Assembly (NCBI RefSeq): GCF_020144665.1
Contig: NZ_JAAHBQ010000028.1
Location: forward strand, 1 to 62,134
Length of the DNA stretch: 62,134 bases
Source: Oscillatoria salina IIICB1
Lineage (GTDB): Bacteria; Cyanobacteriota; Cyanobacteriia; Cyanobacteriales; SIO1D9
Reading direction: 5' to 3'
Shown: positions 1-62,134 of the stretch, piece by piece
How the letters are laid out: every line of letters begins with the position of its first letter
Position numbering within the stretch: position 1 is the first letter of the stretch
Program-made: the position numbers and the translations under genes
Notes under the pieces: model-generated
The model's database searches: none
The model's input: the letters and a program-made list of their open reading frames with translations, nothing else
Told to the model about the DNA's origin: nothing

Positions 1-2
1 AG

Positions 3-200
3 GTGATGGAAAAGCATTTACAAGAGAATCTATTTTTTGTTGACGATCGCTATACGATCGCTGATATTAGTTTATTCGCTTATACTCATGTTGCTGCTGA
101 GGGAGGATTTGATTTAAACACTTTTCCTGCTATCCTGGCTTGGATAGAACGAGTTAAGTCTCAACCTCGCTATCTGGCGATCGCTGATTCTCTCAAATAA
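3..200 (+). CDS. Glutathione S-transferase, C-terminal fragment (cut by window edge)
   Basis: The reading frame is open at the left edge, so only the last 65 residues are visible. They match the helical C-terminal domain of glutathione S-transferases: the segment YTIADISLFAYTHVA carries the family's N-capping box and hydrophobic staple (T/S-x-x-D with the pattern ADI), followed by FPAILAWIERVKSQPRY, which is typical of the last helix. The glutathione-binding thioredoxin-fold half would lie outside the window. The stop is followed after 24 bases by the epoxide-hydrolase-like gene on the same strand, so the two could form a small detoxification unit; that is inference. Confidence 0.8.
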   Translation: MMEKHLQENLFFVDDRYTIADISLFAYTHVAAEGGFDLNTFPAILAWIERVKSQPRYLAIADSLK

Positions 201-224
201 GCAAGTTAATGCGGATTTTTGTCT

Positions 225-1100
225 ATGTCGGGATTAAATGGTTGGACGGAAGATTTTATTACTACGAATAGAATTAAATTGCATTATGTGACTCAAGGGG
301 AAGGTCCTTTGATGTTAATGTTACATGGTTTTCCTGAGTTTTGGTATTCTTGGCGACATCAAATTCCGGAATTTGCGCGAAACTATAAAGTAGTTGCTTT
401 GGATTTACGTGGTTATAACGATAGCGATAAACCTCAAGATCCGGAAGCTTATAAAATGGGTGAGTTAATCGAGGATGTTGAAGGTGTAATTAAAGGATTA
501 GGCTATGAAAGTTGCGTTTTGGTAGGTCATGATTGGGGAGGTGCGATCGCATGGTGTTTCGCTTATGAATTTCCCCAGATGGTGGAAAAATTGATTGTGA
601 TGAATATTCCCCACCCTGCTTTATTTACCGAAGCAATTCGCAGTAATCCTCAACAAATGTTGCGTAGCTGGTATATCTTATTTTTTCAGTTACCTGGGCT
701 ACCAGAATTTTTGTTGCAGTGGAATGACTACAATGCGATCGCGGCTGCTTTTCAAAATCTGGCTATTGACAAAAGTGCCTTTACCTGGTCTGATTTAGAA
801 GCTTATAAAGATGCGGCGGCGAAACGCGGCGCGCTGACAGCAATGCTAAACTATTATCGCCATGCTTGGAGTAGCTTTTCTAGTTCCTTAGAGTGGGAAG
901 TATTAGATTTACCTACTTTAATGATTTGGGGTGAAGAAGATACTGCTCTCGCTAAAGAGTTAACTTATGGTACAGAAGCTTATGTTAATCATTTAACTAT
1001 TAAATATATCCCGAATTGTAGTCATTGGGTGCAACAGGAACAACCTTTATTAGTTAATCAATATATGAGAGAATTTCTTACAGAGTCTTCTGCTAGCTAA
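225..1100 (+). CDS. Alpha/beta hydrolase, epoxide hydrolase-like
   Basis: This protein of about 291 aa has the alpha/beta-hydrolase layout of soluble epoxide hydrolases and haloalkane dehalogenases. Visible motifs are the oxyanion-hole HGFPE (about residues 34-38), the nucleophile elbow VGHDWGG with Asp103, the acid in WGEEDTA (Asp239) and the base in NCSHW (His267). An Asp nucleophile with an HGFPE oxyanion motif and a cap-domain Tyr (near residue 150) favours epoxide hydrolase over dehalogenase. The frame opens at TTG 219, but ATG 225 gives a normal N-terminus and is preferred. The partial GST upstream is on the same strand. The substrate cannot be told from sequence. Confidence 0.85.
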   Translation: MSGLNGWTEDFITTNRIKLHYVTQGEGPLMLMLHGFPEFWYSWRHQIPEFARNYKVVALDLRGYNDSDKPQDPEAYKMGELIEDVEGVIKGLGYESCVLVGHDWGGAIAWCFAYEFPQMVEKLIVMNIPHPALFTEAIRSNPQQMLRSWYILFFQLPGLPEFLLQWNDYNAIAAAFQNLAIDKSAFTWSDLEAYKDAAAKRGALTAMLNYYRHAWSSFSSSLEWEVLDLPTLMIWGEEDTALAKELTYGTEAYVNHLTIKYIPNCSHWVQQEQPLLVNQYMREFLTESSAS

Positions 1101-1123
1101 GAATTGAAGTCAAGATAAAGCCG

Positions 1124-1303
1124 ATGAGTGAAAATAAATTAGGAGTTTGTCCAGTTTGTGGGGTGAAAATCTTACGAGGAGATTTAGTCATCTTTTCTTA
1201 TGGGGCAAAAGGAAATAGAATTAAACTTTGGGAACGAGTTTGTCAATATGCGACTAAACCTGGTTGTATTAATCCTCATCCTAATTCAGATAATAATTCG
1301 TAA
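1124..1303 (+). CDS. Small Cys-rich zinc-ribbon-like protein (59 aa), paralogue 1
   Basis: A 59-codon ORF starts at ATG 1124, 23 bases after the hydrolase gene. It carries a CPVCG knuckle near residue 9 and a second Cys pair (Cys40 and Cys48), the arrangement of a small zinc-binding fold. It aligns closely with the 96-aa product at 1729: both open MS-NK-G-CP-CGVKI, and share RLW-RVCQ-A-KPGCIN in the second half. The conservation between the two copies is the main reason to believe this short frame is coding. It lacks the acidic, proline-rich tail of its paralogue. Function unknown. Confidence 0.72.
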   Translation: MSENKLGVCPVCGVKILRGDLVIFSYGAKGNRIKLWERVCQYATKPGCINPHPNSDNNS

Positions 1304-1728
1304 TTAACGACTTTTGTCCGAAAATTTTAGCCGGGGATCGAGATTAAAAACTATTTTTTCAGTTAAGGCTTGTACTTATCGTTCAAATTAAAAAAACTTA
1401 TCAAAATATTTTGCGATCGCACCAAGCGCAAACTTTTCTTTCCTAAGACTAGACACATTCTGGTTTGTGAAATAAAATAATTATATTACTCGCAAAAAAT
1501 CAATAAAATTATTTTTTCCCTCTGCCAAAAGGTCAAATTCGCTACAACTTTTTCCAGTTATTGACTACAACATTGCTAAAGAAACATCTTAACAAAAAAA
1601 CTGTCATACTTTTTACTGCCCTAGGTCGATTATTAGGGGATTTATTCTCCCCCAGAAGACTGAAGGAGTTTTTGAGTAAGTAGTTGTAAGGTGTATGTCA
1701 ACTCGATCGCATTCAGAGAGAGAAAATT
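1304..1728. other. Non-coding gap between the two small Cys-rich genes
   Basis: I see no convincing ORF or RNA gene. The stretch is AT-rich, contains one HIP1 octamer near 1412, and holds runs such as AGGGGATTTATTCTCCCC near 1635-1653 that could form a weak hairpin. The segment before ATG 1729 probably contains the promoter of the second paralogue. Confidence 0.4.
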
Positions 1729-2019
1729 ATGTCAAAAAATAAAATAGGAATCTGTCCAGCTTGTGGAGTAAAAATAGTAGCAGGAGACAAAGTTCTGTTT
1801 TCTTTTGGACCTCCAGGAACTAGATCGAGATTGTGGGCACGTGTTTGCCAATTTGCCAAAAAACCAGGTTGTATTAACCAAGATAAAGAAGCAATTGGCG
1901 AAATTAACAAACTAGATTATTACGGAGATCCTGATGAATTACCATTGCCCGAAGGAAAAGAACTTCCCGAACCATTACCCGCAGTAGTTTCGGGTATGAT
2001 GGGATCGAAAGGCAAGTAA
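1729..2019 (+). CDS. Small Cys-rich zinc-ribbon-like protein (96 aa), paralogue 2
   Basis: The 96-aa product begins at ATG 1729. It has a CPACG knuckle near residues 9-13 and later Cys residues in RVCQFAKKPGCIN, suggesting a four-Cys metal site of zinc-ribbon type. The last 40 residues are acidic and proline-rich (LPLPEGKELPEPLP), probably unstructured. It is the longer copy of a tandem pair with the 59-aa product at 1124; about 45 residues are shared. The gene converges on the DUF2358 gene, with only four bases between the stops. I do not recognise a named family. Confidence 0.75.
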   Translation: MSKNKIGICPACGVKIVAGDKVLFSFGPPGTRSRLWARVCQFAKKPGCINQDKEAIGEINKLDYYGDPDELPLPEGKELPEPLPAVVSGMMGSKGK

Positions 2020-2023
2020 GTAT

Positions 2024-2488
2024 TTAAGACTTTTGTCGTTTTGTCGGCAAAAACTGCTTGAGAATCTCCTGCGGTTTTCGATCCCAAGTGTCGAGGTGTT
2101 CGTAAATTAAACCCTCTTCATTCATTTTATAAGTCGAATTACCGTTGAAAAATACTTTTGCTTGCCAGGGAACGCGCAAAGTACCGCGCACTGTCCAATC
2201 TACTTTAATTACATCTTTCGCTGCTTGGCGAATATTATGAACGTCAAAGTAGATTTCGCGAAAAAAGAGTTGAGCGTGAAAGCGTAACGTCCAGAAAATA
2301 ATCCGGTAATTAAATTTGTATTTAAATGTATTTACCGGGTCGTTGAAATAAATATCTGGGGTGTAAATATCGTAGCTAATATCCTCTGCAAATAAAGTAG
2401 GTAAATCTTTTTGCAAGGTAGCAAGATTTTTTTCTACCCTTGCTTGATATTCGCTTTCACTCAATTCTGGACTTTCCGAAACAGTCAT
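2024..2488 (-). CDS. DUF2358 family protein (SnoaL/NTF2-like fold)
   Basis: About 154 aa. The sequence has the family hallmarks: an N-terminal helix, LPTLFAEDISYDIYTPDIYFNDPVNTFKY, then a run of beta strands ending in a conserved EHLDTWDR segment. DUF2358 proteins are common in cyanobacteria and plastids and are predicted to have a SnoaL-like cone fold; their biochemical role is not established. The frame opens at TTG 2494, but ATG 2488 is the likelier start. It lies eight bases or so downstream of the DUF1206 gene on the same strand, so the two are probably co-transcribed. Confidence 0.8.
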   Translation of the reverse strand: MTVSESPELSESEYQARVEKNLATLQKDLPTLFAEDISYDIYTPDIYFNDPVNTFKYKFNYRIIFWTLRFHAQLFFREIYFDVHNIRQAAKDVIKVDWTVRGTLRVPWQAKVFFNGNSTYKMNEEGLIYEHLDTWDRKPQEILKQFLPTKRQKS

Positions 2489-2502
2489 CTTCAATCCTTA
2501 AA

Positions 2503-3291
2503 CTATGTCGTCCTAATTCGACGATATCGCGCTTCTACCCACATATAAATCCCGTAAGCCACTAAACCGAGGGCGACTATTCCCAAGAGAAACTTACCAA
2601 ACGGTTGCTGTGCTAAAGTTTGTAAGGCTCCATCGAGTCCTCTTGCTTCGCTAGGATCGTACTGATAAGCTGCTTGTAAGAGGAAAAAGCCAATCATGGT
2701 TAAAACTACTCCTTTTGCAGCCAAACCAAACCTACTGATGCGAACAGCCCATTTTTCTTGTTCGAGATTTAACTCACTTAAATTGAGCTTTTTGCGGAAT
2801 TTAACACTATAAGCTTTATATAGCATATAGAAACCAACACCGATCGCGATCGCGCCACCAATTCCGACTAACCAACGCCCAAAAGGTTGCTGCATTACCT
2901 TTGCTGTCCAATCTTGAGTAGAATCACCACTACCACCACCTTGACTCGAACCCATCGCCAGTAGCGCTGCATTGAAAGCTAAACCTGCATACAAAATTCC
3001 GCTACCTACATATCCTAAACGAGCCGCAATACCCTTGGCATCTGTACCCTTATTATCCGGATCTTTAATCGCTTCGACAAAGCGCCAAAGTACATAACCA
3101 CACAAACCAATAGCCACTAAAACCAACAAAAATTGACCGAATGGTTGCGCGGCGATCGTTTGCAGCGCGCCTTTAGTCCCCGTCGTTTTCCCACCAGCGC
3201 TAAAAGCTGCCATTACTGCTAGTATACCAACGATCGCATAAACTACTCCTTTGGCTGCATAACCAAATCTTGCCAGTTTTTCAACCCACAT
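2503..3291 (-). CDS. DUF1206 family membrane protein
   Basis: A 262-aa integral membrane protein made of three internal repeats, each starting with a variant of the segment seen at residues 6-20 (LARFGYAAKGVVYAI, near 1-75, 80-160 and 180-260) and ending in the motif QPFGQFLL or QPFGRWLV, followed by a glycine-rich hydrophobic helix. This threefold repeat is the DUF1206 signature; about six transmembrane segments are expected. Its function is unknown. It is the probable first gene of a two-gene unit with DUF2358. The start codon ATG 3291 precedes MWVEKLARF directly. Confidence 0.85.
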   Translation of the reverse strand: MWVEKLARFGYAAKGVVYAIVGILAVMAAFSAGGKTTGTKGALQTIAAQPFGQFLLVLVAIGLCGYVLWRFVEAIKDPDNKGTDAKGIAARLGYVGSGILYAGLAFNAALLAMGSSQGGGSGDSTQDWTAKVMQQPFGRWLVGIGGAIAIGVGFYMLYKAYSVKFRKKLNLSELNLEQEKWAVRISRFGLAAKGVVLTMIGFFLLQAAYQYDPSEARGLDGALQTLAQQPFGKFLLGIVALGLVAYGIYMWVEARYRRIRTT

Positions 3292-3582
3292 TAAATCCTC
3301 CTTCGCCCCAGTTTCTTCTTCTCGGCGACTCTACAACTATGCGTTTTTCTAACTACGGAGGATAGGTCAAATTACACTGTATTTGCATCCACCCAACTAC
3401 TTAGCTTTCTTTCTAGGTAAAGAAACACTAACGATGGAAGCAAAAAAAAGCAGTTTTTGTTAAGATTAGAAATCCCGATTAAAAAATTTCGGTAGCAGAA
3501 TCAAACTACTCAAACAAGTAATATTTCTGCTTACCGCAATATCTGCAAATAAATTCTAGCATTTTCCCCAGCATCGAGGATG

Positions 3583-4599
3583 TCAATCGCCGCCGTAAGT
3601 TCCCGCAGTAACTTTCCCGCGAAAAACGACGTAAGAATAGATATTGTAGAAAATCATCACCGGAATCAATGCCCCAATCAAGATAATCATAAATACTAAC
3701 GCGCTGGGGTCGGCTGCGGCTTCGTAAATCGTAATCTCTGTCGGGATAATGTAGGGAAATACAACTAATGCTAGTCCAATGAACGTCAGCAAAAACAGCA
3801 AAATTGTCCAGACAAAAGGTGTTCTTTCTTCTTTACGGTTGAGACTTTGTAACAGTAGCCAAATTAAGAGAACTCCCAATAAAGGAATCAGGGCGAAAAT
3901 ATAAATTTGCGGCGGATTTAAGAGGCGAATTCTCGCGTAGCCGTAGAAAATTGGAGTGGCGATGGTAATCAAAATTGCCCCAATTAAGGTAGTTATCGCA
4001 GCAATTTTAGCAGTTTTGTAATGAGTTTCTTGTAACTCGTCGCTAGTTTTCCAAACGAGATAAGTGGAACCAATTAAAACATAACCTTGAATTAAAGTTA
4101 AGGCTACTAAAACAGAAGGTAAATTTAACCAGTCCCAAGTAGTACCAATAAAATGACCAGCTTCATCTACTTTTATTCCGGCAAGTACACCACCAAGGGC
4201 AAATCCTTGACCGAGGGCGGCGATAAAACTACCAATTCCAAAAGCAAGATTCCAAAACCATTTCCGATTAGCTTGTTCGCGAAATTCAAAAGCTACGCCG
4301 CGAAAGATAAAGCCAAATACCATTAAGATAATGGGGATATAAAGGGCGTTTAAAATTGTCGCGTAAGCGAGAGGAAATGCGCCGAATAAACTACCACCCA
4401 TGAGAACTAACCAGGTTTCGTTAGCATCCCAAACGTTGCTAAGGCTAGTCATTAAAATGCCTCGACGTTCTTCATTTGAAGCAGTAAGGGAAAGAATACC
4501 AACGCCGAGGTCAAATCCATCTAGCATGATGTAGAGGAAGAGAAATAAAGCGAGGATGAAAAACCAGACTTGCGGAAGAAAATAAGTTAGGGTTTCCAT
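3583..4599 (-). CDS. cydB: Cytochrome bd-type quinol oxidase subunit II
   Basis: 338 aa, the usual length for CydB. The N-terminal half has LYIMLDGFDLGVGILSL, the conserved GFDLGVG stretch, and WDANETWLVL, both diagnostic of CydB. Eight or nine hydrophobic helices are visible. With CydA it forms the terminal quinol oxidase that reduces O2 without pumping protons; in cyanobacteria it uses plastoquinol and sits in the cytoplasmic and/or thylakoid membrane. The gene lies downstream of cydA on the same strand but is separated from it by a DUF4253 gene. Confidence 0.96.
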   Translation of the reverse strand: METLTYFLPQVWFFILALFLFLYIMLDGFDLGVGILSLTASNEERRGILMTSLSNVWDANETWLVLMGGSLFGAFPLAYATILNALYIPIILMVFGFIFRGVAFEFREQANRKWFWNLAFGIGSFIAALGQGFALGGVLAGIKVDEAGHFIGTTWDWLNLPSVLVALTLIQGYVLIGSTYLVWKTSDELQETHYKTAKIAAITTLIGAILITIATPIFYGYARIRLLNPPQIYIFALIPLLGVLLIWLLLQSLNRKEERTPFVWTILLFLLTFIGLALVVFPYIIPTEITIYEAAADPSALVFMIILIGALIPVMIFYNIYSYVVFRGKVTAGTYGGD

Positions 4600-4695
4600 G
4601 TGTTTTTTTCTTGATTAATTGATTGTGGAGTTTTAGTTTTAGGCAGGATTTAATTTATTCGCTAATCTTGTCGGGAGAAGAAAGAAAGATTCTGT

Positions 4696-5463
4696 TTAAT
4701 CCCACCAGAGAAATAAAAGTTTTTCCTTTGATAAAGAGTCTACTACCCTTTTTGGACTATCACAATCAGGACAAAATTCATAAACTTCCTCAGAAAAAGC
4801 TTTTAAATCTTCTGGAAGTTTAATAAAGTGTAGTTCTACCCAATCATTTCCAGCACCAACAACACTGAAGGAATATTTCTGTTTCCATCCTTCTAGTTTG
4901 CGGATAATGTCAACAGTTGAAAGCTCATAGTTAGCGGCATTAGTTTGTCTTACCCAAAGTAAAGGACTCGCATCTTCTGCTTTAAAAAATACTACCATTG
5001 CCTTACCAACATATCTTTCGATTGCGGTATCAAAGCCTAACCCAAAGATATGACAGTAGTCCAATGGAGATACAGCTGTAACGAGTGCCTGATAGCCTTG
5101 TGCAGCTAGCTGTGACTGTAGGGATAGAACCAAATGGCGCGATGTTTCTCTGGCGGCTTCTCTCTGTAAAAATAAATCCATTGGTTCTACTCGTTCTCGT
5201 ATCTCGGACGATATGTTATTGAGGTAGTTATCCAAATCTCCGGGTATCAGGGCAGACATAACATCTAATTCTAGTCGCAACCACTGCAACCCGTCTTCTT
5301 CTTCGTCATCAGGTTCTACTCGTCCTGGAAAACTGGTTTCTGCAAATTCTTGTTTTACTGCCCATCCTTTGAGTGTAAACGGTGTCACTGGAACCGATAC
5401 TAATGCTTCGATAATAACTAAGATTTCTCTGGCGATCGCGTTATCTTCTCTCGCTTGACTCAT
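4696..5463 (-). CDS. DUF4253 domain protein between cydA and cydB
   Basis: 255 aa, soluble. The C-terminal 110 residues match my recollection of the DUF4253 family: a LEGWKQKYSFSVVGAG segment, DWVELHF, LPEDLKAFSEEVYEFCPDC and a terminal LFLWWD. The N-terminal half is acidic and not recognised. It is encoded between cydA (60 bases upstream) and cydB (about 96 bases downstream) on the same strand, so it is probably transcribed with the oxidase. No function is known for the family; a role in oxidase biogenesis would be pure inference from position, and a chance insertion is also possible. Confidence 0.75.
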   Translation of the reverse strand: MSQAREDNAIAREILVIIEALVSVPVTPFTLKGWAVKQEFAETSFPGRVEPDDEEEDGLQWLRLELDVMSALIPGDLDNYLNNISSEIRERVEPMDLFLQREAARETSRHLVLSLQSQLAAQGYQALVTAVSPLDYCHIFGLGFDTAIERYVGKAMVVFFKAEDASPLLWVRQTNAANYELSTVDIIRKLEGWKQKYSFSVVGAGNDWVELHFIKLPEDLKAFSEEVYEFCPDCDSPKRVVDSLSKEKLLFLWWD

Positions 5464-5522
5464 AGCCGATTTTTCCCATTTTTTTAGATTTCCTCAATTG
5501 GGGCAACCACGGAGGGTTGCCC

Positions 5523-6965
5523 CTACTGTTTGGCTTCGACGGGGCGTTCGTCGGGAATGAATTGTCCGGGTTTGGTATCGACGGCGGGTTTGGTTTCTAC
5601 GCCCGGTACTGGTAAGTCTAATCTTGGTCCGCGACGAATGATGCGACTGCCGAAGTAGAGGGCGGTAAAAAAGAGTAAGGTGTAGGTAACTGCGAAGCCT
5701 GTTAAGGAGGTTAAAACGTTGCCTGGAGGCAGATTTGAGGCTGCGTCAACGGTACGAATTTGATTGTACACAATCCAAGGTTGTCGTCCTACGCAACGGA
5801 CAATCCAGCCTGATTCTACCGCGATGTAGCCGAGGGGGGCGGCGAAAATCCAACCTGCTAATAGCCAGCGTTGTTGGTTGATGTTGTCTGGGGAAAGTTT
5901 ACCTCGCAGCCATTGAATGACGGTGAGGAACATTAATCCGGCGAAGAAGAAGCCGATCGCGATCATGATGCGGAAGGCATAATAAATTAAACCTACCATG
6001 TGCGGTCGGTCTTCAGGTTTGTATTCTTTTAAGCCTTGGACGGGTTCGGATAAATTGGGTTTGAGTTCGAGAATGTAGCCCAAGGCGTTTGGTACTTTGA
6101 TTTCCCAGTCGTTTGCTTCGGCTTTTTCGTTGGGAATGGCGACTAAACTCCAGTCTGCGGGTTGTCCGGCGGGAACTGTGTCCCAAAGTGCCTCCATTGC
6201 TGCCATTTTGGTCGGTTGTCGGTGATATACTTGTTCGCCACTGAGGTGTCCGACGTAAATTTGGAGTGGGGCTACGGCGATCGCTACTGCTAAGACGATT
6301 TTAAATGCTTTACTGAAGAAGGCTTCGTTACGTTTGTTGAAGATGTACCAGGCGCTAATTCCACCAATTACAAATAAGGATGTTTCTAATGTGGCGAGAA
6401 ACATATGAGATACGCTTACTGCCATGAAGGGATTTAAAATTGCTTGGAAGTAGTCAAGAACGATATATTCGCCATCAATTAATTCCACGCCAGCAGGTGT
6501 TTGCATCCAAGAATTGGCGGTTAAAATCCAAAATGTTGATAAGTTTGCGCCCAAGGCAACAAAAATGGTGGCGAGAAAGTGAATAATCGGATTTACTCGT
6601 TCCCAGCCGAAGACCATAATACCTAAAAAAGCTGCTTCGAGCATGAATGCCCAAGATGCTTCAAAGCCGATTACGCTACCAAAAAAGTTACCGACTGCTT
6701 CGGAAAATGGCGCCCAATTTGTGCCAAACTGAAATTCCATTGGTATCCCTGTGGCTACGCCAATTCCGAAGTTGAGAACGTACAGCTTTGACCAGAAGCG
6801 GGCGTGATAGTAGTAGTCAGGATTGCGTGTTTTTAGCCAGATTGCTTCGACGATAACTAAATAAATTCCTAAGCCTGTAGTTAATACGGGCCAAAGCATA
6901 TGGAAGATTGCTGTGAGTGCGAATTGCATTCGCGACAGCACTACGGTGTTAGAGAGAAATTCCAT
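5523..6965 (-). CDS. cydA: Cytochrome bd-type quinol oxidase subunit I
   Basis: 480 aa. CydA features are clear: SRMQFALTAIFHMLWP with the axial His of haem b595 near residue 22, GIPMEFQFGTNW, and EGxx-like Q-loop regions, plus GRQPWIVYNQ near residue 395. The Q loop (about residues 250-330) is short, as in the cyanobacterial and Gram-positive type, not the long E. coli form. The C-terminal tail is hydrophilic. It is the first gene of the cyd locus, upstream of the DUF4253 gene and cydB. The 350-base AT-rich region before it should hold the promoter. Confidence 0.96.
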   Translation of the reverse strand: MEFLSNTVVLSRMQFALTAIFHMLWPVLTTGLGIYLVIVEAIWLKTRNPDYYYHARFWSKLYVLNFGIGVATGIPMEFQFGTNWAPFSEAVGNFFGSVIGFEASWAFMLEAAFLGIMVFGWERVNPIIHFLATIFVALGANLSTFWILTANSWMQTPAGVELIDGEYIVLDYFQAILNPFMAVSVSHMFLATLETSLFVIGGISAWYIFNKRNEAFFSKAFKIVLAVAIAVAPLQIYVGHLSGEQVYHRQPTKMAAMEALWDTVPAGQPADWSLVAIPNEKAEANDWEIKVPNALGYILELKPNLSEPVQGLKEYKPEDRPHMVGLIYYAFRIMIAIGFFFAGLMFLTVIQWLRGKLSPDNINQQRWLLAGWIFAAPLGYIAVESGWIVRCVGRQPWIVYNQIRTVDAASNLPPGNVLTSLTGFAVTYTLLFFTALYFGSRIIRRGPRLDLPVPGVETKPAVDTKPGQFIPDERPVEAKQ

Positions 6966-7313
6966 ATTTTTAGTCAGTGTAAAGAGAACTTTTTAGGGCG
7001 AAACATTTTTTATTATGGCGTACAAATGATTTTCTTACCTAATTCTGGGAAATTTTTTTTGTTCTTTTGATTTACTGACTTTAAAGGATTAATTTACCAT
7101 TATAATTGAAATTGTTTTATTTGTCAAAAGACGACCTGTCAATGTTAAAAATTGAGGTAAAATTTCGAGGTAAAATCGATTTTTATTGAAGTGAATGGAG
7201 AAATTGATATTTTTTCTTGTTAAGAAAAAAAGAAAGCAAATACAACAATTTTTTTGAAAAATAAAAAACGGCGATCGCGGCTTTTGTAAGTACCGAAAAT
7301 AGCAAAATTGCGC
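6966..7313. other. AT-rich intergenic region upstream of cydA
   Basis: About 350 bases with no supported gene, lying upstream of cydA and downstream of hppD on the minus strand. It is strongly AT-rich with several A and T tracts. One HIP1-like GGCGATCGCGG occurs near 7270. It should contain the cyd promoter and the hppD terminator, but I cannot assign either precisely. Confidence 0.4.
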
Positions 7314-8453
7314 TCAATGTTTGGACGGCAAAGAAAGACTTCCTCGTTTAATTTGTTCGCGTTCGATTGCTTCAAAAAGAGCGCGAAAATTACCTTCACC
7401 GAAGCCTTTGGCTTGAGAACGTCGCTCAATTAACTCGAAAAAGAACGTTGGTTGAGGGAAAATAGGCTGGGTAAAAATTTGCAAAAGTAACGGCGATCGC
7501 TGGTGTCTCTCACCGAGTTCTTGACAGTCTAGCAAAATTTGTTGCTCCGCGATCGCCTCCCACTCATCTGCAACTAAATTTAACTCTGGATGTCGCTGTT
7601 GAAGCTCGGTATAATAACTGTTTGGTACTTCTAAAAAAGCTACCCCAGCTTGACGTAACTTAGCCGTTACTTTGACAATTTGCGGTGTTTGTAAAGCAAT
7701 ATGTTGAATTCCCGCACCTCGGTTAACATCCAGAAACTCTTGAATTTGTGAATTAGGCGAAACTGGTTCATTCACGGGCAATTTTACACCACTTGCCGGA
7801 TGAATCAAAACCTGAGAATATAAACCTGAGCGATCGGTTTCGATCTGAAAAGTCTGCTCTGGTTCAAAGCCAAAAACTCTTTGATACCAATCCACCGTTT
7901 CGGTTAACTTTCCCTTCGCTACATTCAAAACTACGTGATCGATACCTGTAAAATAACTGCGATCGGATTCCCTTGAGTGTACTCGATAATCAAAACAAGT
8001 TGATTGAGAATCAGGAGTTGACATTTTCCCAGTCCCCAATTCCCACTCACCAGTCCCCAATTGGCGATCGCATTCCGTTAAAGTATGACGTAAACCAGCG
8101 ATACTGAGAATTTGACTTGATTTGATCGAACCTTGAGGAAATTGGCGTTGCTGAATTGGCTGAAGAAGCTTTGCACCAGAAGCAATAGCTTTAGCGATCG
8201 CCCTTTCTAAATTTTCCACCACAAAAGCAAGATCGGCAATTCCCGGCGGATGCTGCTGTAAATACTCAGCCACCGGGCTATCCTGAGTTAAAGGCGAAGA
8301 CAAAACAAACTTAACTGCACCATTTTGCACTACTTCTGTCTGCGTATGGCGATTTTTGCCACTAGCTACCGACTGAAAGCCCATTTTCCGCACAAACCAC
8401 CATCGCCACAATGAGGCATTTTCGACGTAGAAATGAATATAGCCTATTTTCAT
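7314..8453 (-). CDS. hppD: 4-hydroxyphenylpyruvate dioxygenase
   Basis: 379 aa with two vicinal-oxygen-chelate domains. Iron ligands of HPPD are recognisable: His in GIDHVVLN, His in GIQHIALQ and Glu in FFFELIERR, followed by the family's C-terminal signature GFGEGNFRALFEAIE. The enzyme converts 4-hydroxyphenylpyruvate and O2 to homogentisate, which cyanobacteria use for tocopherol. The linker between the two domains (encoded near 8020-8066) reads RQLGTGEWELGTGK and is produced by heptamer repeats of the CCCCAGT type lying in frame, so a repeat has been accommodated within the coding sequence. Start ATG 8453. The gene lies downstream of pstB on the same strand but is probably a separate unit. 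Confidence 0.9.
   Translation of the reverse strand: MKIGYIHFYVENASLWRWWFVRKMGFQSVASGKNRHTQTEVVQNGAVKFVLSSPLTQDSPVAEYLQQHPPGIADLAFVVENLERAIAKAIASGAKLLQPIQQRQFPQGSIKSSQILSIAGLRHTLTECDRQLGTGEWELGTGKMSTPDSQSTCFDYRVHSRESDRSYFTGIDHVVLNVAKGKLTETVDWYQRVFGFEPEQTFQIETDRSGLYSQVLIHPASGVKLPVNEPVSPNSQIQEFLDVNRGAGIQHIALQTPQIVKVTAKLRQAGVAFLEVPNSYYTELQQRHPELNLVADEWEAIAEQQILLDCQELGERHQRSPLLLQIFTQPIFPQPTFFFELIERRSQAKGFGEGNFRALFEAIEREQIKRGSLSLPSKH
8030..8064. repeat. Heptamer repeats inside hppD
   Basis: Five consecutive heptamers on the plus strand (CAGTCCC, CAATTCC, CACTCAC, CAGTCCC, CAATTGG) occupy the part of hppD that encodes the interdomain linker. The same heptamers make up intergenic tracts near 22338, 37900, 43524 and 46383. 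The reading frame remains open through them. Confidence 0.85.
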
Positions 8454-8577
8454 ACTCGATTCAGTCTGAGAGCTTCTTTGTTGTCAATTCTCCCTGGTTT
8501 TGGGCGAGGAATGGTCACTCTCTAGACAGAATAACGCCAAATTCACAAAAATAAGTGACTTTCTGGCTGAATATTAG

Positions 8578-9423
8578 TTAGCCAAACCGCCCTTGCACAT
8601 AATCACGGGTACTTTCATGAATAGCAGAAGTAAAAATCTCGACAGTCTTACCACATTCAACCATATGTCCGACGCGACTTTCATCAGTATTGAAGAAAGC
8701 CGTATAATCCGAGACACGAGAAGCCTGCTGCATATTATGAGTTACAATCGCAATTGTCAGACGCGATCGCAAACTTTGGATCAATTCCTCAACTCTCCGA
8801 GTCGAAATTGGATCTAACGCCGAACAAGGTTCATCCATTAATAATACCTTCGGTTCCACCGCCAAAGCACGAGCGATACAAAGACGTTGTTGCTGTCCCC
8901 CAGAAAGCGTTAAAGCCGACTTATTTAAACCATCTTTAACCTCATCCCAAAGTGCCGCATTTCGCAAAGCAGTTTCGACAATTTCGTCTAATTCCACTCT
9001 TTTTTGCGGACTAAAAATCTTCACGCCATAAGCAACATTATCGTAAATACTACTCGGAAAAGGATTTGGTTTCTGAAACACCATACCTATTTTCCGACGC
9101 AAGCGATTAATATTAACTCGTTTGTTATATATATCCTGTCCAAAAAATTCTACTTTTCCAGTTACTTTTACCTTACCTTCTAATTCGCCAATCCGGTTAA
9201 GTGCTTTGAGAAAAGTAGATTTACCGCAACCTGAAGGTCCAATTATTGCTGTAATCTGTTGTTGGGGGATATCCATTGATATCTCTTGCAACACTTTTTT
9301 GTTTCCGTAGTAAAAGTTTAAGTCTTTCACTCGCAAAGCTGGTGTTTCTGCTAAATTTATTTCCGGTTTAACTTTTCGTTCAAATTGCATTTTAAATATT
9401 TCAATAACAGTTTCTTTATTCAT
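8578..9423 (-). CDS. pstB: Phosphate ABC transporter ATP-binding protein (copy 1)
   Basis: 281 aa ABC ATPase. Walker A is GPSGCGKST (residues 62-70), the ABC signature is [14 protein letters not shown], Walker B is VLLMDEPCSALD, and the PstB-typical [18 protein letters not shown] is present. It powers high-affinity phosphate uptake by the PstSCAB complex at the cytoplasmic membrane. The N-terminus is about 25 residues longer than usual; Met12 is an alternative start. It is last in the order pstS-pstC-pstA-pstB and is separated from pstA by a 276-base spacer filled with heptamer repeats, which is unusual for such an operon. Confidence 0.96.
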   Translation of the reverse strand: MNKETVIEIFKMQFERKVKPEINLAETPALRVKDLNFYYGNKKVLQEISMDIPQQQITAIIGPSGCGKSTFLKALNRIGELEGKVKVTGKVEFFGQDIYNKRVNINRLRRKIGMVFQKPNPFPSSIYDNVAYGVKIFSPQKRVELDEIVETALRNAALWDEVKDGLNKSALTLSGGQQQRLCIARALAVEPKVLLMDEPCSALDPISTRRVEELIQSLRSRLTIAIVTHNMQQASRVSDYTAFFNTDESRVGHMVECGKTVEIFTSAIHESTRDYVQGRFG

Positions 9424-9443
9424 CTATTAGCAATTTCTTTAAC

Positions 9444-9695
9444 CTACTAACTGCTACCTGCTAACTGATAACTGGTAACTGCTAACTGATAACTGATAAC
9501 TGATAACTGGTAACTGGTAACTGCTAACTGCTACCTGCTACCTGATAACTGCTACCTGCTAACTGCTACCTGATAACTGCTACCTGATAACTGGTAACTG
9601 CTACCTGCTAACTGCTACCTGCTAACTGCTAACTGCTACCTGATAACTGCTAACTGGTAACTGGTAACTGGTAACTGATAACTGCTACCTGATAA
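9444..9695. repeat. Tandem heptamer array, 35 perfect-length units, between pstA and pstB
   Basis: From 9451 to 9695 the sequence is 35 head-to-tail 7-base units with no register slip; a further diverged unit (CTACTAA) precedes at 9444. Only positions 4 and 7 vary. Four unit types occur on the plus strand: CTGCTAC (10), CTGATAA (10), CTGCTAA (8) and CTGGTAA (7). C at position 7 is found only with C at position 4. Read on the pst-sense strand they become CAGTTAT-, CAGTTAC-, CAGTTAG- and CAGGTAG-type heptamers. The array ends four bases from the pstA stop. Heptameric short tandemly repeated repetitive (STRR) sequences are known from cyanobacteria; this array resembles them. Confidence 0.97.
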
Positions 9696-9699
9696 CCGT

Positions 9700-10662
9700 T
9701 TATCTTTGCCAAGGTTTACTGGTAACTAAACGAGACAAAATACTGGTAATTAAGACCAAGGTAATCAAAACCAAGCCAGCAGTCCAAGCCATTGCATTTT
9801 GGTCTTTAAAAGGCGAAGTAGAGTAATTGTAAATCAAAACCGACAAAGAAGGAGTAGGAGTCAAAAGTGTTTCGGGAATTCCTTGAATTACTGTAATTTT
9901 ATCCATTCCTTCCGGTAAATTAAATAACATTTTTAATTGTTCAACCAGAGGTGGCCAAAAGTTACTAGAAAGTGCAGTAAAAAGTAAGGGTGCAGTTTCT
10001 CCAGCCGCACGCGCGATCGCTAGTAAAACCCCTGTAGTAATCGCCGGAAGTGCAGCAGGAATAATAACACGAAAAACCGTTTGAAAACGCCCACCTCCCA
10101 AAGCAGCAGAAGCGAGACGATACTGAGTAGGAATTAGCTTCAAAGATTGTTCGGTAGTCAGAGCAATAATTGGTAACATAATGATACCTAAAGCAAAGCC
10201 TCCAGCTAAAGCAGAAAAGCCAAAAGCGAGGACAACAACACCGTAAGCAAAAACACCAACTATAATCGAAGGAACGCTGCTTAAAATAACGATAATAAAA
10301 CGAACAATTTCTGCGATCGCGTCTCCTGGTTGGGAAATTTCTGCTAAGAATACTCCAGTCATTATCCCCAAGGGAACGCTAATTAAACAAGCAATTCCTA
10401 CCATTGTCAGTGTCCCAATAATCGCATTCGCAAAGCCATTTGGTTCGTCTTCTACTCCTGCGGGTGCAGGAAGAGAAGTTAAAGCTTCCCAACTTAATTG
10501 AGGTAGTCCCTGATGAACAATCTCGAATAAAATTGCTAATAAAGGTAACAAGGAAATCGCCGTAAAAATTAAAGCAATTGCTGTCATTCCCCAAGTAAAT
10601 AAATTTCTAGTCAAAGATAAAGGTTGAGTTAGTTCATTTTCTAAAAATTTATCCGTTGTCAT
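9700..10662 (-). CDS. pstA: Phosphate ABC transporter permease PstA (copy 1)
   Basis: 320 aa inner-membrane permease with about six transmembrane helices. The cytoplasmic EAA-like coupling motif is seen in LASAALGGGRFQTVFRVIIPAALP, followed by GVLLAIARAAGETAPLLFTAL, a signature of PstA. It forms the channel with PstC. Its start overlaps the end of pstC by four bases (ATGA type), indicating translational coupling. Downstream, the heptamer array starts four bases past the stop. Confidence 0.96.
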   Translation of the reverse strand: MTTDKFLENELTQPLSLTRNLFTWGMTAIALIFTAISLLPLLAILFEIVHQGLPQLSWEALTSLPAPAGVEDEPNGFANAIIGTLTMVGIACLISVPLGIMTGVFLAEISQPGDAIAEIVRFIIVILSSVPSIIVGVFAYGVVVLAFGFSALAGGFALGIIMLPIIALTTEQSLKLIPTQYRLASAALGGGRFQTVFRVIIPAALPAITTGVLLAIARAAGETAPLLFTALSSNFWPPLVEQLKMLFNLPEGMDKITVIQGIPETLLTPTPSLSVLIYNYSTSPFKDQNAMAWTAGLVLITLVLITSILSRLVTSKPWQR

Positions 10663-11651
10663 CTTTGTTTTTTCAGTCCAATTAGTTGCACCATCAAAAC
10701 CGCGATCGCGTTCACAATTAAGGTAATCGCAAATAAAATTAAAGCGAGATACATTAAAGCACCAATGTGCAATTTGTCAAGGGCTTCGGGAAATTGATTT
10801 GCTAAAACAGCCGGAATTGTATAACCCGGAGCTAACAGCGAAGGACTAATATTAATCGAGTTACCAATCACCATTGTCACCGCCATTGTTTCGCCTAAAG
10901 CACGTCCCAAAGCGAGGATAACTGCACCTAAAATACCTGCACCAGCCGTGGGTAACAAAATGCGACAAATTGTTTCCCAACGAGTTGCACCAAGAGACAT
11001 TGAAGCACTGCGTAATTCAGTGGGAACTGCTAATAAAACTTCGCGACTAATTGCCGCAATTGTTGGTAAAATCATAATTGATAATAGTACCCCAGCCGCA
11101 AACATTCCAATGCCAAAAGGTTCGGTGCTAAACAAAAAAAGCCAGTTAAAATTATCGTAAAGCCATTGTTGAAAAGGAGTAATAAAAGGAACTAAAACAA
11201 AAATTCCCCACAAACCCACAATTACACTAGGAATAGCCGCAATTAATTCCACCAAAAAACCCAACGGCGATCGCACCCAGATCGGTAAAAAATTCTCGCT
11301 GGTAACAATTGCTACAGACAAACCCAAAGGAATGGCGATCGCCAGCGCTAATGCTGAAGTCACCAAAGTACCATAAATAAAAGGTAAAGCACCAAACTCC
11401 TCAGCGCTAATATTCCACTGGGTATTCCAGAGAAAGTCTAAACCAAAATCGGCGATCGCCGGACGAGCATCTTTAAAGACAATCCAACTCATCCACAGCA
11501 GCACCCCAGCGCTAGCAACTAAAGCAAAAATCCAGACTAAACTAATAAATAACTTATCTTGCCAAATTTTTTCTCCTTTTGTATCACTCAAATTTAAATC
11601 ATTTTCTGCATAAAAACTGCTCAATTTATCAGTTTGCTCGGAAAAATTCAT
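10659..11651 (-). CDS. pstC: Phosphate ABC transporter permease PstC (copy 1)
   Basis: 330 aa permease. Six transmembrane helices, the coupling motif LRSASMSLGATRWETICRILLP, and LGRALGETMAVTMVIGN typical of PstC are visible. The N-terminal 35 residues are polar. It lies about 80 bases downstream of pstS and overlaps pstA by four bases. It pairs with PstA to form the membrane pore of the phosphate importer. Confidence 0.96.
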   Translation of the reverse strand: MNFSEQTDKLSSFYAENDLNLSDTKGEKIWQDKLFISLVWIFALVASAGVLLWMSWIVFKDARPAIADFGLDFLWNTQWNISAEEFGALPFIYGTLVTSALALAIAIPLGLSVAIVTSENFLPIWVRSPLGFLVELIAAIPSVIVGLWGIFVLVPFITPFQQWLYDNFNWLFLFSTEPFGIGMFAAGVLLSIMILPTIAAISREVLLAVPTELRSASMSLGATRWETICRILLPTAGAGILGAVILALGRALGETMAVTMVIGNSINISPSLLAPGYTIPAVLANQFPEALDKLHIGALMYLALILFAITLIVNAIAVLMVQLIGLKKQR

Positions 11652-11732
11652 CTTATTTACTCAGAAAATTCGCAATTGAGGACATCTCCTAGAGGGAAAT
11701 GTCCCCAACACTACAACAAACAATTTTAGTTT

Positions 11733-12803
11733 CTAGGGACGAGCAGAAACTTCTTGTTTCATGGTATTAATTGCCCGTTGAGCAACAGATTGAGGAATGC
11801 GAGTATAGTGAAGCTGACCGTTAATATTTTGACCGTCAGTTAAAATCCACTCAACCATTTCTTCAATTGCTCGCTCTTTCGCCACATTTTCATACTCTTC
11901 TTTCAGCAACAGCCAAGTTACACCCACAATCGGATAACCATCTTCAGGATCGTCAGAATTAGCTGTAGTAAAATCTGGATTAAAGCGGATATTTTCTAAA
12001 GCTTTATCGGCATTTGCATCCGTAGGTTTAAGATACTGACCAGCTTTATTTTCCACTGCTGCCATATTCAAGTTATTTTCAAAAGCATAGTCTGCTTGAA
12101 CATAGCCAATAGCACCTTCATTTTGCTGAACAACCGCCGCAACTCCAGCATTTTTAGCACCACCTAAAGTCGTCCCGGGCCAACTAGGAGCTTTGTCAGC
12201 AGCAATACTAGAACCAATCGCATTTAAATGGCTAGTAAAAATATAAGTTGTACCGCTACCATCCGAGCGTACGGCAACTCTAATTGGCTTATTTGGTAAG
12301 TTAACACCAGGGTTATCAGCACTAATTCTGGAGTCATTCCAACGAGTAATTTTACCTTCAAAAATAGCAGGTAAAGTTTCGCGAGACAGCTTGAGATTGC
12401 TAACACCTGGTAAATTATAAACTACCGCTACAGCACCACCAGCCGTCGGAACCATCACCATTCCTTTCTTCATCTGGCTTTTCTCACCTTGCTCCGGTGG
12501 TGCATCGCTACCAGCAAAATCAACCGTATCAGCGATAAACTGCTTAATTCCGCCACCGCTACCGATAGCTTCGTAATTGACCCGAAGACCTTTTTTCTGG
12601 CGAATTTCGTTAAAATAGCGATCGTAAAGTGGCTTAGGAAATGATGCTCCTGCGCCATTAAGAGTAATATTTGCTTGGGCGGTAAAAAATTCTTCTTCTG
12701 AAACTACTTCTGAATAGTTTACCGCTCCAGAAGTTAAAGAAACAGTTACAGCCGCTACTGAAACGGCAACAGCGCGGCGCAAAGTAGTCGTCAGGAAAAT
12801 CAT
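11733..12803 (-). CDS. pstS: Periplasmic phosphate-binding protein PstS
   Basis: 356 aa with a cleavable-type hydrophobic N-terminus (residues about 9-28). The mature part opens ITLNGAGASFPKPLYDRYF, the PstS signature, and contains SDGSGTTYIFTSHL, which supplies phosphate-contacting residues, and GAIGYVQADYA. It delivers phosphate to PstCA. First gene of the pst unit. A Pho-box-like site about 100 bases upstream suggests induction by phosphate starvation through the SphS-SphR type two-component system. The second pst cluster at 23.8-26.5 kb has no pstS of its own, so this protein may serve both. Confidence 0.96.
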   Translation of the reverse strand: MIFLTTTLRRAVAVSVAAVTVSLTSGAVNYSEVVSEEEFFTAQANITLNGAGASFPKPLYDRYFNEIRQKKGLRVNYEAIGSGGGIKQFIADTVDFAGSDAPPEQGEKSQMKKGMVMVPTAGGAVAVVYNLPGVSNLKLSRETLPAIFEGKITRWNDSRISADNPGVNLPNKPIRVAVRSDGSGTTYIFTSHLNAIGSSIAADKAPSWPGTTLGGAKNAGVAAVVQQNEGAIGYVQADYAFENNLNMAAVENKAGQYLKPTDANADKALENIRFNPDFTTANSDDPEDGYPIVGVTWLLLKEEYENVAKERAIEEMVEWILTDGQNINGQLHYTRIPQSVAQRAINTMKQEVSARP

Positions 12804-12897
12804 ATTTTTTCTCGATAATTAGGATCGAGTGATAGAGAATTCCGACTTTAAGACTATCGAAATGTTTTTAAGGAAAAGTAAGCGAACAAATAAGCTT

Positions 12898-12927
12898 TTA
12901 TTAAATTAAAGTTAATCGAAGTTTAAG
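12898..12927 (-). promoter_or_regulatory. Pho-box-like triple repeat upstream of pstS
   Basis: On the minus strand the sequence reads CTTAAACT, three bases, ATTAACTT, three bases, TTTAATAA. Three 8-base repeats related to (C/T)TTAACCT at 11-base spacing is the arrangement described for cyanobacterial Pho boxes bound by SphR/PhoB-type regulators. It lies 95-124 bases upstream of the pstS start, a sensible distance. The third repeat is weak. Confidence 0.6.
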
Positions 12928-13089
12928 AAATGATTTGTCTTTTATATTTGCCTTTGTTAACTGAACTTTTTCCAACAATTATCTTAAAATTAAATTTATC
13001 TTTATTATTATTACTACTGCTGTAAATTTGCTACTTGTTTTTCTTCGCCAATTACAGTTTCATAAAGTTATATCGCCCTCAGTGCCACC

Positions 13090-14343
13090 ATGAACCCGCC
13101 ATTCTTCCTCAAAAATTTACCCAAGCCAGTGCGAATCTTATTTCGCCCGATGCTGTTTATCTCCTTGGGATTACACATCGCCCTACTAATGCTTCCCATT
13201 CCTTCTGACTCAAAAAAAGCGAAAATAGAACCTCTTGAAGCCGAAAAAGAATCAGAAGTAAAGATTACCAAGTTACCACCAAAAACCTCTCCCTCACCAA
13301 CTCCTAAAGCTTCTCCCCAAGCCTCTATTTCACCAACTCCCAAACCATCGCCAACTGTCTCTCAAGCCAAACCGACTCCCCGACAATTAGCAAACCAACT
13401 CATAACTCGACCAAAACCAACCCCGACACCCACACCAACTCCAGAAACCAAGCCAACTCCAACCCCAACCCCAACTCCAGAAACCAAAACAACCCCAACC
13501 CCAACACCAACCCCAGAAACCAAAACCACACCAACGCCAACTCCGACACCCACACCAACCCCAGAAACTAAGTCAACTCCAACACCAACGCCAACTCCAA
13601 CACCGACACCCACGCAAACAACTTCCTCGACTCCATCCCAAAGTCTCGAAGATTTCATTAGAGAATTTCCTACTTATAAACAAGCCCAGCCAGGTTCAGG
13701 AGAAATTTTGCGCCCTGAATTTGATGAATCTGCTTATATTTACAATACAACTGATAAATTAGAGCAAGTAGCCGACACTTTCGAGTCAAACCTTTTACCA
13801 GAAAAAGAATATAACGCCCAACTAACTACAGACGAAAATAATTTTAAAGTTCTTACAGTATCTAAAGGCAAAATAACTCAATATCTACACCTAATTTCTC
13901 AAGGGGAAAAAGTGGCTTTCTTGCTTTTGGATAAAACCTATAACTTAGACGCGCTCAAAACTGCTAAAACGGGAGAAGTTGACTTTAATAAAACAGCATT
14001 TATCATGATTGTTTCAGAATTAGAAAAGCAGTATGAAGAAGGAACAACTCCCGTTGACCGCAGTCTTCTCAATGAAGGTAGTAAATTTCAAAATTCTGAC
14101 AAATTCGATTTCCGAGTAATGACCGGAGCGCCTTTTCTCAATCCTCCTACAAAACAAGAACTTATTGATTCTTTGGGTCGTTTGTTACAGCAGGGAGAAG
14201 TTAACTTTAACTTTGAAGAAGTAGGTACTTACGGAGGCGGTTCTTTGTATAAAGTATCGCGGGAAACCTTTGAGATTTATGTTATTTTTGCACCTGCTGG
14301 AGATAGAACGGCGATAATTATTGCTGATGAATACCCTCGCTAG
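13090..14343 (+). CDS. TonB-like protein: N-terminal anchor, Pro/Thr-rich spacer, unrecognised C-terminal domain
   Basis: 417 aa. A short cytoplasmic N-terminus leads to one transmembrane helix (about residues 20-37) with Ser25 and His29 in the spacing S-x3-H, as in the TonB helix that contacts ExbB/ExbD. Residues 64-183 form a rigid Pro/Thr-rich spacer with many TPTP units broken by PETK. Residues 185-417 are a folded-looking domain that does not resemble the TonB C-terminus I know. The gene converges on two exbD genes and an exbB; its stop overlaps the exbD stop in CTAG. Function as an energy transducer or envelope-spanning link is inference. Its periplasmic partner is unknown. Confidence 0.65.
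   Translation: MNPPFFLKNLPKPVRILFRPMLFISLGLHIALLMLPIPSDSKKAKIEPLEAEKESEVKITKLPPKTSPSPTPKASPQASISPTPKPSPTVSQAKPTPRQLANQLITRPKPTPTPTPTPETKPTPTPTPTPETKTTPTPTPTPETKTTPTPTPTPTPTPETKSTPTPTPTPTPTPTQTTSSTPSQSLEDFIREFPTYKQAQPGSGEILRPEFDESAYIYNTTDKLEQVADTFESNLLPEKEYNAQLTTDENNFKVLTVSKGKITQYLHLISQGEKVAFLLLDKTYNLDALKTAKTGEVDFNKTAFIMIVSELEKQYEEGTTPVDRSLLNEGSKFQNSDKFDFRVMTGAPFLNPPTKQELIDSLGRLLQQGEVNFNFEEVGTYGGGSLYKVSRETFEIYVIFAPAGDRTAIIIADEYPR
13409..13618. repeat. Coding microsatellite encoding Thr-Pro repeats
   Basis: A stretch of degenerate CCAACN and CCGACA hexamers encodes the TPTP runs of the TonB-like protein, interrupted four times by PETK-type codons. On the other strand the same repeat gives a long Gly-Val open frame that is not a gene. 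Length variation through slippage is likely. Confidence 0.9.
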
Positions 14344-14759
14344 CTCTCACTTTCTATAGCTAGGGAAACGTTTTCGCCGCCGATATCTTTCATTTCTACT
14401 AATAACTGGATGACTTGTTCGTAAGGGACTTGATTGTCAGCTTTGAGTAAAACTGCACCTCGATTATTTTCGTTTAAATAAGCTTGTATTTGAGTAAATA
14501 ACTGTTCTTTTGTTAAAGGTTGTTCGTTTTGAAAAATGCCTGATGCTGTTAATTCTACTAAATAAGGTTCGGGTAAGTCTTCTAGTGGTTCGTCGCTAGC
14601 TTCTGTGTTAGTTGGTAGCTGCACGTCTACGGCTAATTCGTTAAGTAAGGTGGTGGAAATTAAGACAAAAAATGCCAATACTGCCATCATTACGTTTAAC
14701 ATGGGGATGAGGTCGATGGTGGGTATTTTTGAGTTTTCTTGTCTGGTTTTAAAGCGCAT
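14340..14759 (-). CDS. ExbD/TolR-family protein with Asn at the conserved Asp position
   Basis: 139 aa with the ExbD layout: a short cytoplasmic N-terminus, one transmembrane helix (about residues 20-40) and a periplasmic domain ending in VLLKADNQVPYEQVIQLLVEMKDIGGENVSLAIE. In ExbD the helix begins P-x-x-D-V-M-L, and this Asp is the proton-carrying residue (Asp25 in E. coli). Here the motif reads PMLNVMMAVLAFF: residue 22 is Asn (AAC; 14694-14696). The paralogue at 15223 keeps Asp. This copy may therefore be unable to conduct protons by itself. Its stop overlaps that of the convergent TonB-like gene. Confidence 0.88.
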   Translation of the reverse strand: MRFKTRQENSKIPTIDLIPMLNVMMAVLAFFVLISTTLLNELAVDVQLPTNTEASDEPLEDLPEPYLVELTASGIFQNEQPLTKEQLFTQIQAYLNENNRGAVLLKADNQVPYEQVIQLLVEMKDIGGENVSLAIESES

Positions 14760-15222
14760 AGTTTGTCTTTAGTTAGTTTTGCTTTTGAGGCGGAGCCTCT
14801 AGAGGGTGTTACTACGCGGAGCATGGTAACAAGAATTTACCTCGTTTCTCGGCTCTACTTTTTCTGAGAGGCGGAGCCTCTAGAGGGTGTTACTACGCGG
14901 AGCATGGTAACAAGAATTTACCTCGTTTCTAGGCAGAGCCTAGAAATGCTAAATTAGAGGCGGAGCCTCCTGTGAATATTCGAGGCGGAGCCTCTAGAGG
15001 GTGTTACTACGCGGAGCATGGTAACAAGAAAAATTGTAACAAGAGGCAGAGCCTCTAGATGGTGTTACCACGCGGAGCATGGTAACAAGAATGGCGCATT
15101 TGTCTCGTTTCTTGGCTCTGCCGAGAAATGCTGATTTTGAGGCTCTGCCTCTTGTATTCGAGGCGGAGCCTCGCTAAGATGTTACCACGCGGAGCATGGT
15201 AACAAGAATGAGGAGATTTAAT
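14760..15222. repeat. Cluster of palindromic repeat elements between the two exbD genes
   Basis: The whole 463-base gap is built from a two-palindrome element: GAGGCGGAGCCTC, about ten bases, then GTTAC(T/C)ACGCGGAGCATGGTAAC followed by AAGAA. Full copies start at 14787, 14868, 14982, 15043 and 15160. The first palindrome also occurs alone at 14957 and, inverted, at 15139. Related palindromes are found after the FHA-PBP gene at 31501-31603. No ORF is supported. This looks like a non-autonomous REP/MITE-type cluster. Confidence 0.9.
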
Positions 15223-15645
15223 TTAACTTCTTTGAATGGAAAGAGAAACGGAATCTCCGCCTATTTCTCCCATTTTTCTGAGTAACTTTTCTACTTGTTG
15301 GTATTCTAACTCGCGGTCGGCTTTGAGAACGATCGCGCCGTTAGGGTTTTCAGCGAGATATGCTTGCATTGCTTCAGCTAATTCGGCTTCGTCGATTATC
15401 CGATTTTCAAGTAAAATATCGCCTTCTAAGCTTAAGCCGACTACTAATTTTTTTTGAATTTCTTGTTCGCTAACTCCTCCTTCTCCAGCTTCTGTTCCCG
15501 GTACAATAATATTACCAATTCGTTGACCTGTTAAGCCCATTGAGGTAATAATAAAAAATGTCAAAACTGACATTAATACGTCTAACATGGGAACGAGGTT
15601 AACTTCTGGTAATGAGGAACCTGGTTGTTGATTTTTAAAGCGCAT
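15223..15645 (-). CDS. exbD: ExbD/TolR-family protein (canonical Asp present)
   Basis: About 140 aa. One transmembrane helix begins PMLDVLMSVLTFF, with the conserved proton-carrying Asp (residue 22 when counted from ATG 15645). The periplasmic part ends in GAIVLKADRELEYQQVEKLLRKMGEIGGDSVSLSIQ, strongly resembling the paralogue at 14340. The frame continues upstream to ATG 15660 and TTG 15663; ATG 15645 gives the MRFK start shared with the paralogue and is preferred, although ATG 15660 is possible. It should associate with the ExbB-like protein encoded upstream to form a proton-driven stator. Confidence 0.9.
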   Translation of the reverse strand: MRFKNQQPGSSLPEVNLVPMLDVLMSVLTFFIITSMGLTGQRIGNIIVPGTEAGEGGVSEQEIQKKLVVGLSLEGDILLENRIIDEAELAEAMQAYLAENPNGAIVLKADRELEYQQVEKLLRKMGEIGGDSVSLSIQRS

Positions 15646-15673
15646 ATTTAATGATTTCATCAAGTAAGAAGGT

Positions 15674-15861
15674 TCTTGAGATTCTGACGCTCCTAACGTC
15701 GCTATCGCTGCGCGTCACGCTTCGCTCAGAATGACAGGATAGAAATTTGCTTATTAATCAAGGTTCTTCGCTTCATTTGATTTCGCTTAGAATGACAGTC
15801 TTGAGATTCTGACGCTCCTAACGTCGCTATCGCTGCGCGTCACGCTTCGCTCAGAATGACA
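15674..15861. repeat. Two identical 63-base direct repeats between exbD and exbB
   Basis: The segments 15674-15736 and 15799-15861 are identical. Each begins TCTTGAGATTCTGACGCTCC and ends CGCTTCGCTCAGAATGACA; the ATTCTGA and TCAGAAT ends are inverted, so each copy can fold. A partial copy of the right half (CGCTTAGAATGACAG) lies just before the second repeat. The spacer is non-coding. Likely a dispersed small palindromic element duplicated in tandem. Confidence 0.92.
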
Positions 15862-15893
15862 AATAAAACAAATTAAGAATAAAAATTAACTTG

Positions 15894-16688
15894 TTAATAT
15901 TCTTCGAGGGAAACGGAATCATTGGGGTAGGAATTGGCGGGAGGTAAAGAAGCTGGATTTTCTTGGGCTTGTGCTTTTTCTTCGAGATAAGGTTCGTACC
16001 AAATTTGACGATAAATTAATTCTAATTCGCTACCAACTTCGGAAAAGTAATCCATTTGACGGGCTTGTAAAGTAACTAAAATTCGGAAAATTATTAAAGC
16101 AACAATTGCGACAACCATTCCGGCGGCGGTAGTTAGTAATGCTTCGCCAATACCTGCGGCAACTTGGGCATTTTCCTCGACGGAACCGCCTCCGCCAATG
16201 TTAAGGTTGTTAAACGTATTAATCAATCCTGTCACGGTTCCGAGTAAACCTAAGAGAGGCGCGATCGCAATTACGGTTTCTAGGAATTTGTCTCCTCGGC
16301 GCATTTTGATGAATTCTTTGTCTCCGGCGGCTTCCATCGCTAAACGAAAGGTTTCTGGTGTGGGGCGTTTCAGCTTGAGTGGGGCGTAGAGGAAGCGTCC
16401 AATGGGCAAAAAACGGGCATATTCGGCGATTTCTGCGGCTTTTCGCAAGTCAAAACCCGCCGCTTCGAGCACGTCGCGCACGATGCGATCTTCTTGGGTG
16501 AGCAGTCGAAACCAAAACCAAGCTCGCTCTAAGCCACTGGCGATCGTTAGCACTGATAATGCTAAGATGGGCCACATCACGGGTCCGCCTTTGAGAAATT
16601 CGTCGAATAAGATTCGTGGTGCTTCTTCTATTGTTGCTGGAGACTGTAAGAATAAGTACATTGACTGTAGAGCAAGTAAATTAATCAT
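15894..16688 (-). CDS. exbB: ExbB/TolQ/MotA-family proton channel protein
   Basis: 264 aa. After an N-terminal helix (about residues 34-56) comes a cytoplasmic domain and then the family core: LETVIAIAPLLGLLGTVTGLINTF and the last helix with GIGEALLTTAAGMVVAIVALIIF, where the Thr pair and GxxxG pattern match ExbB/TolQ. It forms the pentameric shell around ExbD that uses the proton gradient to do work across the envelope. It is the first gene of the unit exbB-exbD-exbD on the minus strand, with repeat-filled gaps of 230-460 bases between members. The C-terminal tail is Pro/Glu-rich. Confidence 0.93.
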   Translation of the reverse strand: MINLLALQSMYLFLQSPATIEEAPRILFDEFLKGGPVMWPILALSVLTIASGLERAWFWFRLLTQEDRIVRDVLEAAGFDLRKAAEIAEYARFLPIGRFLYAPLKLKRPTPETFRLAMEAAGDKEFIKMRRGDKFLETVIAIAPLLGLLGTVTGLINTFNNLNIGGGGSVEENAQVAAGIGEALLTTAAGMVVAIVALIIFRILVTLQARQMDYFSEVGSELELIYRQIWYEPYLEEKAQAQENPASLPPANSYPNDSVSLEEY

Positions 16689-16800
16689 TTCATTCGACTA
16701 GCATATCCGATCTGTTTCTGCTCGTGGATTAAGGAAAAGTTAACAATTTGGCTGGGAAAATGGAGGTTAAACTGTTTTTTACTTCGGTTTGGGAATTAAG

Positions 16801-17883
16801 TTAGCTAAGAGGATCGTAAATAATAACTACTTCTTGCTTTTTTCCTTGTGGGTTAAGTTTTAATTTTGTACTCGATTGAATAAAATTACTTAGTTGAGAA
16901 CCTAAGCCTAACTGTTTGATGATTATTCTCGGAGAAATTCCGTAAATACTTCTAAATTCTGTGCCTAAAATACCTAAAGAAATTTTCGTATCAGGATATT
17001 TAATTTGTAACTGGATAACGCATTTCAATAAAGCTTTTTCTAAGTCTTCTTTAGTGTTAATTTGGCTGACATTGGTGGTAGGAATAATAGCGCTAGTAGT
17101 TTCCGGATTTTCGGCTGCGCGTGGAAGCAAAGAATGCAAGTCTTGTTTGTTAGTTTCGTCGAGTGCTTTACCATTAGAACTATGACGATCGCTTTGGTGG
17201 TTTGATTGTTCTTGGCAAAGAGTAATTAGGTGAGATAATCGTTCTAGGCGAGAGGCGATCGCGTGATGTTCTGTTTGAATTAAGTTCTCGATTTTGGCGA
17301 AAACTTGCTCAAAATTGCTAATTTCAGCATTTTGGGCGAGAGAATAGGTCTTTGCCTGATTATTGCGACGGTTTTCGATGGTAATCTTGTCATTGTGTCT
17401 GATTACTCGATAAACAGTCAAGCCTTTATTTTGCAAATCATTACAAAGATGAGTTAAAATCCAATCGCTCGAACAGACAAAAACTTCCTTAACTGTGGGA
17501 TACTGAAGGAAGATTGACGAACCAACAGCAATCATTTTTGCATCAGCGCTATCTTTCCCATTAGGAACATGAATTAATTGATAGCCGCGATCGTGAAAGT
17601 CTAGATCGTGTTTATTAATCGAGGAATTTTTCCAATTCGCAAAAGCAATTTTAACTTGTAGAGGATAGCGAGAAATACTCGCGAGAAAAGCTTCTCCTTG
17701 AGGGTCTAATTTAATATTTTCAATATCCAAAAGTAAAACAGCAATTCCTCTCGAAGAGGAAGCAACTTTTTCAATCAGCGAGATCTTGCAGCTTAAACAA
17801 CGGTATCTCCTTCTCCCCTCACGAGATCCCGCTTGACTGATTTGGTTTGACCCACAACGGGGACATTTCATCTGTTCTTGCAT
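16801..17883 (-). CDS. Zinc-ribbon + NYN (PIN-like) nuclease + OST-HTH/LOTUS protein
   Basis: 360 aa in three parts. Residues 7-32 form a zinc ribbon (Cys7, Cys10, Cys29, Cys32) of the kind seen at the start of IS1-type InsA proteins. Residues 46-160 are a NYN/LabA-type PIN-like domain: LLLDIENI with Asp53, KDSADAKMIAVG with Asp111 and Asp114, and VFVCSSDWIL with Asp140 are the expected acidic metal-site residues. A polar linker (about 200-277) leads to an OST-HTH/LOTUS-like domain (278-345), which binds RNA in other proteins. This predicts an RNA-processing or RNA-decay enzyme. It is divergent from the ubiD gene, 74 bases away. Confidence 0.78.
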   Translation of the reverse strand: MQEQMKCPRCGSNQISQAGSREGRRRYRCLSCKISLIEKVASSSRGIAVLLLDIENIKLDPQGEAFLASISRYPLQVKIAFANWKNSSINKHDLDFHDRGYQLIHVPNGKDSADAKMIAVGSSIFLQYPTVKEVFVCSSDWILTHLCNDLQNKGLTVYRVIRHNDKITIENRRNNQAKTYSLAQNAEISNFEQVFAKIENLIQTEHHAIASRLERLSHLITLCQEQSNHQSDRHSSNGKALDETNKQDLHSLLPRAAENPETTSAIIPTTNVSQINTKEDLEKALLKCVIQLQIKYPDTKISLGILGTEFRSIYGISPRIIIKQLGLGSQLSNFIQSSTKLKLNPQGKKQEVVIIYDPLS

Positions 17884-17957
17884 CGATCGCTTCTCTTTTT
17901 CTTATCGTTGCCTGTCACAGCGTAAGATAGAAAGAGTGCTTAATACTTCTTAAAATT

Positions 17958-19466
17958 ATGGCGAGAGATTTACGAGGATTTATCAATTTATTGTCAGAAC
18001 GAGGACAATTACGCAGGATTCAGGCATTAGTAGACTCAGATTTAGAAATAGCGGAGATTTCCAACCGAATGCTACAAGCAGGAGGTCCAGCATTAATCTT
18101 TGAAAATGTTAAAGGTGCGTCTTTCCCAGTAGCGGTAAACTTGTTAGGAACGGTAGAACGCATCTGCTGGGCGATGAATATGCAACAACCCGCAGAGTTA
18201 GAGGAACTTGGTAAAAAATTGGCGATGCTGCAACAACCGAAACCGCCGAAAAAAGTATCTCAGGCGATCGATTTTGGGAAGTTGCTGTTTGATGTTGTCA
18301 AGGCGAAACCAGGGCGAGATTTTTTCCCCGTTTGTCAGCAAGTGGTAATTCAAGGGGAAGATTTGGATCTCAATAAATTACCTTTAATTCGTCCTTATCC
18401 GGGCGATGCAGGGAAAATTATCACCTTGGGACTGGTAATTACTAAAGATTGCGAAACCGGAACGCCCAATGTGGGAGTTTATCGGCTTCAGTTGCAGTCC
18501 AAGAATACCATGAGCGTTCATTGGCTGTCAGTGCGAGGTGGGGCGAGACACTTGCGGAAAGCAGCCGAAGCTGGGAAAAAATTAGAAATAGCGATCGCGT
18601 TAGGAGTCGATCCTTTAATTATTATGGCAGCCGCTACGCCGATTCCGGTAGACCTCTCCGAATGGTTATTTGCCGGACTTTATGGCGGTTCTGGCGTAAA
18701 ATTAGCTCAATGTAAAACCGTAGATTTACAAGTACCAGCCGACTCAGAATTTGTCTTAGAAGGAACGATCGCACCTGGGGAAGTAATGTCCGACGGACCT
18801 TTTGGCGACCATATGGGTTACTATGGCGGCGTGGAAGATTCGCCTTTGATTCGCTTCCACTGCATGACACACCGCAAAGATCCCCTTTATTTAACAACAT
18901 TTAGCGGTCGTCCCCCGAAAGAAGAAGCCATGATTGCGATTGCTTTAAATCGCATTTATACGCCAATTTTGCGGCAACAAGTCTCGGAAATTGTGGACTT
19001 TTTCTTACCAATGGAAGCCTTGAGTTACAAAGCTGCAATTATCTCTATTGATAAAGCTTATCCCGGACAAGCAAGAAGGGCAGCTTTAGCTTTTTGGAGT
19101 GCTTTACCGCAGTTTACTTATACCAAATTTGTCATCGTTGTCGATCGGGATATTAACATTCGCGATCCTCGCCAAGTAGTCTGGGCAATTTCCTCGAAAG
19201 TAGACCCTTCCAGAGACGTTTTTATTCTTCCCGATACACCTTTTGACAGCTTAGATTTTGCTAGTCAGAAAATCGGTTTAGGTGGTAGAATGGGAATCGA
19301 TGCTACGACGAAAATACCCCCAGAAACCGAACATGAATGGGGCGCACCTTTAGAATCAGATCCCGATATTGCAGCGATGGTAACTAGACGCTGGGCGGAA
19401 TATGGCTTAGAGGATCTCGAATTAGGCGAAGTCGATCCTAATTTGTTCGGTTACGATATGAAGTAG
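17958..19466 (+). CDS. UbiD-family (prenylated-FMN) decarboxylase
   Basis: 502 aa, the usual length for UbiD. MARDLRGFINLLSERGQLRRI is a common N-terminus, and the core contains GPFGDHMGYYGG, HRKDPLYLTTFSGRPPKEEAMI and the catalytic-region Glu residues, along with KIGLGGRMGIDATTKIPPE. UbiD enzymes decarboxylate aromatic acids using prenylated FMN made by UbiX. In cyanobacteria the likely substrate is the 4-hydroxy-3-polyprenylbenzoate intermediate of plastoquinone synthesis. That assignment rests on family knowledge; other aromatic or phenylacrylic substrates are possible. Transcribed divergently from the NYN gene. Confidence 0.92.
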   Translation: MARDLRGFINLLSERGQLRRIQALVDSDLEIAEISNRMLQAGGPALIFENVKGASFPVAVNLLGTVERICWAMNMQQPAELEELGKKLAMLQQPKPPKKVSQAIDFGKLLFDVVKAKPGRDFFPVCQQVVIQGEDLDLNKLPLIRPYPGDAGKIITLGLVITKDCETGTPNVGVYRLQLQSKNTMSVHWLSVRGGARHLRKAAEAGKKLEIAIALGVDPLIIMAAATPIPVDLSEWLFAGLYGGSGVKLAQCKTVDLQVPADSEFVLEGTIAPGEVMSDGPFGDHMGYYGGVEDSPLIRFHCMTHRKDPLYLTTFSGRPPKEEAMIAIALNRIYTPILRQQVSEIVDFFLPMEALSYKAAIISIDKAYPGQARRAALAFWSALPQFTYTKFVIVVDRDINIRDPRQVVWAISSKVDPSRDVFILPDTPFDSLDFASQKIGLGGRMGIDATTKIPPETEHEWGAPLESDPDIAAMVTRRWAEYGLEDLELGEVDPNLFGYDMK

Positions 19467-19506
19467 GATGAAGTAGCGATCGCCAAAAATTATTGACTCT
19501 AAAACT

Positions 19507-19824
19507 ATGGCAAGTAATCAGCAGGAAACAAAAGTTAAAATTACTGTCACAATTGTTATTTGGAGTTTTGCCACGGGAATGTTAGCTATTTGCATTCCCA
19601 TCGTCGCCATTACTCATAGCGGCGTAATTCTTCCTCTTACCTTAATTTTAGCTGTAAGTGGCATTACCTGTACCCTTTTGTCTTCTCCCCGCGCCCCAGT
19701 AGAAAACTCTCCTAAATCAACCTCCAATTTGCAAGAGTTAGAAGAAAGAATTGTTAATTTAGAAGCAATTTGTAGTAGCAATGAATTTGAGATTAAAAAA
19801 GAGTTTAAGCAACTAGATTCATAA
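19507..19824 (+). CDS. Small membrane protein with C-terminal coiled coil, paralogue A
   Basis: 105 aa. Two closely spaced hydrophobic segments (about residues 12-34 and 40-60) are followed by a polar linker and a heptad-like stretch ELEERIVNLEAIC. It aligns with the 111-aa product at 20727: both have IWS(F/Y)ATGMLA, the segment VILPL-LILAVSG or equivalent, and an ERI-NLE coiled coil near the end. No named family recognised. It follows ubiD by about 40 bases on the same strand and could be co-transcribed. Confidence 0.72.
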   Translation: MASNQQETKVKITVTIVIWSFATGMLAICIPIVAITHSGVILPLTLILAVSGITCTLLSSPRAPVENSPKSTSNLQELEERIVNLEAICSSNEFEIKKEFKQLDS

Positions 19825-19915
19825 GATTAGTTGCTTCTGAAGCAAAATTAGGGTGGAAAAAATCCACCCTTTTGAAAATAGAAGCTAAAAATTAAATGTT
19901 TCTTAGATTAAAACT

Positions 19916-20161
19916 ATGGAAAATATTTTAACGAAAGTGGTTATTTGTATCAATAATAGTGGTTGTGATGACTTAGAATTATTGAAGATTTATCAGGTGC
20001 TACCTGACGAATCGGCGGCAAAAAATAGTTATCTCAGAGTGATTGACGAATCGGGAGAAGATTATTTATATCCAGAGAGTAACTTTACTATAATTAATTT
20101 ATCTCCGTCCCAAGAAAAAATTTTGTTCCCTTTGCTAAAAAAAGACAAGAACAATTTGTAG
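19916..20161 (+). CDS. Conserved small cyanobacterial protein (81 aa)
   Basis: 81 aa. The central part LKIYQVLPDESAAKN-YLRVIDESGEDYLYPESNF resembles a small beta-rich cyanobacterial protein family of unknown function, which I recall as having the conserved core RVIDESGEDYLYP. No catalytic motif is visible. The start ATG 19916 is the only plausible one. It lies between the paralogue A gene and the MNT gene, all on the same strand. Confidence 0.7.
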   Translation: MENILTKVVICINNSGCDDLELLKIYQVLPDESAAKNSYLRVIDESGEDYLYPESNFTIINLSPSQEKILFPLLKKDKNNL

Positions 20162-20195
20162 TCACATAATAAAGAGGAGAAATATTTTTAGAGCA

Positions 20196-20570
20196 ATGAA
20201 TTATCAACTTACACCCGAACAAATGGAAATATATCGCGCTGGAGCGAGACGACGCAGACAGCAAGAGCAAGAAAGAATGGTAAAAAAACAGCAAATTGGT
20301 TGTCAAGTAGCCAAAGAAGCAGCAGAGTTGTTAAAAAGAGAATTTGGAGCGCAAAAAATTGTTATTTTTGGTTCCATGTTGAAGCTTGATAAACTCCACG
20401 ATTGCTCGGATCTCGATCTCGCAGTTTGGGGCTTAAATCCTAGAGATTATTATCGCGCAGTTGGGAAACTTTTGAGCTTAGATCCAGATATTCCTGTGGA
20501 TCTTGTGGAAGTAGAGTCAGCAAAACCTCATATACTGAAAGTAATTGAAGAAGAAGGAGTACCTTGGTAA
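20196..20570 (+). CDS. Minimal (MNT-type) nucleotidyltransferase
   Basis: 124 aa. A polar, Arg/Gln-rich N-terminal helix (residues 1-48) precedes the nucleotidyltransferase fold: IVIFGSML supplies the Gly-Ser pair (59-60), SDLDLAVWG gives the metal-binding Asp72 and Asp74, and VDLVEVE gives the third Asp (102). Such proteins usually act as antitoxin AMPylases beside a HEPN-domain toxin gene. No HEPN gene is present here: the next 150 bases are empty and the following gene encodes a membrane protein. It is therefore an orphan MNT, or it has a partner elsewhere. Confidence 0.85.
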   Translation: MNYQLTPEQMEIYRAGARRRRQQEQERMVKKQQIGCQVAKEAAELLKREFGAQKIVIFGSMLKLDKLHDCSDLDLAVWGLNPRDYYRAVGKLLSLDPDIPVDLVEVESAKPHILKVIEEEGVPW

Positions 20571-20726
20571 ATTATAAGTAATTGTACTTAACCCATCTGT
20601 GGGAACTGCGAGCAGGAAGTCAAATCCGCGATCGCGCAATAAAATAGAAACAGAACAGTCAAACTATTTAAGATGTTAATCTTGACTGGAAAAATTTAAC
20701 ATCGAGACGGTAAACCAAGAAAAATT

Positions 20727-21062
20727 ATGTCGCATCTAGAGAAAAATTCTTCTGCAAACTCCCAAGATATTCGTATTACAGCCACCAAGAAAATTTGGTC
20801 TTACGCGACTGGAATGTTAGCCTTGAGTTTGATTTTTGCACCTGCTAGAAATAGCGTTATTTTACCTTTAGCAGTAATTTCTGGTGCAGGAATTAGTACC
20901 GCTTTTGTTTGGAAAGATGAGAAAAAATCCGGAAAATCTTTGTCTTCAGAGCAATTGCAACAAATCGATGAAAGAATTGCTAATTTAGAAACTATTGTCG
21001 CTAGCGATCGCTGGGACTCAAATTTGCAAAAATTGCCAGCCCGCGATAACTATTCTTCGTGA
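20727..21062 (+). CDS. Small membrane protein with C-terminal coiled coil, paralogue B
   Basis: 111 aa. It has the same organisation as the product at 19507: a polar N-terminus, KIWSYATGMLALSLIF, a second hydrophobic segment around NSVILPLAVISGAGIS, then a charged linker and the coiled-coil stretch QIDERIANLETIV. The two copies flank the 81-aa and MNT genes. They probably arose by duplication. Function unknown; membrane location is predicted from hydrophobicity. Confidence 0.72.
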   Translation: MSHLEKNSSANSQDIRITATKKIWSYATGMLALSLIFAPARNSVILPLAVISGAGISTAFVWKDEKKSGKSLSSEQLQQIDERIANLETIVASDRWDSNLQKLPARDNYSS

Positions 21063-21137
21063 AAAATCTACCATAATAAATTAAAATTGTCAAGACTTTT
21101 TTGTCAAAATTATTAAGTGAATATAGAGAAATATCCT

Positions 21138-21165
21138 GTAGAGAGGTTTCCGGAAACATCTCTAC
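21138..21165. repeat. Dispersed hairpin (GTAGAGA type) between convergent genes
   Basis: GTAGAGAGGTTTCC followed by GGAAACATCTCTAC forms a 14-base inverted repeat with one mismatch and no loop. Related hairpins occur at 34283-34310 and 39804-39826. Lying between convergent genes it could terminate both, but its relatives suggest a dispersed element. Confidence 0.75.
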
Positions 21166-21168
21166 ACT

Positions 21169-22194
21169 TTAACCTTGAAAAAATAGCAAAGCGAAACCGC
21201 CCAAATATAAAATTATCACCAAAAAACTTTCAAAGCCAATATTAGCAATACCGTGTTTCTCGCGTCTGAGTAAACCCAAAAGTAAAGTTCCAGTCATCAA
21301 AATAGTCAAAGCCATGACAAAAATTTGACGATTATTAATATCGTGATAAATCGAACCATCTCGATAAGCAAAATCGGAAAAAGCTAGTAGTAGGACATCA
21401 AAACTATTACCACCAATTACACCACTAACACCCAAAGTTAATGCACCACCACGCACTGCGGCTACCGTCGTAACTAACTCGGGTAAAGAAGTAGATACAG
21501 CCGTAAAAATACCACCAACGATAGATTCAGAAATACCCGTATTCTCAACAATTGATAAACCAGATTGTGCGACTAAATATCCGGCTGTTGCAACCAAGGC
21601 TGCTAAGAAAATAAACTTTAACCACAAACTAAATAATCCCTTACTACCAAGATTAGCTTCATCAGGTTCATCGAGGAAAGTTTGTTGAGTTTGTTTCGGT
21701 CCCCACATCGGTTTTTCTTGAGCTTGTGCAACCAAACGCAAACCGAAAATATAAGTAGCAATGAGAATAATTGTACCCGGATGAATAGCCCAAAGACTAT
21801 ATTCAGGACCAGAAAAAGATAACAAAGGAATTGCCAAAAGCGTAATTAAGAGAGTTCCCTGCATCAAATTAGCAATCGAAGCAGCAGCGTGTTCGAGATT
21901 AGCTTTATTGTAAGCGATATCAGCGATCGCCAAAAATGCTGTTTGCGCGGCAATTCCTCCCAAAGCATTACTAATCGCTAATTCTGGATAACCCTCCCAA
22001 GCAGCAGTTACCGAAGTCACAATTCCCGACAAAGACGTACTACCACCGAGAAATAAAGCACCAACAATAGCTTCGCCCATACCCGTTTTATCTGCCAAAC
22101 GGTCGGCTACTTTTGCCATTCGGGTTCCTAAAAAAGCAATTACTGCGGCGGCTAGTAAAAATAAACCGATACTAATAGTTAGTGAGTCAACCAC
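21169..22194 (-). CDS. Sodium/calcium exchanger-family membrane protein
   Basis: About 341 aa from GTG 22194, with some ten hydrophobic segments. The two alpha-repeats of the Ca2+/cation antiporter family are visible: GALFLGGSTSLSGIVTSV near the N-terminus and GGIFTAVSTSLPELVTTV with GVIGGNSFDVLLL in the second half. The first repeat has S-L-S-G in place of S-x-P-E, so one of the two ion-binding acidic residues is missing there; the second keeps PE. The frame extends upstream to GTG 22293, but the extra 33 residues look unlike a family N-terminus. The ion transported cannot be deduced. Confidence 0.85.
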   Translation of the reverse strand: MVDSLTISIGLFLLAAAVIAFLGTRMAKVADRLADKTGMGEAIVGALFLGGSTSLSGIVTSVTAAWEGYPELAISNALGGIAAQTAFLAIADIAYNKANLEHAAASIANLMQGTLLITLLAIPLLSFSGPEYSLWAIHPGTIILIATYIFGLRLVAQAQEKPMWGPKQTQQTFLDEPDEANLGSKGLFSLWLKFIFLAALVATAGYLVAQSGLSIVENTGISESIVGGIFTAVSTSLPELVTTVAAVRGGALTLGVSGVIGGNSFDVLLLAFSDFAYRDGSIYHDINNRQIFVMALTILMTGTLLLGLLRREKHGIANIGFESFLVIILYLGGFALLFFQG

Positions 22195-22322
22195 GTTAGT
22201 TAATTTAAAGTTGTTTGAAGTTGGTATCCACGCTTCAGCGCAACCAATCCCATGTTTATTATTTCTGGTCTTACTCTCAAAAACATATCCCACAAGTGAG
22301 ATTATCAGTGAACAGCGATCGG

Positions 22323-22393
22323 TTATCAGTTATCACTCCCCAGTCCCTAGTCCCCAGTCCCCAATCAGTGAACAGTGAACAGTGAACAGTGAC
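22323..22393. repeat. Composite heptamer tract (CCCCAGT and CAGTGAA units in register)
   Basis: From 22338 eight heptamers run without slip: CCCCAGT, CCCTAGT, CCCCAGT, CCCCAAT, then CAGTGAA three times and CAGTGAC. Just before, at 22323-22336, are TTATCAG and TTATCAC, the complement of the units in the pst array. Different heptamer types are therefore joined in one register. Confidence 0.93.
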
Positions 22394-22461
22394 CAGTTTA
22401 CCCTCGAATCTGTGGTTCTTCTAATTCCACCTTCTTTAATCTCTGTGATTGACAATCCCGA

Positions 22462-22517
22462 CTGTTCACTGATTACTGATAACTGCTAACTGAAAACCCC
22501 AGTCCCCAGTCCCCAGT
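22462..22517. repeat. Composite heptamer tract (CTGNNNN and CCCCAGT units in register)
   Basis: Eight contiguous heptamers: CTGTTCA, CTGATTA, CTGATAA, CTGCTAA, CTGAAAA, then CCCCAGT three times. The first group matches units of the pst array; the second group matches the tracts at 22338 and 37900. Confidence 0.93.
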
Positions 22518-22578
22518 ATCCATAGAAAAATGACCGTCGCCTCCGTTAAGATAAACGATGTAGCAATAAGCCTTAACT

Positions 22579-23076
22579 ATGTTTAAACCTCAACGAATCG
22601 AACCAAAACCAGGTCAAGAGTCGGTTTGGGACTATCCGCGTCCTCCCCGTCTCGAACCAAGTCCGAAACGTATTCGAGTGGTTTTCAATGGTGTGGCGAT
22701 CGCTGATAGCCAAAATGCTCAACGGGTACTCGAAACCAGTCATCCGCCAGTTTACTACATTCCCCCAGAAGATATTAAAATGGAGTATCTCCAACGCACA
22801 GGTAGACAATCTTTTTGCGAGTGGAAGGGAAATGCTGGCTATTACACGATTGTAGTTAACGATAAGCAAGCCGAAAATGCAGCTTGGTTTTATCCTCATC
22901 CGACTTCCCGATTTGCACCGATAAAAGATTATGTTGCTTTTTATCCTAGTCGCATGGATGCTTGTTATGTAGACGAAGAACAAGTACAAGCACAAGCAGG
23001 GGATTTTTATGGAGGTTGGATTACTAGCGATATTGTCGGTCCTTTTAAAGGTGGTGCAGGAAGCTGGGGTTGGTGA
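22579..23076 (+). CDS. DUF427 family protein
   Basis: 165 aa. Typical DUF427 features are present: VVFNGVAIADSQNAQRVLETSHPPVYYIPPEDI, then CEWKGNAGYYTI and AAWFYPHP, and DYVAFYPSRMDACYVDEE, ending in GGWITSDIVGPFKGG. Family members are small beta-rich (six-stranded) proteins without a settled function. This one carries a short Pro/Arg-rich N-terminal extension. Start ATG 22579. A dispersed 40-base repeat lies about 75 bases downstream. Confidence 0.88.
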   Translation: MFKPQRIEPKPGQESVWDYPRPPRLEPSPKRIRVVFNGVAIADSQNAQRVLETSHPPVYYIPPEDIKMEYLQRTGRQSFCEWKGNAGYYTIVVNDKQAENAAWFYPHPTSRFAPIKDYVAFYPSRMDACYVDEEQVQAQAGDFYGGWITSDIVGPFKGGAGSWGW

Positions 23077-23149
23077 CTACGAAAATTTTTGCCTTTTTTA
23101 TGATTAGAACTTATGTGAAACAGTTAGCTTTTTAGGAGAAGCTTATCCT

Positions 23150-23191
23150 TGTATCGAGCTAATTTTTGAGGTTACTTTCTCAGCCAATCCT
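23150..23191. repeat. Dispersed 42-base sequence, copy 1
   Basis: This segment starts TGTATCGAGCTAATTTTT and continues AGGTTACTTT; it is nearly the same as 46870-46911 (a handful of substitutions, no gaps). Both copies lie downstream of plus-strand genes in non-coding DNA. What it is remains unknown. Confidence 0.75.
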
Positions 23192-23232
23192 AGATTCGTT
23201 CTCTGCTGTAGAACCGTAATTTCCTAAATAAT

Positions 23233-23271
23233 AAACGAGCAGTACCCAGTGGGGAATAACTGCTCGTTTAG
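23233..23271 (-). terminator. Hairpin downstream of psb27
   Basis: Perfect 12-base inverted repeat TAAACGAGCAGT and ACTGCTCGTTTA with a 15-base loop, about 40 bases after the psb27 stop. On the minus strand it is followed by TTATTTAG, a modest U-rich tail. It may also serve the convergent DUF427 gene. Confidence 0.6.
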
Positions 23272-23311
23272 TGACGAATTGCTCGTCTAAGAACAATCTG
23301 CTAGAACTGAA

Positions 23312-23719
23312 TTAAGAACCTCGTTTGAGAGCAAATTCTATCTGGCGAAACTCTTGTTCGAGACGTTTTTTCAATTTGTCTGGTATGGGACGACGGTAAG
23401 AAGAAGGTGTAAAATAGCCAGCCGCACTGTTTAATGCGGTTTGCATGGTTGTAAACGATCGCAAAGCTGCGACTTTATTATCTCGGCGATAGCGAGAAGC
23501 ATAATCGTTAATTTGCTTGCGTACTAACTCGGCTACCTCTTTTTTATTCGGCGCATCCTGGGGTAATTCGATCGCTGTTCTGAGACTATTAAGCAATGTT
23601 AAACTATCTTGACGATAGTTGCCGTTTAGTCCGGTGTCGGTGTTACCGCAGCCTGTTAAGGCGATCGCGACTACCAAAACCAGAGCCAGCAAACTAGATA
23701 AGTAGCGTCTTATAGGCAT
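23312..23719 (-). CDS. psb27: Photosystem II assembly lipoprotein Psb27
   Basis: 135 aa with a lipoprotein signal: positively charged MPIRRYL, a hydrophobic core and the lipobox LTGC with Cys24. The mature part is the four-helix Psb27 domain, with YRQDSLTLLNSLRTAIELPQD, YASRYRRD and a C-terminal RLEQEFRQIEFAL. Psb27 binds the lumenal side of CP43 and acts in assembly and repair of photosystem II before the oxygen-evolving cluster is mature. Length and motifs are normal. It lies downstream of the second pstB on the same strand, separated by about 110 bases. Confidence 0.94.
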   Translation of the reverse strand: MPIRRYLSSLLALVLVVAIALTGCGNTDTGLNGNYRQDSLTLLNSLRTAIELPQDAPNKKEVAELVRKQINDYASRYRRDNKVAALRSFTTMQTALNSAAGYFTPSSYRRPIPDKLKKRLEQEFRQIEFALKRGS

Positions 23720-23828
23720 GATTAAAATTGATGTTAGCGAAAATCGAAATTAAAATCCATCGTACCTTGAATTGGGGTAACTTTTGGTTTTGCTGTTTAA
23801 TTTTCTGTCTTTGGTAGTACGCTTATCC

Positions 23829-24635
23829 TTAACCAAAACGTCCGCTCACGTATTGCTGAGTTGCTTCTTCTTGAGGACTTTGGAAAATGACTTCAGTGCG
23901 ATCGTATTCGACTAAATAACCTTGACGTTTACCATCATCTGTGGTTTGCACGTTAAAAAATGCTGTTCGATCTGCTACCCTTGATGCTTGCTGCATATTG
24001 TGAGTAACGATCACAATTGTATAATTTTCCTTAAGCTGATGAATTAATTCTTCTACTTTGAGTGTCGAAATTGGGTCGAGAGATGCACAAGGTTCGTCCA
24101 TCAACACTACATCTGGTTCTACGGCGATCGTTCTTGCGATACACAAACGCTGTTGTTGTCCCCCAGAAATGGCTAAACCACTTTGTTTGAGCTTATCTTT
24201 GACTTCATCCCAAAGTGCTGCACCGCGCAAGCTACGTTCGACTAATTCATCCATATCTCCTTTGTAACCGTTAATTCTCGGTCCAAAGGCGATATTGTCG
24301 TAAATTGATTTCGGAAAGGGATTCGGTTTCTGAAACACCATCCCGATTTTACGTCTCACTTGCACTGGATCGACATCAGAAGCGTAAAGATCCTGACCGT
24401 GATAAGTGATTCTTCCTTCTCCTTTAAAGACGGGAATTAAATCGTTGAGACGGTTATAGCAACGCAGTAAGGTACTTTTCCCGCAGCCAGAAGGACCGAT
24501 AAAAGCAGTAACGCTATTTTTAGGAATTGGTAAATTAATTCCCTTTAAAGCCAAGAAACTGCCGTAATAAACGCTCCAGTTTTCGGTATTTAAAACTGTT
24601 TCTTTTTGGGTGGTGATATCCTTTTGAGTAACCAT
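23829..24635 (-). CDS. pstB: Phosphate ABC transporter ATP-binding protein (copy 2)
   Basis: 268 aa. Walker [10 protein letters not shown] (47-55), signature [14 protein letters not shown], Walker [13 protein letters not shown] and [18 protein letters not shown] identify PstB. It closely resembles copy 1 at 8578 but differs in length and many positions, so the two are old paralogues, not a recent duplication. Last gene of a pstC-pstA-pstB set that lacks pstS. Its spacer to pstA is only 57 bases with no heptamer array. Confidence 0.96.
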
Positions 24636-24692
24636 TAATTCAATCCTCTCGTTAAAAATTTTCTTGTATTAACGCGTAACCAAATTGAGAAA

Positions 24693-25595
24693 TTAATAAG
24701 TTCGTCTTGCAGTTGCCAAACGGGAAATGATACTGGTTAGCAAAACCAATAGCACCAAAATAAAAGCCGCCGCAAAAGCCAGTTCCCTTTGATTTTCAAA
24801 AGGTACGATCGCGAAATTATAAGCCAACACTGATAATGAGGCTGTTGGTTCCATCAAAAATTCCTTCCAATTGGGCCAAAATTGGGTAAATAAGGCGGTA
24901 AATAACAAAGGTGCTGTTTCTCCGGCTGCACGGGCTACAGCTAGAGTTACGCCTGTAATAATCGCGGGAACTGCTGCGGGAAGCACTACTCGCAACACGG
25001 TTTGATAGTCATTTGCTCCTAGCCCAACTGAGGCTTGTCGTACTTCTTGGGGAACTAATTTTAAGGCTTCGTCGGTAGTCCGAATGATGATTGGTAACAT
25101 CAAGACAGCTAAAGCGAATCCTCCCGCCCAAGCGGAATAAGATTTAGTTGTTAAAACGAAAACTGCATAGGCAAATACACCGACAATAATTGAGGGTACG
25201 CCGCTCAAAACGTTAGTGGCAAAACGAGTCCATTCAGCAATTTTTCCGTTACTAAATTCGGACAGATAAATTGCTGCCATTACACCTACGGGAACGCTAA
25301 TTAATGCACCAATTCCTACCATCAGAATTGTGCCCAGAATCGCGTTACCAAATCCGCCTCCTTCCACGAGTGGTGGTGGTGGTAATTCGGTAAAAATTCT
25401 TGGTTGGAGTTGACCAATTCCTTGAATAATCACGTAGGAAAGAATTAAAAATAAAGGAACGATCGCCAAAACCATGAATAAACCCGCAACTCCGGTCATA
25501 ATCAAGCCGAATAAGGTACGACCAGATTTAGGGTTACGTTTCAGGGTAGTGGGGTCAAATCTAGAGCTAGGACTATTGTGAATATCTAAAGTCAT
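24693..25595 (-). CDS. pstA: Phosphate ABC transporter permease PstA (copy 2)
   Basis: 300 aa permease with six predicted transmembrane helices. It has the coupling-loop motif VRQASVGLGANDYQTVLRVVLPAAVP and VARAAGETAPLLFTAL, as in copy 1. It lacks the insert of about 20 residues that copy 1 has before the last helices. It follows pstC copy 2 by 22 bases. Confidence 0.95.
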   Translation of the reverse strand: MTLDIHNSPSSRFDPTTLKRNPKSGRTLFGLIMTGVAGLFMVLAIVPLFLILSYVIIQGIGQLQPRIFTELPPPPLVEGGGFGNAILGTILMVGIGALISVPVGVMAAIYLSEFSNGKIAEWTRFATNVLSGVPSIIVGVFAYAVFVLTTKSYSAWAGGFALAVLMLPIIIRTTDEALKLVPQEVRQASVGLGANDYQTVLRVVLPAAVPAIITGVTLAVARAAGETAPLLFTALFTQFWPNWKEFLMEPTASLSVLAYNFAIVPFENQRELAFAAAFILVLLVLLTSIISRLATARRTY

Positions 25596-25617
25596 CTTTA
25601 TTTTTGGTGAAAACTAA

Positions 25618-26523
25618 TTAAATTCTCTGGAGTCTCTTCACTAGCATTTGGGCTAAGATGTTGACTACTAAGGTCATGGCAAACAAAATTAAGGCAGCAT
25701 ACATCAAAGCTGCTACTTGCAAGCCACTTGCTTCAGCAAATTGGTTAGCAAGAAGCGAGGCGATCGTGTTAGATGGTTCAAAGATTGATAAATTTACTTT
25801 GTTGGCGTTACCAATTAACATTGTTGCTGCCATTGTTTCTCCTAACGCTCTTCCTAGTGCTAACATGATGCCGCCGATGATTCCTGAAGAAGCAGCCGGG
25901 AGAATTACTAGGATAATTGCTTCCCAACGGGTTGCACCTAAACCGACTGCGGCTTGACGCAAATCTTTGGGAACGCTAGAGATGGCATCGCGAGAAATTG
26001 CGGCGATAATTGGTAAGACCATGACTGCTAAAACTAATGCCGCAGGTAGCATTCCCGGTCCTTTTAAAGGTGTGATTTCTTTGAGAAAGGGAATTAAGAC
26101 AAAAATTCCCCATAAACCATACACTACGCTGGGGACAGCCGCAAGTAATTCGACGAGGAAAACGAAGATTCTTTGTACTTTGGGTGGTAAGTAATCTTCG
26201 CTGAGAAAAATTGCTACTCCAAGTCCGATGGGAACAGAAATTCCTAATGCAATAATTGAACTAACAATTGTGCCGTAAATTGCTGGTAAAACGCCGTATT
26301 CTTCTCGCGGTGGGTTCCAACTACTATTGACCCAAAATCCTAAACCAAATTCAGCGATCGCTGGTACTGCCCGAATCGCGACGATCGCTGCAATCCAGAT
26401 TAGCATAGCTAAAATTGAGAGGGCGAAAATACGTGCTGCCCATTTAAAACTATTATCTGTTACCCGCTCTCTTGGGGGACGGGGTTCTAGTCTTTGATTA
26501 AAATCTCCACTTACTGAACTCAC
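25618..26523 (-). CDS. pstC: Phosphate ABC transporter permease PstC (copy 2)
   Basis: 301 aa permease. LRQAAVGLGATRWEAIILVILP is the coupling loop and LGRALGETMAATMLIGN the PstC signature; six helices are evident. First gene of the second pst set. The 369 bases before it are shared with the divergent bioB gene and contain a weaker Pho-box-like pair at 26720-26738. A substrate-binding partner must be supplied by pstS at 11733 or by a gene outside the window. Confidence 0.95.
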   Translation of the reverse strand: MSSVSGDFNQRLEPRPPRERVTDNSFKWAARIFALSILAMLIWIAAIVAIRAVPAIAEFGLGFWVNSSWNPPREEYGVLPAIYGTIVSSIIALGISVPIGLGVAIFLSEDYLPPKVQRIFVFLVELLAAVPSVVYGLWGIFVLIPFLKEITPLKGPGMLPAALVLAVMVLPIIAAISRDAISSVPKDLRQAAVGLGATRWEAIILVILPAASSGIIGGIMLALGRALGETMAATMLIGNANKVNLSIFEPSNTIASLLANQFAEASGLQVAALMYAALILFAMTLVVNILAQMLVKRLQRI

Positions 26524-26719
26524 ACTTTAACCTCTATCTTTAGATACAATGTTCAAGGGGTATTATATGGTATTATTGTTTATTTTTCCTTTTAGTTTTG
26601 AGACTTGGCTCTTTTTCATTTGAGTTACATTTTGTCGGAAAAAGTTGTTCTCAGTTTGGGGAATTTGTCTTTAGCTGTGAAATTAAAGAGAAATTTGGTT
26701 AGTAAATCTTAGCAGGGTA

Positions 26720-26738
26720 TTTTTAAGATTAGGTAAAG
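26720..26738 (-). promoter_or_regulatory. Possible Pho-box half site upstream of pstC copy 2
   Basis: On the minus strand CTTTACCT is followed after three bases by CTTAAAAA, two repeats at 11-base spacing, resembling the Pho-box arrangement. It is about 200 bases from the pstC start and a convincing third repeat is missing, so this is tentative. The rest of the 26524-26892 gap is AT-rich with no gene. Confidence 0.35.
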
Positions 26739-26892
26739 TAATTAGCCTTGAGAAAATTTTTTCCCTTTGGCAAAGTAAAGATTTTGATATCATAGAAAAG
26801 ATGATTTGTCAAGGGAAAAATAGACAAAAGACGTGCAGAAGCAATCTCGAATGAAATGATAAAATGCAGATTGCACAAAAGTTAGGCGAAAA

Positions 26893-28017
26893 GTGGTGCA
26901 AACATCAGTTTCAAGTTCGACAAAAACTCGTGACTCTGGTGGAGAGAAAATCCCCACACCAGGAGAAGCATTACAAAAGTGGCTCAACACTTTGGCGGCA
27001 AGAATTATTAATGGGGAGTTAATATCGAAAGAAGAAGCGCGATCGCTAACGGAAATTTCCGCTCAAGAAAATATTTTGCTCTTGTGCGAAGCGGCTGACA
27101 AGATCCGTCAAGCTTGTTGCGGCAATACAGTAGATTTGTGCAGTATTGTCAATATCAAATCGGGTAATTGTTCGGAAAATTGCAGTTTTTGCGCTCAATC
27201 TGTGCATCATCCGGGCAAAGATTCGCCAATTTACGGTTTAAAATCAAAAGAGGAAATTCTCGCTCAAGCTAAAGCAGCCGCAGCCGCAGGTGCAAAACGC
27301 TTTTGCTTAGTTTCACAAGGACGAGGAATTAAATACAATAGTCCGAAATCTAGCGAATTTGAGGAAATTATCGCCACAGTCAGCGAAATTATTGCCCAAA
27401 CCCAGATTAAACCCTGTTGTGCTTTAGGAGAAGTCACCCCCGAACAAGCACAAGCCTTGAAAGAAGCCGGAGTCACTCGTTACAATCACAACTTAGAAAC
27501 CTCCGAAAATCATTATCCCAACATAGTTACCACTCATAGCTGGCGCGATCGCGTCGAAACCGTGAAAAATATTAAAGCGGCGGGAATTCAAGCTTGTACG
27601 GGCGGTATTATCGGCATGGGCGAATCTTGGTCAGACAGAATTGACCTCGCTTTTGCACTCAGAGAATTAGAAGTCGAATCAGTACCGATTAACTTACTCA
27701 ATCCCAGAAAAGATACACCATTAGGAGAACAAAGCAAACTCGATCCCTGGGAAGCACTCAAGGCGATCGCCATTTTCCGCTTTATTTTACCTCAGCAAAT
27801 TCTCCGTTACGCTGGAGGTAGAGAAGCTATCATGGGCGAATTACAAAGCTGGGGACTCAAAGCCGGAATTAACGCCATGTTAATCGGACATTACCTCACC
27901 ACCCTCGGACAACCTCCAGAACAAGACCAAGCTATGCTAGCATCCTTGGGATTAGAAGGTGGTGAAGCGCCCATTCCTGGTGAATACTCAGCTACTCACG
28001 CAAGTCGAAATACCTAA
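26893..28017 (+). CDS. bioB: Biotin synthase
   Basis: 374 aa radical SAM enzyme that inserts sulphur into dethiobiotin. The SAM cluster motif is CSENCSFC (Cys93, Cys97, Cys100). Other BioB hallmarks are YNHNLETS, CTGGIIGMGE and NLLNPRKDTPLG, with Arg in the RYAGGRE segment near the auxiliary [2Fe-2S] site. The frame starts with two adjacent GTG codons (26893, 26896); no upstream ATG is in frame. The N-terminal 25 residues are an unconserved extension. bioY follows after two bases, so synthesis and uptake of biotin are coupled. Confidence 0.96.
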   Translation: MVQTSVSSSTKTRDSGGEKIPTPGEALQKWLNTLAARIINGELISKEEARSLTEISAQENILLLCEAADKIRQACCGNTVDLCSIVNIKSGNCSENCSFCAQSVHHPGKDSPIYGLKSKEEILAQAKAAAAAGAKRFCLVSQGRGIKYNSPKSSEFEEIIATVSEIIAQTQIKPCCALGEVTPEQAQALKEAGVTRYNHNLETSENHYPNIVTTHSWRDRVETVKNIKAAGIQACTGGIIGMGESWSDRIDLAFALRELEVESVPINLLNPRKDTPLGEQSKLDPWEALKAIAIFRFILPQQILRYAGGREAIMGELQSWGLKAGINAMLIGHYLTTLGQPPEQDQAMLASLGLEGGEAPIPGEYSATHASRNT

Positions 28018-28019
28018 CT

Positions 28020-28604
28020 GTGTCTGCTCCCAACCAACTCCTTTGGACGATCGTCGGTTTACTATTAACCATTGGTGGTACTTTTGTCGAAGCTTTTGCC
28101 ACCAATGTACCTTGGAATTGGGCAGAACGAGGGGTACAAATTTACTCTCTCAAGGTTAGTTTTCAAATTGGTGCGGTACTGCTAGCTGGTTGTTTAGGAG
28201 GCAAAAACGCAGGCGCTCTTTCTCAAATTGCTTACATTATTTTAGGCTTAACTGGGCTACAAGTGTTTAATGAAGGCGGAGGTTTAGAGTACCTCACTCA
28301 ACTCAGTTTTGGTTATTTGCTCGGTTTTATTCCTGGGGCTTGGATTTGCGGCTATTTTGCCTTTCAAACTAAACCGCGCTTAGAATCTCTGGCTTTTAGT
28401 TGTCTTTGCGGCTTGCTAACGATTCATATTTCCGGGCTTACTTACCTGATTGTTTTGTATGTGGTGAGTCCCGCAGGTAGCATAGAGACGGGACTCTGGG
28501 AAGCGATGCTAAATTATTCTGTTTATCTTTTACCCGGACAGCTAGTGGTGATCTGTGCTGTGACTGTAGTAGCGTTTTTCCTGCGTAAAGTAATGTTTTA
28601 TTAA
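28020..28604 (+). CDS. bioY: BioY biotin transporter substrate-binding component
   Basis: 194 aa with about six transmembrane helices. VSFQIGAVLLAGCLGGKNAGALSQIAYIILGLTGL-VF and the GYLLGFIPGAWICGY segment are characteristic of BioY, the S component of the energy-coupling-factor biotin transporter. The start is GTG 28020, two bases after the bioB stop, so the two are almost certainly one transcript. No ECF ATPase or T component is in the window; BioY may borrow a shared module or act alone. Confidence 0.93.
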   Translation: MSAPNQLLWTIVGLLLTIGGTFVEAFATNVPWNWAERGVQIYSLKVSFQIGAVLLAGCLGGKNAGALSQIAYIILGLTGLQVFNEGGGLEYLTQLSFGYLLGFIPGAWICGYFAFQTKPRLESLAFSCLCGLLTIHISGLTYLIVLYVVSPAGSIETGLWEAMLNYSVYLLPGQLVVICAVTVVAFFLRKVMFY

Positions 28605-28670
28605 TTCTGAATCATTGTTGTCAGGCGATCCGATCGCGATCGCCGACAAATTATCAACTAGAAACAACCA

Positions 28671-29150
28671 ATGACCAAAAATCGCTTTTTCTGGATTGTT
28701 GCCTTAGTCGGGCTATTTCTGGATCAATTAACTAAACAAATAGTCTTAGACAGTTTTCAGGAGATTGGTGAAACAGTTCCTTTGTGGGAAGGGGTTTTCC
28801 ATCTTACCTACGTTACAAATACTGGGGCGGCGTTTAGTCTGTTTACGAATGGGGTTCATTGGCTGCGCTGGTTATCTTTCTTAGTTAGTATTGGTTTAAT
28901 GGCGCTGGCTTGGTTTGGTCCGCGCTTAAAAATTAGCGAACAGTTAGCTTGTGGCTTTATTTTTGCTGGGGCGGCTGGTAATGGCATTTGTCGGTTTGTC
29001 TACGGTCACGTGATTGATTTTCTTGACTTTCGGCTGATTAACTTCCCAGTGTTTAATCTGGCAGATATCTTGATTAATATAGGAATTATTTTTCTGTTGA
29101 TTGCTACTTTTCGCGACACTCCCAATCGAAATAATCGTCGAGAAAGTTAG
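28671..29150 (+). CDS. lspA: Lipoprotein signal peptidase (signal peptidase II)
   Basis: 159 aa with four transmembrane segments. The LspA signatures are present: LDQLTKQIV near the N-terminus, FHLTYVTNTGAAFSLF, GAAGNGICRFVYGHVIDFLDF with the first catalytic Asp, and FPVFNLADILINIG with the second. It removes signal peptides from prolipoproteins such as Psb27. It follows bioY by 66 bases on the same strand. Confidence 0.95.
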   Translation: MTKNRFFWIVALVGLFLDQLTKQIVLDSFQEIGETVPLWEGVFHLTYVTNTGAAFSLFTNGVHWLRWLSFLVSIGLMALAWFGPRLKISEQLACGFIFAGAAGNGICRFVYGHVIDFLDFRLINFPVFNLADILINIGIIFLLIATFRDTPNRNNRRES

Positions 29151-29243
29151 AAACAATTCTCGTTCTCAGCCGATTTTGAGGTTGACAAATTACAATATTT
29201 GTGTATTTAAGACTTAGTTTTTTTGCCAAACCAACGAAGATAA

Positions 29244-31484
29244 ATGAGTAACCAGCCTCCGCGTAATCCCCAAACCCAAATTTCTCAAGTTTTTACCCAA
29301 GCAGTCCAAACGATTGCTAATCTGGGCGCAATGGCGCTGAAACCGGGGGCGAAGGTTCCCGAAATTCAGATTAGCGATGCGGGTAAGTCAGCCGAGTTTC
29401 CTTTGTTAGGAGATCGATATTCATTGGGACGTAGTTCTAAGTCTTGTGAAATTGTGGTGCGGAACCCGGTGGTAAGTCAAGTTCATTTGTCAATCGAACG
29501 CGATCGCAAAAGTCCGAGACATTTTAACTTGAAAGATGAAGGTTCGACCAACGGGATTTATTTTGGAAAGCGTCGGGTAACAAATATTCGCTTGCGTCAC
29601 GGCGATAAATTTTCTCTCGGACCGCCGGAATTAGCCGAAGCAGTGGAAGTAAAATATTACAATCCGCCGCCGTTTTTAATTCGGGGATTGCGGTATGGGC
29701 TTTATGGTATGGGTGGAGTAGTGGGGATTGCAGCTTTAGCGATCGCCGTTGAATGGACAAAGTTCTCAGTACGTCCTTTACCCAGAGGAGTCCAAGGTCC
29801 GGTGGTAGTTGTCGCCCGCGATGGGGAAACGCCTCTACGTCCGCAACGTAACGAAGTTCACCGGGAATTAAGGAATTTAAGTGATTTTTCGCCTTATTTA
29901 CGCCAAGCAGTGATTGCATCGGAAGATAGCCGCTATTACTGGCATTTTGGCGTCGATCCGTTAGGAATTTTACGGGCAATAATTATTAATTTACAACGGC
30001 AAGGCATAGCTCAAGGTGGTAGTACGATTACCCAACAGCTAGCGAGAAGCTTGTTTGCAGACTACACCGGACGAGAAAATACCGCCCAGCGTAAACTGCG
30101 GGAAATGGTTGTCGCGCTGAAAATGGAGACATTTTATAGCAAAGACGAACTGCTAAAAACCTATTTGAATCGAGTGTATTTAGGTGTCGGGAGTTCGGGA
30201 TTTGAAGACGCGGCACAATTTTACTTTGATAAATCCGCCGCCGATCTTGATATTTCCGAAGCTGCAACCTTAGTGGCAATTTTACCAGCGCCAAATAGTT
30301 ATAACCCCGTCCAGGACTATGATACCGCCGTTCAGCTAAGGAATCGCGTCATTACACGGATGGCGCAATTAGGGATGATTAGTAGTGAAGAAGCATCTCG
30401 TGCGAGGCGATCGCGCATCGAAGTCAGCCCCGAAGCCAGAGAAGCCCTCAGCAGCACGATCGCGCCTTATTTCTATAGCTACGTTTTCCAGGAATTACAA
30501 ACTTTACTCGGCGAAGAATTAGCCGCAGAAGGTAACTTTATCGTCGAAACAGGCTTAGATATCAGTACCCAAGCCCAAGCCGAAGCCGCACTGCGTAACT
30601 CGCTTCGCACGAATGGTGCCAGTCTCGGCTATTCTCAAGGTGCAATTGTCACCCTCGATACCAACACTGGGGAAATTGTCGCTATGACTGGCGGTGCAGA
30701 CTACTCCCAAAGTCAGTTTAACCGCGCCACCCAAGCCCAACGACAACCCGGATCTACTTTTAAAGTCTTCGGCTACGCCGCCGCCTTAGAAAGAGGCATT
30801 TCTCCCGGAAAAACCTACTCCTGCGCCCCTTTAACCTGGCAAGGACGCAGTTATCGCGGTTGCGAGCGTAGTAGTGGCAGTATTGATATGTATCGCGGAT
30901 TAGCTCAATCCGAGAATTCCGTTGCTTTGCGAGTAGCTCAAGATGTGGGCTTAAACCGAGTCGTGGAAATGGCGCAACGCTTAGGAGTTGACTCGCGTTT
31001 GCAGGCAGTACCCGGTTTGATTTTAGGACAAAGCGAAGTTAACGTCCTGGAAATTACTGGCGCTTACGCCACTTTCGCCAACGACGGTGTTTGGAATCGT
31101 CCCCACGCAATTACCAGAATCCTCGACAGTGGCGACTGCGAAAACGACAACCAACCCCAAACCTGTCGAGTCATTTATGATTTTTCTCAAGATGCTCAAA
31201 GAGAAAGACAAGTAATCTCTCCCGGAGTCGCCCAAACCATGACAGCCATGTTACGAGGAGTTATTCAAGGAGGTACTGGTAGCGCCGCCGCGATCGGTTT
31301 TGGCGAAGCCGGAAAAACTGGTACAACCGATCGCGCGGTTGATTTATGGTTTATTGGTTATGTCCCTAGTCGAGATTTGGTTTCCGGGATTTGGTTAGGT
31401 AATGACGATAATTCTCCTACTAGAGGCAGTAGCGGACAAGCTGCTCAATTGTGGGGTAATTATATGCGTCAAGTCGTGAGGTAA
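29244..31484 (+). CDS. Class A penicillin-binding protein with N-terminal FHA domain
   Basis: 746 aa bifunctional peptidoglycan synthase. An FHA domain sits at the cytoplasmic N-terminus (about 53-135), with YSLGRSSKSCEIVV, SQVHLSIERD and EGSTNGIYFG carrying the phosphothreonine-binding residues Arg63, Ser78/His81 and Asn103. One transmembrane helix (147-169) follows. The glycosyltransferase domain has Glu227 in SEDSRYYWH and GGSTITQQLAR; the transpeptidase has Ser504-Lys507 (STFK), SEN at 556-558 and KTGTT near residue 690. The FHA domain suggests that a Ser/Thr kinase controls wall synthesis through this protein. Such fusions exist in other cyanobacteria, to my recollection. Confidence 0.95.
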   Translation: MSNQPPRNPQTQISQVFTQAVQTIANLGAMALKPGAKVPEIQISDAGKSAEFPLLGDRYSLGRSSKSCEIVVRNPVVSQVHLSIERDRKSPRHFNLKDEGSTNGIYFGKRRVTNIRLRHGDKFSLGPPELAEAVEVKYYNPPPFLIRGLRYGLYGMGGVVGIAALAIAVEWTKFSVRPLPRGVQGPVVVVARDGETPLRPQRNEVHRELRNLSDFSPYLRQAVIASEDSRYYWHFGVDPLGILRAIIINLQRQGIAQGGSTITQQLARSLFADYTGRENTAQRKLREMVVALKMETFYSKDELLKTYLNRVYLGVGSSGFEDAAQFYFDKSAADLDISEAATLVAILPAPNSYNPVQDYDTAVQLRNRVITRMAQLGMISSEEASRARRSRIEVSPEAREALSSTIAPYFYSYVFQELQTLLGEELAAEGNFIVETGLDISTQAQAEAALRNSLRTNGASLGYSQGAIVTLDTNTGEIVAMTGGADYSQSQFNRATQAQRQPGSTFKVFGYAAALERGISPGKTYSCAPLTWQGRSYRGCERSSGSIDMYRGLAQSENSVALRVAQDVGLNRVVEMAQRLGVDSRLQAVPGLILGQSEVNVLEITGAYATFANDGVWNRPHAITRILDSGDCENDNQPQTCRVIYDFSQDAQRERQVISPGVAQTMTAMLRGVIQGGTGSAAAIGFGEAGKTGTTDRAVDLWFIGYVPSRDLVSGIWLGNDDNSPTRGSSGQAAQLWGNYMRQVVR

Positions 31485-31500
31485 ATCATCTTTCCCTCGT

Positions 31501-31603
31501 TACTTGGCTCCAGCCGAGTAACGACTCCTGGAGGCAGAGCCTCCCGTTCTCTAACAAGCGGCTCCAGCCGCAAATTGTGCGTGTCACGGCAGAGCCATGA
31601 CAC
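31501..31603. repeat. Palindromic repeat cluster after the FHA-PBP gene
   Basis: Four small palindromes follow each other: TACTTGGCTCCAGCCGAGTA (31501), GAGGCAGAGCCTC (31531), GCGGCTCCAGCCGC (31558) and GTGTCACGGCAGAGCCATGACAC (31581, 23 bases). The second is the same as a palindrome in the exbD cluster (15043), and the last has the same layout as its GTTACC...GGTAAC palindrome. One family of elements at two loci. Confidence 0.85.
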
Positions 31604-31645
31604 CAGAGGATCAAAAATTGAAAGATTGTTTACTCAAGCTGATAA

Positions 31646-33208
31646 ATGACTCCAGCAATTTCCTCTCTTAAATCTCCTTACCTAGATTTACTAAACCAGG
31701 AATTAACCTTACCAAAAGCAGACAATCAAGCACCTTTAGTAATTGATTTATTTGCCGGATGCGGAGGATTAGCTTTGGGTTTTGAATCTGCTGGCTTTCG
31801 TACTGTTGGCTATGAAATGTTAGCTGATGCTTGTGCTACTTACACAAAAAATTTATCAGGAAAATGTCATCAAGTTACGCTGACGCGCCATCCTGAATTA
31901 ATCGATAATGCTCAAGTAATTGTTGGGGGACCTCCCTGTCAACCATTTAGTAAAAATGGATATCAACTTGGTTTATTAGATAGTCGAGATGGTTTTCCGA
32001 TTTTTCTTGATGCTGTTGCAAGCTATCGTCCCCAAGTTGCTTTGTTCGAGAATGTACGCGGAATGCTTTACCGCAATCAAGCTTATTTCGAGCAAATTGT
32101 CGCCGCTCTTTCTCAACTAGGTTATACAGTTGAATGGGAGATTTTAAATGCAGCCGATTATGGAGTTCCTCAGCGCCGACAGCGACTTTTTTGTATTGCT
32201 CATCAAGCCGTCTGGAATTGGTTTCCCAAAACACATTTATCTCCTTATACAGTGGGAGAAGCGTTGGGAGAATTAGCATTTAAGATACCACCTGATGCCC
32301 AGTTTGTTACTCCTAATCAAGATAAATATATTCAAAAATACGAGCAAGCTTCTCAATGTAAGAAACCAAGAGATTTGCACTTAAATGCACCTGCTCGAAC
32401 AGTAACTTGTCGCAATTTGAGCGCTCCCACTGGCGATATGTTGCGTATTCGTTTACCTGATGGACGTAGGCGAAGATTAACTGTGCGAGAGGGCGCTCGT
32501 TTGCAAAGTTTTCCTGATTGGTTTGAATTTCAGGGTAGTCACCAAAGTCAGTGTCAGCAAATTGGAAATGCAGTTCCTCCTTTACTCGCGAAAGCTTTAG
32601 CTGTAGCTGTTAAAGATTGTCTTGAAGCTGGAAAGAAAGGATTAAAAGCTCATTCTTTTCAGCCTGTACAATTATCTCTGAATCTTACTCTGAAAAACCC
32701 TGAAAAATCACCTAAGAAAAATCCCTCTGGAAGCAATCGCTTAGAACAAAAAAGATACATGGAACCCAAAATTGAACAAGCGTTACAAATTCTTAAAGCA
32801 GTTGGTATTCCGGTTGATTCGCAAACACCAAGACGTAAGTTACGTTTAGCATTAGCTTTACTAGCAGTAGCGAATATTAAACCAAATACAAATTGGGATG
32901 ATGCTGCTTATTGGGAAGGAGTTGGTTCTTGGGCTTTAACTTCACGAGAAATTATCAATTTTTGGAATACTTATTATCTAGAAGCTTTAGGAAAACCGCT
33001 ATCCAGTGGTTCTTATGACGATGTGCGACGTAAAGATTTGGCGTTGTTAGTTCCTTCTGGTTTAGTATTACGCAGTGTTGCTAATCCTAATGCTGCGACA
33101 AATGACCCAACTCGCAGGTATGCTATTGCTGCTGATGCGAAAAATGTAGTTCGTCAATTTGGCACTTTTGAGTGGGAAGAAACGGTAAATCAAATTGGGA
33201 TTGTTTAA
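31646..33208 (+). CDS. DNA (cytosine-5) methyltransferase with BsuBI/PstI-like helical C-terminal domain
   Basis: 520 aa. Residues 31-325 are a C5-cytosine methyltransferase: DLFAGCGGLALGF (SAM site), GGPPCQPFSKNG with catalytic Cys98, ENVRG (135-139), QRRQRLF (176-182) and IGNAVPPLLA (306-315). After a Lys/Pro/Ser linker, residues 372-520 look like the helical N-terminal domain of BsuBI/PstI-type restriction enzymes (LQILKAVGIPVD, LALALLAVANIKP, a TSREIINFWN helix and a DxxRRKDLALLV segment). The nuclease half of those enzymes is absent. Met372 (ATG 32759) stands at the domain border, as if two genes had fused. The target sequence is unknown. Confidence 0.85.
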   Translation: MTPAISSLKSPYLDLLNQELTLPKADNQAPLVIDLFAGCGGLALGFESAGFRTVGYEMLADACATYTKNLSGKCHQVTLTRHPELIDNAQVIVGGPPCQPFSKNGYQLGLLDSRDGFPIFLDAVASYRPQVALFENVRGMLYRNQAYFEQIVAALSQLGYTVEWEILNAADYGVPQRRQRLFCIAHQAVWNWFPKTHLSPYTVGEALGELAFKIPPDAQFVTPNQDKYIQKYEQASQCKKPRDLHLNAPARTVTCRNLSAPTGDMLRIRLPDGRRRRLTVREGARLQSFPDWFEFQGSHQSQCQQIGNAVPPLLAKALAVAVKDCLEAGKKGLKAHSFQPVQLSLNLTLKNPEKSPKKNPSGSNRLEQKRYMEPKIEQALQILKAVGIPVDSQTPRRKLRLALALLAVANIKPNTNWDDAAYWEGVGSWALTSREIINFWNTYYLEALGKPLSSGSYDDVRRKDLALLVPSGLVLRSVANPNAATNDPTRRYAIAADAKNVVRQFGTFEWEETVNQIGIV

Positions 33209-33231
33209 TCTCCGTTGGTACTTTTCGCAGA

Positions 33232-34257
33232 TTATCCAGAATTGATCTTTGTCGGAAGTTCAGATAAAAACGAGCGTACTGATGAAATAAAAGCATAAAC
33301 ATTCTTTAACGTTGCTGTATCTTCGATTTCTATATGTTGCTCATCCTCTGTATTCTCTTGACTGTTTAAGTAGAAGCGGAAACGGATTTTCAAATTTCCT
33401 TCATCAGGAGATTTTATCCATCTTGACAAAACTTGAATTTCAAACAAAAGTCCATAATTAGCGTGATAGGTTATAAGAGTAAATTTCTCTAAATCTTCCT
33501 CTTCAATTACTTCTGAAATAACTAACTCTAAATAAGCTATTAAGGAAGCTAGCCTCTCGTGTGCTATGTATTCAAAGCTCGACTTAGATAAATAATTAAA
33601 AGGAGCCGACATTTGGCTAAGTCTAATCTGAATTATGCTCCATCTTTTTCTATTTTCTAAGCTACCCAACAAAAAGGTTATTTTCCAAGTAGAAAAATTT
33701 AGTTCGCTAGTTCTCTTTATTTCTAACTGCACGCAATTTTCTGATAAATATTGAGGCTTTAATTTTAATTCTCTTTCTATCTCTCTTGACCTTTCAAAAA
33801 TAAAATGCTCTGGACGAAGCTTGCTCATCTTTCCTAAGATATCTTCGTTTAGTGAATTAATAAGGGAATGTATTTGCTCTTTTTCAAATCCAATTTGTAA
33901 GTTAAAATCAGAGATTTCAACACCCATTTGATGAACAAGCGCACAAAGTATGCTACGAGAACCTAGTAAAGCTTCATATTTGATTTGAAGTATAATTCCT
34001 TCATCAACGGATTGGACTGACTCAATTAATTCATCGGCTGATGTTAATTTATAGCTTTTCGGGTAACAGTTAATAATTTTCCCAATAAGATGAGCGAATT
34101 GAACAGCTTCATCTTGAGAAAGTTTTGGAATTAGTGCAACAAAGTCATTAACTGTAATTTGCTTATCTACTTCCAACAACGAATTTTTTATGATTAGCAA
34201 TTCATCAAGCGAAAATTCGATTACAGCTATTTCTTTAGTGAAGTTGAGAGTCTTCAT
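33232..34257 (-). CDS. Hypothetical protein, 341 aa
   Basis: Not recognised. The protein is soluble, acidic and rich in Leu, Ile and Glu, with a helical N-terminal half (about residues 17-150) and a C-terminal half containing alternating beta-like segments such as NLKIRFRFYLNSQ. No catalytic motif, signal peptide or membrane helix is visible. It converges on the methyltransferase gene with only 23 bases between the stops. Its codon use looks more AT-rich than the neighbours. The pairing with a methyltransferase that lacks a nuclease is noted, but nothing in the sequence says the two cooperate. Confidence 0.65.
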   Translation of the reverse strand: MKTLNFTKEIAVIEFSLDELLIIKNSLLEVDKQITVNDFVALIPKLSQDEAVQFAHLIGKIINCYPKSYKLTSADELIESVQSVDEGIILQIKYEALLGSRSILCALVHQMGVEISDFNLQIGFEKEQIHSLINSLNEDILGKMSKLRPEHFIFERSREIERELKLKPQYLSENCVQLEIKRTSELNFSTWKITFLLGSLENRKRWSIIQIRLSQMSAPFNYLSKSSFEYIAHERLASLIAYLELVISEVIEEEDLEKFTLITYHANYGLLFEIQVLSRWIKSPDEGNLKIRFRFYLNSQENTEDEQHIEIEDTATLKNVYAFISSVRSFLSELPTKINSG

Positions 34258-34282
34258 GTTTAAACTAGATATTTAGTTTGTA

Positions 34283-34310
34283 GTAGAGACGTTGCGTGCA
34301 ACGTCTCTAC
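34283..34310. repeat. Dispersed hairpin (GTAGAGACGT type)
   Basis: GTAGAGACGTTGC, two bases, GCAACGTCTCTAC: a perfect 13-base inverted repeat upstream of the 341-aa gene. It belongs with the hairpins at 21138 and 39804. Confidence 0.85.
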
Positions 34311-34314
34311 ATAA

Positions 34315-34394
34315 ATTTGCAGTTGATTAATTACCTAGTTTTAGGAAGGCGGAGGCGCGAGAAATGCCGTTTTCTGTGCCGCTACTGGTGATGG
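34315..34394. repeat. Duplicated 3' end of the DUF3352 gene (80 bases)
   Basis: This segment is identical to 34500-34579 except for one base (C at 34356, T at 34541). The second copy contains the last codons and stop of the DUF3352 gene. The copies are separated by three palindromic 36-mers, so the gene end appears duplicated around an expanding repeat. Confidence 0.95.
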
Positions 34395-34495
34395 AGGACT
34401 AAAGTCCTCACTACGTACGAACGGTGATGGAGGACTAAAGTCCTCACTACGTACGAACGGGTGATGGAGGACTAAAGTCCTCACTACGTACGAAC
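34387..34495. repeat. Three 36-base palindromic units
   Basis: Identical units at 34387-34422, 34423-34458 and 34460-34495. Each contains the palindrome GAGGACTAAAGTCCTC followed by ACTACGTACGAAC. An extra G separates units two and three. The units sit between the two 80-base copies of the DUF3352 gene end. Confidence 0.95.
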
Positions 34496-34511
34496 GGTGA
34501 TTTGCAGTTGA

Positions 34512-36161
34512 TTAATTACCTAGTTTTAGGAAGGCGGAGGTGCGAGAAATGCCGTTTTCTGTGCCGCTACTGGTGATGGTGAGGCTGTGTAAGTTCTCGA
34601 ATAAGGGTTGACCGAATAATTCGATTACTTGTAGTAATGGTAATTGTTTTTCAAAAATTGGTTGACTTTTTTCCCAATCTATGTATACATAGCCGTTATT
34701 GTTTTTGGGTAAGGTGGCGATATTTGCCTGAAATTCGGGGTTTGCGAGGAGGGAATTGTCGGAGAGTGCTGCGGCGATCGCGTCCACGGAGTTTGCGATA
34801 ATTTCGTATTTGCCGATGCTTGTATGCACTCCTTTAACTTCGGTAGCAAGTTGTTTTTGGGCGGCTTTTAGTTCAGTCCAGGCGGTTATTTGTTGCCGAT
34901 CTCCTAAACTAAAATTACCGATGTTTAAGCCGCGTTTCTGAGCAATTTTATCTAAGTTAGCAATTCCTGTTTCTGTGGCTTCTGGATTATTTTTTTCAGC
35001 TACAAATACCCAGTCATTATTAGGAAGCAAGGAAATAGCATATTCGCCGTTTACCCAAGGAAAAACTTGTTGAGATAAATCAATTTGAAATTGACTGTTG
35101 AGATTGGCTAGAATTTGTTTAAAGATTCCGCCGACGAAATTTCCCGCAGTTAATTCGGTAGTTAAATCGGTGTTAACTTTCTCTAAATCAGTTCCCGAAG
35201 CACTTAAAATACTGTTTGCGGGAAGATATTTTAAAGCTGCTACAGGTTGAGAAAGAATGGGTTTTTGTTCTGGTTTATTCGTAGTTCCGAGTAAGGCTGT
35301 TTGGGCGACTAAACCTTGCGGATCTAGTTGAATAGCTAAAGTAATTGTTTCTGCTGACTCGGCTTTGGGAGTTGTTTGGTTGCCAAACCAAGCGTTAGCA
35401 GCAGCAAGATGAGCAAAAGCTACGCCAATACGCGGTGTAGGAATTGTGTCTAATGCTTGTTCGTAAAAGGTGGCATTTTTTAAGTTTAAATTGCTTGCTT
35501 GGGCGTTATTAATTGCATCGCGCAAGACTTGGGAACTATTGGCAAATAAAACAAAATTACCGACAACGCCACTAGCTAAATTACTTTCTTTGCTAGTAGT
35601 TAAAGGACGACGATAAAGTAGTTTAACTCCTTTGTAGTCATCAGAAACTAAATCTGAGGTTCCGGCGATCGCGCTCTTACTGTAATACAATTGCAGAAAC
35701 TCACGAGCTAGTTGAGCGTCTCGATGCTTGACAGCCAGCAAATATCCCGGCTGTACGCCATTTTCCGCGTTGCGATCGTAGTCTAAACTCGTAATCGCCA
35801 GAGTAATTTCGTCTCCCAGCCAAGGTTGAATATCTTTGCTATAGCTGAGTCCCGTATTTGCGAGTAAACTAGCTTTAATTTCGTTTAATTCGCGATGCGA
35901 TCGCCCTCTTTGGGAAGGACGCGCTTGCAATTGTCGAAATGCTTCTAAACGATCTGGGTTTACCAGCAAAGAAATCATTGCTGGTGCTTGTCTGGGGATA
36001 AATACTGTTGCGGTTGGGTTAGCCGCTCCCTCCCCCTGTAACAAGGTTAGAGGAGTTTGAGCTAAAATCCAATTTAAGCCAGCAACACCAATCGATAGCA
36101 GTATCAGACAACCAGCAGCTAGAGCCAAGAAAAAAGAGCGAAGCTTCATAAAATCAACCAT
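34512..36161 (-). CDS. DUF3352 family protein, exported or membrane-anchored
   Basis: About 549 aa. A hydrophobic N-terminal segment (KLRSFFLALAAGCLILLSIGV) acts as signal or anchor. The rest matches DUF3352: FIPRQAPAMISLLVNPDRLEAFR, WLGDEITLAI, a DYKGVKLLYR segment, and later GEYAISLLP. The family is widespread in cyanobacteria and its role is not known. The frame opens at TTG 36173; ATG 36161 or ATG 36149 is the likely start. The last 68 coding bases are duplicated downstream together with repeat units. Confidence 0.85.
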   Translation of the reverse strand: MVDFMKLRSFFLALAAGCLILLSIGVAGLNWILAQTPLTLLQGEGAANPTATVFIPRQAPAMISLLVNPDRLEAFRQLQARPSQRGRSHRELNEIKASLLANTGLSYSKDIQPWLGDEITLAITSLDYDRNAENGVQPGYLLAVKHRDAQLAREFLQLYYSKSAIAGTSDLVSDDYKGVKLLYRRPLTTSKESNLASGVVGNFVLFANSSQVLRDAINNAQASNLNLKNATFYEQALDTIPTPRIGVAFAHLAAANAWFGNQTTPKAESAETITLAIQLDPQGLVAQTALLGTTNKPEQKPILSQPVAALKYLPANSILSASGTDLEKVNTDLTTELTAGNFVGGIFKQILANLNSQFQIDLSQQVFPWVNGEYAISLLPNNDWVFVAEKNNPEATETGIANLDKIAQKRGLNIGNFSLGDRQQITAWTELKAAQKQLATEVKGVHTSIGKYEIIANSVDAIAAALSDNSLLANPEFQANIATLPKNNNGYVYIDWEKSQPIFEKQLPLLQVIELFGQPLFENLHSLTITSSGTENGISRTSAFLKLGN

Positions 36162-36267
36162 TACCAGCAGCAAACAGGGCTATCCTGCCCATACTATTAT
36201 TTCAGGTTGTTTGCTAATTTGAACGATGAAGATGTCTTAATTCATTCTTAGCTATCAAATTCAGCTT

Positions 36268-36618
36268 ATGTCTATCTCTCAAAACTCTCGTGAAATTACT
36301 GTTGAAGAATTGGCTACCTTGAGATCCCAAAACGATCGCCCTGTACAATTGATCGATGTGCGAGAACCAGCCGAAGCTGCGATCGCGCTCATTGATGGCT
36401 TTGTTTTACTTCCTCTCAGTGAATTTCCTCAATGGTCCGAACAAATTCCTGTTCGCTTTGACCCCAACTTGGAAACCTTGGTAATCTGTCATCATGGCTA
36501 TCGTTCTGCCCAAATGTGTCACTGGCTACGAAGCCAAGGCTTTACAAATGTTAAAAATATTCTTGGGGGTATCGATGCTTACTCATTGCGTGTCGATCCC
36601 AGTATTCCTCGTTACTAG
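36268..36618 (+). CDS. Rhodanese-domain protein
   Basis: 116 aa single-domain rhodanese. LIDVREPAEAAIALIDG is the CH2A-like motif, and the active-site loop is CHHGYRS with Cys74, followed by LRSQGFTNVKNILGGIDAYS. Such proteins carry sulphur as a persulphide on the Cys. The loop of seven residues fits sulphurtransferases, not Cdc25-type phosphatases. Transcribed divergently from the DUF3352 gene and upstream of hrcA; the sulphur acceptor is unknown. Confidence 0.9.
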   Translation: MSISQNSREITVEELATLRSQNDRPVQLIDVREPAEAAIALIDGFVLLPLSEFPQWSEQIPVRFDPNLETLVICHHGYRSAQMCHWLRSQGFTNVKNILGGIDAYSLRVDPSIPRY

Positions 36619-36809
36619 CTTTCTGACTTTTTTCCGATTAAAATTCTTAGTCAGATTTGCTATCCTCTTTAATAATTAAGCTAATCTGTGCCAGATTAGT
36701 TAATTTTCGCCAAAATTTAACCTTACTGTCGAAAAAGTGACAGTAAGTTTATTACCACAAAAACAATATTTAATCCAAAATTTTAATAAAAAGTTAAAAA
36801 TTGCTGCCA

Positions 36810-37898
36810 ATGGCTAAAAAAACAAGTTTGAGCGATCGCCACTTACGCATTCTCTGGGCAACTATCAGACACTATATCACCACTGCCGAGCCAGTGGGTT
36901 CTAAAACCTTAGTTAACGAATACGATTTTAGCGTTAGTTCTGCCACAATTCGCAATGCAATGGGATGGTTAGAAAAAGCAGGATTACTTTATCAACCCCA
37001 TACATCAGCCGGAAGAATACCTTCTGATTCCGGATATCGAGTGTATGTCGATCGATTGCTCATTCCCAACAAAGCCAACCAAGAACGCATCGAAAAATTA
37101 CTTACTAAACAGCTTAACTGGGAAGCAGGTAATTTAGAAATTTTATTGCGCGGTGCAGCCCAAATGTTAGCAACATTAAGTGGCTACATTGCGATTATTA
37201 CCATGCCCCAAAATTCTACCACCCAAGTGCGCCACGTGCAATTAGTCCAAGTTGCTCCCGACAGAGCAATGCTAATTTTAGTTACCGACTCCTACGAAAC
37301 CCAATCAATTTTAATCGAATTACCAGGAGAGGAAAATAAATCCGCACCAAATCCCGAACTAAATGAAGGAGAATTACAGATATTATCTAACTTTTTGAAC
37401 AGCAAACTTAAAGGGCGATCGCTAACAGATTTATCGAGTTTAGATTGGCGCGAATTAGGACGAGAATTTGAACGCTATGCTAATTTGATCCGCAAAGTTC
37501 AAAAAGAATTAAGCCGCCGTCAACAATTGCCTAATTCCACACCAATTATGGTGCGCGGAATTGCCGAAGCTTTACGCTTGCCAGAATTTTCAGAATTACA
37601 ACAAGTACAAATGTTACTTCACTTACTTGAAGAAGAACAAGACCAACTTTTACCCTTAATCTTTGAGTTACCAGAAGGAGATAATCCTGGGAAAAAAGTT
37701 AGTATTAAAATTGGTTCAGAAAACCCTCTCGAACCCCTCAACACCTGCACCCTCGTTTCCTCGGTTTATCGTCAAAAAGATGTTCCCGTCGGTAGCGTCG
37801 GCATTCTCGGACCAACCAGAATGCTTTACGAAAATGCGATCGCGCTCGTAGAATCTGTAGCAGATTACGTTTCTGATGCTCTCACACAAGCAGCTTGA
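36810..37898 (+). CDS. hrcA: Heat-inducible transcription repressor HrcA
   Basis: About 362 aa. The N-terminal winged helix contains LWATIRHYITTAEPVGSKTL, VSSATIRNAMGWLEKAGLL and HTSAGRIPSDSGYRVYVD, all diagnostic of HrcA. The dimerisation and GAF-like parts follow, ending in VSSVYRQKDVPVGSVGILGPTRM. HrcA binds CIRCE inverted repeats before groESL and related chaperone operons. The frame opens at TTG 36801, but ATG 36810 is the natural start. I see no CIRCE sequence upstream, so no self-control is apparent. A GGGGACT heptamer tract begins two bases after the stop. Confidence 0.95.
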   Translation: MAKKTSLSDRHLRILWATIRHYITTAEPVGSKTLVNEYDFSVSSATIRNAMGWLEKAGLLYQPHTSAGRIPSDSGYRVYVDRLLIPNKANQERIEKLLTKQLNWEAGNLEILLRGAAQMLATLSGYIAIITMPQNSTTQVRHVQLVQVAPDRAMLILVTDSYETQSILIELPGEENKSAPNPELNEGELQILSNFLNSKLKGRSLTDLSSLDWRELGREFERYANLIRKVQKELSRRQQLPNSTPIMVRGIAEALRLPEFSELQQVQMLLHLLEEEQDQLLPLIFELPEGDNPGKKVSIKIGSENPLEPLNTCTLVSSVYRQKDVPVGSVGILGPTRMLYENAIALVESVADYVSDALTQAA

Positions 37899-37899
37899 A

Positions 37900-37948
37900 G
37901 GGGACTGGGGACTGGGGACTGGGGACTGGGGACTGGGGACTGGGGACT
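37900..37948. repeat. Seven tandem GGGGACT heptamers after hrcA
   Basis: Seven perfect copies of GGGGACT (complement AGTCCCC) follow the hrcA stop with one base between, and then an imperfect purine-rich tail. The rest of the 37949-38124 gap contains a palindromic GGGAGCATCTTGCTCCC at about 38029-38045, a motif partly repeated near 60335. Confidence 0.95.
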
Positions 37949-38124
37949 AGGGAGAGGGGGAGGACAAGGAGGAATTAGGAGATTAACTGATAACTATAGT
38001 CATTAGCAATAAAAGCGACATTTTGGTAGTGGGAGCATCTTGCTCCCTGATAGCGAACAAGATGGTCGCACTACGGAAATTAATTTGAACTACTATAAAC
38101 TCAATCACCAACTACTAAATACAA

Positions 38125-38817
38125 ATGAACAATCAACTAATCAGAAAAATTGGCTTTTGGTTGCTATGGGCGGGATTTCTGGGTTATGCTTTTTTCCTAG
38201 CACCTCCTAATCAACCAGACACCTTTGAATTAATCAAAAATATGTCCCTAGGTAATTTAGCAGGAATTAATCCAGCGATTGTAGCTTTATTCTATTTAAT
38301 GGGCGTTTTTCCTGCTATCTACGCTTGCTTATTATTGATCGATGGTAGAGGACAAAAAATCTCAGCTTGGCTGTTCGTTTTGCTATCATTTGGTGTCGGT
38401 GCTTTTGCGATTTTGCCTTATTTAGCTTTACGTGAAATTAATCCTGAATTTCCAGGAAATAAAGATTGGTTGATAAAGTTGCAAGACTCCCGTTGGTATG
38501 GAATATTTTTGGCGATCGCGACAATTAGTTTACTCGCTTTTGGTATACTGAAAGGCGATTGGACTGATTTTGTCCAACAATGGCAAACCAGTCGCTTTAT
38601 TCACATAATGAGTCTTGATTTTTGCCTCTTATGTTTGTTATTTCCCGCTTTGGTTGGTGACGATATTCAGCGACGGGAAACCGAAAATAGTCTTCTTTTG
38701 CGAATAGTAGCGATCGTACCTTTATTAGGTGCAGTTGCCTATTTGTGTTTGCGTCCCAATTTATCAGAAAATAAATCAGAAGAAGTTCCCAGTAGTCAAG
38801 TCAGTTTAACAAATTGA
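38125..38817 (+). CDS. Conserved membrane protein, about six helices
   Basis: 230 aa. Hydrophobic segments are near residues 8-25, 48-70, 80-102, 124-142, 160-176 and 188-206. The stretch NMSLGNLAGINPAIVALFYLMGVFPAIYACLL resembles a family shared by cyanobacteria and plant chloroplasts that I cannot name with certainty. The C-terminal tail is polar. Function unknown. It lies 70 bases upstream of the ferritin-like gene on the same strand. Confidence 0.75.
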   Translation: MNNQLIRKIGFWLLWAGFLGYAFFLAPPNQPDTFELIKNMSLGNLAGINPAIVALFYLMGVFPAIYACLLLIDGRGQKISAWLFVLLSFGVGAFAILPYLALREINPEFPGNKDWLIKLQDSRWYGIFLAIATISLLAFGILKGDWTDFVQQWQTSRFIHIMSLDFCLLCLLFPALVGDDIQRRETENSLLLRIVAIVPLLGAVAYLCLRPNLSENKSEEVPSSQVSLTN

Positions 38818-38885
38818 AATTTTTTGTGGAGTAAAGTTATAATAAGAAATAATTCTTTACGGAAAAGTGATTTTCAATTTAAATT

Positions 38886-39785
38886 ATGGCTGTTACTTAC
38901 GCAAAAAAGTTTAATAATTCACTGACTGCACGCGATATACTCAAACAAGTAGTATGCGATCGCGAACTTCATTTAATCACTCTCAATCGTTACCGCTACA
39001 ACGAACAACGTAGCTGTAAAGACTTAACCGATGTCATCGAAAGCTTAAACGGTACTCCCAAAGAATTAGTCAAAGACTTATCTCGTCACGTCTCAGACGA
39101 AGCCCGTCATGCAAATTGGTTAACCGATTTACTCATCGATTTAGGTGCAGATGTTGGTACACCTCCAGGAATGTCTTACATCGACGAATTTGAAAGATTA
39201 ATTGACCAAGATTCCTTCAAATCAAACAACCATCTTGAAAATGGAATTATTGCTGCTTTAGCATCAATTAACGCCACCGAAAAACGCGGTTGTGAATATT
39301 TTGCCGCACACATTTATGCTTTAAAACAAGCTCCTCAAACCGAAGAAAATATTAAAATTCGCGAAACAATTGCCAAGATTTTTCCTGAAGAAGCAGGTCA
39401 CGTGCGTTGGGGAAATCGCTGGTTAGCAAAAATCGCCAAAAAAAGCCCCGAACATCGGCAAAAAGTTGAGCAAGCAAAACTCAAATATAGCGCCATCGAA
39501 CAAGCGGCTTATGAGTCAGGAATGGATATTATGTTAGGGGCAGAATTACGTCGCTTAAATCATTTGGTAGAAATTACTAATACTATGCCGATGTGGGAAC
39601 GGACACAATATTTTGTCGAACGTTTACCCCAAACACTTTTCAATTCCGAATTACAAATGACTCGATTTCGCATTGCCGAACGCGCATGGAAACGCGACCC
39701 TCAAGCATTTATCGAGAAGTTTGTCCCCATGTTTTTTAACGGTTTGAGTAAGATAGAAGACAGCCAAAAAAAAGCAAAAGCCTAG
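38886..39785 (+). CDS. Ferritin-like diiron-type protein
   Basis: 299 aa, mainly helical. Two E-x-x-H pairs stand out, Glu72-His75 in DEARHANW and Glu169-His172 in EEAGHVRW, with further Glu residues (27, 40, 137) in helices spaced as in diiron four-helix bundles. This predicts a di-metal carboxylate site. It is longer than aldehyde deformylating oxygenase (about 230 aa) and lacks its signature, so that identity is not claimed. Substrate unknown. The N-terminus MAVTYAKKFNN is followed directly by the first helix. Confidence 0.72.
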   Translation: MAVTYAKKFNNSLTARDILKQVVCDRELHLITLNRYRYNEQRSCKDLTDVIESLNGTPKELVKDLSRHVSDEARHANWLTDLLIDLGADVGTPPGMSYIDEFERLIDQDSFKSNNHLENGIIAALASINATEKRGCEYFAAHIYALKQAPQTEENIKIRETIAKIFPEEAGHVRWGNRWLAKIAKKSPEHRQKVEQAKLKYSAIEQAAYESGMDIMLGAELRRLNHLVEITNTMPMWERTQYFVERLPQTLFNSELQMTRFRIAERAWKRDPQAFIEKFVPMFFNGLSKIEDSQKKAKA

Positions 39786-39803
39786 ATACATAAAACCCCT
39801 GTA

Positions 39804-39826
39804 GAGACGTAGCATTGCTACGTCTC
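39804..39826. terminator. Hairpin between convergent ferritin-like and 148-aa genes
   Basis: GAGACGTAGCA, one base, then TGCTACGTCTC: an 11-base perfect stem in the 47-base gap between convergent genes. It could end transcription from both sides, and it is also a member of the dispersed GTAGAGACGT hairpin family (21138, 34283). Confidence 0.6.
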
Positions 39827-39832
39827 CAAAAG

Positions 39833-40279
39833 TTAATTTTCTCTGGCTGATTGACTACCCAAATCTTCCGGTCCCCAAGCATTAACCAATCTGTCAGTAC
39901 GAACTCTTCCGTTAGGAAATCTTACCATCAAACGCCGTCGGCTAAAGTCGAGCGTATAAGTATATTCGCCGTTATTAGCGACAAAAATCTCATTTTCGCG
40001 ATCGTAATTAGAAAGAGTTATAGTTAATTGTCTGCTACCATCTTTGGGAGCGCCAATGTAATATTTTGGCAATTGGCGATTATTTTCTGCCGAGCAAATA
40101 AACAAGGCGTAATCGCGTGTTTCTGCCACGTATAACTCTTGGGAATTAGCATTTGGACAAAAACTAGCTTCCGACTGAGCAACTTCCCAAGCTGCGGCTG
40201 AGGAATTGAAGTAACAAAAACTCGCTGCTCCTATCAGAAATGGGCTAATTAAGGCTTTACTATTGAACAGAGACTTCAT
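39833..40279 (-). CDS. Small secreted protein, family shared with 41018-41500
   Basis: 148 aa with a signal-like N-terminus (hydrophobic residues about 10-28, small residues before AAWEVAQ). The mature part has two Cys residues near residues 41 and 62, the pattern ETRDYALFICSA, then YYIGAPKDGS and a beta-rich end. The product at 41018 shows the same order of features (ETKDFWINICGW, FYKGIRKLDG), suggesting a common small beta-barrel family. Function unknown. Confidence 0.7.
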   Translation of the reverse strand: MKSLFNSKALISPFLIGAASFCYFNSSAAAWEVAQSEASFCPNANSQELYVAETRDYALFICSAENNRQLPKYYIGAPKDGSRQLTITLSNYDRENEIFVANNGEYTYTLDFSRRRLMVRFPNGRVRTDRLVNAWGPEDLGSQSAREN

Positions 40280-40362
40280 CGGTAATAGGTAAAAGGTTTA
40301 AAAAGTCAAAAAGGTAATCGCGTAACCATCCTATTTTACTCTCGACTACTCTTGACTGCTCG

Positions 40363-40815
40363 CTAAATACCCTTTTCGCATTCCTTTTTCGTGACTTCGT
40401 GGCGATAACGAAACATATCTCTCAGTCGGGCTTCTACCCACCAGCCCAAAATTAATTCGGCTAATTCTCCTCCAGGTATTGCATATTCTATCGAATCTGT
40501 CAAGCGAGTTTGCCGATTTTCCGCCACAAATTGATGTTTATGTCGCCAAAACTCCATCGGTCCGTCAATTTGTTCGTCAACAAATATTTGATATTTTTTA
40601 CATTCCGTATGATGCGCTAACCAGCGCACCGGAATTACTCCTAAAAAAATCTTAAATTCGCTAATTGCACCCACAGCTAACCCTCCCTCTCGACGCACAA
40701 TTTGCACGGGTTGCCAAGGAGGAGTTAAAACATCTAAAATATCCGGTCGTTCGTGGAAATTCCAGACAATTTCTACCGGAGCATTAATCAGACTAGAATA
40801 TTGAAAATGCAGCAT
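40363..40815 (-). CDS. SRPBCC (START-like) family protein
   Basis: 150 aa. SSLINAPVEIVWNFHERPDILDVLTPP is the typical first strand and helix of the polyketide cyclase/SRPBCC fold, and ENRQTRLTDSIEYAIPGG followed by a C-terminal helix (WWVEARLRDMFRYRHEVTK) fits the family. Members bind hydrophobic ligands in a deep pocket. The ligand is unknown here. Stand-alone minus-strand gene. Confidence 0.85.
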   Translation of the reverse strand: MLHFQYSSLINAPVEIVWNFHERPDILDVLTPPWQPVQIVRREGGLAVGAISEFKIFLGVIPVRWLAHHTECKKYQIFVDEQIDGPMEFWRHKHQFVAENRQTRLTDSIEYAIPGGELAELILGWWVEARLRDMFRYRHEVTKKECEKGI

Positions 40816-41017
40816 AAAAATATTTTACTAGATTCGATTTAAAAATACAAGCGGGTGGCTTGGCAAAATCTAATTTACCCTACTTAATTGTGACGTTTAT
40901 GTCTTCTTTTTTCGGTTATAACCATTGCGATCGTCAACGTCAATATGCTTTAGATATTCTTTTACTTCACAAGTAAGGTGAGCAATTATACCTTACTTGT
41001 CAACCAAGAATTAACCA

Positions 41018-41500
41018 TCAGTTAGATGATTGTAAATAGGGAAGAGAAAACCAATCAATTAGCGGTTGTTTGAGTAGTTCGCGATTACCTTGGGTAATAC
41101 TTAAAAATCGCCCTTGGGCTGTATTTGAGATGACGTAGTAAATGTTACCATCAATTGCTTGATAAACATTATTACTTAAATCAACTTCGGTAATTTCGAC
41201 ATTGACAACAGCGCCATCTAATTTGCGTATTCCTTTATAAAATTGAGGATAAAGCCAGCCACAAATATTAATCCAAAAATCTTTGGTTTCTCCAGCGAAA
41301 AAAGAAACAAAGCCATCACCACAATTATTTCTAGCGCTAGCAAGAATAAATTGCTGAGATTCAGTTTGTTTGGCTGAATTTAGGTTGGCTTTCACGGGAT
41401 TTATTGTTGAAGCAAGAAATAAGCTTATGCTGAGGAATACTAAACAGATATTTCTGACTTTTGCTGCTTGACTAAAGCTTCCAAGTAGATTAGCTTTCAT
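41018..41500 (-). CDS. Small secreted protein, family shared with 39833-40279
   Basis: About 160 aa from ATG 41500; the frame opens at TTG 41512. A signal segment (about residues 17-36, LVFLSISLFLASTINPVKA) with an Ala-x-Ala-like end is visible. The mature part has Cys residues in NNCGDGF and NICGWLYP and the ETKDFW motif also found, as ETRDYA, in the protein at 39833. The start overlaps the end of the CPXCG gene by about 11 bases, so translation is probably coupled to it. Function unknown. Confidence 0.72.
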   Translation of the reverse strand: MKANLLGSFSQAAKVRNICLVFLSISLFLASTINPVKANLNSAKQTESQQFILASARNNCGDGFVSFFAGETKDFWINICGWLYPQFYKGIRKLDGAVVNVEITEVDLSNNVYQAIDGNIYYVISNTAQGRFLSITQGNRELLKQPLIDWFSLPYLQSSN

Positions 41501-41678
41501 AGTCTGTATCAATTTCTATATCTAATGTTTCTTCATCTACTCTGACATAAAGTATATTCGGGCGACAACAAACTTGACAATCCTCAATATATGATTGTTG
41601 CATTCCGGCACTAATATCGATAAATGTTGTATTTAGTTCGCCACAAAAGGCGCAGTAAAATTCGGCTGTATTTTGCAT
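41490..41678 (-). CDS. CPXCG-motif Cys-rich protein
   Basis: 62 aa. FYCAFCGE, DISAGMQQSYIEDCQVCCRPNILYV and an acidic tail match the small CPXCG-type family; the first knuckle is CAFCG, and the second CQVCC is intact. Four Cys residues suggest a bound zinc. The function of the family is not known. Its 3' end overlaps the start of the secreted-protein gene, an arrangement that implies coupled expression. About 200 non-coding bases separate it from the radical SAM gene upstream. Confidence 0.85.
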   Translation of the reverse strand: MQNTAEFYCAFCGELNTTFIDISAGMQQSYIEDCQVCCRPNILYVRVDEETLDIEIDTDYES

Positions 41679-41884
41679 ATTTTCTGGTGGTTTGTATTTT
41701 TTAAAGAGGTGATTTTTTGCTTAGTTTGACTATGTTAGTGGCTAAGGAGGGGGCCATTTTTCCAGCTTGGATTGGTAGCGGAAAATTCCTGAAAATGATT
41801 TTTCTTAAATACATCAGTTTCAAGAGGAATTGTTGCCAAATTCGCCTACATTTGCCAAAATAAGCCGCGCCGATTATTTTCAAG

Positions 41885-43510
41885 TTAGATGCGAGATCGA
41901 TCGACGGGAAAATGAGTCTCAGCCTCAGCTAAATGTTTTTTAAGAGTGGCTACTGGTAGAGGTGCTTGGATGTGATTCCAAGGTAAGGTTTGCTCGAGTT
42001 TCCAGTTATCGTGGACGTAGAAATCGAGGTGGGGAATTTGTCCGCGCATTTCTTTAAAAGCACGTTTAAAACTTCCGACAGTATCACCGTAGTTTCTAGT
42101 TAATTGTAGCAGAGGAGCGAGGCGGCGATCGCCACGGGAGATTAAAGCTTGAATTATTGACCAGTTATAACTTTCTGGGCGAAATTCTATTCCTTTTTTT
42201 CCTAGTTGTTTTTGTAATAATTTTAGTCTTTTTTTCGCTTGCGAATTGACGCCAAACCACTGAAAAGGCGTATGCGATTTGGGAACGAATGTGCTGCAAC
42301 CCAAGGTGAGACGCAAACCTGGGGCAGATTTCTTGATAGTTTCCATCATGGAAATAGTTTCTTCAATATCGGCTAATTCTTCGCCGGGAACGCCAACCAT
42401 TCCATAAAGTTTTATTCCTTTTAAACCACCTGCTTTAGCATTGATTGCCGCTTGTACAATTTCGTCATTTGCTAACTTCTTGTTTATAATTTGTCGCAAT
42501 CTTGCCGAACCACTCTCAACCGCAATTGTCAGCGAACGAGTATCGCGCTTACTTAAAGTTGCAGCTAGTTTTTCTGTCACTGTATTTGTCCGTACCGAAG
42601 CGATACTTAAACGCACGTCGTCGTACTTTGGTTGACTGAGATAGTCGAGTAAAGTTTCAAATTCGGGATGTTGGGTAACTGATGCACCTAATAAACCAAT
42701 GCGGTTGGTAACTTTAACTCCTTTTTCAATCGCGGGAATTAAAGAACTTTCTAAGTTAGCAGTGCGAAAAGGTAAAGTTAGATAACTAGCTAAACAAAAA
42801 CGACACATTTCTGGACAACTTCGCACTACTTCTACCATGTAAATATTAGCCCAAGCTGCCTCTTCCGTAACAACTGTAGATGCGGAAAGAGTGTTACCGC
42901 GATAGGTTTGTTTTTCTACTTGTGCGGGAATTGAACTATCTACTGGTTGAATAGATTTAATTGCACCATCAAGGCTGTGATAAGTAACTTCATATAAACT
43001 GGGGACATAAACCCCAGGAATTGTGGCTAAATGACGCAATTTTGTGGCACGATCTGCTTTTCTAACTTGTTTATAAGCTTCAATAAAATTAGCAAGTAAA
43101 TTTTCGCCATCACCGAGTAAAATTATGTCAAAAAAGGCGGCAAAAGGTTCAGGATTAGCAGTTAAAACAGGTCCGCCACCAAATACTAGAGGATGGGTAT
43201 CTTTTCTTGAGGTAGCTTCGAGGGGAATTTCTAAAGATTCGAGGAGATTGAGGATATTGACATAATCCAATTCCCATGATAAAGAAAATCCTAGGAGTTC
43301 AGGATTGCGAGGTAAAGATTCGGCGCGATCGCAAAACAAACGAGAAACCTGCAAATCCGATCGCGTGGCTAAAGTTGCCCAGACAATCTGGTAGCCTAGG
43401 CTAGTAATGCCGACGCTGTAGTCGTTGGGAAAAGCAAAGACAACGGGAATAGCGTCAGCATCGGGGGTAGCAGGAGTAAATAAAAGACGTTCGGAGGCAA
43501 AAAGACTCAA
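41885..43510 (-). CDS. B12-binding-type radical SAM protein
   Basis: 541 aa. Residues 20-150 have the layout of a cobalamin-binding-like domain, with VVFAFPNDYSVGITSLG and a GGGPVLTANPEPFAAFFD segment. The radical SAM core starts at SCPEMCRFC (Cys232, Cys236, Cys239) and continues with the segment SLTIAVESGSARLRQIINK and GLKGIKLYGMVGVPGE. The C-terminal quarter contains GCSTFVPKSHTPFQW, typical of the family with C-terminal extension. The reaction is unknown. The canonical B12 motif D-x-H-x-x-G is not obvious, so cobalamin use is uncertain. It may have been called a Fe-S oxidoreductase in other genomes. Confidence 0.85.
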   Translation of the reverse strand: MSLFASERLLFTPATPDADAIPVVFAFPNDYSVGITSLGYQIVWATLATRSDLQVSRLFCDRAESLPRNPELLGFSLSWELDYVNILNLLESLEIPLEATSRKDTHPLVFGGGPVLTANPEPFAAFFDIILLGDGENLLANFIEAYKQVRKADRATKLRHLATIPGVYVPSLYEVTYHSLDGAIKSIQPVDSSIPAQVEKQTYRGNTLSASTVVTEEAAWANIYMVEVVRSCPEMCRFCLASYLTLPFRTANLESSLIPAIEKGVKVTNRIGLLGASVTQHPEFETLLDYLSQPKYDDVRLSIASVRTNTVTEKLAATLSKRDTRSLTIAVESGSARLRQIINKKLANDEIVQAAINAKAGGLKGIKLYGMVGVPGEELADIEETISMMETIKKSAPGLRLTLGCSTFVPKSHTPFQWFGVNSQAKKRLKLLQKQLGKKGIEFRPESYNWSIIQALISRGDRRLAPLLQLTRNYGDTVGSFKRAFKEMRGQIPHLDFYVHDNWKLEQTLPWNHIQAPLPVATLKKHLAEAETHFPVDRSRI

Positions 43511-43523
43511 GGTTTCTGTTTAA

Positions 43524-43565
43524 ATTGGGGATTAGGGATTGGGAATTGGGGATTAGGGATTGGGC
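43524..43565. repeat. Heptamer tract (ATTGGGG type) upstream of the radical SAM gene
   Basis: Six heptamers in register: ATTGGGG, ATTAGGG, ATTGGGA, ATTGGGG, ATTAGGG, ATTGGGC. They are the complement of CCCCAAT and CCCTAAT units. A short CCCAGTCCCCAGTCCCC run follows at about 43609-43625, before the PBP1A gene. Confidence 0.93.
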
Positions 43566-43733
43566 ATTCAGTATAATATCAGTTTATCTCACAATTTTGC
43601 TTGGTCTTCCCAGTCCCCAGTCCCCAAATCTTGAGGAAATGAAAAATAGCGATCGCAAAACTCGATCCTCGACATACAATAAGCAAGCATAAGCGCGAGT
43701 AGCGGTGGGTCGTGGTCGAACTGAGGAGCAAAA

Positions 43734-46301
43734 ATGTTTAATCTTATTCCCCCGATGCTGAGACAAAAAGCCAACAAAGCTAATGACTCAACATCCGCAA
43801 CACCAGAAACAGTCTCTAGTGAGGATTCTAACTCACCTCTGGTGGAGGAAACCACAGCAACGAGAATCCAAACAGATGACGAAGCCGAAATTGACCCGGA
43901 AAAAGAAAATAATGCTCGAAAATTACCAGCAAAACTGGTAGAATTTTGCCAGAAAGTACCAGTACCCGAAAAAGTTGCCAAACAGTTTCGGGAACCGCGA
44001 TCGCTACATCGTCGGTATTGGTTCTGGCTGAGTTTAGTAGCGGGTGTAGGTGTAAGCGGCGGCGCGATCGCTCTGGGTGTGGTAGCCTGGAAGCTTGAAA
44101 ATAGCGTGCCGAAATCTTACGATGAAGTCCTCACCTATGCTCGTGAAGGTACTTTGACAATTAAATCTGCTGATGGGGCGGTTCTGCAAGAAATTGGACC
44201 TGTTACCCACGAAAAGCTGGCAATTGACGAAATTCCCGAACAAGTACAAAATGCTTTTATCGCCAGTGAAGACCGTAACTTCCGAGAACATGGCGGTGTA
44301 GATTATGGTGGTTTAATTCGCGCTAGCTTGTCGAATACGAAGTCTGGGGAAGTTGTCGAAGGGGGTAGCACGATTACCCAACAATTAGCTAGACTGATTT
44401 ATCTCGACCAAGAACGCACAGCGTGGCGGAAAGCGAGAGAAATTCGCATCGCCCAAAAGATAGAAAATAATTACGAAAAAGAGCGGATTTTAGAGCGTTA
44501 TCTGAATTTAATTTATTTAGGTTCGGGTGCTTATGGAATTGGTGATGCAGCTTGGGTTTATTTCAGTAAGTCCGTAGATGACTTAACTTTAGCCGAAACT
44601 GCAACCTTAGCAGGAATTGCACCAGCCCCAAGTGAATTTTCGCCGTTTGAGAATCCTGAATTGGCGAAACAGCGTCGGGATGAAGTGTTGCGACGAATGG
44701 CAAAAGAAGGTACAATTAGCCAAGCCGCAGCCGAAAGTGCGATCGCGTCTCCTTTAGAAACAAAACGTAGCAAACCGAAACGTTTACAACGTCAAGCGCC
44801 TTATTTCACCGAATATGTGCAAAAGGAACTGAAAAAAATTGTTCCGGAAGAGGCTTTACAAGCAGGCGGAGTTGTGGTAGAGACAACTCTGAATAATGAT
44901 TGGCAAAAACAAGCCGAAAAAGCGATCGCCGAAACCCTAGCCGAAAATGGTGAAAGCCTCGCTTTTGAACAAGCAGCCTTAGTCGCGATCGATCCCCGGA
45001 ACGGCGGAATCAAAGCAATGGTAGGCGGTAGCGACTTTAGCAAAAACCAATATAACCGCGTTACCCAAGCCCAAAGACAACCAGGATCGACATTCAAAAC
45101 CTTTGTCTACGCTACCGCGATCGCCGCAGGATTTTCGCCCAACCAAGGCTTCATGAATGCCAAATATGTCGTCGATGACTACAAACCCGAAAACTATAAC
45201 AAGTATTACAGCGATAGCTGGACTTCGATGCGCGAAGCGTTGATTCAATCAATCAACGTAATTGCAGTTCGCGCCCTTGTCGATGTAGGTTGGGAACCGA
45301 CAATCGAAGTAGCGAAAAAAATGGGTATCGAATCGAAACTCGAACCCGCTTACGGACTAGCACTTGGCGCGTCAGAAGTCAACCTTTTAGAACTAACCAA
45401 CGCCTACGGAACCCTAGCCAACAAAGGTGTTCGCCAAAAAGCAAACGGGATTGTGAAGGTTCTAAATAGCAAAGGAGAGACGATTTACGAAGCCGAGAAC
45501 AAAGGCGATCGCGCGATCGATGCCGAATCCGCCGCGATTACCAATTGGATGCTTCAAGGAGTCGTCAGTAGCGGTACAGGAAGCGCCGCCAAATTAGACC
45601 GCCCTGTAGCTGGAAAAACAGGCACATCCGACGAAGCCCGCGACTTATGGTTCGTCGGTTACGTCCCCCAATTAGTCGCAGGAGTTTGGCTAGGAAACGA
45701 CGACAACAAGCCAACCAAAGGTAGCAGTAACACCGCCGCAGCCGCTTGGAAAGACTTCATGAGCGAAGTCGTCGAAGACTTACCCGAAGAAAAATTTGAC
45801 GAAATTCCCAAAGAATTAGGCGATCGCGAAGGCAGCATTAAAGCCAAACCACTAAAACCGAAAAACCAATACTACATCTACAAACCCAAACCCAAACCAC
45901 AGCCTCGCGTTACCGCTACCAGAAGTTCTGGCTCTACATCCCGTCGTAGCTATAGCGGCAGCAGTTCCCGTCGTAGCTCATCCGGCTCAAGCAGAAGCTA
46001 CACACCTCGTCGCGCAGCCGCACCAGCCCGACGCAGCGCGCCAGCCCCCGCACGGCGTACCTATCAAGCACCAGCCCGACGCAGCGCACCAGCCCCAGCC
46101 CCAGTACGACGCAGTGCGCCAGCACCAGCCCCAGCCCCAGTACGACGCAGTGCGCCAGCACCAACACGCCAAGCCGCACCGCCCCCACCACCCCCACCAC
46201 GGGCAGCAGCACCCGCTCCCGCAGCACCGCCACCACCTGTAAACCAAGCTCCGGTGCTGAACAAACAAGCCAAACCTCCCGTAGCACCACCGCCTCCCTA
46301 A
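43734..46301 (+). CDS. Class A penicillin-binding protein with long Arg/Ser/Pro/Ala tail
   Basis: 855 aa. Acidic cytoplasmic N-terminus (1-92), one transmembrane helix (about 95-119), glycosyltransferase with Glu179 (SEDRNFREHGG) and GGSTITQQLAR, transpeptidase with Ser452-Lys455 (STFK), SIN at 506-508 and KTG at 628-630. The last 150 residues (705-855) are unusual: basic and low-complexity, first Lys/Pro, then Ser/Arg/Gly, then RRSAPAP-type repeats and a polyproline end. This tail would lie in the periplasm. It could bind anionic wall polymers; that is inference. Second class A PBP of the window, without an FHA domain. ATG 43734 gives MFNLIPP. Confidence 0.94.
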   Translation: MFNLIPPMLRQKANKANDSTSATPETVSSEDSNSPLVEETTATRIQTDDEAEIDPEKENNARKLPAKLVEFCQKVPVPEKVAKQFREPRSLHRRYWFWLSLVAGVGVSGGAIALGVVAWKLENSVPKSYDEVLTYAREGTLTIKSADGAVLQEIGPVTHEKLAIDEIPEQVQNAFIASEDRNFREHGGVDYGGLIRASLSNTKSGEVVEGGSTITQQLARLIYLDQERTAWRKAREIRIAQKIENNYEKERILERYLNLIYLGSGAYGIGDAAWVYFSKSVDDLTLAETATLAGIAPAPSEFSPFENPELAKQRRDEVLRRMAKEGTISQAAAESAIASPLETKRSKPKRLQRQAPYFTEYVQKELKKIVPEEALQAGGVVVETTLNNDWQKQAEKAIAETLAENGESLAFEQAALVAIDPRNGGIKAMVGGSDFSKNQYNRVTQAQRQPGSTFKTFVYATAIAAGFSPNQGFMNAKYVVDDYKPENYNKYYSDSWTSMREALIQSINVIAVRALVDVGWEPTIEVAKKMGIESKLEPAYGLALGASEVNLLELTNAYGTLANKGVRQKANGIVKVLNSKGETIYEAENKGDRAIDAESAAITNWMLQGVVSSGTGSAAKLDRPVAGKTGTSDEARDLWFVGYVPQLVAGVWLGNDDNKPTKGSSNTAAAAWKDFMSEVVEDLPEEKFDEIPKELGDREGSIKAKPLKPKNQYYIYKPKPKPQPRVTATRSSGSTSRRSYSGSSSRRSSSGSSRSYTPRRAAAPARRSAPAPARRTYQAPARRSAPAPAPVRRSAPAPAPAPVRRSAPAPTRQAAPPPPPPPRAAAPAPAAPPPPVNQAPVLNKQAKPPVAPPPP

Positions 46302-46454
46302 GAAGGAGGACAAGGAGGAGGGGGGAGACAAGGAGGAGGGGGAGGACAAGGAGGAGGGGGAGGACAAACTGATAACTGAACCCAGTCCCCAATCCCTTCC
46401 AGTCCCCAATCCCCAATCGCCAATCCCCAATCCCTAGTCCCCAATATCCCCCAA
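46302..46454. repeat. Purine-rich and heptamer repeats after PBP1A gene
   Basis: 46302-46365 is a run of AGGAGGACA- and GGAGGGGG-type words. From 46383 heptamers follow: CAGTCCC, CAATCCC, a three-base break, then CAGTCCC, CAATCCC, CAATCGC, CAATCCC, CAATCCC, TAGTCCC. The remaining bases up to 46546 precede the small membrane protein gene and should contain its promoter. Confidence 0.88.
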
Positions 46455-46546
46455 ACTCCTGATTAAACCTGGGATTGATGGAGAATTACCCGATCTTTGG
46501 TAGGATAACCAAAAAAGAAGCACCAAAATTAAGGAGTTTATAACTT

Positions 46547-46759
46547 ATGAATCCATTATTAGCAGAAGGAACTGCCGTTGCTGGAAATTTCCCGATTTCG
46601 TTTACGGCTGTTTATGTAGTAGGATTTGTCGCGGCAGTAACGCTCGGTTCGATCGCCTGGTATAATTCCAAGCGCCCGGTTGGTTGGGAAAATAAAGAGC
46701 GTCCCGATGTTGTTCCCAAAGTTGATAAAGAGGAAAATCCTGGAGTTGGTAAACCTTAA
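46547..46759 (+). CDS. Small single-helix membrane protein, possibly Psb35
   Basis: 70 aa. A short lumen-like N-terminus, one transmembrane helix (about residues 19-41, SFTAVYVVGFVAAVTLGSIAWY) and a polar, Pro/Lys-rich cytoplasmic tail containing NSKRPVGWE. I recall a photosystem II-associated cyanobacterial protein of this size and shape, Psb35 (Ssl2148 in Synechocystis), but I cannot verify the match. An excellent rho-independent terminator follows at 46798. Monocistronic. Confidence 0.75.
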   Translation: MNPLLAEGTAVAGNFPISFTAVYVVGFVAAVTLGSIAWYNSKRPVGWENKERPDVVPKVDKEENPGVGKP

Positions 46760-46797
46760 TAAGACAATTTGTACTGTTTAAGAAGACTTTTTTTGGT

Positions 46798-46825
46798 GAG
46801 ACGCGGATTTCGCGTCTCTATTTTT
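46798..46825 (+). terminator. Rho-independent terminator after the 70-aa gene
   Basis: GAGACGCG, five-base loop, CGCGTCTC, then TATTTTT. GC-rich 8-base perfect stem with a U tail, about 40 bases after the stop codon. Confidence 0.85.
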
Positions 46826-46869
46826 AACTGGGATAGCAGAAAATTTTAGTTTTTGTCAAATATAATCAA

Positions 46870-46911
46870 TGTATCGAGCTAATTTTTCAGGTTACTTTTT
46901 CAGCAAACCCT
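46870..46911. repeat. Dispersed 42-base sequence, copy 2
   Basis: Begins TGTATCGAGCTAATTTTT as at 23150 and stays alignable for 42 bases. It lies between the terminator and the NACHT gene's 3' end. Confidence 0.75.
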
Positions 46912-46962
46912 AACTTAGGTGGAGATAAATAAGCTTTCGATCTTATGCAGCAAAGTGCTAAT

Positions 46963-49350
46963 TTATTTTGCTAAGAGTAAAGTAGCTTCAATTTCTTGGC
47001 GTACTTCCCTAGTAATATAACAATCACTGTTGAGGCACTCTACTAATAACTGATTAGCTTCATAGTAATTTTTCAGCGCTTGTGCTTGTTCTGGGCTAAA
47101 TTGCCAATTGTGACCAATATTGCGATAATTAATGGTAATCGTTCGGAGTTGATTTGTCCAAGCTGTACCATTTTGCTGCCACCACTGCTGAAATTCGGCT
47201 TCAGATTCGCGATCGCCGGGTAATTGTTGTTTAAGTTTTTGCAAAGCTTGACCTAATTTGGAGTTGGCGGCGCGATCGCAGGCGAGAGCAAATGCACCTA
47301 GAAAGGCATAGGGACGATCTGTATTACGCAAATCTTGGGCGCGATCGCAGGCTAAGGTGAGGATTTCGTCTAAACCGATATCGAGGGCGCGAATGTTACC
47401 CAACATGACAAGAATAAATAAGTTGCGATCGAGGGCGCGTACTAATTCGCAATTGCGGTAATTTTTTGGGTTACGATTAGTTTGTTGAATACAGGCAAGA
47501 TTGAAGTAAAATGCTCTGACTGCGGCGGCTTTAAAAGTAACTTCTACAGTAAGAGTTTTTTCATTTACCCAAGTTAAAAATTCCTGTAAGTAAGCATCTT
47601 TGGCTAGCAAATTATCAATTTTTGCTTTCATCAACAATAATAAACAATCGGCTTGAGGTAACATTCCTACTGCCAGTAAAAAGATTTCGCGCCAGTTTTT
47701 TTCGGTAATTCGAGCGACTAAATTGTTGAGCGATTTTTCTAATTCTTGGGGAGAGGAACTGGTGACAATTTTGCGGGCGGTAAAATACTCTTGAAAACTC
47801 AAATGAGAAAAAGAATAAATTCCTCTGGCTCGTTCGACTAAAATCCCGTGTTGTGTTTCAATGGATTTAAGGACGGCGGCACTGTCAAGTTGTAAAGCAC
47901 GAGAGTCAGTTTCGCTCTCGGTGAGATTGCGAAGATAGTCAGCAATATACTTTTCAATGTCTTTTTGTTTGAAGAGAAATTCTTGACGCTCGAAAGTAAT
48001 CAGTGCGAGATTAGAAAGTAAATCTTTCTTACGCTGTACCGAGAGTTTTTGGTAAACGCGATCGCGGACAATCCCCCGTTTCGCATCCCATTTTCTCATT
48101 AAAGTCGCAATTCCACAACCGTATAACTCGGCGCGATCGCTAGGAAAATCACCATTATCTTCAAATTCTAAACACAACAATGTTAGTAGCAAGGGATTAG
48201 TTGCGAGTTCCTGAATTCGGTGATTTGCTTGCAGTTGTGCTAAAAATTGTTCGGCTTCATAAACGGTTTCGCTGTCGCCTTTTTTGGTTAGACAAGCCAG
48301 ATTACTATCTATTTCTTCACCTTGAGAACAAATTACATGACAATGACTTTCAGTACGACCCAAATTAGTATGATATTTAGCTGTAAACCATTTCTGAACA
48401 AAAGATTCAATTTGCTGGTAACTAAAATCAGCAATTTCTACTTCCGTGAAGTTATCTAAAGTAGATTTTCGTACTGCGGTGCGACAGGCGATCGCGAAAC
48501 GATTGCGGTGATATTGACAATAAAAATTGCGAATTTCCTGATTTACTCGCAGAACATCTTCGGCTTTAACTTCATCGATGCCATCAATTAAAATTAACGC
48601 TCTCCCTTCGTTCAGTAATTTGGCTGTTTGCGCTTCACTTACGTCAAAAATCAACAACAGCTTGATAATATATTCCCTCAAACTCGGCTGATTTTCTGAT
48701 TCGGAAAAGTGTCTCGCTACCAGAAAAATTGGCACTAAATCGCCGAGCAAATCGCGATAGCTGCACTGAAGAGCAAGATATTTTAAAAATGTAGTTTTTC
48801 CCGATCCGGGTTTACCGAGAATTGTCAGTTTTGGATAACGCCGCACCGCTTCTTCCGCAGGACAACGTTCTTCATTGAGTCGATTGAGTCCAAGGCGATC
48901 GCCGTTTTCTGCTTCCGGACTAAACTGTTGTAAGAGTTCGGCGATCGTCAAATTTTTCCGTCGGGGAATTTTTTCTAAGATATTCACTTCTGTGTAAATA
49001 TCGCTAATTTCGATCGGACGGGACATATCTAAAACCCGAATTGTGCCGCACTGATCTTGCAGACTGAGGCGTAGTTTGGTACAAATATTATTAACTAAAG
49101 TATCGATATTTTGCAGTTCTGGCGCTTGGGGTTCCTCCTCAAAAACCTCTTCCCAGTCGAAATCGAGTCGAAAGCAAATTTCCTTAAAAATTGTTTGATC
49201 TACTGGCTTCCCTGCAAAAAATTTTCCTACAGTCTGACGCACGCAACCCACTTCCTCAGCCAACTGTTGCTGAGTTAATTCCGTGCGCTGGAATGCTCGG
49301 ATTGCTTTTTGTCTGCCTAATTCTGATAGTTTAAGCGATCGCCTTGCCAT
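46963..49350 (-). CDS. NACHT NTPase with N-terminal helix-turn-helix (bNACHT-type)
   Basis: 795 aa. Residues 10-75 form a Cro/C1-like helix-turn-helix (LTQQQLAEEVGCVRQTVGKFFAG). A linker with EIYTEVNILEK-like residues (117-127) leads to the NACHT NTPase: Walker A GKPGSGKT (179-186), Walker B ALILIDGIDEV (251-261), then a CRTAV arginine segment and ATNPLLLTLLC. FSHLSFQEYFTARKI is a classical end of the NACHT helical region. The C-terminal part (about 600-795) is helical, resembling the NACHT C-terminal helical domain seen in cyanobacteria. Bacterial NACHT proteins are STAND NTPases, several of which protect against phages. Divergent from the response regulator gene 153 bases away. Confidence 0.88.
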   Translation of the reverse strand: MARRSLKLSELGRQKAIRAFQRTELTQQQLAEEVGCVRQTVGKFFAGKPVDQTIFKEICFRLDFDWEEVFEEEPQAPELQNIDTLVNNICTKLRLSLQDQCGTIRVLDMSRPIEISDIYTEVNILEKIPRRKNLTIAELLQQFSPEAENGDRLGLNRLNEERCPAEEAVRRYPKLTILGKPGSGKTTFLKYLALQCSYRDLLGDLVPIFLVARHFSESENQPSLREYIIKLLLIFDVSEAQTAKLLNEGRALILIDGIDEVKAEDVLRVNQEIRNFYCQYHRNRFAIACRTAVRKSTLDNFTEVEIADFSYQQIESFVQKWFTAKYHTNLGRTESHCHVICSQGEEIDSNLACLTKKGDSETVYEAEQFLAQLQANHRIQELATNPLLLTLLCLEFEDNGDFPSDRAELYGCGIATLMRKWDAKRGIVRDRVYQKLSVQRKKDLLSNLALITFERQEFLFKQKDIEKYIADYLRNLTESETDSRALQLDSAAVLKSIETQHGILVERARGIYSFSHLSFQEYFTARKIVTSSSPQELEKSLNNLVARITEKNWREIFLLAVGMLPQADCLLLLMKAKIDNLLAKDAYLQEFLTWVNEKTLTVEVTFKAAAVRAFYFNLACIQQTNRNPKNYRNCELVRALDRNLFILVMLGNIRALDIGLDEILTLACDRAQDLRNTDRPYAFLGAFALACDRAANSKLGQALQKLKQQLPGDRESEAEFQQWWQQNGTAWTNQLRTITINYRNIGHNWQFSPEQAQALKNYYEANQLLVECLNSDCYITREVRQEIEATLLLAK

Positions 49351-49503
49351 TGCTAATCAATCAACTTGTGTAAAATTTAGTTAATTTTTTTTGCAAATTA
49401 GCGCCATTTTAACATTGCTCTCACTAACTTAAACATTACGCTAACTTGGCTTTGTCATGCTGGAATTTACTTAAATTCTAATTAATTATACCGAGAGGTT
49501 GTC

Positions 49504-49899
49504 ATGAAAACAGTCCTAATAGTCGAAGACGAGGTAATTAATGTTAAAGTGTTCTCCAAAATTCTCACTAAGCAAGGTGGATTTGCCGTCAAACACAGCG
49601 AAAATCCTGAAGAAGTAATCCAACTCGCCAAATCGGGGCAAGCGGATGTTATCTTGATGGATGTTTCTCTGGCAAGGAGTTTTTATCAGGGTAAACCAGT
49701 AGATGGGATTAAAATCACGCAAATGTTGAAGGCTGATTCTACTACTGCGAGACTACCAGTTATTTTAGTAACCGCCCACGCCAGAGAAGGCGATCGCGAA
49801 GCATTTTTGCAACAAAGTGGTGCTGATGGTTATATTCCCAAACCTGTTATCGATCTACAAGATTTCCTCGCGCAAATTGCCGCGATGGTACCAGTATAG
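49504..49899 (+). CDS. Single-domain response regulator
   Basis: 131 aa receiver domain without an output domain. Acidic pocket Glu8-Asp9, phosphoacceptor Asp53 in VILMDVS, Thr90 in ILVTAHA and Lys113 in YIPKPV are all present. The loop after the acceptor (ARSFYQGKPVDG) is several residues longer than in CheY-type proteins. No histidine kinase is adjacent. Divergent from the NACHT gene; a functional link is not shown by the sequence. Confidence 0.9.
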   Translation: MKTVLIVEDEVINVKVFSKILTKQGGFAVKHSENPEEVIQLAKSGQADVILMDVSLARSFYQGKPVDGIKITQMLKADSTTARLPVILVTAHAREGDREAFLQQSGADGYIPKPVIDLQDFLAQIAAMVPV

Positions 49900-50013
49900 T
49901 TACAAGAATAAGTTTGGAGATTTTTTAGTTCCCGCCAGGAGGAAAATTTGCTGAAGGTGCAAGTCTACAAGATGAAAGCGATCGCGAATGTTAATCGTCA
50001 ATCACAGATTCAC

Positions 50014-50061
50014 GCTGGCGAACGCAGATTTAGCTTATACTATCTTAATCTGCGTTCCAGC
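50014..50061. other. Long imperfect hairpin in the 49900-50171 gap
   Basis: GCTGGCGAACGCAGATT pairs with AATCTGCGTTCCAGC with one bulged base and a 16-base loop. It lies 110-160 bases upstream of the TspO-like gene and 115 bases after the response regulator. It could be a structured leader, a terminator without U tail or a dispersed palindrome. No ORF is seen in the gap. Confidence 0.55.
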
Positions 50062-50171
50062 TTGGTCTGTTGGCAATGATAGTTACAGGTTTCTTTCTCT
50101 GGGCAGTGGATTTGAGCAGAATGATTTTCTAACTTAAGCTTAAAATAGGCTTAATTGAGTTAGAGCAAATT

Positions 50172-50972
50172 ATGAAATTCAACCGTGACTTGGTTAGACA
50201 AATCTTTAATTTAACGTCTATCCTCGGTGCTTTTGGGATTAATATTTGGGCTAATCTCGCCCCAATTAAAGGTTTGACGATTGGCGAAATATCAAATCAA
50301 ATATTTGGCGATGTTTTAATTACTCCAGCTAGTTATGCTTTTGCTATTTGGGGAGTAATTTATTTAGGGTTGATTAGTTTTGCAGTTTATCAGTTTTTAC
50401 CAGCTCAACGCCATCAGGAAAAATTGCGTCGGCTTGGTTACAGTTTAGGGTTTGCTAGTTGGGCACAAATTGTTTGGGTATTTGTCTTTTTGTCTCGCTG
50501 GTTTGTAATTTCTTTAGTGGCTATGATTGCCATTTTGCTACCTTTACTTGGTGGATACTTAAAATTAAGAAATGGGGACAAAAATTTTTCTCGTCAGGAG
50601 CGATGGTTGATGGTAATTCCCATTAGTATTTATTTAGGTTGGATTAGCGTAGCAACAATTTTGAACGTCGCGATCGCTTTAACGAGTGTCAACTGGAATG
50701 GTTGGGAAATCAGCCCGGTAGTGTGGACATCGATGATGGTAGCCGTCGCGGGAATAATTGGTGCTACAGTAATTAAACAACAGCGAGATCGAGCATTTGG
50801 CTTAGTCTTAGTTTGGGCGCTAGTAGCGATCGCAGTTCGTCATTGGGAGACACTGGCGATCGCCCTAACATCCGTAGTCGTCGCGATCTGCTTAGTTATT
50901 TTCCTCATTTTCCAGCTATTACGATCTCGCCGCAATAACTTTAAATCAGCAGAAAAGCCCCTAAATGACTGA
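50172..50972 (+). CDS. TspO/MBR-like tryptophan-rich membrane protein
   Basis: 266 aa with about seven hydrophobic segments. TPASYAFAIWGVIYLGLI is the best family motif, and conserved Trp residues occur in later helices (WAQIVWVF, GWISVATILN, ISPVVWT), consistent with the large tryptophan-rich variant of TspO found in some bacteria. TspO proteins bind porphyrins and other lipophilic ligands; a role for this one is not shown. Converges on the DUF389 gene, with stops five bases apart. Confidence 0.72.
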   Translation: MKFNRDLVRQIFNLTSILGAFGINIWANLAPIKGLTIGEISNQIFGDVLITPASYAFAIWGVIYLGLISFAVYQFLPAQRHQEKLRRLGYSLGFASWAQIVWVFVFLSRWFVISLVAMIAILLPLLGGYLKLRNGDKNFSRQERWLMVIPISIYLGWISVATILNVAIALTSVNWNGWEISPVVWTSMMVAVAGIIGATVIKQQRDRAFGLVLVWALVAIAVRHWETLAIALTSVVVAICLVIFLIFQLLRSRRNNFKSAEKPLND

Positions 50973-50976
50973 TTAA

Positions 50977-51981
50977 TTAATTAGCCGCAGCAGGTGTAAC
51001 AGCTTCCACTTGACTTGATTGAGTAACATCGAAAATTACTTTAAATGTTTCCCCCAATTCTTCCTTCAGGGACGCTTCAAACAAAGTTACTTGTTCGGGA
51101 GTAATTGGTTGGGTAGAGCGAACATCTACTTTAATTAAAGGTGGATTGGTATCGCGAAAAACTTCTGTTTTCGTTAGCTGCATATTTTCTTCAGTTAATA
51201 AAGGACTATTAGCCACAACTCTTCGCACAGAATCATTAACTTGAGCTTGCTGAACCAAATCGATAAAGCTAACTCCTAAAGGTACTGCTAACAAAGCAAT
51301 GAGAAACAAACTAACTCCCCAAGAAACCGAGCGTCCGAGTTGACTTTTTCGAGCATAACCACTGATTACATAAACACAAATGCAAGCGAGATTGATGCCA
51401 ATCAAATTAGTAAAATAAAGTAAAAAAGCACCAAAACTTAATTGCCATAAACCTTGGGAAAAAGTCAGCCCAATGACGCAAATTGGTGGCATCAAGGCAA
51501 CAGCGATCGCCGTTCCCGGTAAAGCATCTCCCAAAGAAGGGCGAATTTTCGCATAAGCACTAATTCCCCCCGCAACAATCGCAATCAGTAAATCGACTAA
51601 ATTCGGTTGGGTACGTGCTAAAACTTCTGTCCCAAATTCCGGAATCCCAATAACTAAACCAACCAAAGACGAACTGATAAAAGCAATCAAAGTACCTGCC
51701 GCGATCGAAGAAAAACTACTACGCAGCAGGATTAAATCTCCTTCCAAGGTAGCAAAAGAAAATCCCCGTAAAGGCAGCATTAGAGGTGCAATAATCATCG
51801 CACCGATAATGACGGCAGTACTATTCAAAATCAGTCCGAAAGTAGCGATTAAACAAGAACTGACAATCAGAACGATATAGTTGAGAGTTAGCTGCGAATC
51901 TTTAACCAGAGATTCCCTCAGCTTGAGTATGGGAATTACTTTCACCCAATAATTAGTGACCGAATGCCAAAGATTTTGCAT
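50977..51981 (-). CDS. DUF389 family membrane protein
   Basis: About 334 aa from ATG 51981, which is preceded by AGGGGT; the open frame continues to TTG 52017. About six transmembrane segments, with LNSTAVIIGAMIIAPLMLPLRG, GGISAYAKIRPSLGDALPGTAIAVALMPPICVIG and a hydrophilic C-terminal domain of about 100 residues, all typical of DUF389. The family is of unknown function. It stands alone. Confidence 0.9.
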   Translation of the reverse strand: MQNLWHSVTNYWVKVIPILKLRESLVKDSQLTLNYIVLIVSSCLIATFGLILNSTAVIIGAMIIAPLMLPLRGFSFATLEGDLILLRSSFSSIAAGTLIAFISSSLVGLVIGIPEFGTEVLARTQPNLVDLLIAIVAGGISAYAKIRPSLGDALPGTAIAVALMPPICVIGLTFSQGLWQLSFGAFLLYFTNLIGINLACICVYVISGYARKSQLGRSVSWGVSLFLIALLAVPLGVSFIDLVQQAQVNDSVRRVVANSPLLTEENMQLTKTEVFRDTNPPLIKVDVRSTQPITPEQVTLFEASLKEELGETFKVIFDVTQSSQVEAVTPAAAN

Positions 51982-52093
51982 TAGTATAGATACCCCTGAT
52001 AAATGCAATAGCTCCAATGCTAATTTATCTTTGGCAGGTCACTTCGTCGAGCTCGGGAATTCTTTTACGAGATTTTACTGAGGCTATTAACGA

Positions 52094-52657
52094 TCAGATC
52101 CCCATCATGCTGCGGCTGTAAGGGGTGGTTTCGGGTGCATTGTACATTGCCCAATCGCGAATGCCTCGGTTGTTGAGAATTGTTTGAGCAGTAGTAATTT
52201 CCGCTTCGCTTCCTTCGACGATAACTAAATAATCACCTTCAGAAACTCGATTATCGTAGTATTTTGCCCGATCTTCCGGTATTCCCCAACCGATGAGTGC
52301 GCCAGCTAAACCTCCACCAGCAGCACCAAAACCGCTACCTAAGAGAGTGTTAGCCAAAACTACACCAGCTTCAGCCACCGGACCGACTCCAGGAATAGCC
52401 AAGACACCTAAACCGCCAATTAAGCCTAATAAACCTCCCGTAGCCGTACCCGCGATCGCACCTGTGGCTGCACCTCCTTTAGCTTGTTCGTCAGGTGTTT
52501 TATTGACATTTGCACCGCTCATGTGTTCGTATTGACTGGCATCTTGAGCGATAACTGAAACTTTGTCCATATTAAAGCCAGCATCTCTAAGTTCCATGAG
52601 AGCTTCTTGTGCATCTTCACGAGTAGCAAAAATTCCAACTGCGCGTTTAATAGCCAT
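52094..52657 (-). CDS. General-stress-protein-17M-like protein
   Basis: 187 aa. RAVGIFATREDAQEALMELRDAGFNMDKVSVIAQD is the N-terminal YflT/GSP17M-like domain, and the middle (about residues 60-125) is a glycine-rich helical hairpin (GGAATGAIAGTATGGLLGLIGGLGVL) that may insert in or lie on the membrane. A second alpha/beta segment (YDNRVSEGDYLVIVEGS) closes the fold. Such proteins are linked to general stress in other bacteria. Single gene; no regulatory site recognised. Confidence 0.82.
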   Translation of the reverse strand: MAIKRAVGIFATREDAQEALMELRDAGFNMDKVSVIAQDASQYEHMSGANVNKTPDEQAKGGAATGAIAGTATGGLLGLIGGLGVLAIPGVGPVAEAGVVLANTLLGSGFGAAGGGLAGALIGWGIPEDRAKYYDNRVSEGDYLVIVEGSEAEITTAQTILNNRGIRDWAMYNAPETTPYSRSMMGI

Positions 52658-52899
52658 TTTATTCTCCTGTTCTCATATCTGCTTGCACAAAGGGAGAATT
52701 AATCATTTTTGTGCTTTTATTAACACGATCATTGTGTCAATTTTGCTAGGCTATCTTCATCAGTCTGTAGGATAGCCTTGGTTTCTCTCTTCAGAGGGGT
52801 GGCTGAAAACCGCGACGGTTTATTTCTTATTTGGCGATCGCCATTTGTCTATGTCAATCAATATTGAATCTTTTGGGAAAGAAGTTTCGTAAAATAATC

Positions 52900-53103
52900 G
52901 TTGCTCTACCGCCCCATTACATTTCCCAGAACTATCCAAAATGCCGAAAATCCACGGCAAAATCCCTGTCTAATCGCACTCACAACTTTAGTTGCGGTTT
53001 TGATGAAGACAGGGATGTAGTTGCCAGTACGAGCGTCCTGCAAAAAGGACTCCGTATTGTAGGGCAGACAAAAAAGACTATCGATGAGATGGAAAACGCT
53101 TGA
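52900..53103 (+). pseudogene. Remnant of an IS200/IS605-family TnpB (OrfB) transposase
   Basis: The translation contains VALPPHYISQNYPKC, KSLSNRTHNFSCGF and DEDRDVVASTSVLQKGL, the C-terminal zinc-finger and final RuvC region (D-R-D-x-x-A) of TnpB. Two of the four zinc Cys positions are lost (Tyr for the first, Phe for the third), and the upstream 300 residues are missing. The frame ends at TGA 53101. This is a decayed IS end. A palindrome at 53171-53194 may be the outer end of the element. Confidence 0.78.
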
Positions 53104-53170
53104 GTGAGATACTGCCTCTATTGTGGCTGGAGAAATTCAGTCACAGCAAGTATACTCGTTGCATGAAGAA

Positions 53171-53194
53171 TCACCCTCCTTCTAGGAGGGGTGA
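53171..53194 (-). terminator. Hairpin downstream of petF (possible IS end)
   Basis: TCACCCTCCT, three bases, AGGAGGGGTGA forms a 10-base stem with one bulge, some 50 bases after the petF stop. On the minus strand TTCTTC follows, only moderately U-rich. It may be the petF terminator or the right end of the tnpB element. Confidence 0.5.
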
Positions 53195-53244
53195 ATATCA
53201 AACTAGACTTTCTAATACCTAGACTGGGAATTAAACCAAGAGTT

Positions 53245-53544
53245 TTAGTAGAGAGCTTCTTCTTGGTGAGTTTCGATTTTGCAATCTGAACGAGGATAGG
53301 CAACACAAGTGAGGACGTATCCTGCTTCCATTTGATCGTCATCCAGGAAAGACTGGTCAGACTGATCGATCTCGCCATCTAACAGTTTACCTGCACAGGT
53401 GGAGCAAGCACCAGCACGGCAGGAGTAAGGTAGATCGAGTCCTTGTTCTTCTGCAACGTCAAGGATGTACTCGTCATCAGGTACATCAATAGTGGTGTTA
53501 ATACCTTCAGCTTCGTTAACTAAAGTTACTTTATAGGTTGGCAT
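53245..53544 (-). CDS. petF: Plant-type [2Fe-2S] ferredoxin
   Basis: 99 aa. The cluster-binding motif is CRAGACSTC (Cys42, Cys47, Cys50) with Cys80 in [28 protein letters not shown], and the acidic surface ([21 protein letters not shown]) fit the main photosynthetic ferredoxin that carries electrons from photosystem I to FNR and other partners. AGAGGAGAA before the start makes a strong ribosome-binding site. The 447 bases upstream, to the bvdR gene, hold its promoter. Confidence 0.96.
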
Positions 53545-53991
53545 TTGTTTTTCTCCTCTGGTTAAGGAACAGTGTTTTTCTTTTGTTGAAGCCGGATTAA
53601 GCTTTTTGCTTGAAGCTTCATTTTCGATACTACGAGAAAAATACCTCGTAAAGACGCAGCATTAGAAATGAGATTCTTAATCAAATGTAAAATAAGAAAT
53701 CTTTATAAATTAATTGTAGGCTAAGTAGAGGCGAGATCGAAAAAAAGTCTTCTCCGTAACATAGTTATAGTAGTAGTTTCATTTAAACCCTTGCCAAACA
53801 AGAGTTGCCGAAAAACCCGCATAAATTAGTATTAGTTATAGTTATAGTTATAAATGATGATTTGTACTTACAGGGAAAATTTTCCTCGAGGAAGCGATCG
53901 CCTTAACCATTTCTCCCAGCTAGCAAATAACTGAAAAATCTGGTTTAAACAGCAAAATTCTCTTTTAATGGTTGAAGAGTAAGTGATAAAT
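53545..53991. other. Divergent promoter region of petF and bvdR
   Basis: No gene is supported. The segment is AT-rich, with GTTATA three times in tandem at 53835-53852 and a HIP1-like site near 53895. It must carry both divergent promoters, none of which I can locate precisely. Confidence 0.45.
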
Positions 53992-54978
53992 ATGGATACC
54001 GAAACCAGACAACCGCTAAAAGTAGGCTTAGTCGGCACTGGCTATGCCGCAACTAAACGCGCAGAAGCATTGCAAGCAGATCGGCGATCGCATCTCGTCG
54101 CAGTTACTGGTCATACTCCAGAAACTATTGCAGCATTTAGCAGCAACTACAATGCCTCCCCAGTAGGATCTTGGCAGGAGCTCCTCCAAGATCCACAATT
54201 AGATTTAGTAGTCATCTGCACGATTAACCGCGATCGCGCCGCGATCGCCCATGCTGCTATTGAAGCTGATAAGCACGTCGTCGCGGAATACCCCCTCGCC
54301 CTCGATCCCCAAGAGGCACAAGCTATAATTAACCTTGCTCAAACCAAAAATAAACTCCTCCACGTCGAACATATCGAACTCTTGGGCGGTTTGCACCAAG
54401 CCATCCGCCAAAACTTACCAGAAATTGCTCCAGTTTTCTTTGCACGCTACATTACTATCAACCCCCAACGCCCCATTCCCCAACGTTGGAGTTACAACCA
54501 CTCCATGTTTGGTTTTCCTCTCAGTGGCGCACTTTCTCGGATTCATCGCCTCACTGATTTATTCGGGAAAGTGGCTACAGTCAACTGTCAGTCACGGTTT
54601 TGGGATACCGAAGCTGACTACTATCGCGCTTGTTTGTGCAACGCTCAACTGCGCTTTGAAAACGGGATTATTGCTGAAGTTACCTATGGTAAAGGAGAAA
54701 CTTTTTGGAAAGGCGATCGCACTTTTGAAATTCACGGCGAGAATGGAACACTGATTTTTGCCGGATCTCAAGGTAAATTAATTCGAGGAGAAGCAGAAAT
54801 ACCTATAGAAGTTGGCGATCGGCGGGGTTTATTTACTAAAGATACTACTATGGTTCTCGACTATTTATGTGAAGGTACACCTTTATACGTCACCCCTGAT
54901 GCTAGTCATTATGCCCTACAAGTCGCCGAAGCTGCTCGCATCTCCGCAGCCACAGGTAAAACCTTTGAATTAAGTTAG
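53992..54978 (+). CDS. bvdR: Biliverdin reductase
   Basis: 328 aa from ATG 53992; the frame opens at GTG 53983. N-terminal Rossmann motif GLVGTGYAATKRAEAL, then KHVVAEYPLA and KLLHVEHIELLGGLHQAIRQNL, FGFPLSGALSRIHRLTDLFG, a FWDTEADYYRACL segment and EVTYGKGE. From memory these segments match the cyanobacterial biliverdin reductase BvdR (Slr1784 of Synechocystis, also about 328 aa), which reduces biliverdin to bilirubin with NAD(P)H and affects phycobilisome pigment. The general Gfo/Idh/MocA fold is certain; the specific function is highly likely. Confidence 0.92.
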   Translation: MDTETRQPLKVGLVGTGYAATKRAEALQADRRSHLVAVTGHTPETIAAFSSNYNASPVGSWQELLQDPQLDLVVICTINRDRAAIAHAAIEADKHVVAEYPLALDPQEAQAIINLAQTKNKLLHVEHIELLGGLHQAIRQNLPEIAPVFFARYITINPQRPIPQRWSYNHSMFGFPLSGALSRIHRLTDLFGKVATVNCQSRFWDTEADYYRACLCNAQLRFENGIIAEVTYGKGETFWKGDRTFEIHGENGTLIFAGSQGKLIRGEAEIPIEVGDRRGLFTKDTTMVLDYLCEGTPLYVTPDASHYALQVAEAARISAATGKTFELS

Positions 54979-54998
54979 AAACTTAGTCTCTAACATCT

Positions 54999-55349
54999 TT
55001 GTTCAAAACTCGTTTTGGCGAGCCAATCAAACTCAATTTTTACTTTCAAGCGTCAAACCTTCCTTCTATCTCTACAGTTATTTGGTCTGAGTATATACGA
55101 TATCGAGCCAAATTAAGAAACTTCGATCTCACCAAAATCGAGGAAATCATTAAATATTCTGGAGAGAGATACTATGATGTAGAAACAGGTAGAATGGTTG
55201 CTGTAGGTAAACACGACAATCGCTTAGTTATCATTCCTTATGAAAGTAGCGGCGATGCGATCGCACCTGTAACTATTCACGCTACCACACGGCGACAAAT
55301 ACGATTTCGCTTAAGAAATAGGAGGTTTATCATTAATGAATCAAACTAA
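54999..55349 (+). CDS. Putative toxin-like small protein (DUF4258-type) paired with DUF2283
   Basis: Up to 116 aa. The core WSEYIRYRAKLRNFDLTKIEEIIKYSGERYYDVETGRMVAVGKHDNRLVIIPYE resembles small DUF4258/BrnT-like proteins found next to DUF2283 genes. The frame opens at TTG 54999, but about 27 residues before VIWSEYIRY look unlike the family; relatives begin close to the IxWSxYIRYR motif. No ATG or GTG lies there, so either TTG is used or an unusual start. The stop overlaps the next gene by 14 bases. A toxin role is a guess from gene pairing. Confidence 0.65.
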   Translation: MFKTRFGEPIKLNFYFQASNLPSISTVIWSEYIRYRAKLRNFDLTKIEEIIKYSGERYYDVETGRMVAVGKHDNRLVIIPYESSGDAIAPVTIHATTRRQIRFRLRNRRFIINESN

Positions 55350-55557
55350 AATGACCTATTTTGAACAAGAAGATATCCTTCACTTGACAATCTCTGAGGA
55401 ACCAGAAACAGCTAGTGTAGAAATTAGTCCCAATATTACTGCTGAACTCAATGATGCTGGAGAATTAATTGGTATAGAAATTATGCAAGCAAACTCTTTT
55501 ATCCAAAATATAGTTTTAGAATCAACCCAAGCCAAAATCCTCAACCTTTCTGCCTAA
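55336..55557 (+). CDS. DUF2283 family protein (probable partner/antitoxin)
   Basis: 73 aa. MTYFEQEDILHLTISEEPE, SVEISPNITAELNDAGELIGIEIMQAN is the DUF2283 pattern. Such proteins are commonly encoded with a DUF4258-like gene. Its start ATG 55336 lies inside the end of the upstream gene (14-base overlap), giving tight coupling and supporting a two-gene unit. Whether it neutralises a toxin is not established. Confidence 0.82.
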   Translation: MNQTKMTYFEQEDILHLTISEEPETASVEISPNITAELNDAGELIGIEIMQANSFIQNIVLESTQAKILNLSA

Positions 55558-55564
55558 AATTAAC

Positions 55565-56806
55565 TTAAATTACCGCCACACAATCCATCGCTACCAAAGC
55601 ATTTTGAGGAAGTTGAGCAATTTGCAGACAAGCACGAGTTGGCGCACTAACATAATCAAAATACTTTCCATACACTGCCTCAAAAGCAGAAAAATTTTGC
55701 ATATCAGTTAAATAAACTTTAGTTTCCACCACATCCTGAAAACTAGCGCCAGCAGCATTTAAAATAGCTTGAATATTCGCCATCATCTGTTCAGTTTGTC
55801 GCTGAAAATCATCAGGATAGAGAATATCATTAACCCTCAAATCAATCCCAATTTGTCCATTAATAAAAATTAATTTACCATCCGCCGAAATACCTTGACT
55901 ATTTAGCCCTTTTAGTTTAGGCGCTAACTCAGTAAAAATAACTTGTTTCTGCTGATTATAAACTATTTTCGAGTCAACTTCACCAACTTCGGAAAAATAA
56001 ATTTCCCCATCAGGCATTATAGCGCGAGTAAAATCGACATCCTCAAAAATTGTTCCATAAGTTTTCGCATCAGTTAAGTCAGCTTTTTGTAAATTTGCTT
56101 TCGTAAAATCAGCATTCATCAAATCAGCCTTACACAAACTCGCTCTTTCTAAATTCGCTCCTCGCAAGCAAGCTTTTCTTAAATTAATATTCTCTAATGT
56201 AGCGCCAGTAAAATCAACATTTGCTAAATTAAATTCTGACAAATCCATGCTTGTCAAATTCACTCCCTTTAATTTAGCACCCTGAAGATTTACTTCCTGA
56301 AATTTGACCGAATTAAGACTAGCTCTAGTTAAATCTGCTCCTGCTAAATTAGCTTTATTTAAATTTGCACCATTAAAATTTGATTGAATTAAATCTGCTT
56401 GTTTAAGTGACGCAAATTCTAAATTTGTAGAATTTAAATTTGCATAATTTAACTTTGCAAAATCTAACTTTACCTTAATAAAAATACTGTAAGCAAAATT
56501 ACTTTTACTCAAGTTAGCTTTACCAAGATCGGCACGACTGAAGTTTACCTGATGATTTTCAGTATTAATTCCCTGAAAATTTGCTTCTATCAAAATTGCT
56601 GCGGTAAAGTCTGCTTTATGAATTTTAGCTCCAGTAAAAATAGCTTTACTTAGATCTGCACCTTTAAAAATTGTACCAGTTAAATCCGCAGCAGTTAAAT
56701 CAACACCTATTAAATCAACACCTCTCAAATCAAATCCAGCTAACTTAGCTCTTTGAAAATTTCTTTCACCATTTGCGTATTTTGTCAGAAATTCTTGTGC
56801 ATCCAT
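55565..56806 (-). CDS. Pentapeptide-repeat protein fused to a RidA-like domain lacking the catalytic Glu
   Basis: 413 aa. Residues 17-264 are pentapeptide repeats (A-D/N-L-x-x units such as ADLTG, ANLSK, ANLAG), which form a right-handed beta-helix. Residues 283-413 match RidA/YjgF: FINGQIGIDLR, QMMANIQAILNAAGASFQDVVETKVYLTDM, VYGKYFDYVSAPTRACLQIAQLP and a final ALVAMDCVAV. The substrate Arg is kept (Arg391), but the catalytic Glu 15 residues later is Ala406. Deaminase activity is therefore doubtful. I do not know another case of this fusion. The gene is free-standing on the minus strand. Confidence 0.9.
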   Translation of the reverse strand: MDAQEFLTKYANGERNFQRAKLAGFDLRGVDLIGVDLTAADLTGTIFKGADLSKAIFTGAKIHKADFTAAILIEANFQGINTENHQVNFSRADLGKANLSKSNFAYSIFIKVKLDFAKLNYANLNSTNLEFASLKQADLIQSNFNGANLNKANLAGADLTRASLNSVKFQEVNLQGAKLKGVNLTSMDLSEFNLANVDFTGATLENINLRKACLRGANLERASLCKADLMNADFTKANLQKADLTDAKTYGTIFEDVDFTRAIMPDGEIYFSEVGEVDSKIVYNQQKQVIFTELAPKLKGLNSQGISADGKLIFINGQIGIDLRVNDILYPDDFQRQTEQMMANIQAILNAAGASFQDVVETKVYLTDMQNFSAFEAVYGKYFDYVSAPTRACLQIAQLPQNALVAMDCVAVI

Positions 56807-56838
56807 AAGCCAACTCTCAACACTCTAAAATCTCATTT

Positions 56839-56993
56839 TACAACTAAAAGAAAACCTGAGCGAACTTCCTTTGCGTCTCTGCGTCTACTCTGACGAGTTT
56901 TCCTCCGGAGTATGCGAGAAAAAATCATCTCTTCATTCTTTGTAACTACGCCACAAAAAGCATTGTACAACTAAAAGAAAACCTGAGCGAGCT
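56839..56993. repeat. 28-base direct repeat in the 56807-57066 gap
   Basis: TACAACTAAAAGAAAACCTG followed by AGCGA(A/G)CTT occurs at 56839-56866 and 56966-56993 with one mismatch. Both are in AT-rich DNA upstream of the RidA-fusion and retropepsin genes. The sequence between includes TTTGCGTCTCTGCGTC, a common cyanobacterial repeat word. No ORF. Confidence 0.85.
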
Positions 56994-57066
56994 TACTTTT
57001 CGTCTTGGCGAAAGAATTCCTAAAATCTGTTAAAATATTAGTGACGAATCAAGGTAAAATATAACC

Positions 57067-57510
57067 ATGCAACCAACCAAAGAAACCTCAATGGGCAAAG
57101 TTACAACAACTATCGAAATTACCAATCGCATCGACCAAGCTAATGCAGCAAACGGCATTATTTCGCCCGATCGAATACGCTCAGTTACCTTAAATAACGT
57201 GCTAGTAGATACAGGAGCAACCACTTTATGTTTACCGAAAAATATTATTGCCCAACTAGGCTTAAGTTTGCTGCGAGAAGTTGTAGTAGAAACAGCCACG
57301 GGTATCAGCAAAGCAAGAATATTTGAAGATGCAAAAGTTTCTTTACTGGGACGAGAAGGAACATTTGAATGTTTAGAACTTCCGGAAGGAAGTACAGTTT
57401 TGTTAGGTGTAATTCCTTTGGAAATGTTAGGGATAGAAATCGATCTAAAGAATCAAACTTTGAAGGTGTTACCGGATTCTACTGCGGAAACTTATTTGAC
57501 TATCCTTTAA
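57067..57510 (+). CDS. Retropepsin-like aspartic protease family protein
   Basis: 147 aa. The flap-less half-pepsin fold is indicated by VLVDTGATTLCLPKNIIAQLG with catalytic Asp48 in DTGA, and a later LLGVIPLEMLGIEID, which matches the second conserved segment (G-x-x-x-L-x-x-L-x-x-x-V/I-D). Proteins of this type act as dimers. ATG 57067 or ATG 57091 (Met9) are both possible. No TA-like partner is next to it. The substrate is unknown. Confidence 0.82.
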   Translation: MQPTKETSMGKVTTTIEITNRIDQANAANGIISPDRIRSVTLNNVLVDTGATTLCLPKNIIAQLGLSLLREVVVETATGISKARIFEDAKVSLLGREGTFECLELPEGSTVLLGVIPLEMLGIEIDLKNQTLKVLPDSTAETYLTIL

Positions 57511-57545
57511 GGATATCAAGTTTCGTCGTAGACAAAGTTAATTAT

Positions 57546-58586
57546 TCAAGAATCTGGTTGTATTTGCGTTGTTTCGGAAGTAGTTTCTGATTCGGGAGCA
57601 AGACTTTTCTCGAAACCAGCCATTTCTGAGAGAATATACAAAGGTCTACCTTTAACTTCTTCATAAATTCGTCCGATATATTCTCCTAAAATGCCAATAC
57701 TAACTAATTGAACTGCACCGAGAAAGAAAATTGCAATTAAAATAGTTGCAAAGCCTGTTAAGGGTGAAGCGGGAGCAACGATGCGCCAATATAAGACTAA
57801 ACAAGCCATAATTAAAGCGATGAAAGCTGCTAATAAACCGAGATAAGTAGCGAGTCGTAAAGGTATTTTAGAAAAAGAGACTAAACCATCGATCGCTAGA
57901 GAGAATGATTTCCCAAAAGTATACTTGACATCGCCAGCGAAACGGGGATGACGCTCAAAAGTAATTTTCGTTTGGGAGAAACCAACCCAAGCGCGCAAAC
58001 CTCTTAAATAACGATTGCGTTCTGGGATAGCATTGAGTACATTAACTACTTCTCGATCCATTAAGCAGAAATCTCCGGTATCGAGGGGAATTTCTACTTC
58101 AGCGAGACACTTGAGGAGGCGATAAAATAAGTAAGCAAATAAACGTTTGACAGGATTTTCTCTGCGTCGTTTGCTACGCTGGGCATAAACTAAATCGTAG
58201 CCTGCTTCCCATTCATCAATCAAATCAGGAATTAGTTCGGGAGGATCTTGTAAATCGCCATCGAGAACAATTATCGCTTGACCTCGGACAAAATTCAGTC
58301 CTGCGGTGACAGCAATTTGATGTCCAAAGTTACGTGCGAAACTCAGGTAACAGACACGAGAGTCGATTTTATGTAGATCGCGGATTAATTGTAAAGAGCG
58401 ATCGCGACTTCCGTCATCAACGAAAATGATTTCGATGACACCATCTAATTGCTCGCTTATCCGATTTAGTCGCCGATACAACTCGCGAATGTTACTTTCT
58501 TCGTTGTAAATCGGAATCACTAAAGAATACTTAGGAAGCGAGGAAGATGGAATTTGAGGAACTGGGTATAAATTAATTCCCGTCAT
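57546..58586 (-). CDS. GT2 glycosyltransferase, GtrB/dolichol-phosphate-mannose-synthase type
   Basis: About 346 aa from ATG 58586; the frame opens at TTG 58646. [21 protein letters not shown] and [15 protein letters not shown] begin the GT-A domain, [15 protein letters not shown] holds the DxD motif, and [13 protein letters not shown] and RGLRAWVGF follow. Two C-terminal membrane helices ([20 protein letters not shown], and [23 protein letters not shown]) match GtrB-type enzymes that charge undecaprenyl phosphate with a sugar. It is about 15 bases after the pentapeptide gene's stop, same strand. Confidence 0.92.
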
Positions 58587-58660
58587 AAACAATCCGGATC
58601 GATACCCGTTATCATATATCTCTAGCGAATCAATTGGGCAACCCAAAACTAAATCAGTAA

Positions 58661-59953
58661 CTATCTACCTAACTTATTAGGAATTCCGTCACAACCACCG
58701 GGAATGGTAGCTCTAGATTTTTCACCACACCAACAACAGCAATAATACCGTTGTTCGTCGTTCATGCGTTGGACTCTGGTGAAATCTACTTTTTCTACAA
58801 CTGCTCCGGTGTATGCACCTGTTTCATAATCGGGAGGAGTAGTGCGACTGCGAGGACTGGCGTTTTTGACGTCTCCGTAGTAGAAGCGAGTGCTTTTGAT
58901 ATCAGTACCAGCGAGGTTAGCTTCATAAAGCACTGTACGACTCAAATTGGCTTTTACTAAGTCGCAACGGGACAAATTAGCACGAACTAAATTAGCTTCG
59001 CTGAGATCGGTCCAGCGTAAATCTTGACCCGAAAGGTCAACTCCTGCCAACATAACACCTAAGTCAATTACTCTGACACCAAAAGCGCGATCTTCAGCGT
59101 AGTTTCCGGAACCGTCGAGAATTGGTCTTCCGAGGTGATTATCTCGACGTAGAGGAGTAACTAACCTTGACTGAGAGAGAAAACGGAGGATTTTCGCTTT
59201 TCCTTCTCCGTCAACGCTAGCGAAAATAGCCGCAGTACGTCCTTCGGCGATCGCTCTTTCTTGGGGCCAATCTTCGAGTAATCCTTCGTCGTTGAGGGCT
59301 AATTCGGAAATTCCTTGAAAATAAGCGTCGATGGTTTGTTGTTGGGTAATTCGGTTTTGCTGAATCGTTAAATCTTTAGATATCACGTATTGTCGCCAAG
59401 CTACATAGACGGCGAGGACAGCAATCATAATTTGACCAATCGCGCCTACCCAATCCGCCCAAGAGCCAAACTCATCCCATTTTATACTGTCAAGCCAACC
59501 TTTGATCCCGCGATAAAATCCAATGTAGTTTAATAACGCCGCGATCGCGACAAACAAACCGACAAAGCCAATAAATTTCGTTCTCGCTTGGGGTGTTAAG
59601 GTATTAATCAACCAAGCACGTAAAGAAGGCGAAATCGTCCGTAGAGAAATCAAAAACGTGACGATCGCCCCAGCCAATCCTACCCAGAAGTTATTAAAAT
59701 ACAACCCCAGGAATAAAACAGCGATCGCGCACAAAATCAGCCAAAAGTTAGAATTATCTGGCTCCCGCAAATAAATTGTCCTGGCTCTGGGTACAATCTG
59801 ATTGCGCGGTAAAGTAGCCAAATGACGCTCTCCTTTCCCAGAAGATTCTTTTATGGTATTGTTTCCGTTACCTTCGTTAGTTGTTCCCCCATTAACCTCT
59901 TCGCGATCGGAGGAAGTTTCCTGAGACTGAGTTGAATCTGGCTTTGTTGTCAT
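58661..59953 (-). CDS. Pentapeptide-repeat membrane protein
   Basis: 430 aa. A polar Ser/Thr/Asn-rich N-terminus (1-65) is followed by about four hydrophobic helices (70-105, 124-148, 168-187), a cytoplasmic-looking domain and a short block of pentapeptide repeats (about residues 315-360: ADLSG-like units, [19 protein letters not shown]). The tail contains Cys pairs in [11 protein letters not shown], a possible metal site. Helix count and topology are rough. Function unknown; it lies upstream of the GT2 gene on the same strand. Confidence 0.78.
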
Positions 59954-60167
59954 CTGTTTCTGTCTAGTTAACCAGGCGTTTAAGCAAGTCTATTACATCC
60001 AGTACAAATTATCTTAACGAATTCCCTACCCTCACTGAGTCTTCCCGGAGTCAAGAATGTAGCGAGTCACAGTAGCAAGAGGGAAAAATCAACTGTACGG
60101 CGATCGCAAAATCCTCTCCAAACTTCCTCACTACTGCTAACCTAAAATAAATGAACTCAATTGCTTT

Positions 60168-60278
60168 ATGGATAACACCGAAATCCTCAATCTCGTTACC
60201 GTTGGACTAGCAATAATCATTGCTATCAGTGCTTTCTTGATGATGTTTACCAATATTTTTACAAGCAAGAAAAAATAG
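60168..60278 (+). CDS. Single-helix microprotein (36 aa)
   Basis: ORF of 36 codons from ATG 60168 to TAG 60276-60278. The product has a short acidic N-terminus (MDNTEILN), one hydrophobic helix (residues 9-31) and a positive end (SKKK), the shape of small subunits of photosynthetic or respiratory complexes. It does not match the small photosystem or cytochrome b6f subunits I can recall. The pattern is good but evidence of expression is lacking. Confidence 0.5.
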   Translation: MDNTEILNLVTVGLAIIIAISAFLMMFTNIFTSKKK

Positions 60279-60425
60279 CCATCTGCTAATTACTTGTGAA
60301 AAAAATTGTTTCTCTAATATTCAACCATGTAGTGCGGGCATCTTGCCTGCTATTACGACTAATTAAAATTTTCTGCCGATAAATCATCCGCGTTTATCTG
60401 CGTTTATCGGTGGTTTCTTAAATTC

Positions 60426-61970
60426 TTAACTCTTTAACCAAAAACCTTCGCGACGTCGATCGCCAGCCCCTTCAATCTCCCCATCAGCCGTCATTTTCAC
60501 TGCATGAACTCCACCAAAAAACATATTTTTATTTTGCCAGAAAACCAATTCAGTTTCTTCACCGAAAGCCAAGTTTTTGACTATTTCTGCTAGCAACGGT
60601 GGTTCAACACTAAAAATATTATTTTCCCAATGAACCCTCGGACTACTTACCGCCGCTTCCAGCGACATTTGATAATCAATTAAATTAGAAATAACCTGTA
60701 AAATAGCAGTTCTAATCCGATTTGAACCACCCGAACCCAAAACAATTTCCGGCTTACCTTCGTTAAGAACAATTGTCGGTGACATCATCGAAGAAATTCG
60801 GCGATCGCACTCCCATTGATGGAATCCATGAGGGTTTAAATCTGCTTCTCCAAGCATATTATTAACCATGATACCCGTTCCCGGTATTACATAAGCCGAA
60901 CCTTCGCCATTAGAAGTAGTGACACTCGCTGCATTTCCTTCGCTATCAATCGTGCTAATTTGAGTTGTACTTCCTAATTTATTTAACTCTTGCTGATAGC
61001 TATTGATTTGTTCGTCTCCTAAAAAAATCTCGGCAATATCTGCTCGATCGATATAGGGATCGCAACCCTTTTTTCTCGCTAAATTAGTTACTCGCATTAC
61101 TTCTGCTAAAATTTGTAAATGTTCCTGGCAACCAAACTCAATTTGTGGTAAATTAAAATTGTTTAAAAGTTTTAAAGCAAAAGCAATTAGGATACCGCCA
61201 GAACTAGGAGGAGGATTAGTTAAAAGGACGCGAGAACGATAATTAATTTGTAAAGGTTGACGGACAATTACCCGATAATTTTGCAAATCTTCGAGAGTGA
61301 GATATCCTCCTTTATCTTGACAATCTTTGACTAACTGATGAGCAATTTCTCCCTGATAAAATTCTTTCACACCTCGATTAGCTAACTCAGTCAAAGTAGC
61401 AGCAAAATCTTTCATCACTAAAAGTTCGCCAGCTTGTAAAAATTTCCCATTAGGAGCAGCGATTTTTTTAGTTTCCGAATTAGATAGAAAAATGGGCTTG
61501 AGTAAGTTCAAACAAAAAGAAGAAAAATTACTTAATTCTACGCCATTTTGAGCGTAATGGATAGCAGGTTCAACAACTACATGAAAAGGCAACTTACCTA
61601 ATTGTTGATGTACCTCAAAAACCCCAGCAATATTACCAGGAACAGCCATCGAACCCAAGCCGACGTGAAAAATTTGGGTTTCGTCGCCAAAATCAAGTTC
61701 GATCGGATAAAAATCAAGGTCAGATAAAGGCTTTTTGCGACGAGGAGTTTGACTAAAAAAATCAAAAAGAAGGTTGCGATTATCGTGAGTATGTGCTAAG
61801 AAAAAACCGCCCCCAGCAGCAGAAGTTAAAACAGGTTCGACGACAAAAGAAGCTAACATCGCCGCTACCGCAGCATCAAAAGCATTACCACCAAGGGTAA
61901 ACATTTCTCGTCCGGCTGCGGCAGTTTTTTCATGTCCTGCGGCGATCGCGCCCTGCATTTTTGGTATCAT
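60426..61970 (-). CDS. ggt: Gamma-glutamyltransferase family protein
   Basis: 514 aa, normal for the family's precursor. The autocatalytic nucleophile Thr335 opens the small subunit in GSTTQISTIDSEGNAASVTTSNG; most members have TTH, here TTQ. GGNAFDAAVAAMLASFVVEP is the N-terminal signature, NPPPSSGGI the large-subunit site, and SSMMSPTIV and GSGGSNRI the small-subunit glutamyl-binding region. No signal peptide, so it may be cytoplasmic, unlike E. coli GGT. It hydrolyses or transfers gamma-glutamyl groups of glutathione and related peptides. Confidence 0.9.
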   Translation of the reverse strand: MIPKMQGAIAAGHEKTAAAGREMFTLGGNAFDAAVAAMLASFVVEPVLTSAAGGGFFLAHTHDNRNLLFDFFSQTPRRKKPLSDLDFYPIELDFGDETQIFHVGLGSMAVPGNIAGVFEVHQQLGKLPFHVVVEPAIHYAQNGVELSNFSSFCLNLLKPIFLSNSETKKIAAPNGKFLQAGELLVMKDFAATLTELANRGVKEFYQGEIAHQLVKDCQDKGGYLTLEDLQNYRVIVRQPLQINYRSRVLLTNPPPSSGGILIAFALKLLNNFNLPQIEFGCQEHLQILAEVMRVTNLARKKGCDPYIDRADIAEIFLGDEQINSYQQELNKLGSTTQISTIDSEGNAASVTTSNGEGSAYVIPGTGIMVNNMLGEADLNPHGFHQWECDRRISSMMSPTIVLNEGKPEIVLGSGGSNRIRTAILQVISNLIDYQMSLEAAVSSPRVHWENNIFSVEPPLLAEIVKNLAFGEETELVFWQNKNMFFGGVHAVKMTADGEIEGAGDRRREGFWLKS

Positions 61971-62134
61971 CTAAGAAGAAATTGTCAGTTTAAACGTCTT
62001 GGCGATTATCGGCGAATTAACCTCTGTAAATCACTGAAAGCTGCAAGATGCTAGTTCTTGTCCGTACCTAGTTTAGCTTGAATTTGGCTTGCTAGGCTGG
62101 CAAACTGGACTGGCAAGCAAAAGACTTGCGGTTG

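Follow-up and report, generated by a model that had tools for sequence, protein, structure and literature searches.

A conserved pair of cyanobacterial ExbD paralogues, one without the proton-carrying aspartate, suggests a heterodimeric ExbBD-type motor

Models of 5:2 motors of the ExbBD type turn on two aspartates that alternate. In Serratia ExbBD the two Asp residues have been proposed to protonate and deprotonate in turn during rotation, and the membrane residue concerned, Asp25 of ExbD, is called strictly conserved in the passages of that paper drawn on here (PMC9008036). The ExbB-ExbD-TonB systems of E. coli and Serratia (6tyi, 7ajq) contain two identical ExbD chains that carry this Asp25. 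A locus in the window, by which we mean the whole stretch of 62,134 nucleotides of Oscillatoria salina IIICB1 DNA that was analysed, resembles these systems in its ExbB ring protein, the ExbD fold, the transmembrane motif and the Thr and Glu residues of ExbB, but it has a second ExbD gene without the Asp. This raises the question of what an ExbD that lacks the proton carrier does beside one that has it. The features of the locus are as follows.

8578 to 12803, minus strand: phosphate ABC transporter genes of the pstS-pstC-pstA-pstB type, names assigned from the protein families and the gene order
13090 to 14343, plus strand: gene for a TonB-like protein of 417 aa, convergent to the exbD genes
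14340 to 14759, minus strand: exbD-beta, encoding an ExbD/TolR-family protein of 139 aa with Asn22 replacing the proton-carrying Asp
14694 to 14696, minus strand: codon AAC for Asn22 of exbD-beta, aligned to Asp25 of E. coli ExbD
15223 to 15645, minus strand: exbD-alpha, encoding an ExbD/TolR-family protein of 140 aa with the canonical Asp22
15894 to 16688, minus strand: exbB, encoding a MotA/TolQ/ExbB-family ring protein of 264 aa with conserved Thr151, Glu182, Thr186 and Thr187

Both ExbD proteins scored well above the Pfam ExbD (PF02472) cut-off of 25.4 bits (beta 77.2 bits, alpha 72 bits), and the window's ExbB scored 113.1 bits against PF01618 (ExbB/TolQ/MotA). The exbD-beta protein begins MRFKTRQENSKIPTIDLIPMLNVMMAVLAFF... 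and its residue 22 is Asn, whereas alpha, read from MRFK, has Asp at residue 22 (PMLDVLMSVL). In alignments to solved structures this residue falls, without gaps, on Asp25 of E. coli ExbD and on Asp23 of TolR; the conserved transmembrane Asp of the ExbD/TolR family is absent from beta and present in alpha. An earlier note, made from the DNA letters, had described two ExbD open reading frames that differ in this way, and the reading frames, the codon and the alignment to Asp25 confirm it. An AlphaFold2 model of beta (mean pLDDT 73) has a single predicted transmembrane helix at residues 18-41 and an ExbD-like periplasmic domain, with PDB matches to the periplasmic domains of TolR and ExbD at E 5.7e-05 and weaker. 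In the source genome, 5.96 Mb spread over 163 contigs, Pfam ExbD matches four proteins, and the two besides the alpha/beta pair keep the Asp.

We collected 59 genomes, each with its own distinct beta protein and the window's included, and found Asn at residue 22 in 43 of these proteins and Thr in 16. By contrast, residue 22 was Asp in all 116 distinct close D-type proteins and in all 41 distinct ExbDs that were scored from more distant families. The Asn or Thr of beta is far beyond chance and is no local accident. The expectation in the earlier note that the substitution would recur across cyanobacteria thus held for the Asp-less state and for its Asp partner, although not for Asn alone, since Thr also occurs. 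In this set two genomes that appeared twice (L039 = G005 and L099 = G116) were counted once, and seven were added from a search with a DNA pattern. One genome (G643, locus L260) was excluded, its contig ending 123 bases past the Asn motif. A type of reading frame gapped at residue 22 and cut before the motif (L041 and its copies) was left unscored, and a cut-off duplicate of the window's beta (L194) and rows with fewer than 110 aligned residues were dropped.

In a survey of the phylum at least 15 of 386 genomes carried the beta type, and all 15 also carried the alpha type; all strong matches were read and the weaker ones sampled, every sampled weak match having Asp. A scan of one genome per species gave 120 relatives, and the best 80 all had cyanobacterial titles; among these 80 loci beta was present in 39, with Asn in 25 and Thr in 14. 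The alpha/beta pair is restricted to some cyanobacteria, on a scan that was seeded with the Asn/Thr motif and ranked by similarity and so leaves room for other phyla. Searched with a degenerate DNA pattern for the Asn motif, 23 of 388 genomes of the class gave matches, and the reversed control pattern gave none. The survey and the scan led us to reject the idea that the Asn is private to the source genome, a possibility that the earlier note had allowed for: Asn or Thr is conserved in dozens of genomes.

In a tree built without the trait column and with near-identical rows merged at 88%, the Asn and Thr rows formed one clade of 48 with no Asp rows inside (support 98/97, the bootstrap being incompletely settled, and 94 in a quick tree). 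The Thr rows were nested in the Asn clade within one group of 20 rows (support 100/100) from Leptolyngbya-, Nodosilinea- and Halomicronema-like genomes. Eight sister rows were beta-like ExbDs that retain the Asp (support 97/92). Alpha was found in seven of the eight genomes with these sisters, the eighth (L083) being a bin, which suggests that the pairing probably preceded the loss of Asp. Support for the alpha clade was weak (63/94), and L036 and L037 have adjacent Asp partners that fell outside it. A history that fits this branching would begin with duplication of an ExbD gene, both copies at first having Asp and becoming partners; a single loss of Asp in beta, accompanied on the same helix face by replacement of Thr29 with Ala, would have followed and then been kept.

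To gauge constraint we calculated dN/dS as the sum of dN over the sum of dS over 19 genome pairs, counting those with dS under 2; 13 pairs were usable for beta, 12 for alpha and 12 for ExbB. The values were 0.124 for beta, 0.128 for alpha and 0.053 for ExbB. Purifying selection is equally strong on beta and on alpha. The codon for Asn22 varies (AAT in 19 and AAC in 15 of the 48 tree rows), and we saw no reversion to Asp at this residue within the Asn/Thr clade, although AAY is one transition away. It is hardly credible, then, that beta is a decaying or neutral duplicate. One genome, L041 (the same as L249), does have a further beta-type copy that is cut at the N-terminus, as decay would predict. 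Against decay stand one loss kept across many genomes, full-length reading frames and a dN/dS equal to that of alpha. Relaxed selection on the Asn paralogue, which the earlier note had named as something that would undermine its reading, is in the main refuted by the dN/dS values and the conservation, and we rejected a pseudogene interpretation on the same grounds.

Alpha was present in 56 of the 59 genomes with an Asn/Thr beta. The two were linked in 44 of these, including L043, where alpha lies about 5 kb from beta, and unlinked in 12, where the genes lie on separate contigs or at a great distance; in G617 about 3 Mb separates them on a single contig. The genomes in which we did not find alpha, L038, L076 and L114, are metagenome bins on short contigs (3.8, 6.4 and 8.9 kb). 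Solitary Asn/Thr copies had suggested motors of this type alone, a reading that we rejected when an Asp partner was found elsewhere in 10 of 13 such genomes; G284 and G617, with the Asp partner elsewhere in the genome, also contradict it. Loci with a single D-type ExbD are frequent among the relatives. On this evidence Asp copies can stand alone and Asn/Thr copies do not.

Searching with the window's ExbB, we found one close ExbB per genome in 30 of 30 genomes, the window's own included. The close ExbBs of the other 29 were 62-73% identical to that of the window, and the next best match anywhere was at most 50% identical. In the 12 unlinked genomes this sole close ExbB adjoins beta in nine and alpha in three. 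A single close ExbB gene together with two unlinked ExbD genes strongly suggests that both ExbDs share one ExbB ring.

What would a ring with both proteins do? It is, on balance, probable that the locus encodes a proton-driven inner-membrane motor of the ExbBD type, with alpha and beta as a heterodimer in one ExbB pentamer and the TonB-like protein as transducer. By homology to ExbB5-ExbD2 and TolQ5-TolR2, alpha and beta would stand 1:1 within the ring and the Asn helix would conduct no protons. Alpha alone would take up and release protons, working against the ExbB ring at its Thr sites. Asn commonly serves to mimic an Asp that is protonated. Beta may act as a permanently "protonated-like" helix that preserves the 5:2 geometry and the periplasmic dimer, so that the heterodimer would fix one helix in this state and leave one proton site. 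Under a rotary model the motor would have half the usual proton sites, with five and not ten proton events per turn; under a reciprocating model its polarity, that is, which helix works, would be fixed. In the excerpt available of a cryo-EM study of TolQRA, the two Asp residues of E. coli TolR are in unequal surroundings (PMC12965293), which we count in favour of a heterodimer. The fuller proposal has an even chance of being right, in our estimate: each ExbB ring would hold an obligate ExbD heterodimer and exactly one titratable Asp, an arrangement conserved in diverse cyanobacteria, with half the proton cost per turn or a fixed, non-alternating stroke, and probably serving phosphate acquisition.

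A single close ExbB gene that serves both ExbDs would also suit a regulatory or dominant-negative role for beta, in which alpha homodimers do the work and beta switches rings off or tunes the number that are active. MotB with Asn in place of its Asp is dominant negative. The passages used of PMC11658791 describe E. coli ExbD(D25N) as inactive, which leaves room for an off-switch and counts against a one-Asp motor; together with the MotB case it suggests that one-Asp motors may fail without further change. A regulatory beta is nevertheless unlikely. The sole close ExbB lies beside beta, with the Asp copy remote, in those nine unlinked genomes, and an operon made of a ring and its inhibitor seems less natural. 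In addition, the constraint on beta equals that on alpha, and relatives with a single ExbD manage without beta.

Another counterpoint to the heterodimer is that one and the same ExbB could serve homodimers of either kind, alpha2 being the proton motor and beta2 forming with the ring a non-conducting tether, scaffold or passive channel with a task of its own. Homodimers are compatible with the sequences, and the periplasmic domain of beta has conserved differences of its own, for example at residues 69 and 106. We consider separate homodimers decidedly unlikely, because an Asn/Thr beta without alpha was seen only in the three fragmentary bins, despite the frequent loci with a single D-type protein.

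The heterodimer, which we favour, also draws support from the intact channel residues of ExbB. At the Asn/Thr loci Thr151, Glu182 and Thr186 were present in 44 of 44 distinct ExbBs and Thr187 in 43 of 44; with these channel residues unchanged, we rejected a changed ExbB ring. The helix of beta itself differs from that of the D proteins at further positions, which we likewise count in favour. Residue 29, two turns along the same helix face as residue 22, is Ala in every one of the 59 beta proteins, in contrast to the 116 D proteins, in which it is Thr in 108, Ile in five, Ala in two and Val in one. Residue 26 in beta is Gly in 39, Ala in 11, Val in six and Ser in three, and in the D proteins it is Thr in 79, Ser in 28, Val in six and Ala in three. 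E. coli ExbD has Val and Ile at the positions corresponding to 26 and 29, so the Thr face is not universal and its loss in beta is not the loss of a universal feature.

At the cytoplasmic edge of the helix, an acid (Asp or Glu) occupies residue 16 in 44 of the 59 beta proteins, as against Asn in 111 of the 116 D proteins. This suggests that a "silent" beta may be too simple. It could also mean that ion use has changed rather than been halved, with Asn or Thr at residue 22, or the acid at residue 16, binding or passing an ion such as Na+ or a relocated proton; residue 22 is solely Asn or Thr, both possible ion ligands. We think this very unlikely given that residue 16 is not acidic in 15 of the 59 beta proteins and alpha keeps its Asp. 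Nor is any other acid or His conserved in the beta helix between residues 17 and 39, and we accordingly rejected a replacement acid within the helix, the edge residue 16 alone being often acidic.

The arrangement of genes has precedents. Tandem ExbD genes with one ExbB are already known from the exbD1/exbD2 genes of Xanthomonas and the exbD1a/exbD1b genes of Stenotrophomonas, for which the excerpts do not mention a loss of Asp, a comparison made by description only (PMC3551730, PMC11002078). From the same excerpts, exbD2 of Xanthomonas is dispensable for iron uptake and has another role instead. Likewise, the AglR-AglQ-AglS gliding motor of Myxococcus xanthus is described, in the portion of the paper used, as having one TolQ-like gene clustered with two ExbD/TolR-family genes, those of the known AglQ/AglS pair (PMC3169522). 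TolQ-TolR-TolA belongs to the same superfamily, and the window's ExbDs match TolR in NCBIfam, where neither reaches the TolR or ExbD cut-off, and in the PDB; TolR, unlike the two-gene alpha/beta pair, forms its dimer from a single protein, which has Asp23. Our searches of openly licensed papers, through listings and passages, turned up no description of a natural ExbD partner that lacks the Asp. In the proteolipid ring of the fungal V-ATPase, duplicated subunits became obligate partners that each lost abilities. That ring is a different machine from ExbBD and offers an analogy only. If our reading is right, one proton site suffices for an ExbBD-type stator, and these cyanobacteria would offer a natural setting in which to pit rotary against reciprocating models and to count protons per step, beyond engineered mutants. 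They would also be a clear bacterial case in which a homodimer became an obligate heterodimer with one partner giving up the catalytic residue.

The candidate transducer has one N-terminal transmembrane helix (residues 20-33) with an SxxxH motif formed by S25 and H29, which we take to be the motif of TonB, followed by a linker rich in Pro and Thr and, at the C-terminus, two predicted alpha/beta domains. It matched no Pfam family at E 0.1, and comparison of the full model with PDB folds (Foldseek, VIA-align) gave weak, mixed matches and none that was clear. H29 was kept in 20 of 20 aligned TonB-like relatives, a chosen subset. With a crude pattern applied to 49 distinct TonB-like proteins we found SxxxH in 34 and AxxxH in 15, and the His is therefore kept more widely than the Ser.

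In the window the phosphate transporter genes adjoin the motor cluster, and the motor may possibly have a role in phosphate acquisition, which we offer as a lead and not as a result. No more than two PstS-like genes were found in the source genome at the threshold used. Near the cluster, the window's PstC had matches at 8 of 49 Asn/Thr loci and 23 of 49 D loci, counts in which a few regions were fetched twice, and the phosphate link is therefore stronger in relatives without the Asn copy. This recurrent pst neighbourhood suggests a testable role in energised phosphate acquisition across the outer membrane.

Most of the beta proteins, the ExbDs of the cluster with Asn or Thr at residue 22, carry an acid at another position. 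Residue 16, which sits at the cytoplasmic edge of the membrane (codon near 14712-14714 in the window), is Asp or Glu in 44 of the 59 distinct beta proteins compared, one per cyanobacterial genome, and proteins of the type with Asp at residue 22 have Asn there. It looks as if the acid had been shifted from residue 22 to residue 16.

Two relatives have unusual gene copies. In one genome (G005; L174 5793-6453, the same region as L006) exbB is made up of two ORFs and both ExbDs are full length; this split is a frameshift or a sequencing error. At L041 (6426-6773; also L249) a third ExbD, which is of the beta type, lies between beta and alpha, the ExbD with Asp at residue 22. The N-terminus of this third copy is cut ahead of the residue 22 motif.

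The gene converging on beta in the window (13090-14343, plus strand) encodes a TonB-like protein with an SxxxH motif, a Pro/Thr-repeat linker, and two C-terminal alpha/beta domains for which neither a Pfam family nor a clear match among solved folds was found. Repeats occupy two intergenic regions of the cluster:

14787-15226, between alpha and beta: the gap is filled by a 67-base repeat present five times, with 70-100% identity to the first copy and starts spaced 61-117 bases
15674-15861, between exbB and the alpha gene: two identical copies of a 63-base repeat

In the window (8578-14343), genes for a pstSCAB-type phosphate transporter adjoin the ExbB-ExbD-TonB-like cluster. This neighbourhood is recurrent, with a PstC match at 8 of 49 loci with Asn or Thr in beta versus 23 of 49 loci of the Asp (D) type. 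Another recurrent neighbour, which we take to be UbiD-like, was present at 11/49 and 9/49 loci, respectively.

Among the loci with the UbiD-like neighbour: the window (17958-19466), L036, L039, L052, L068, L074, L080, L106, L109, L111 and L114
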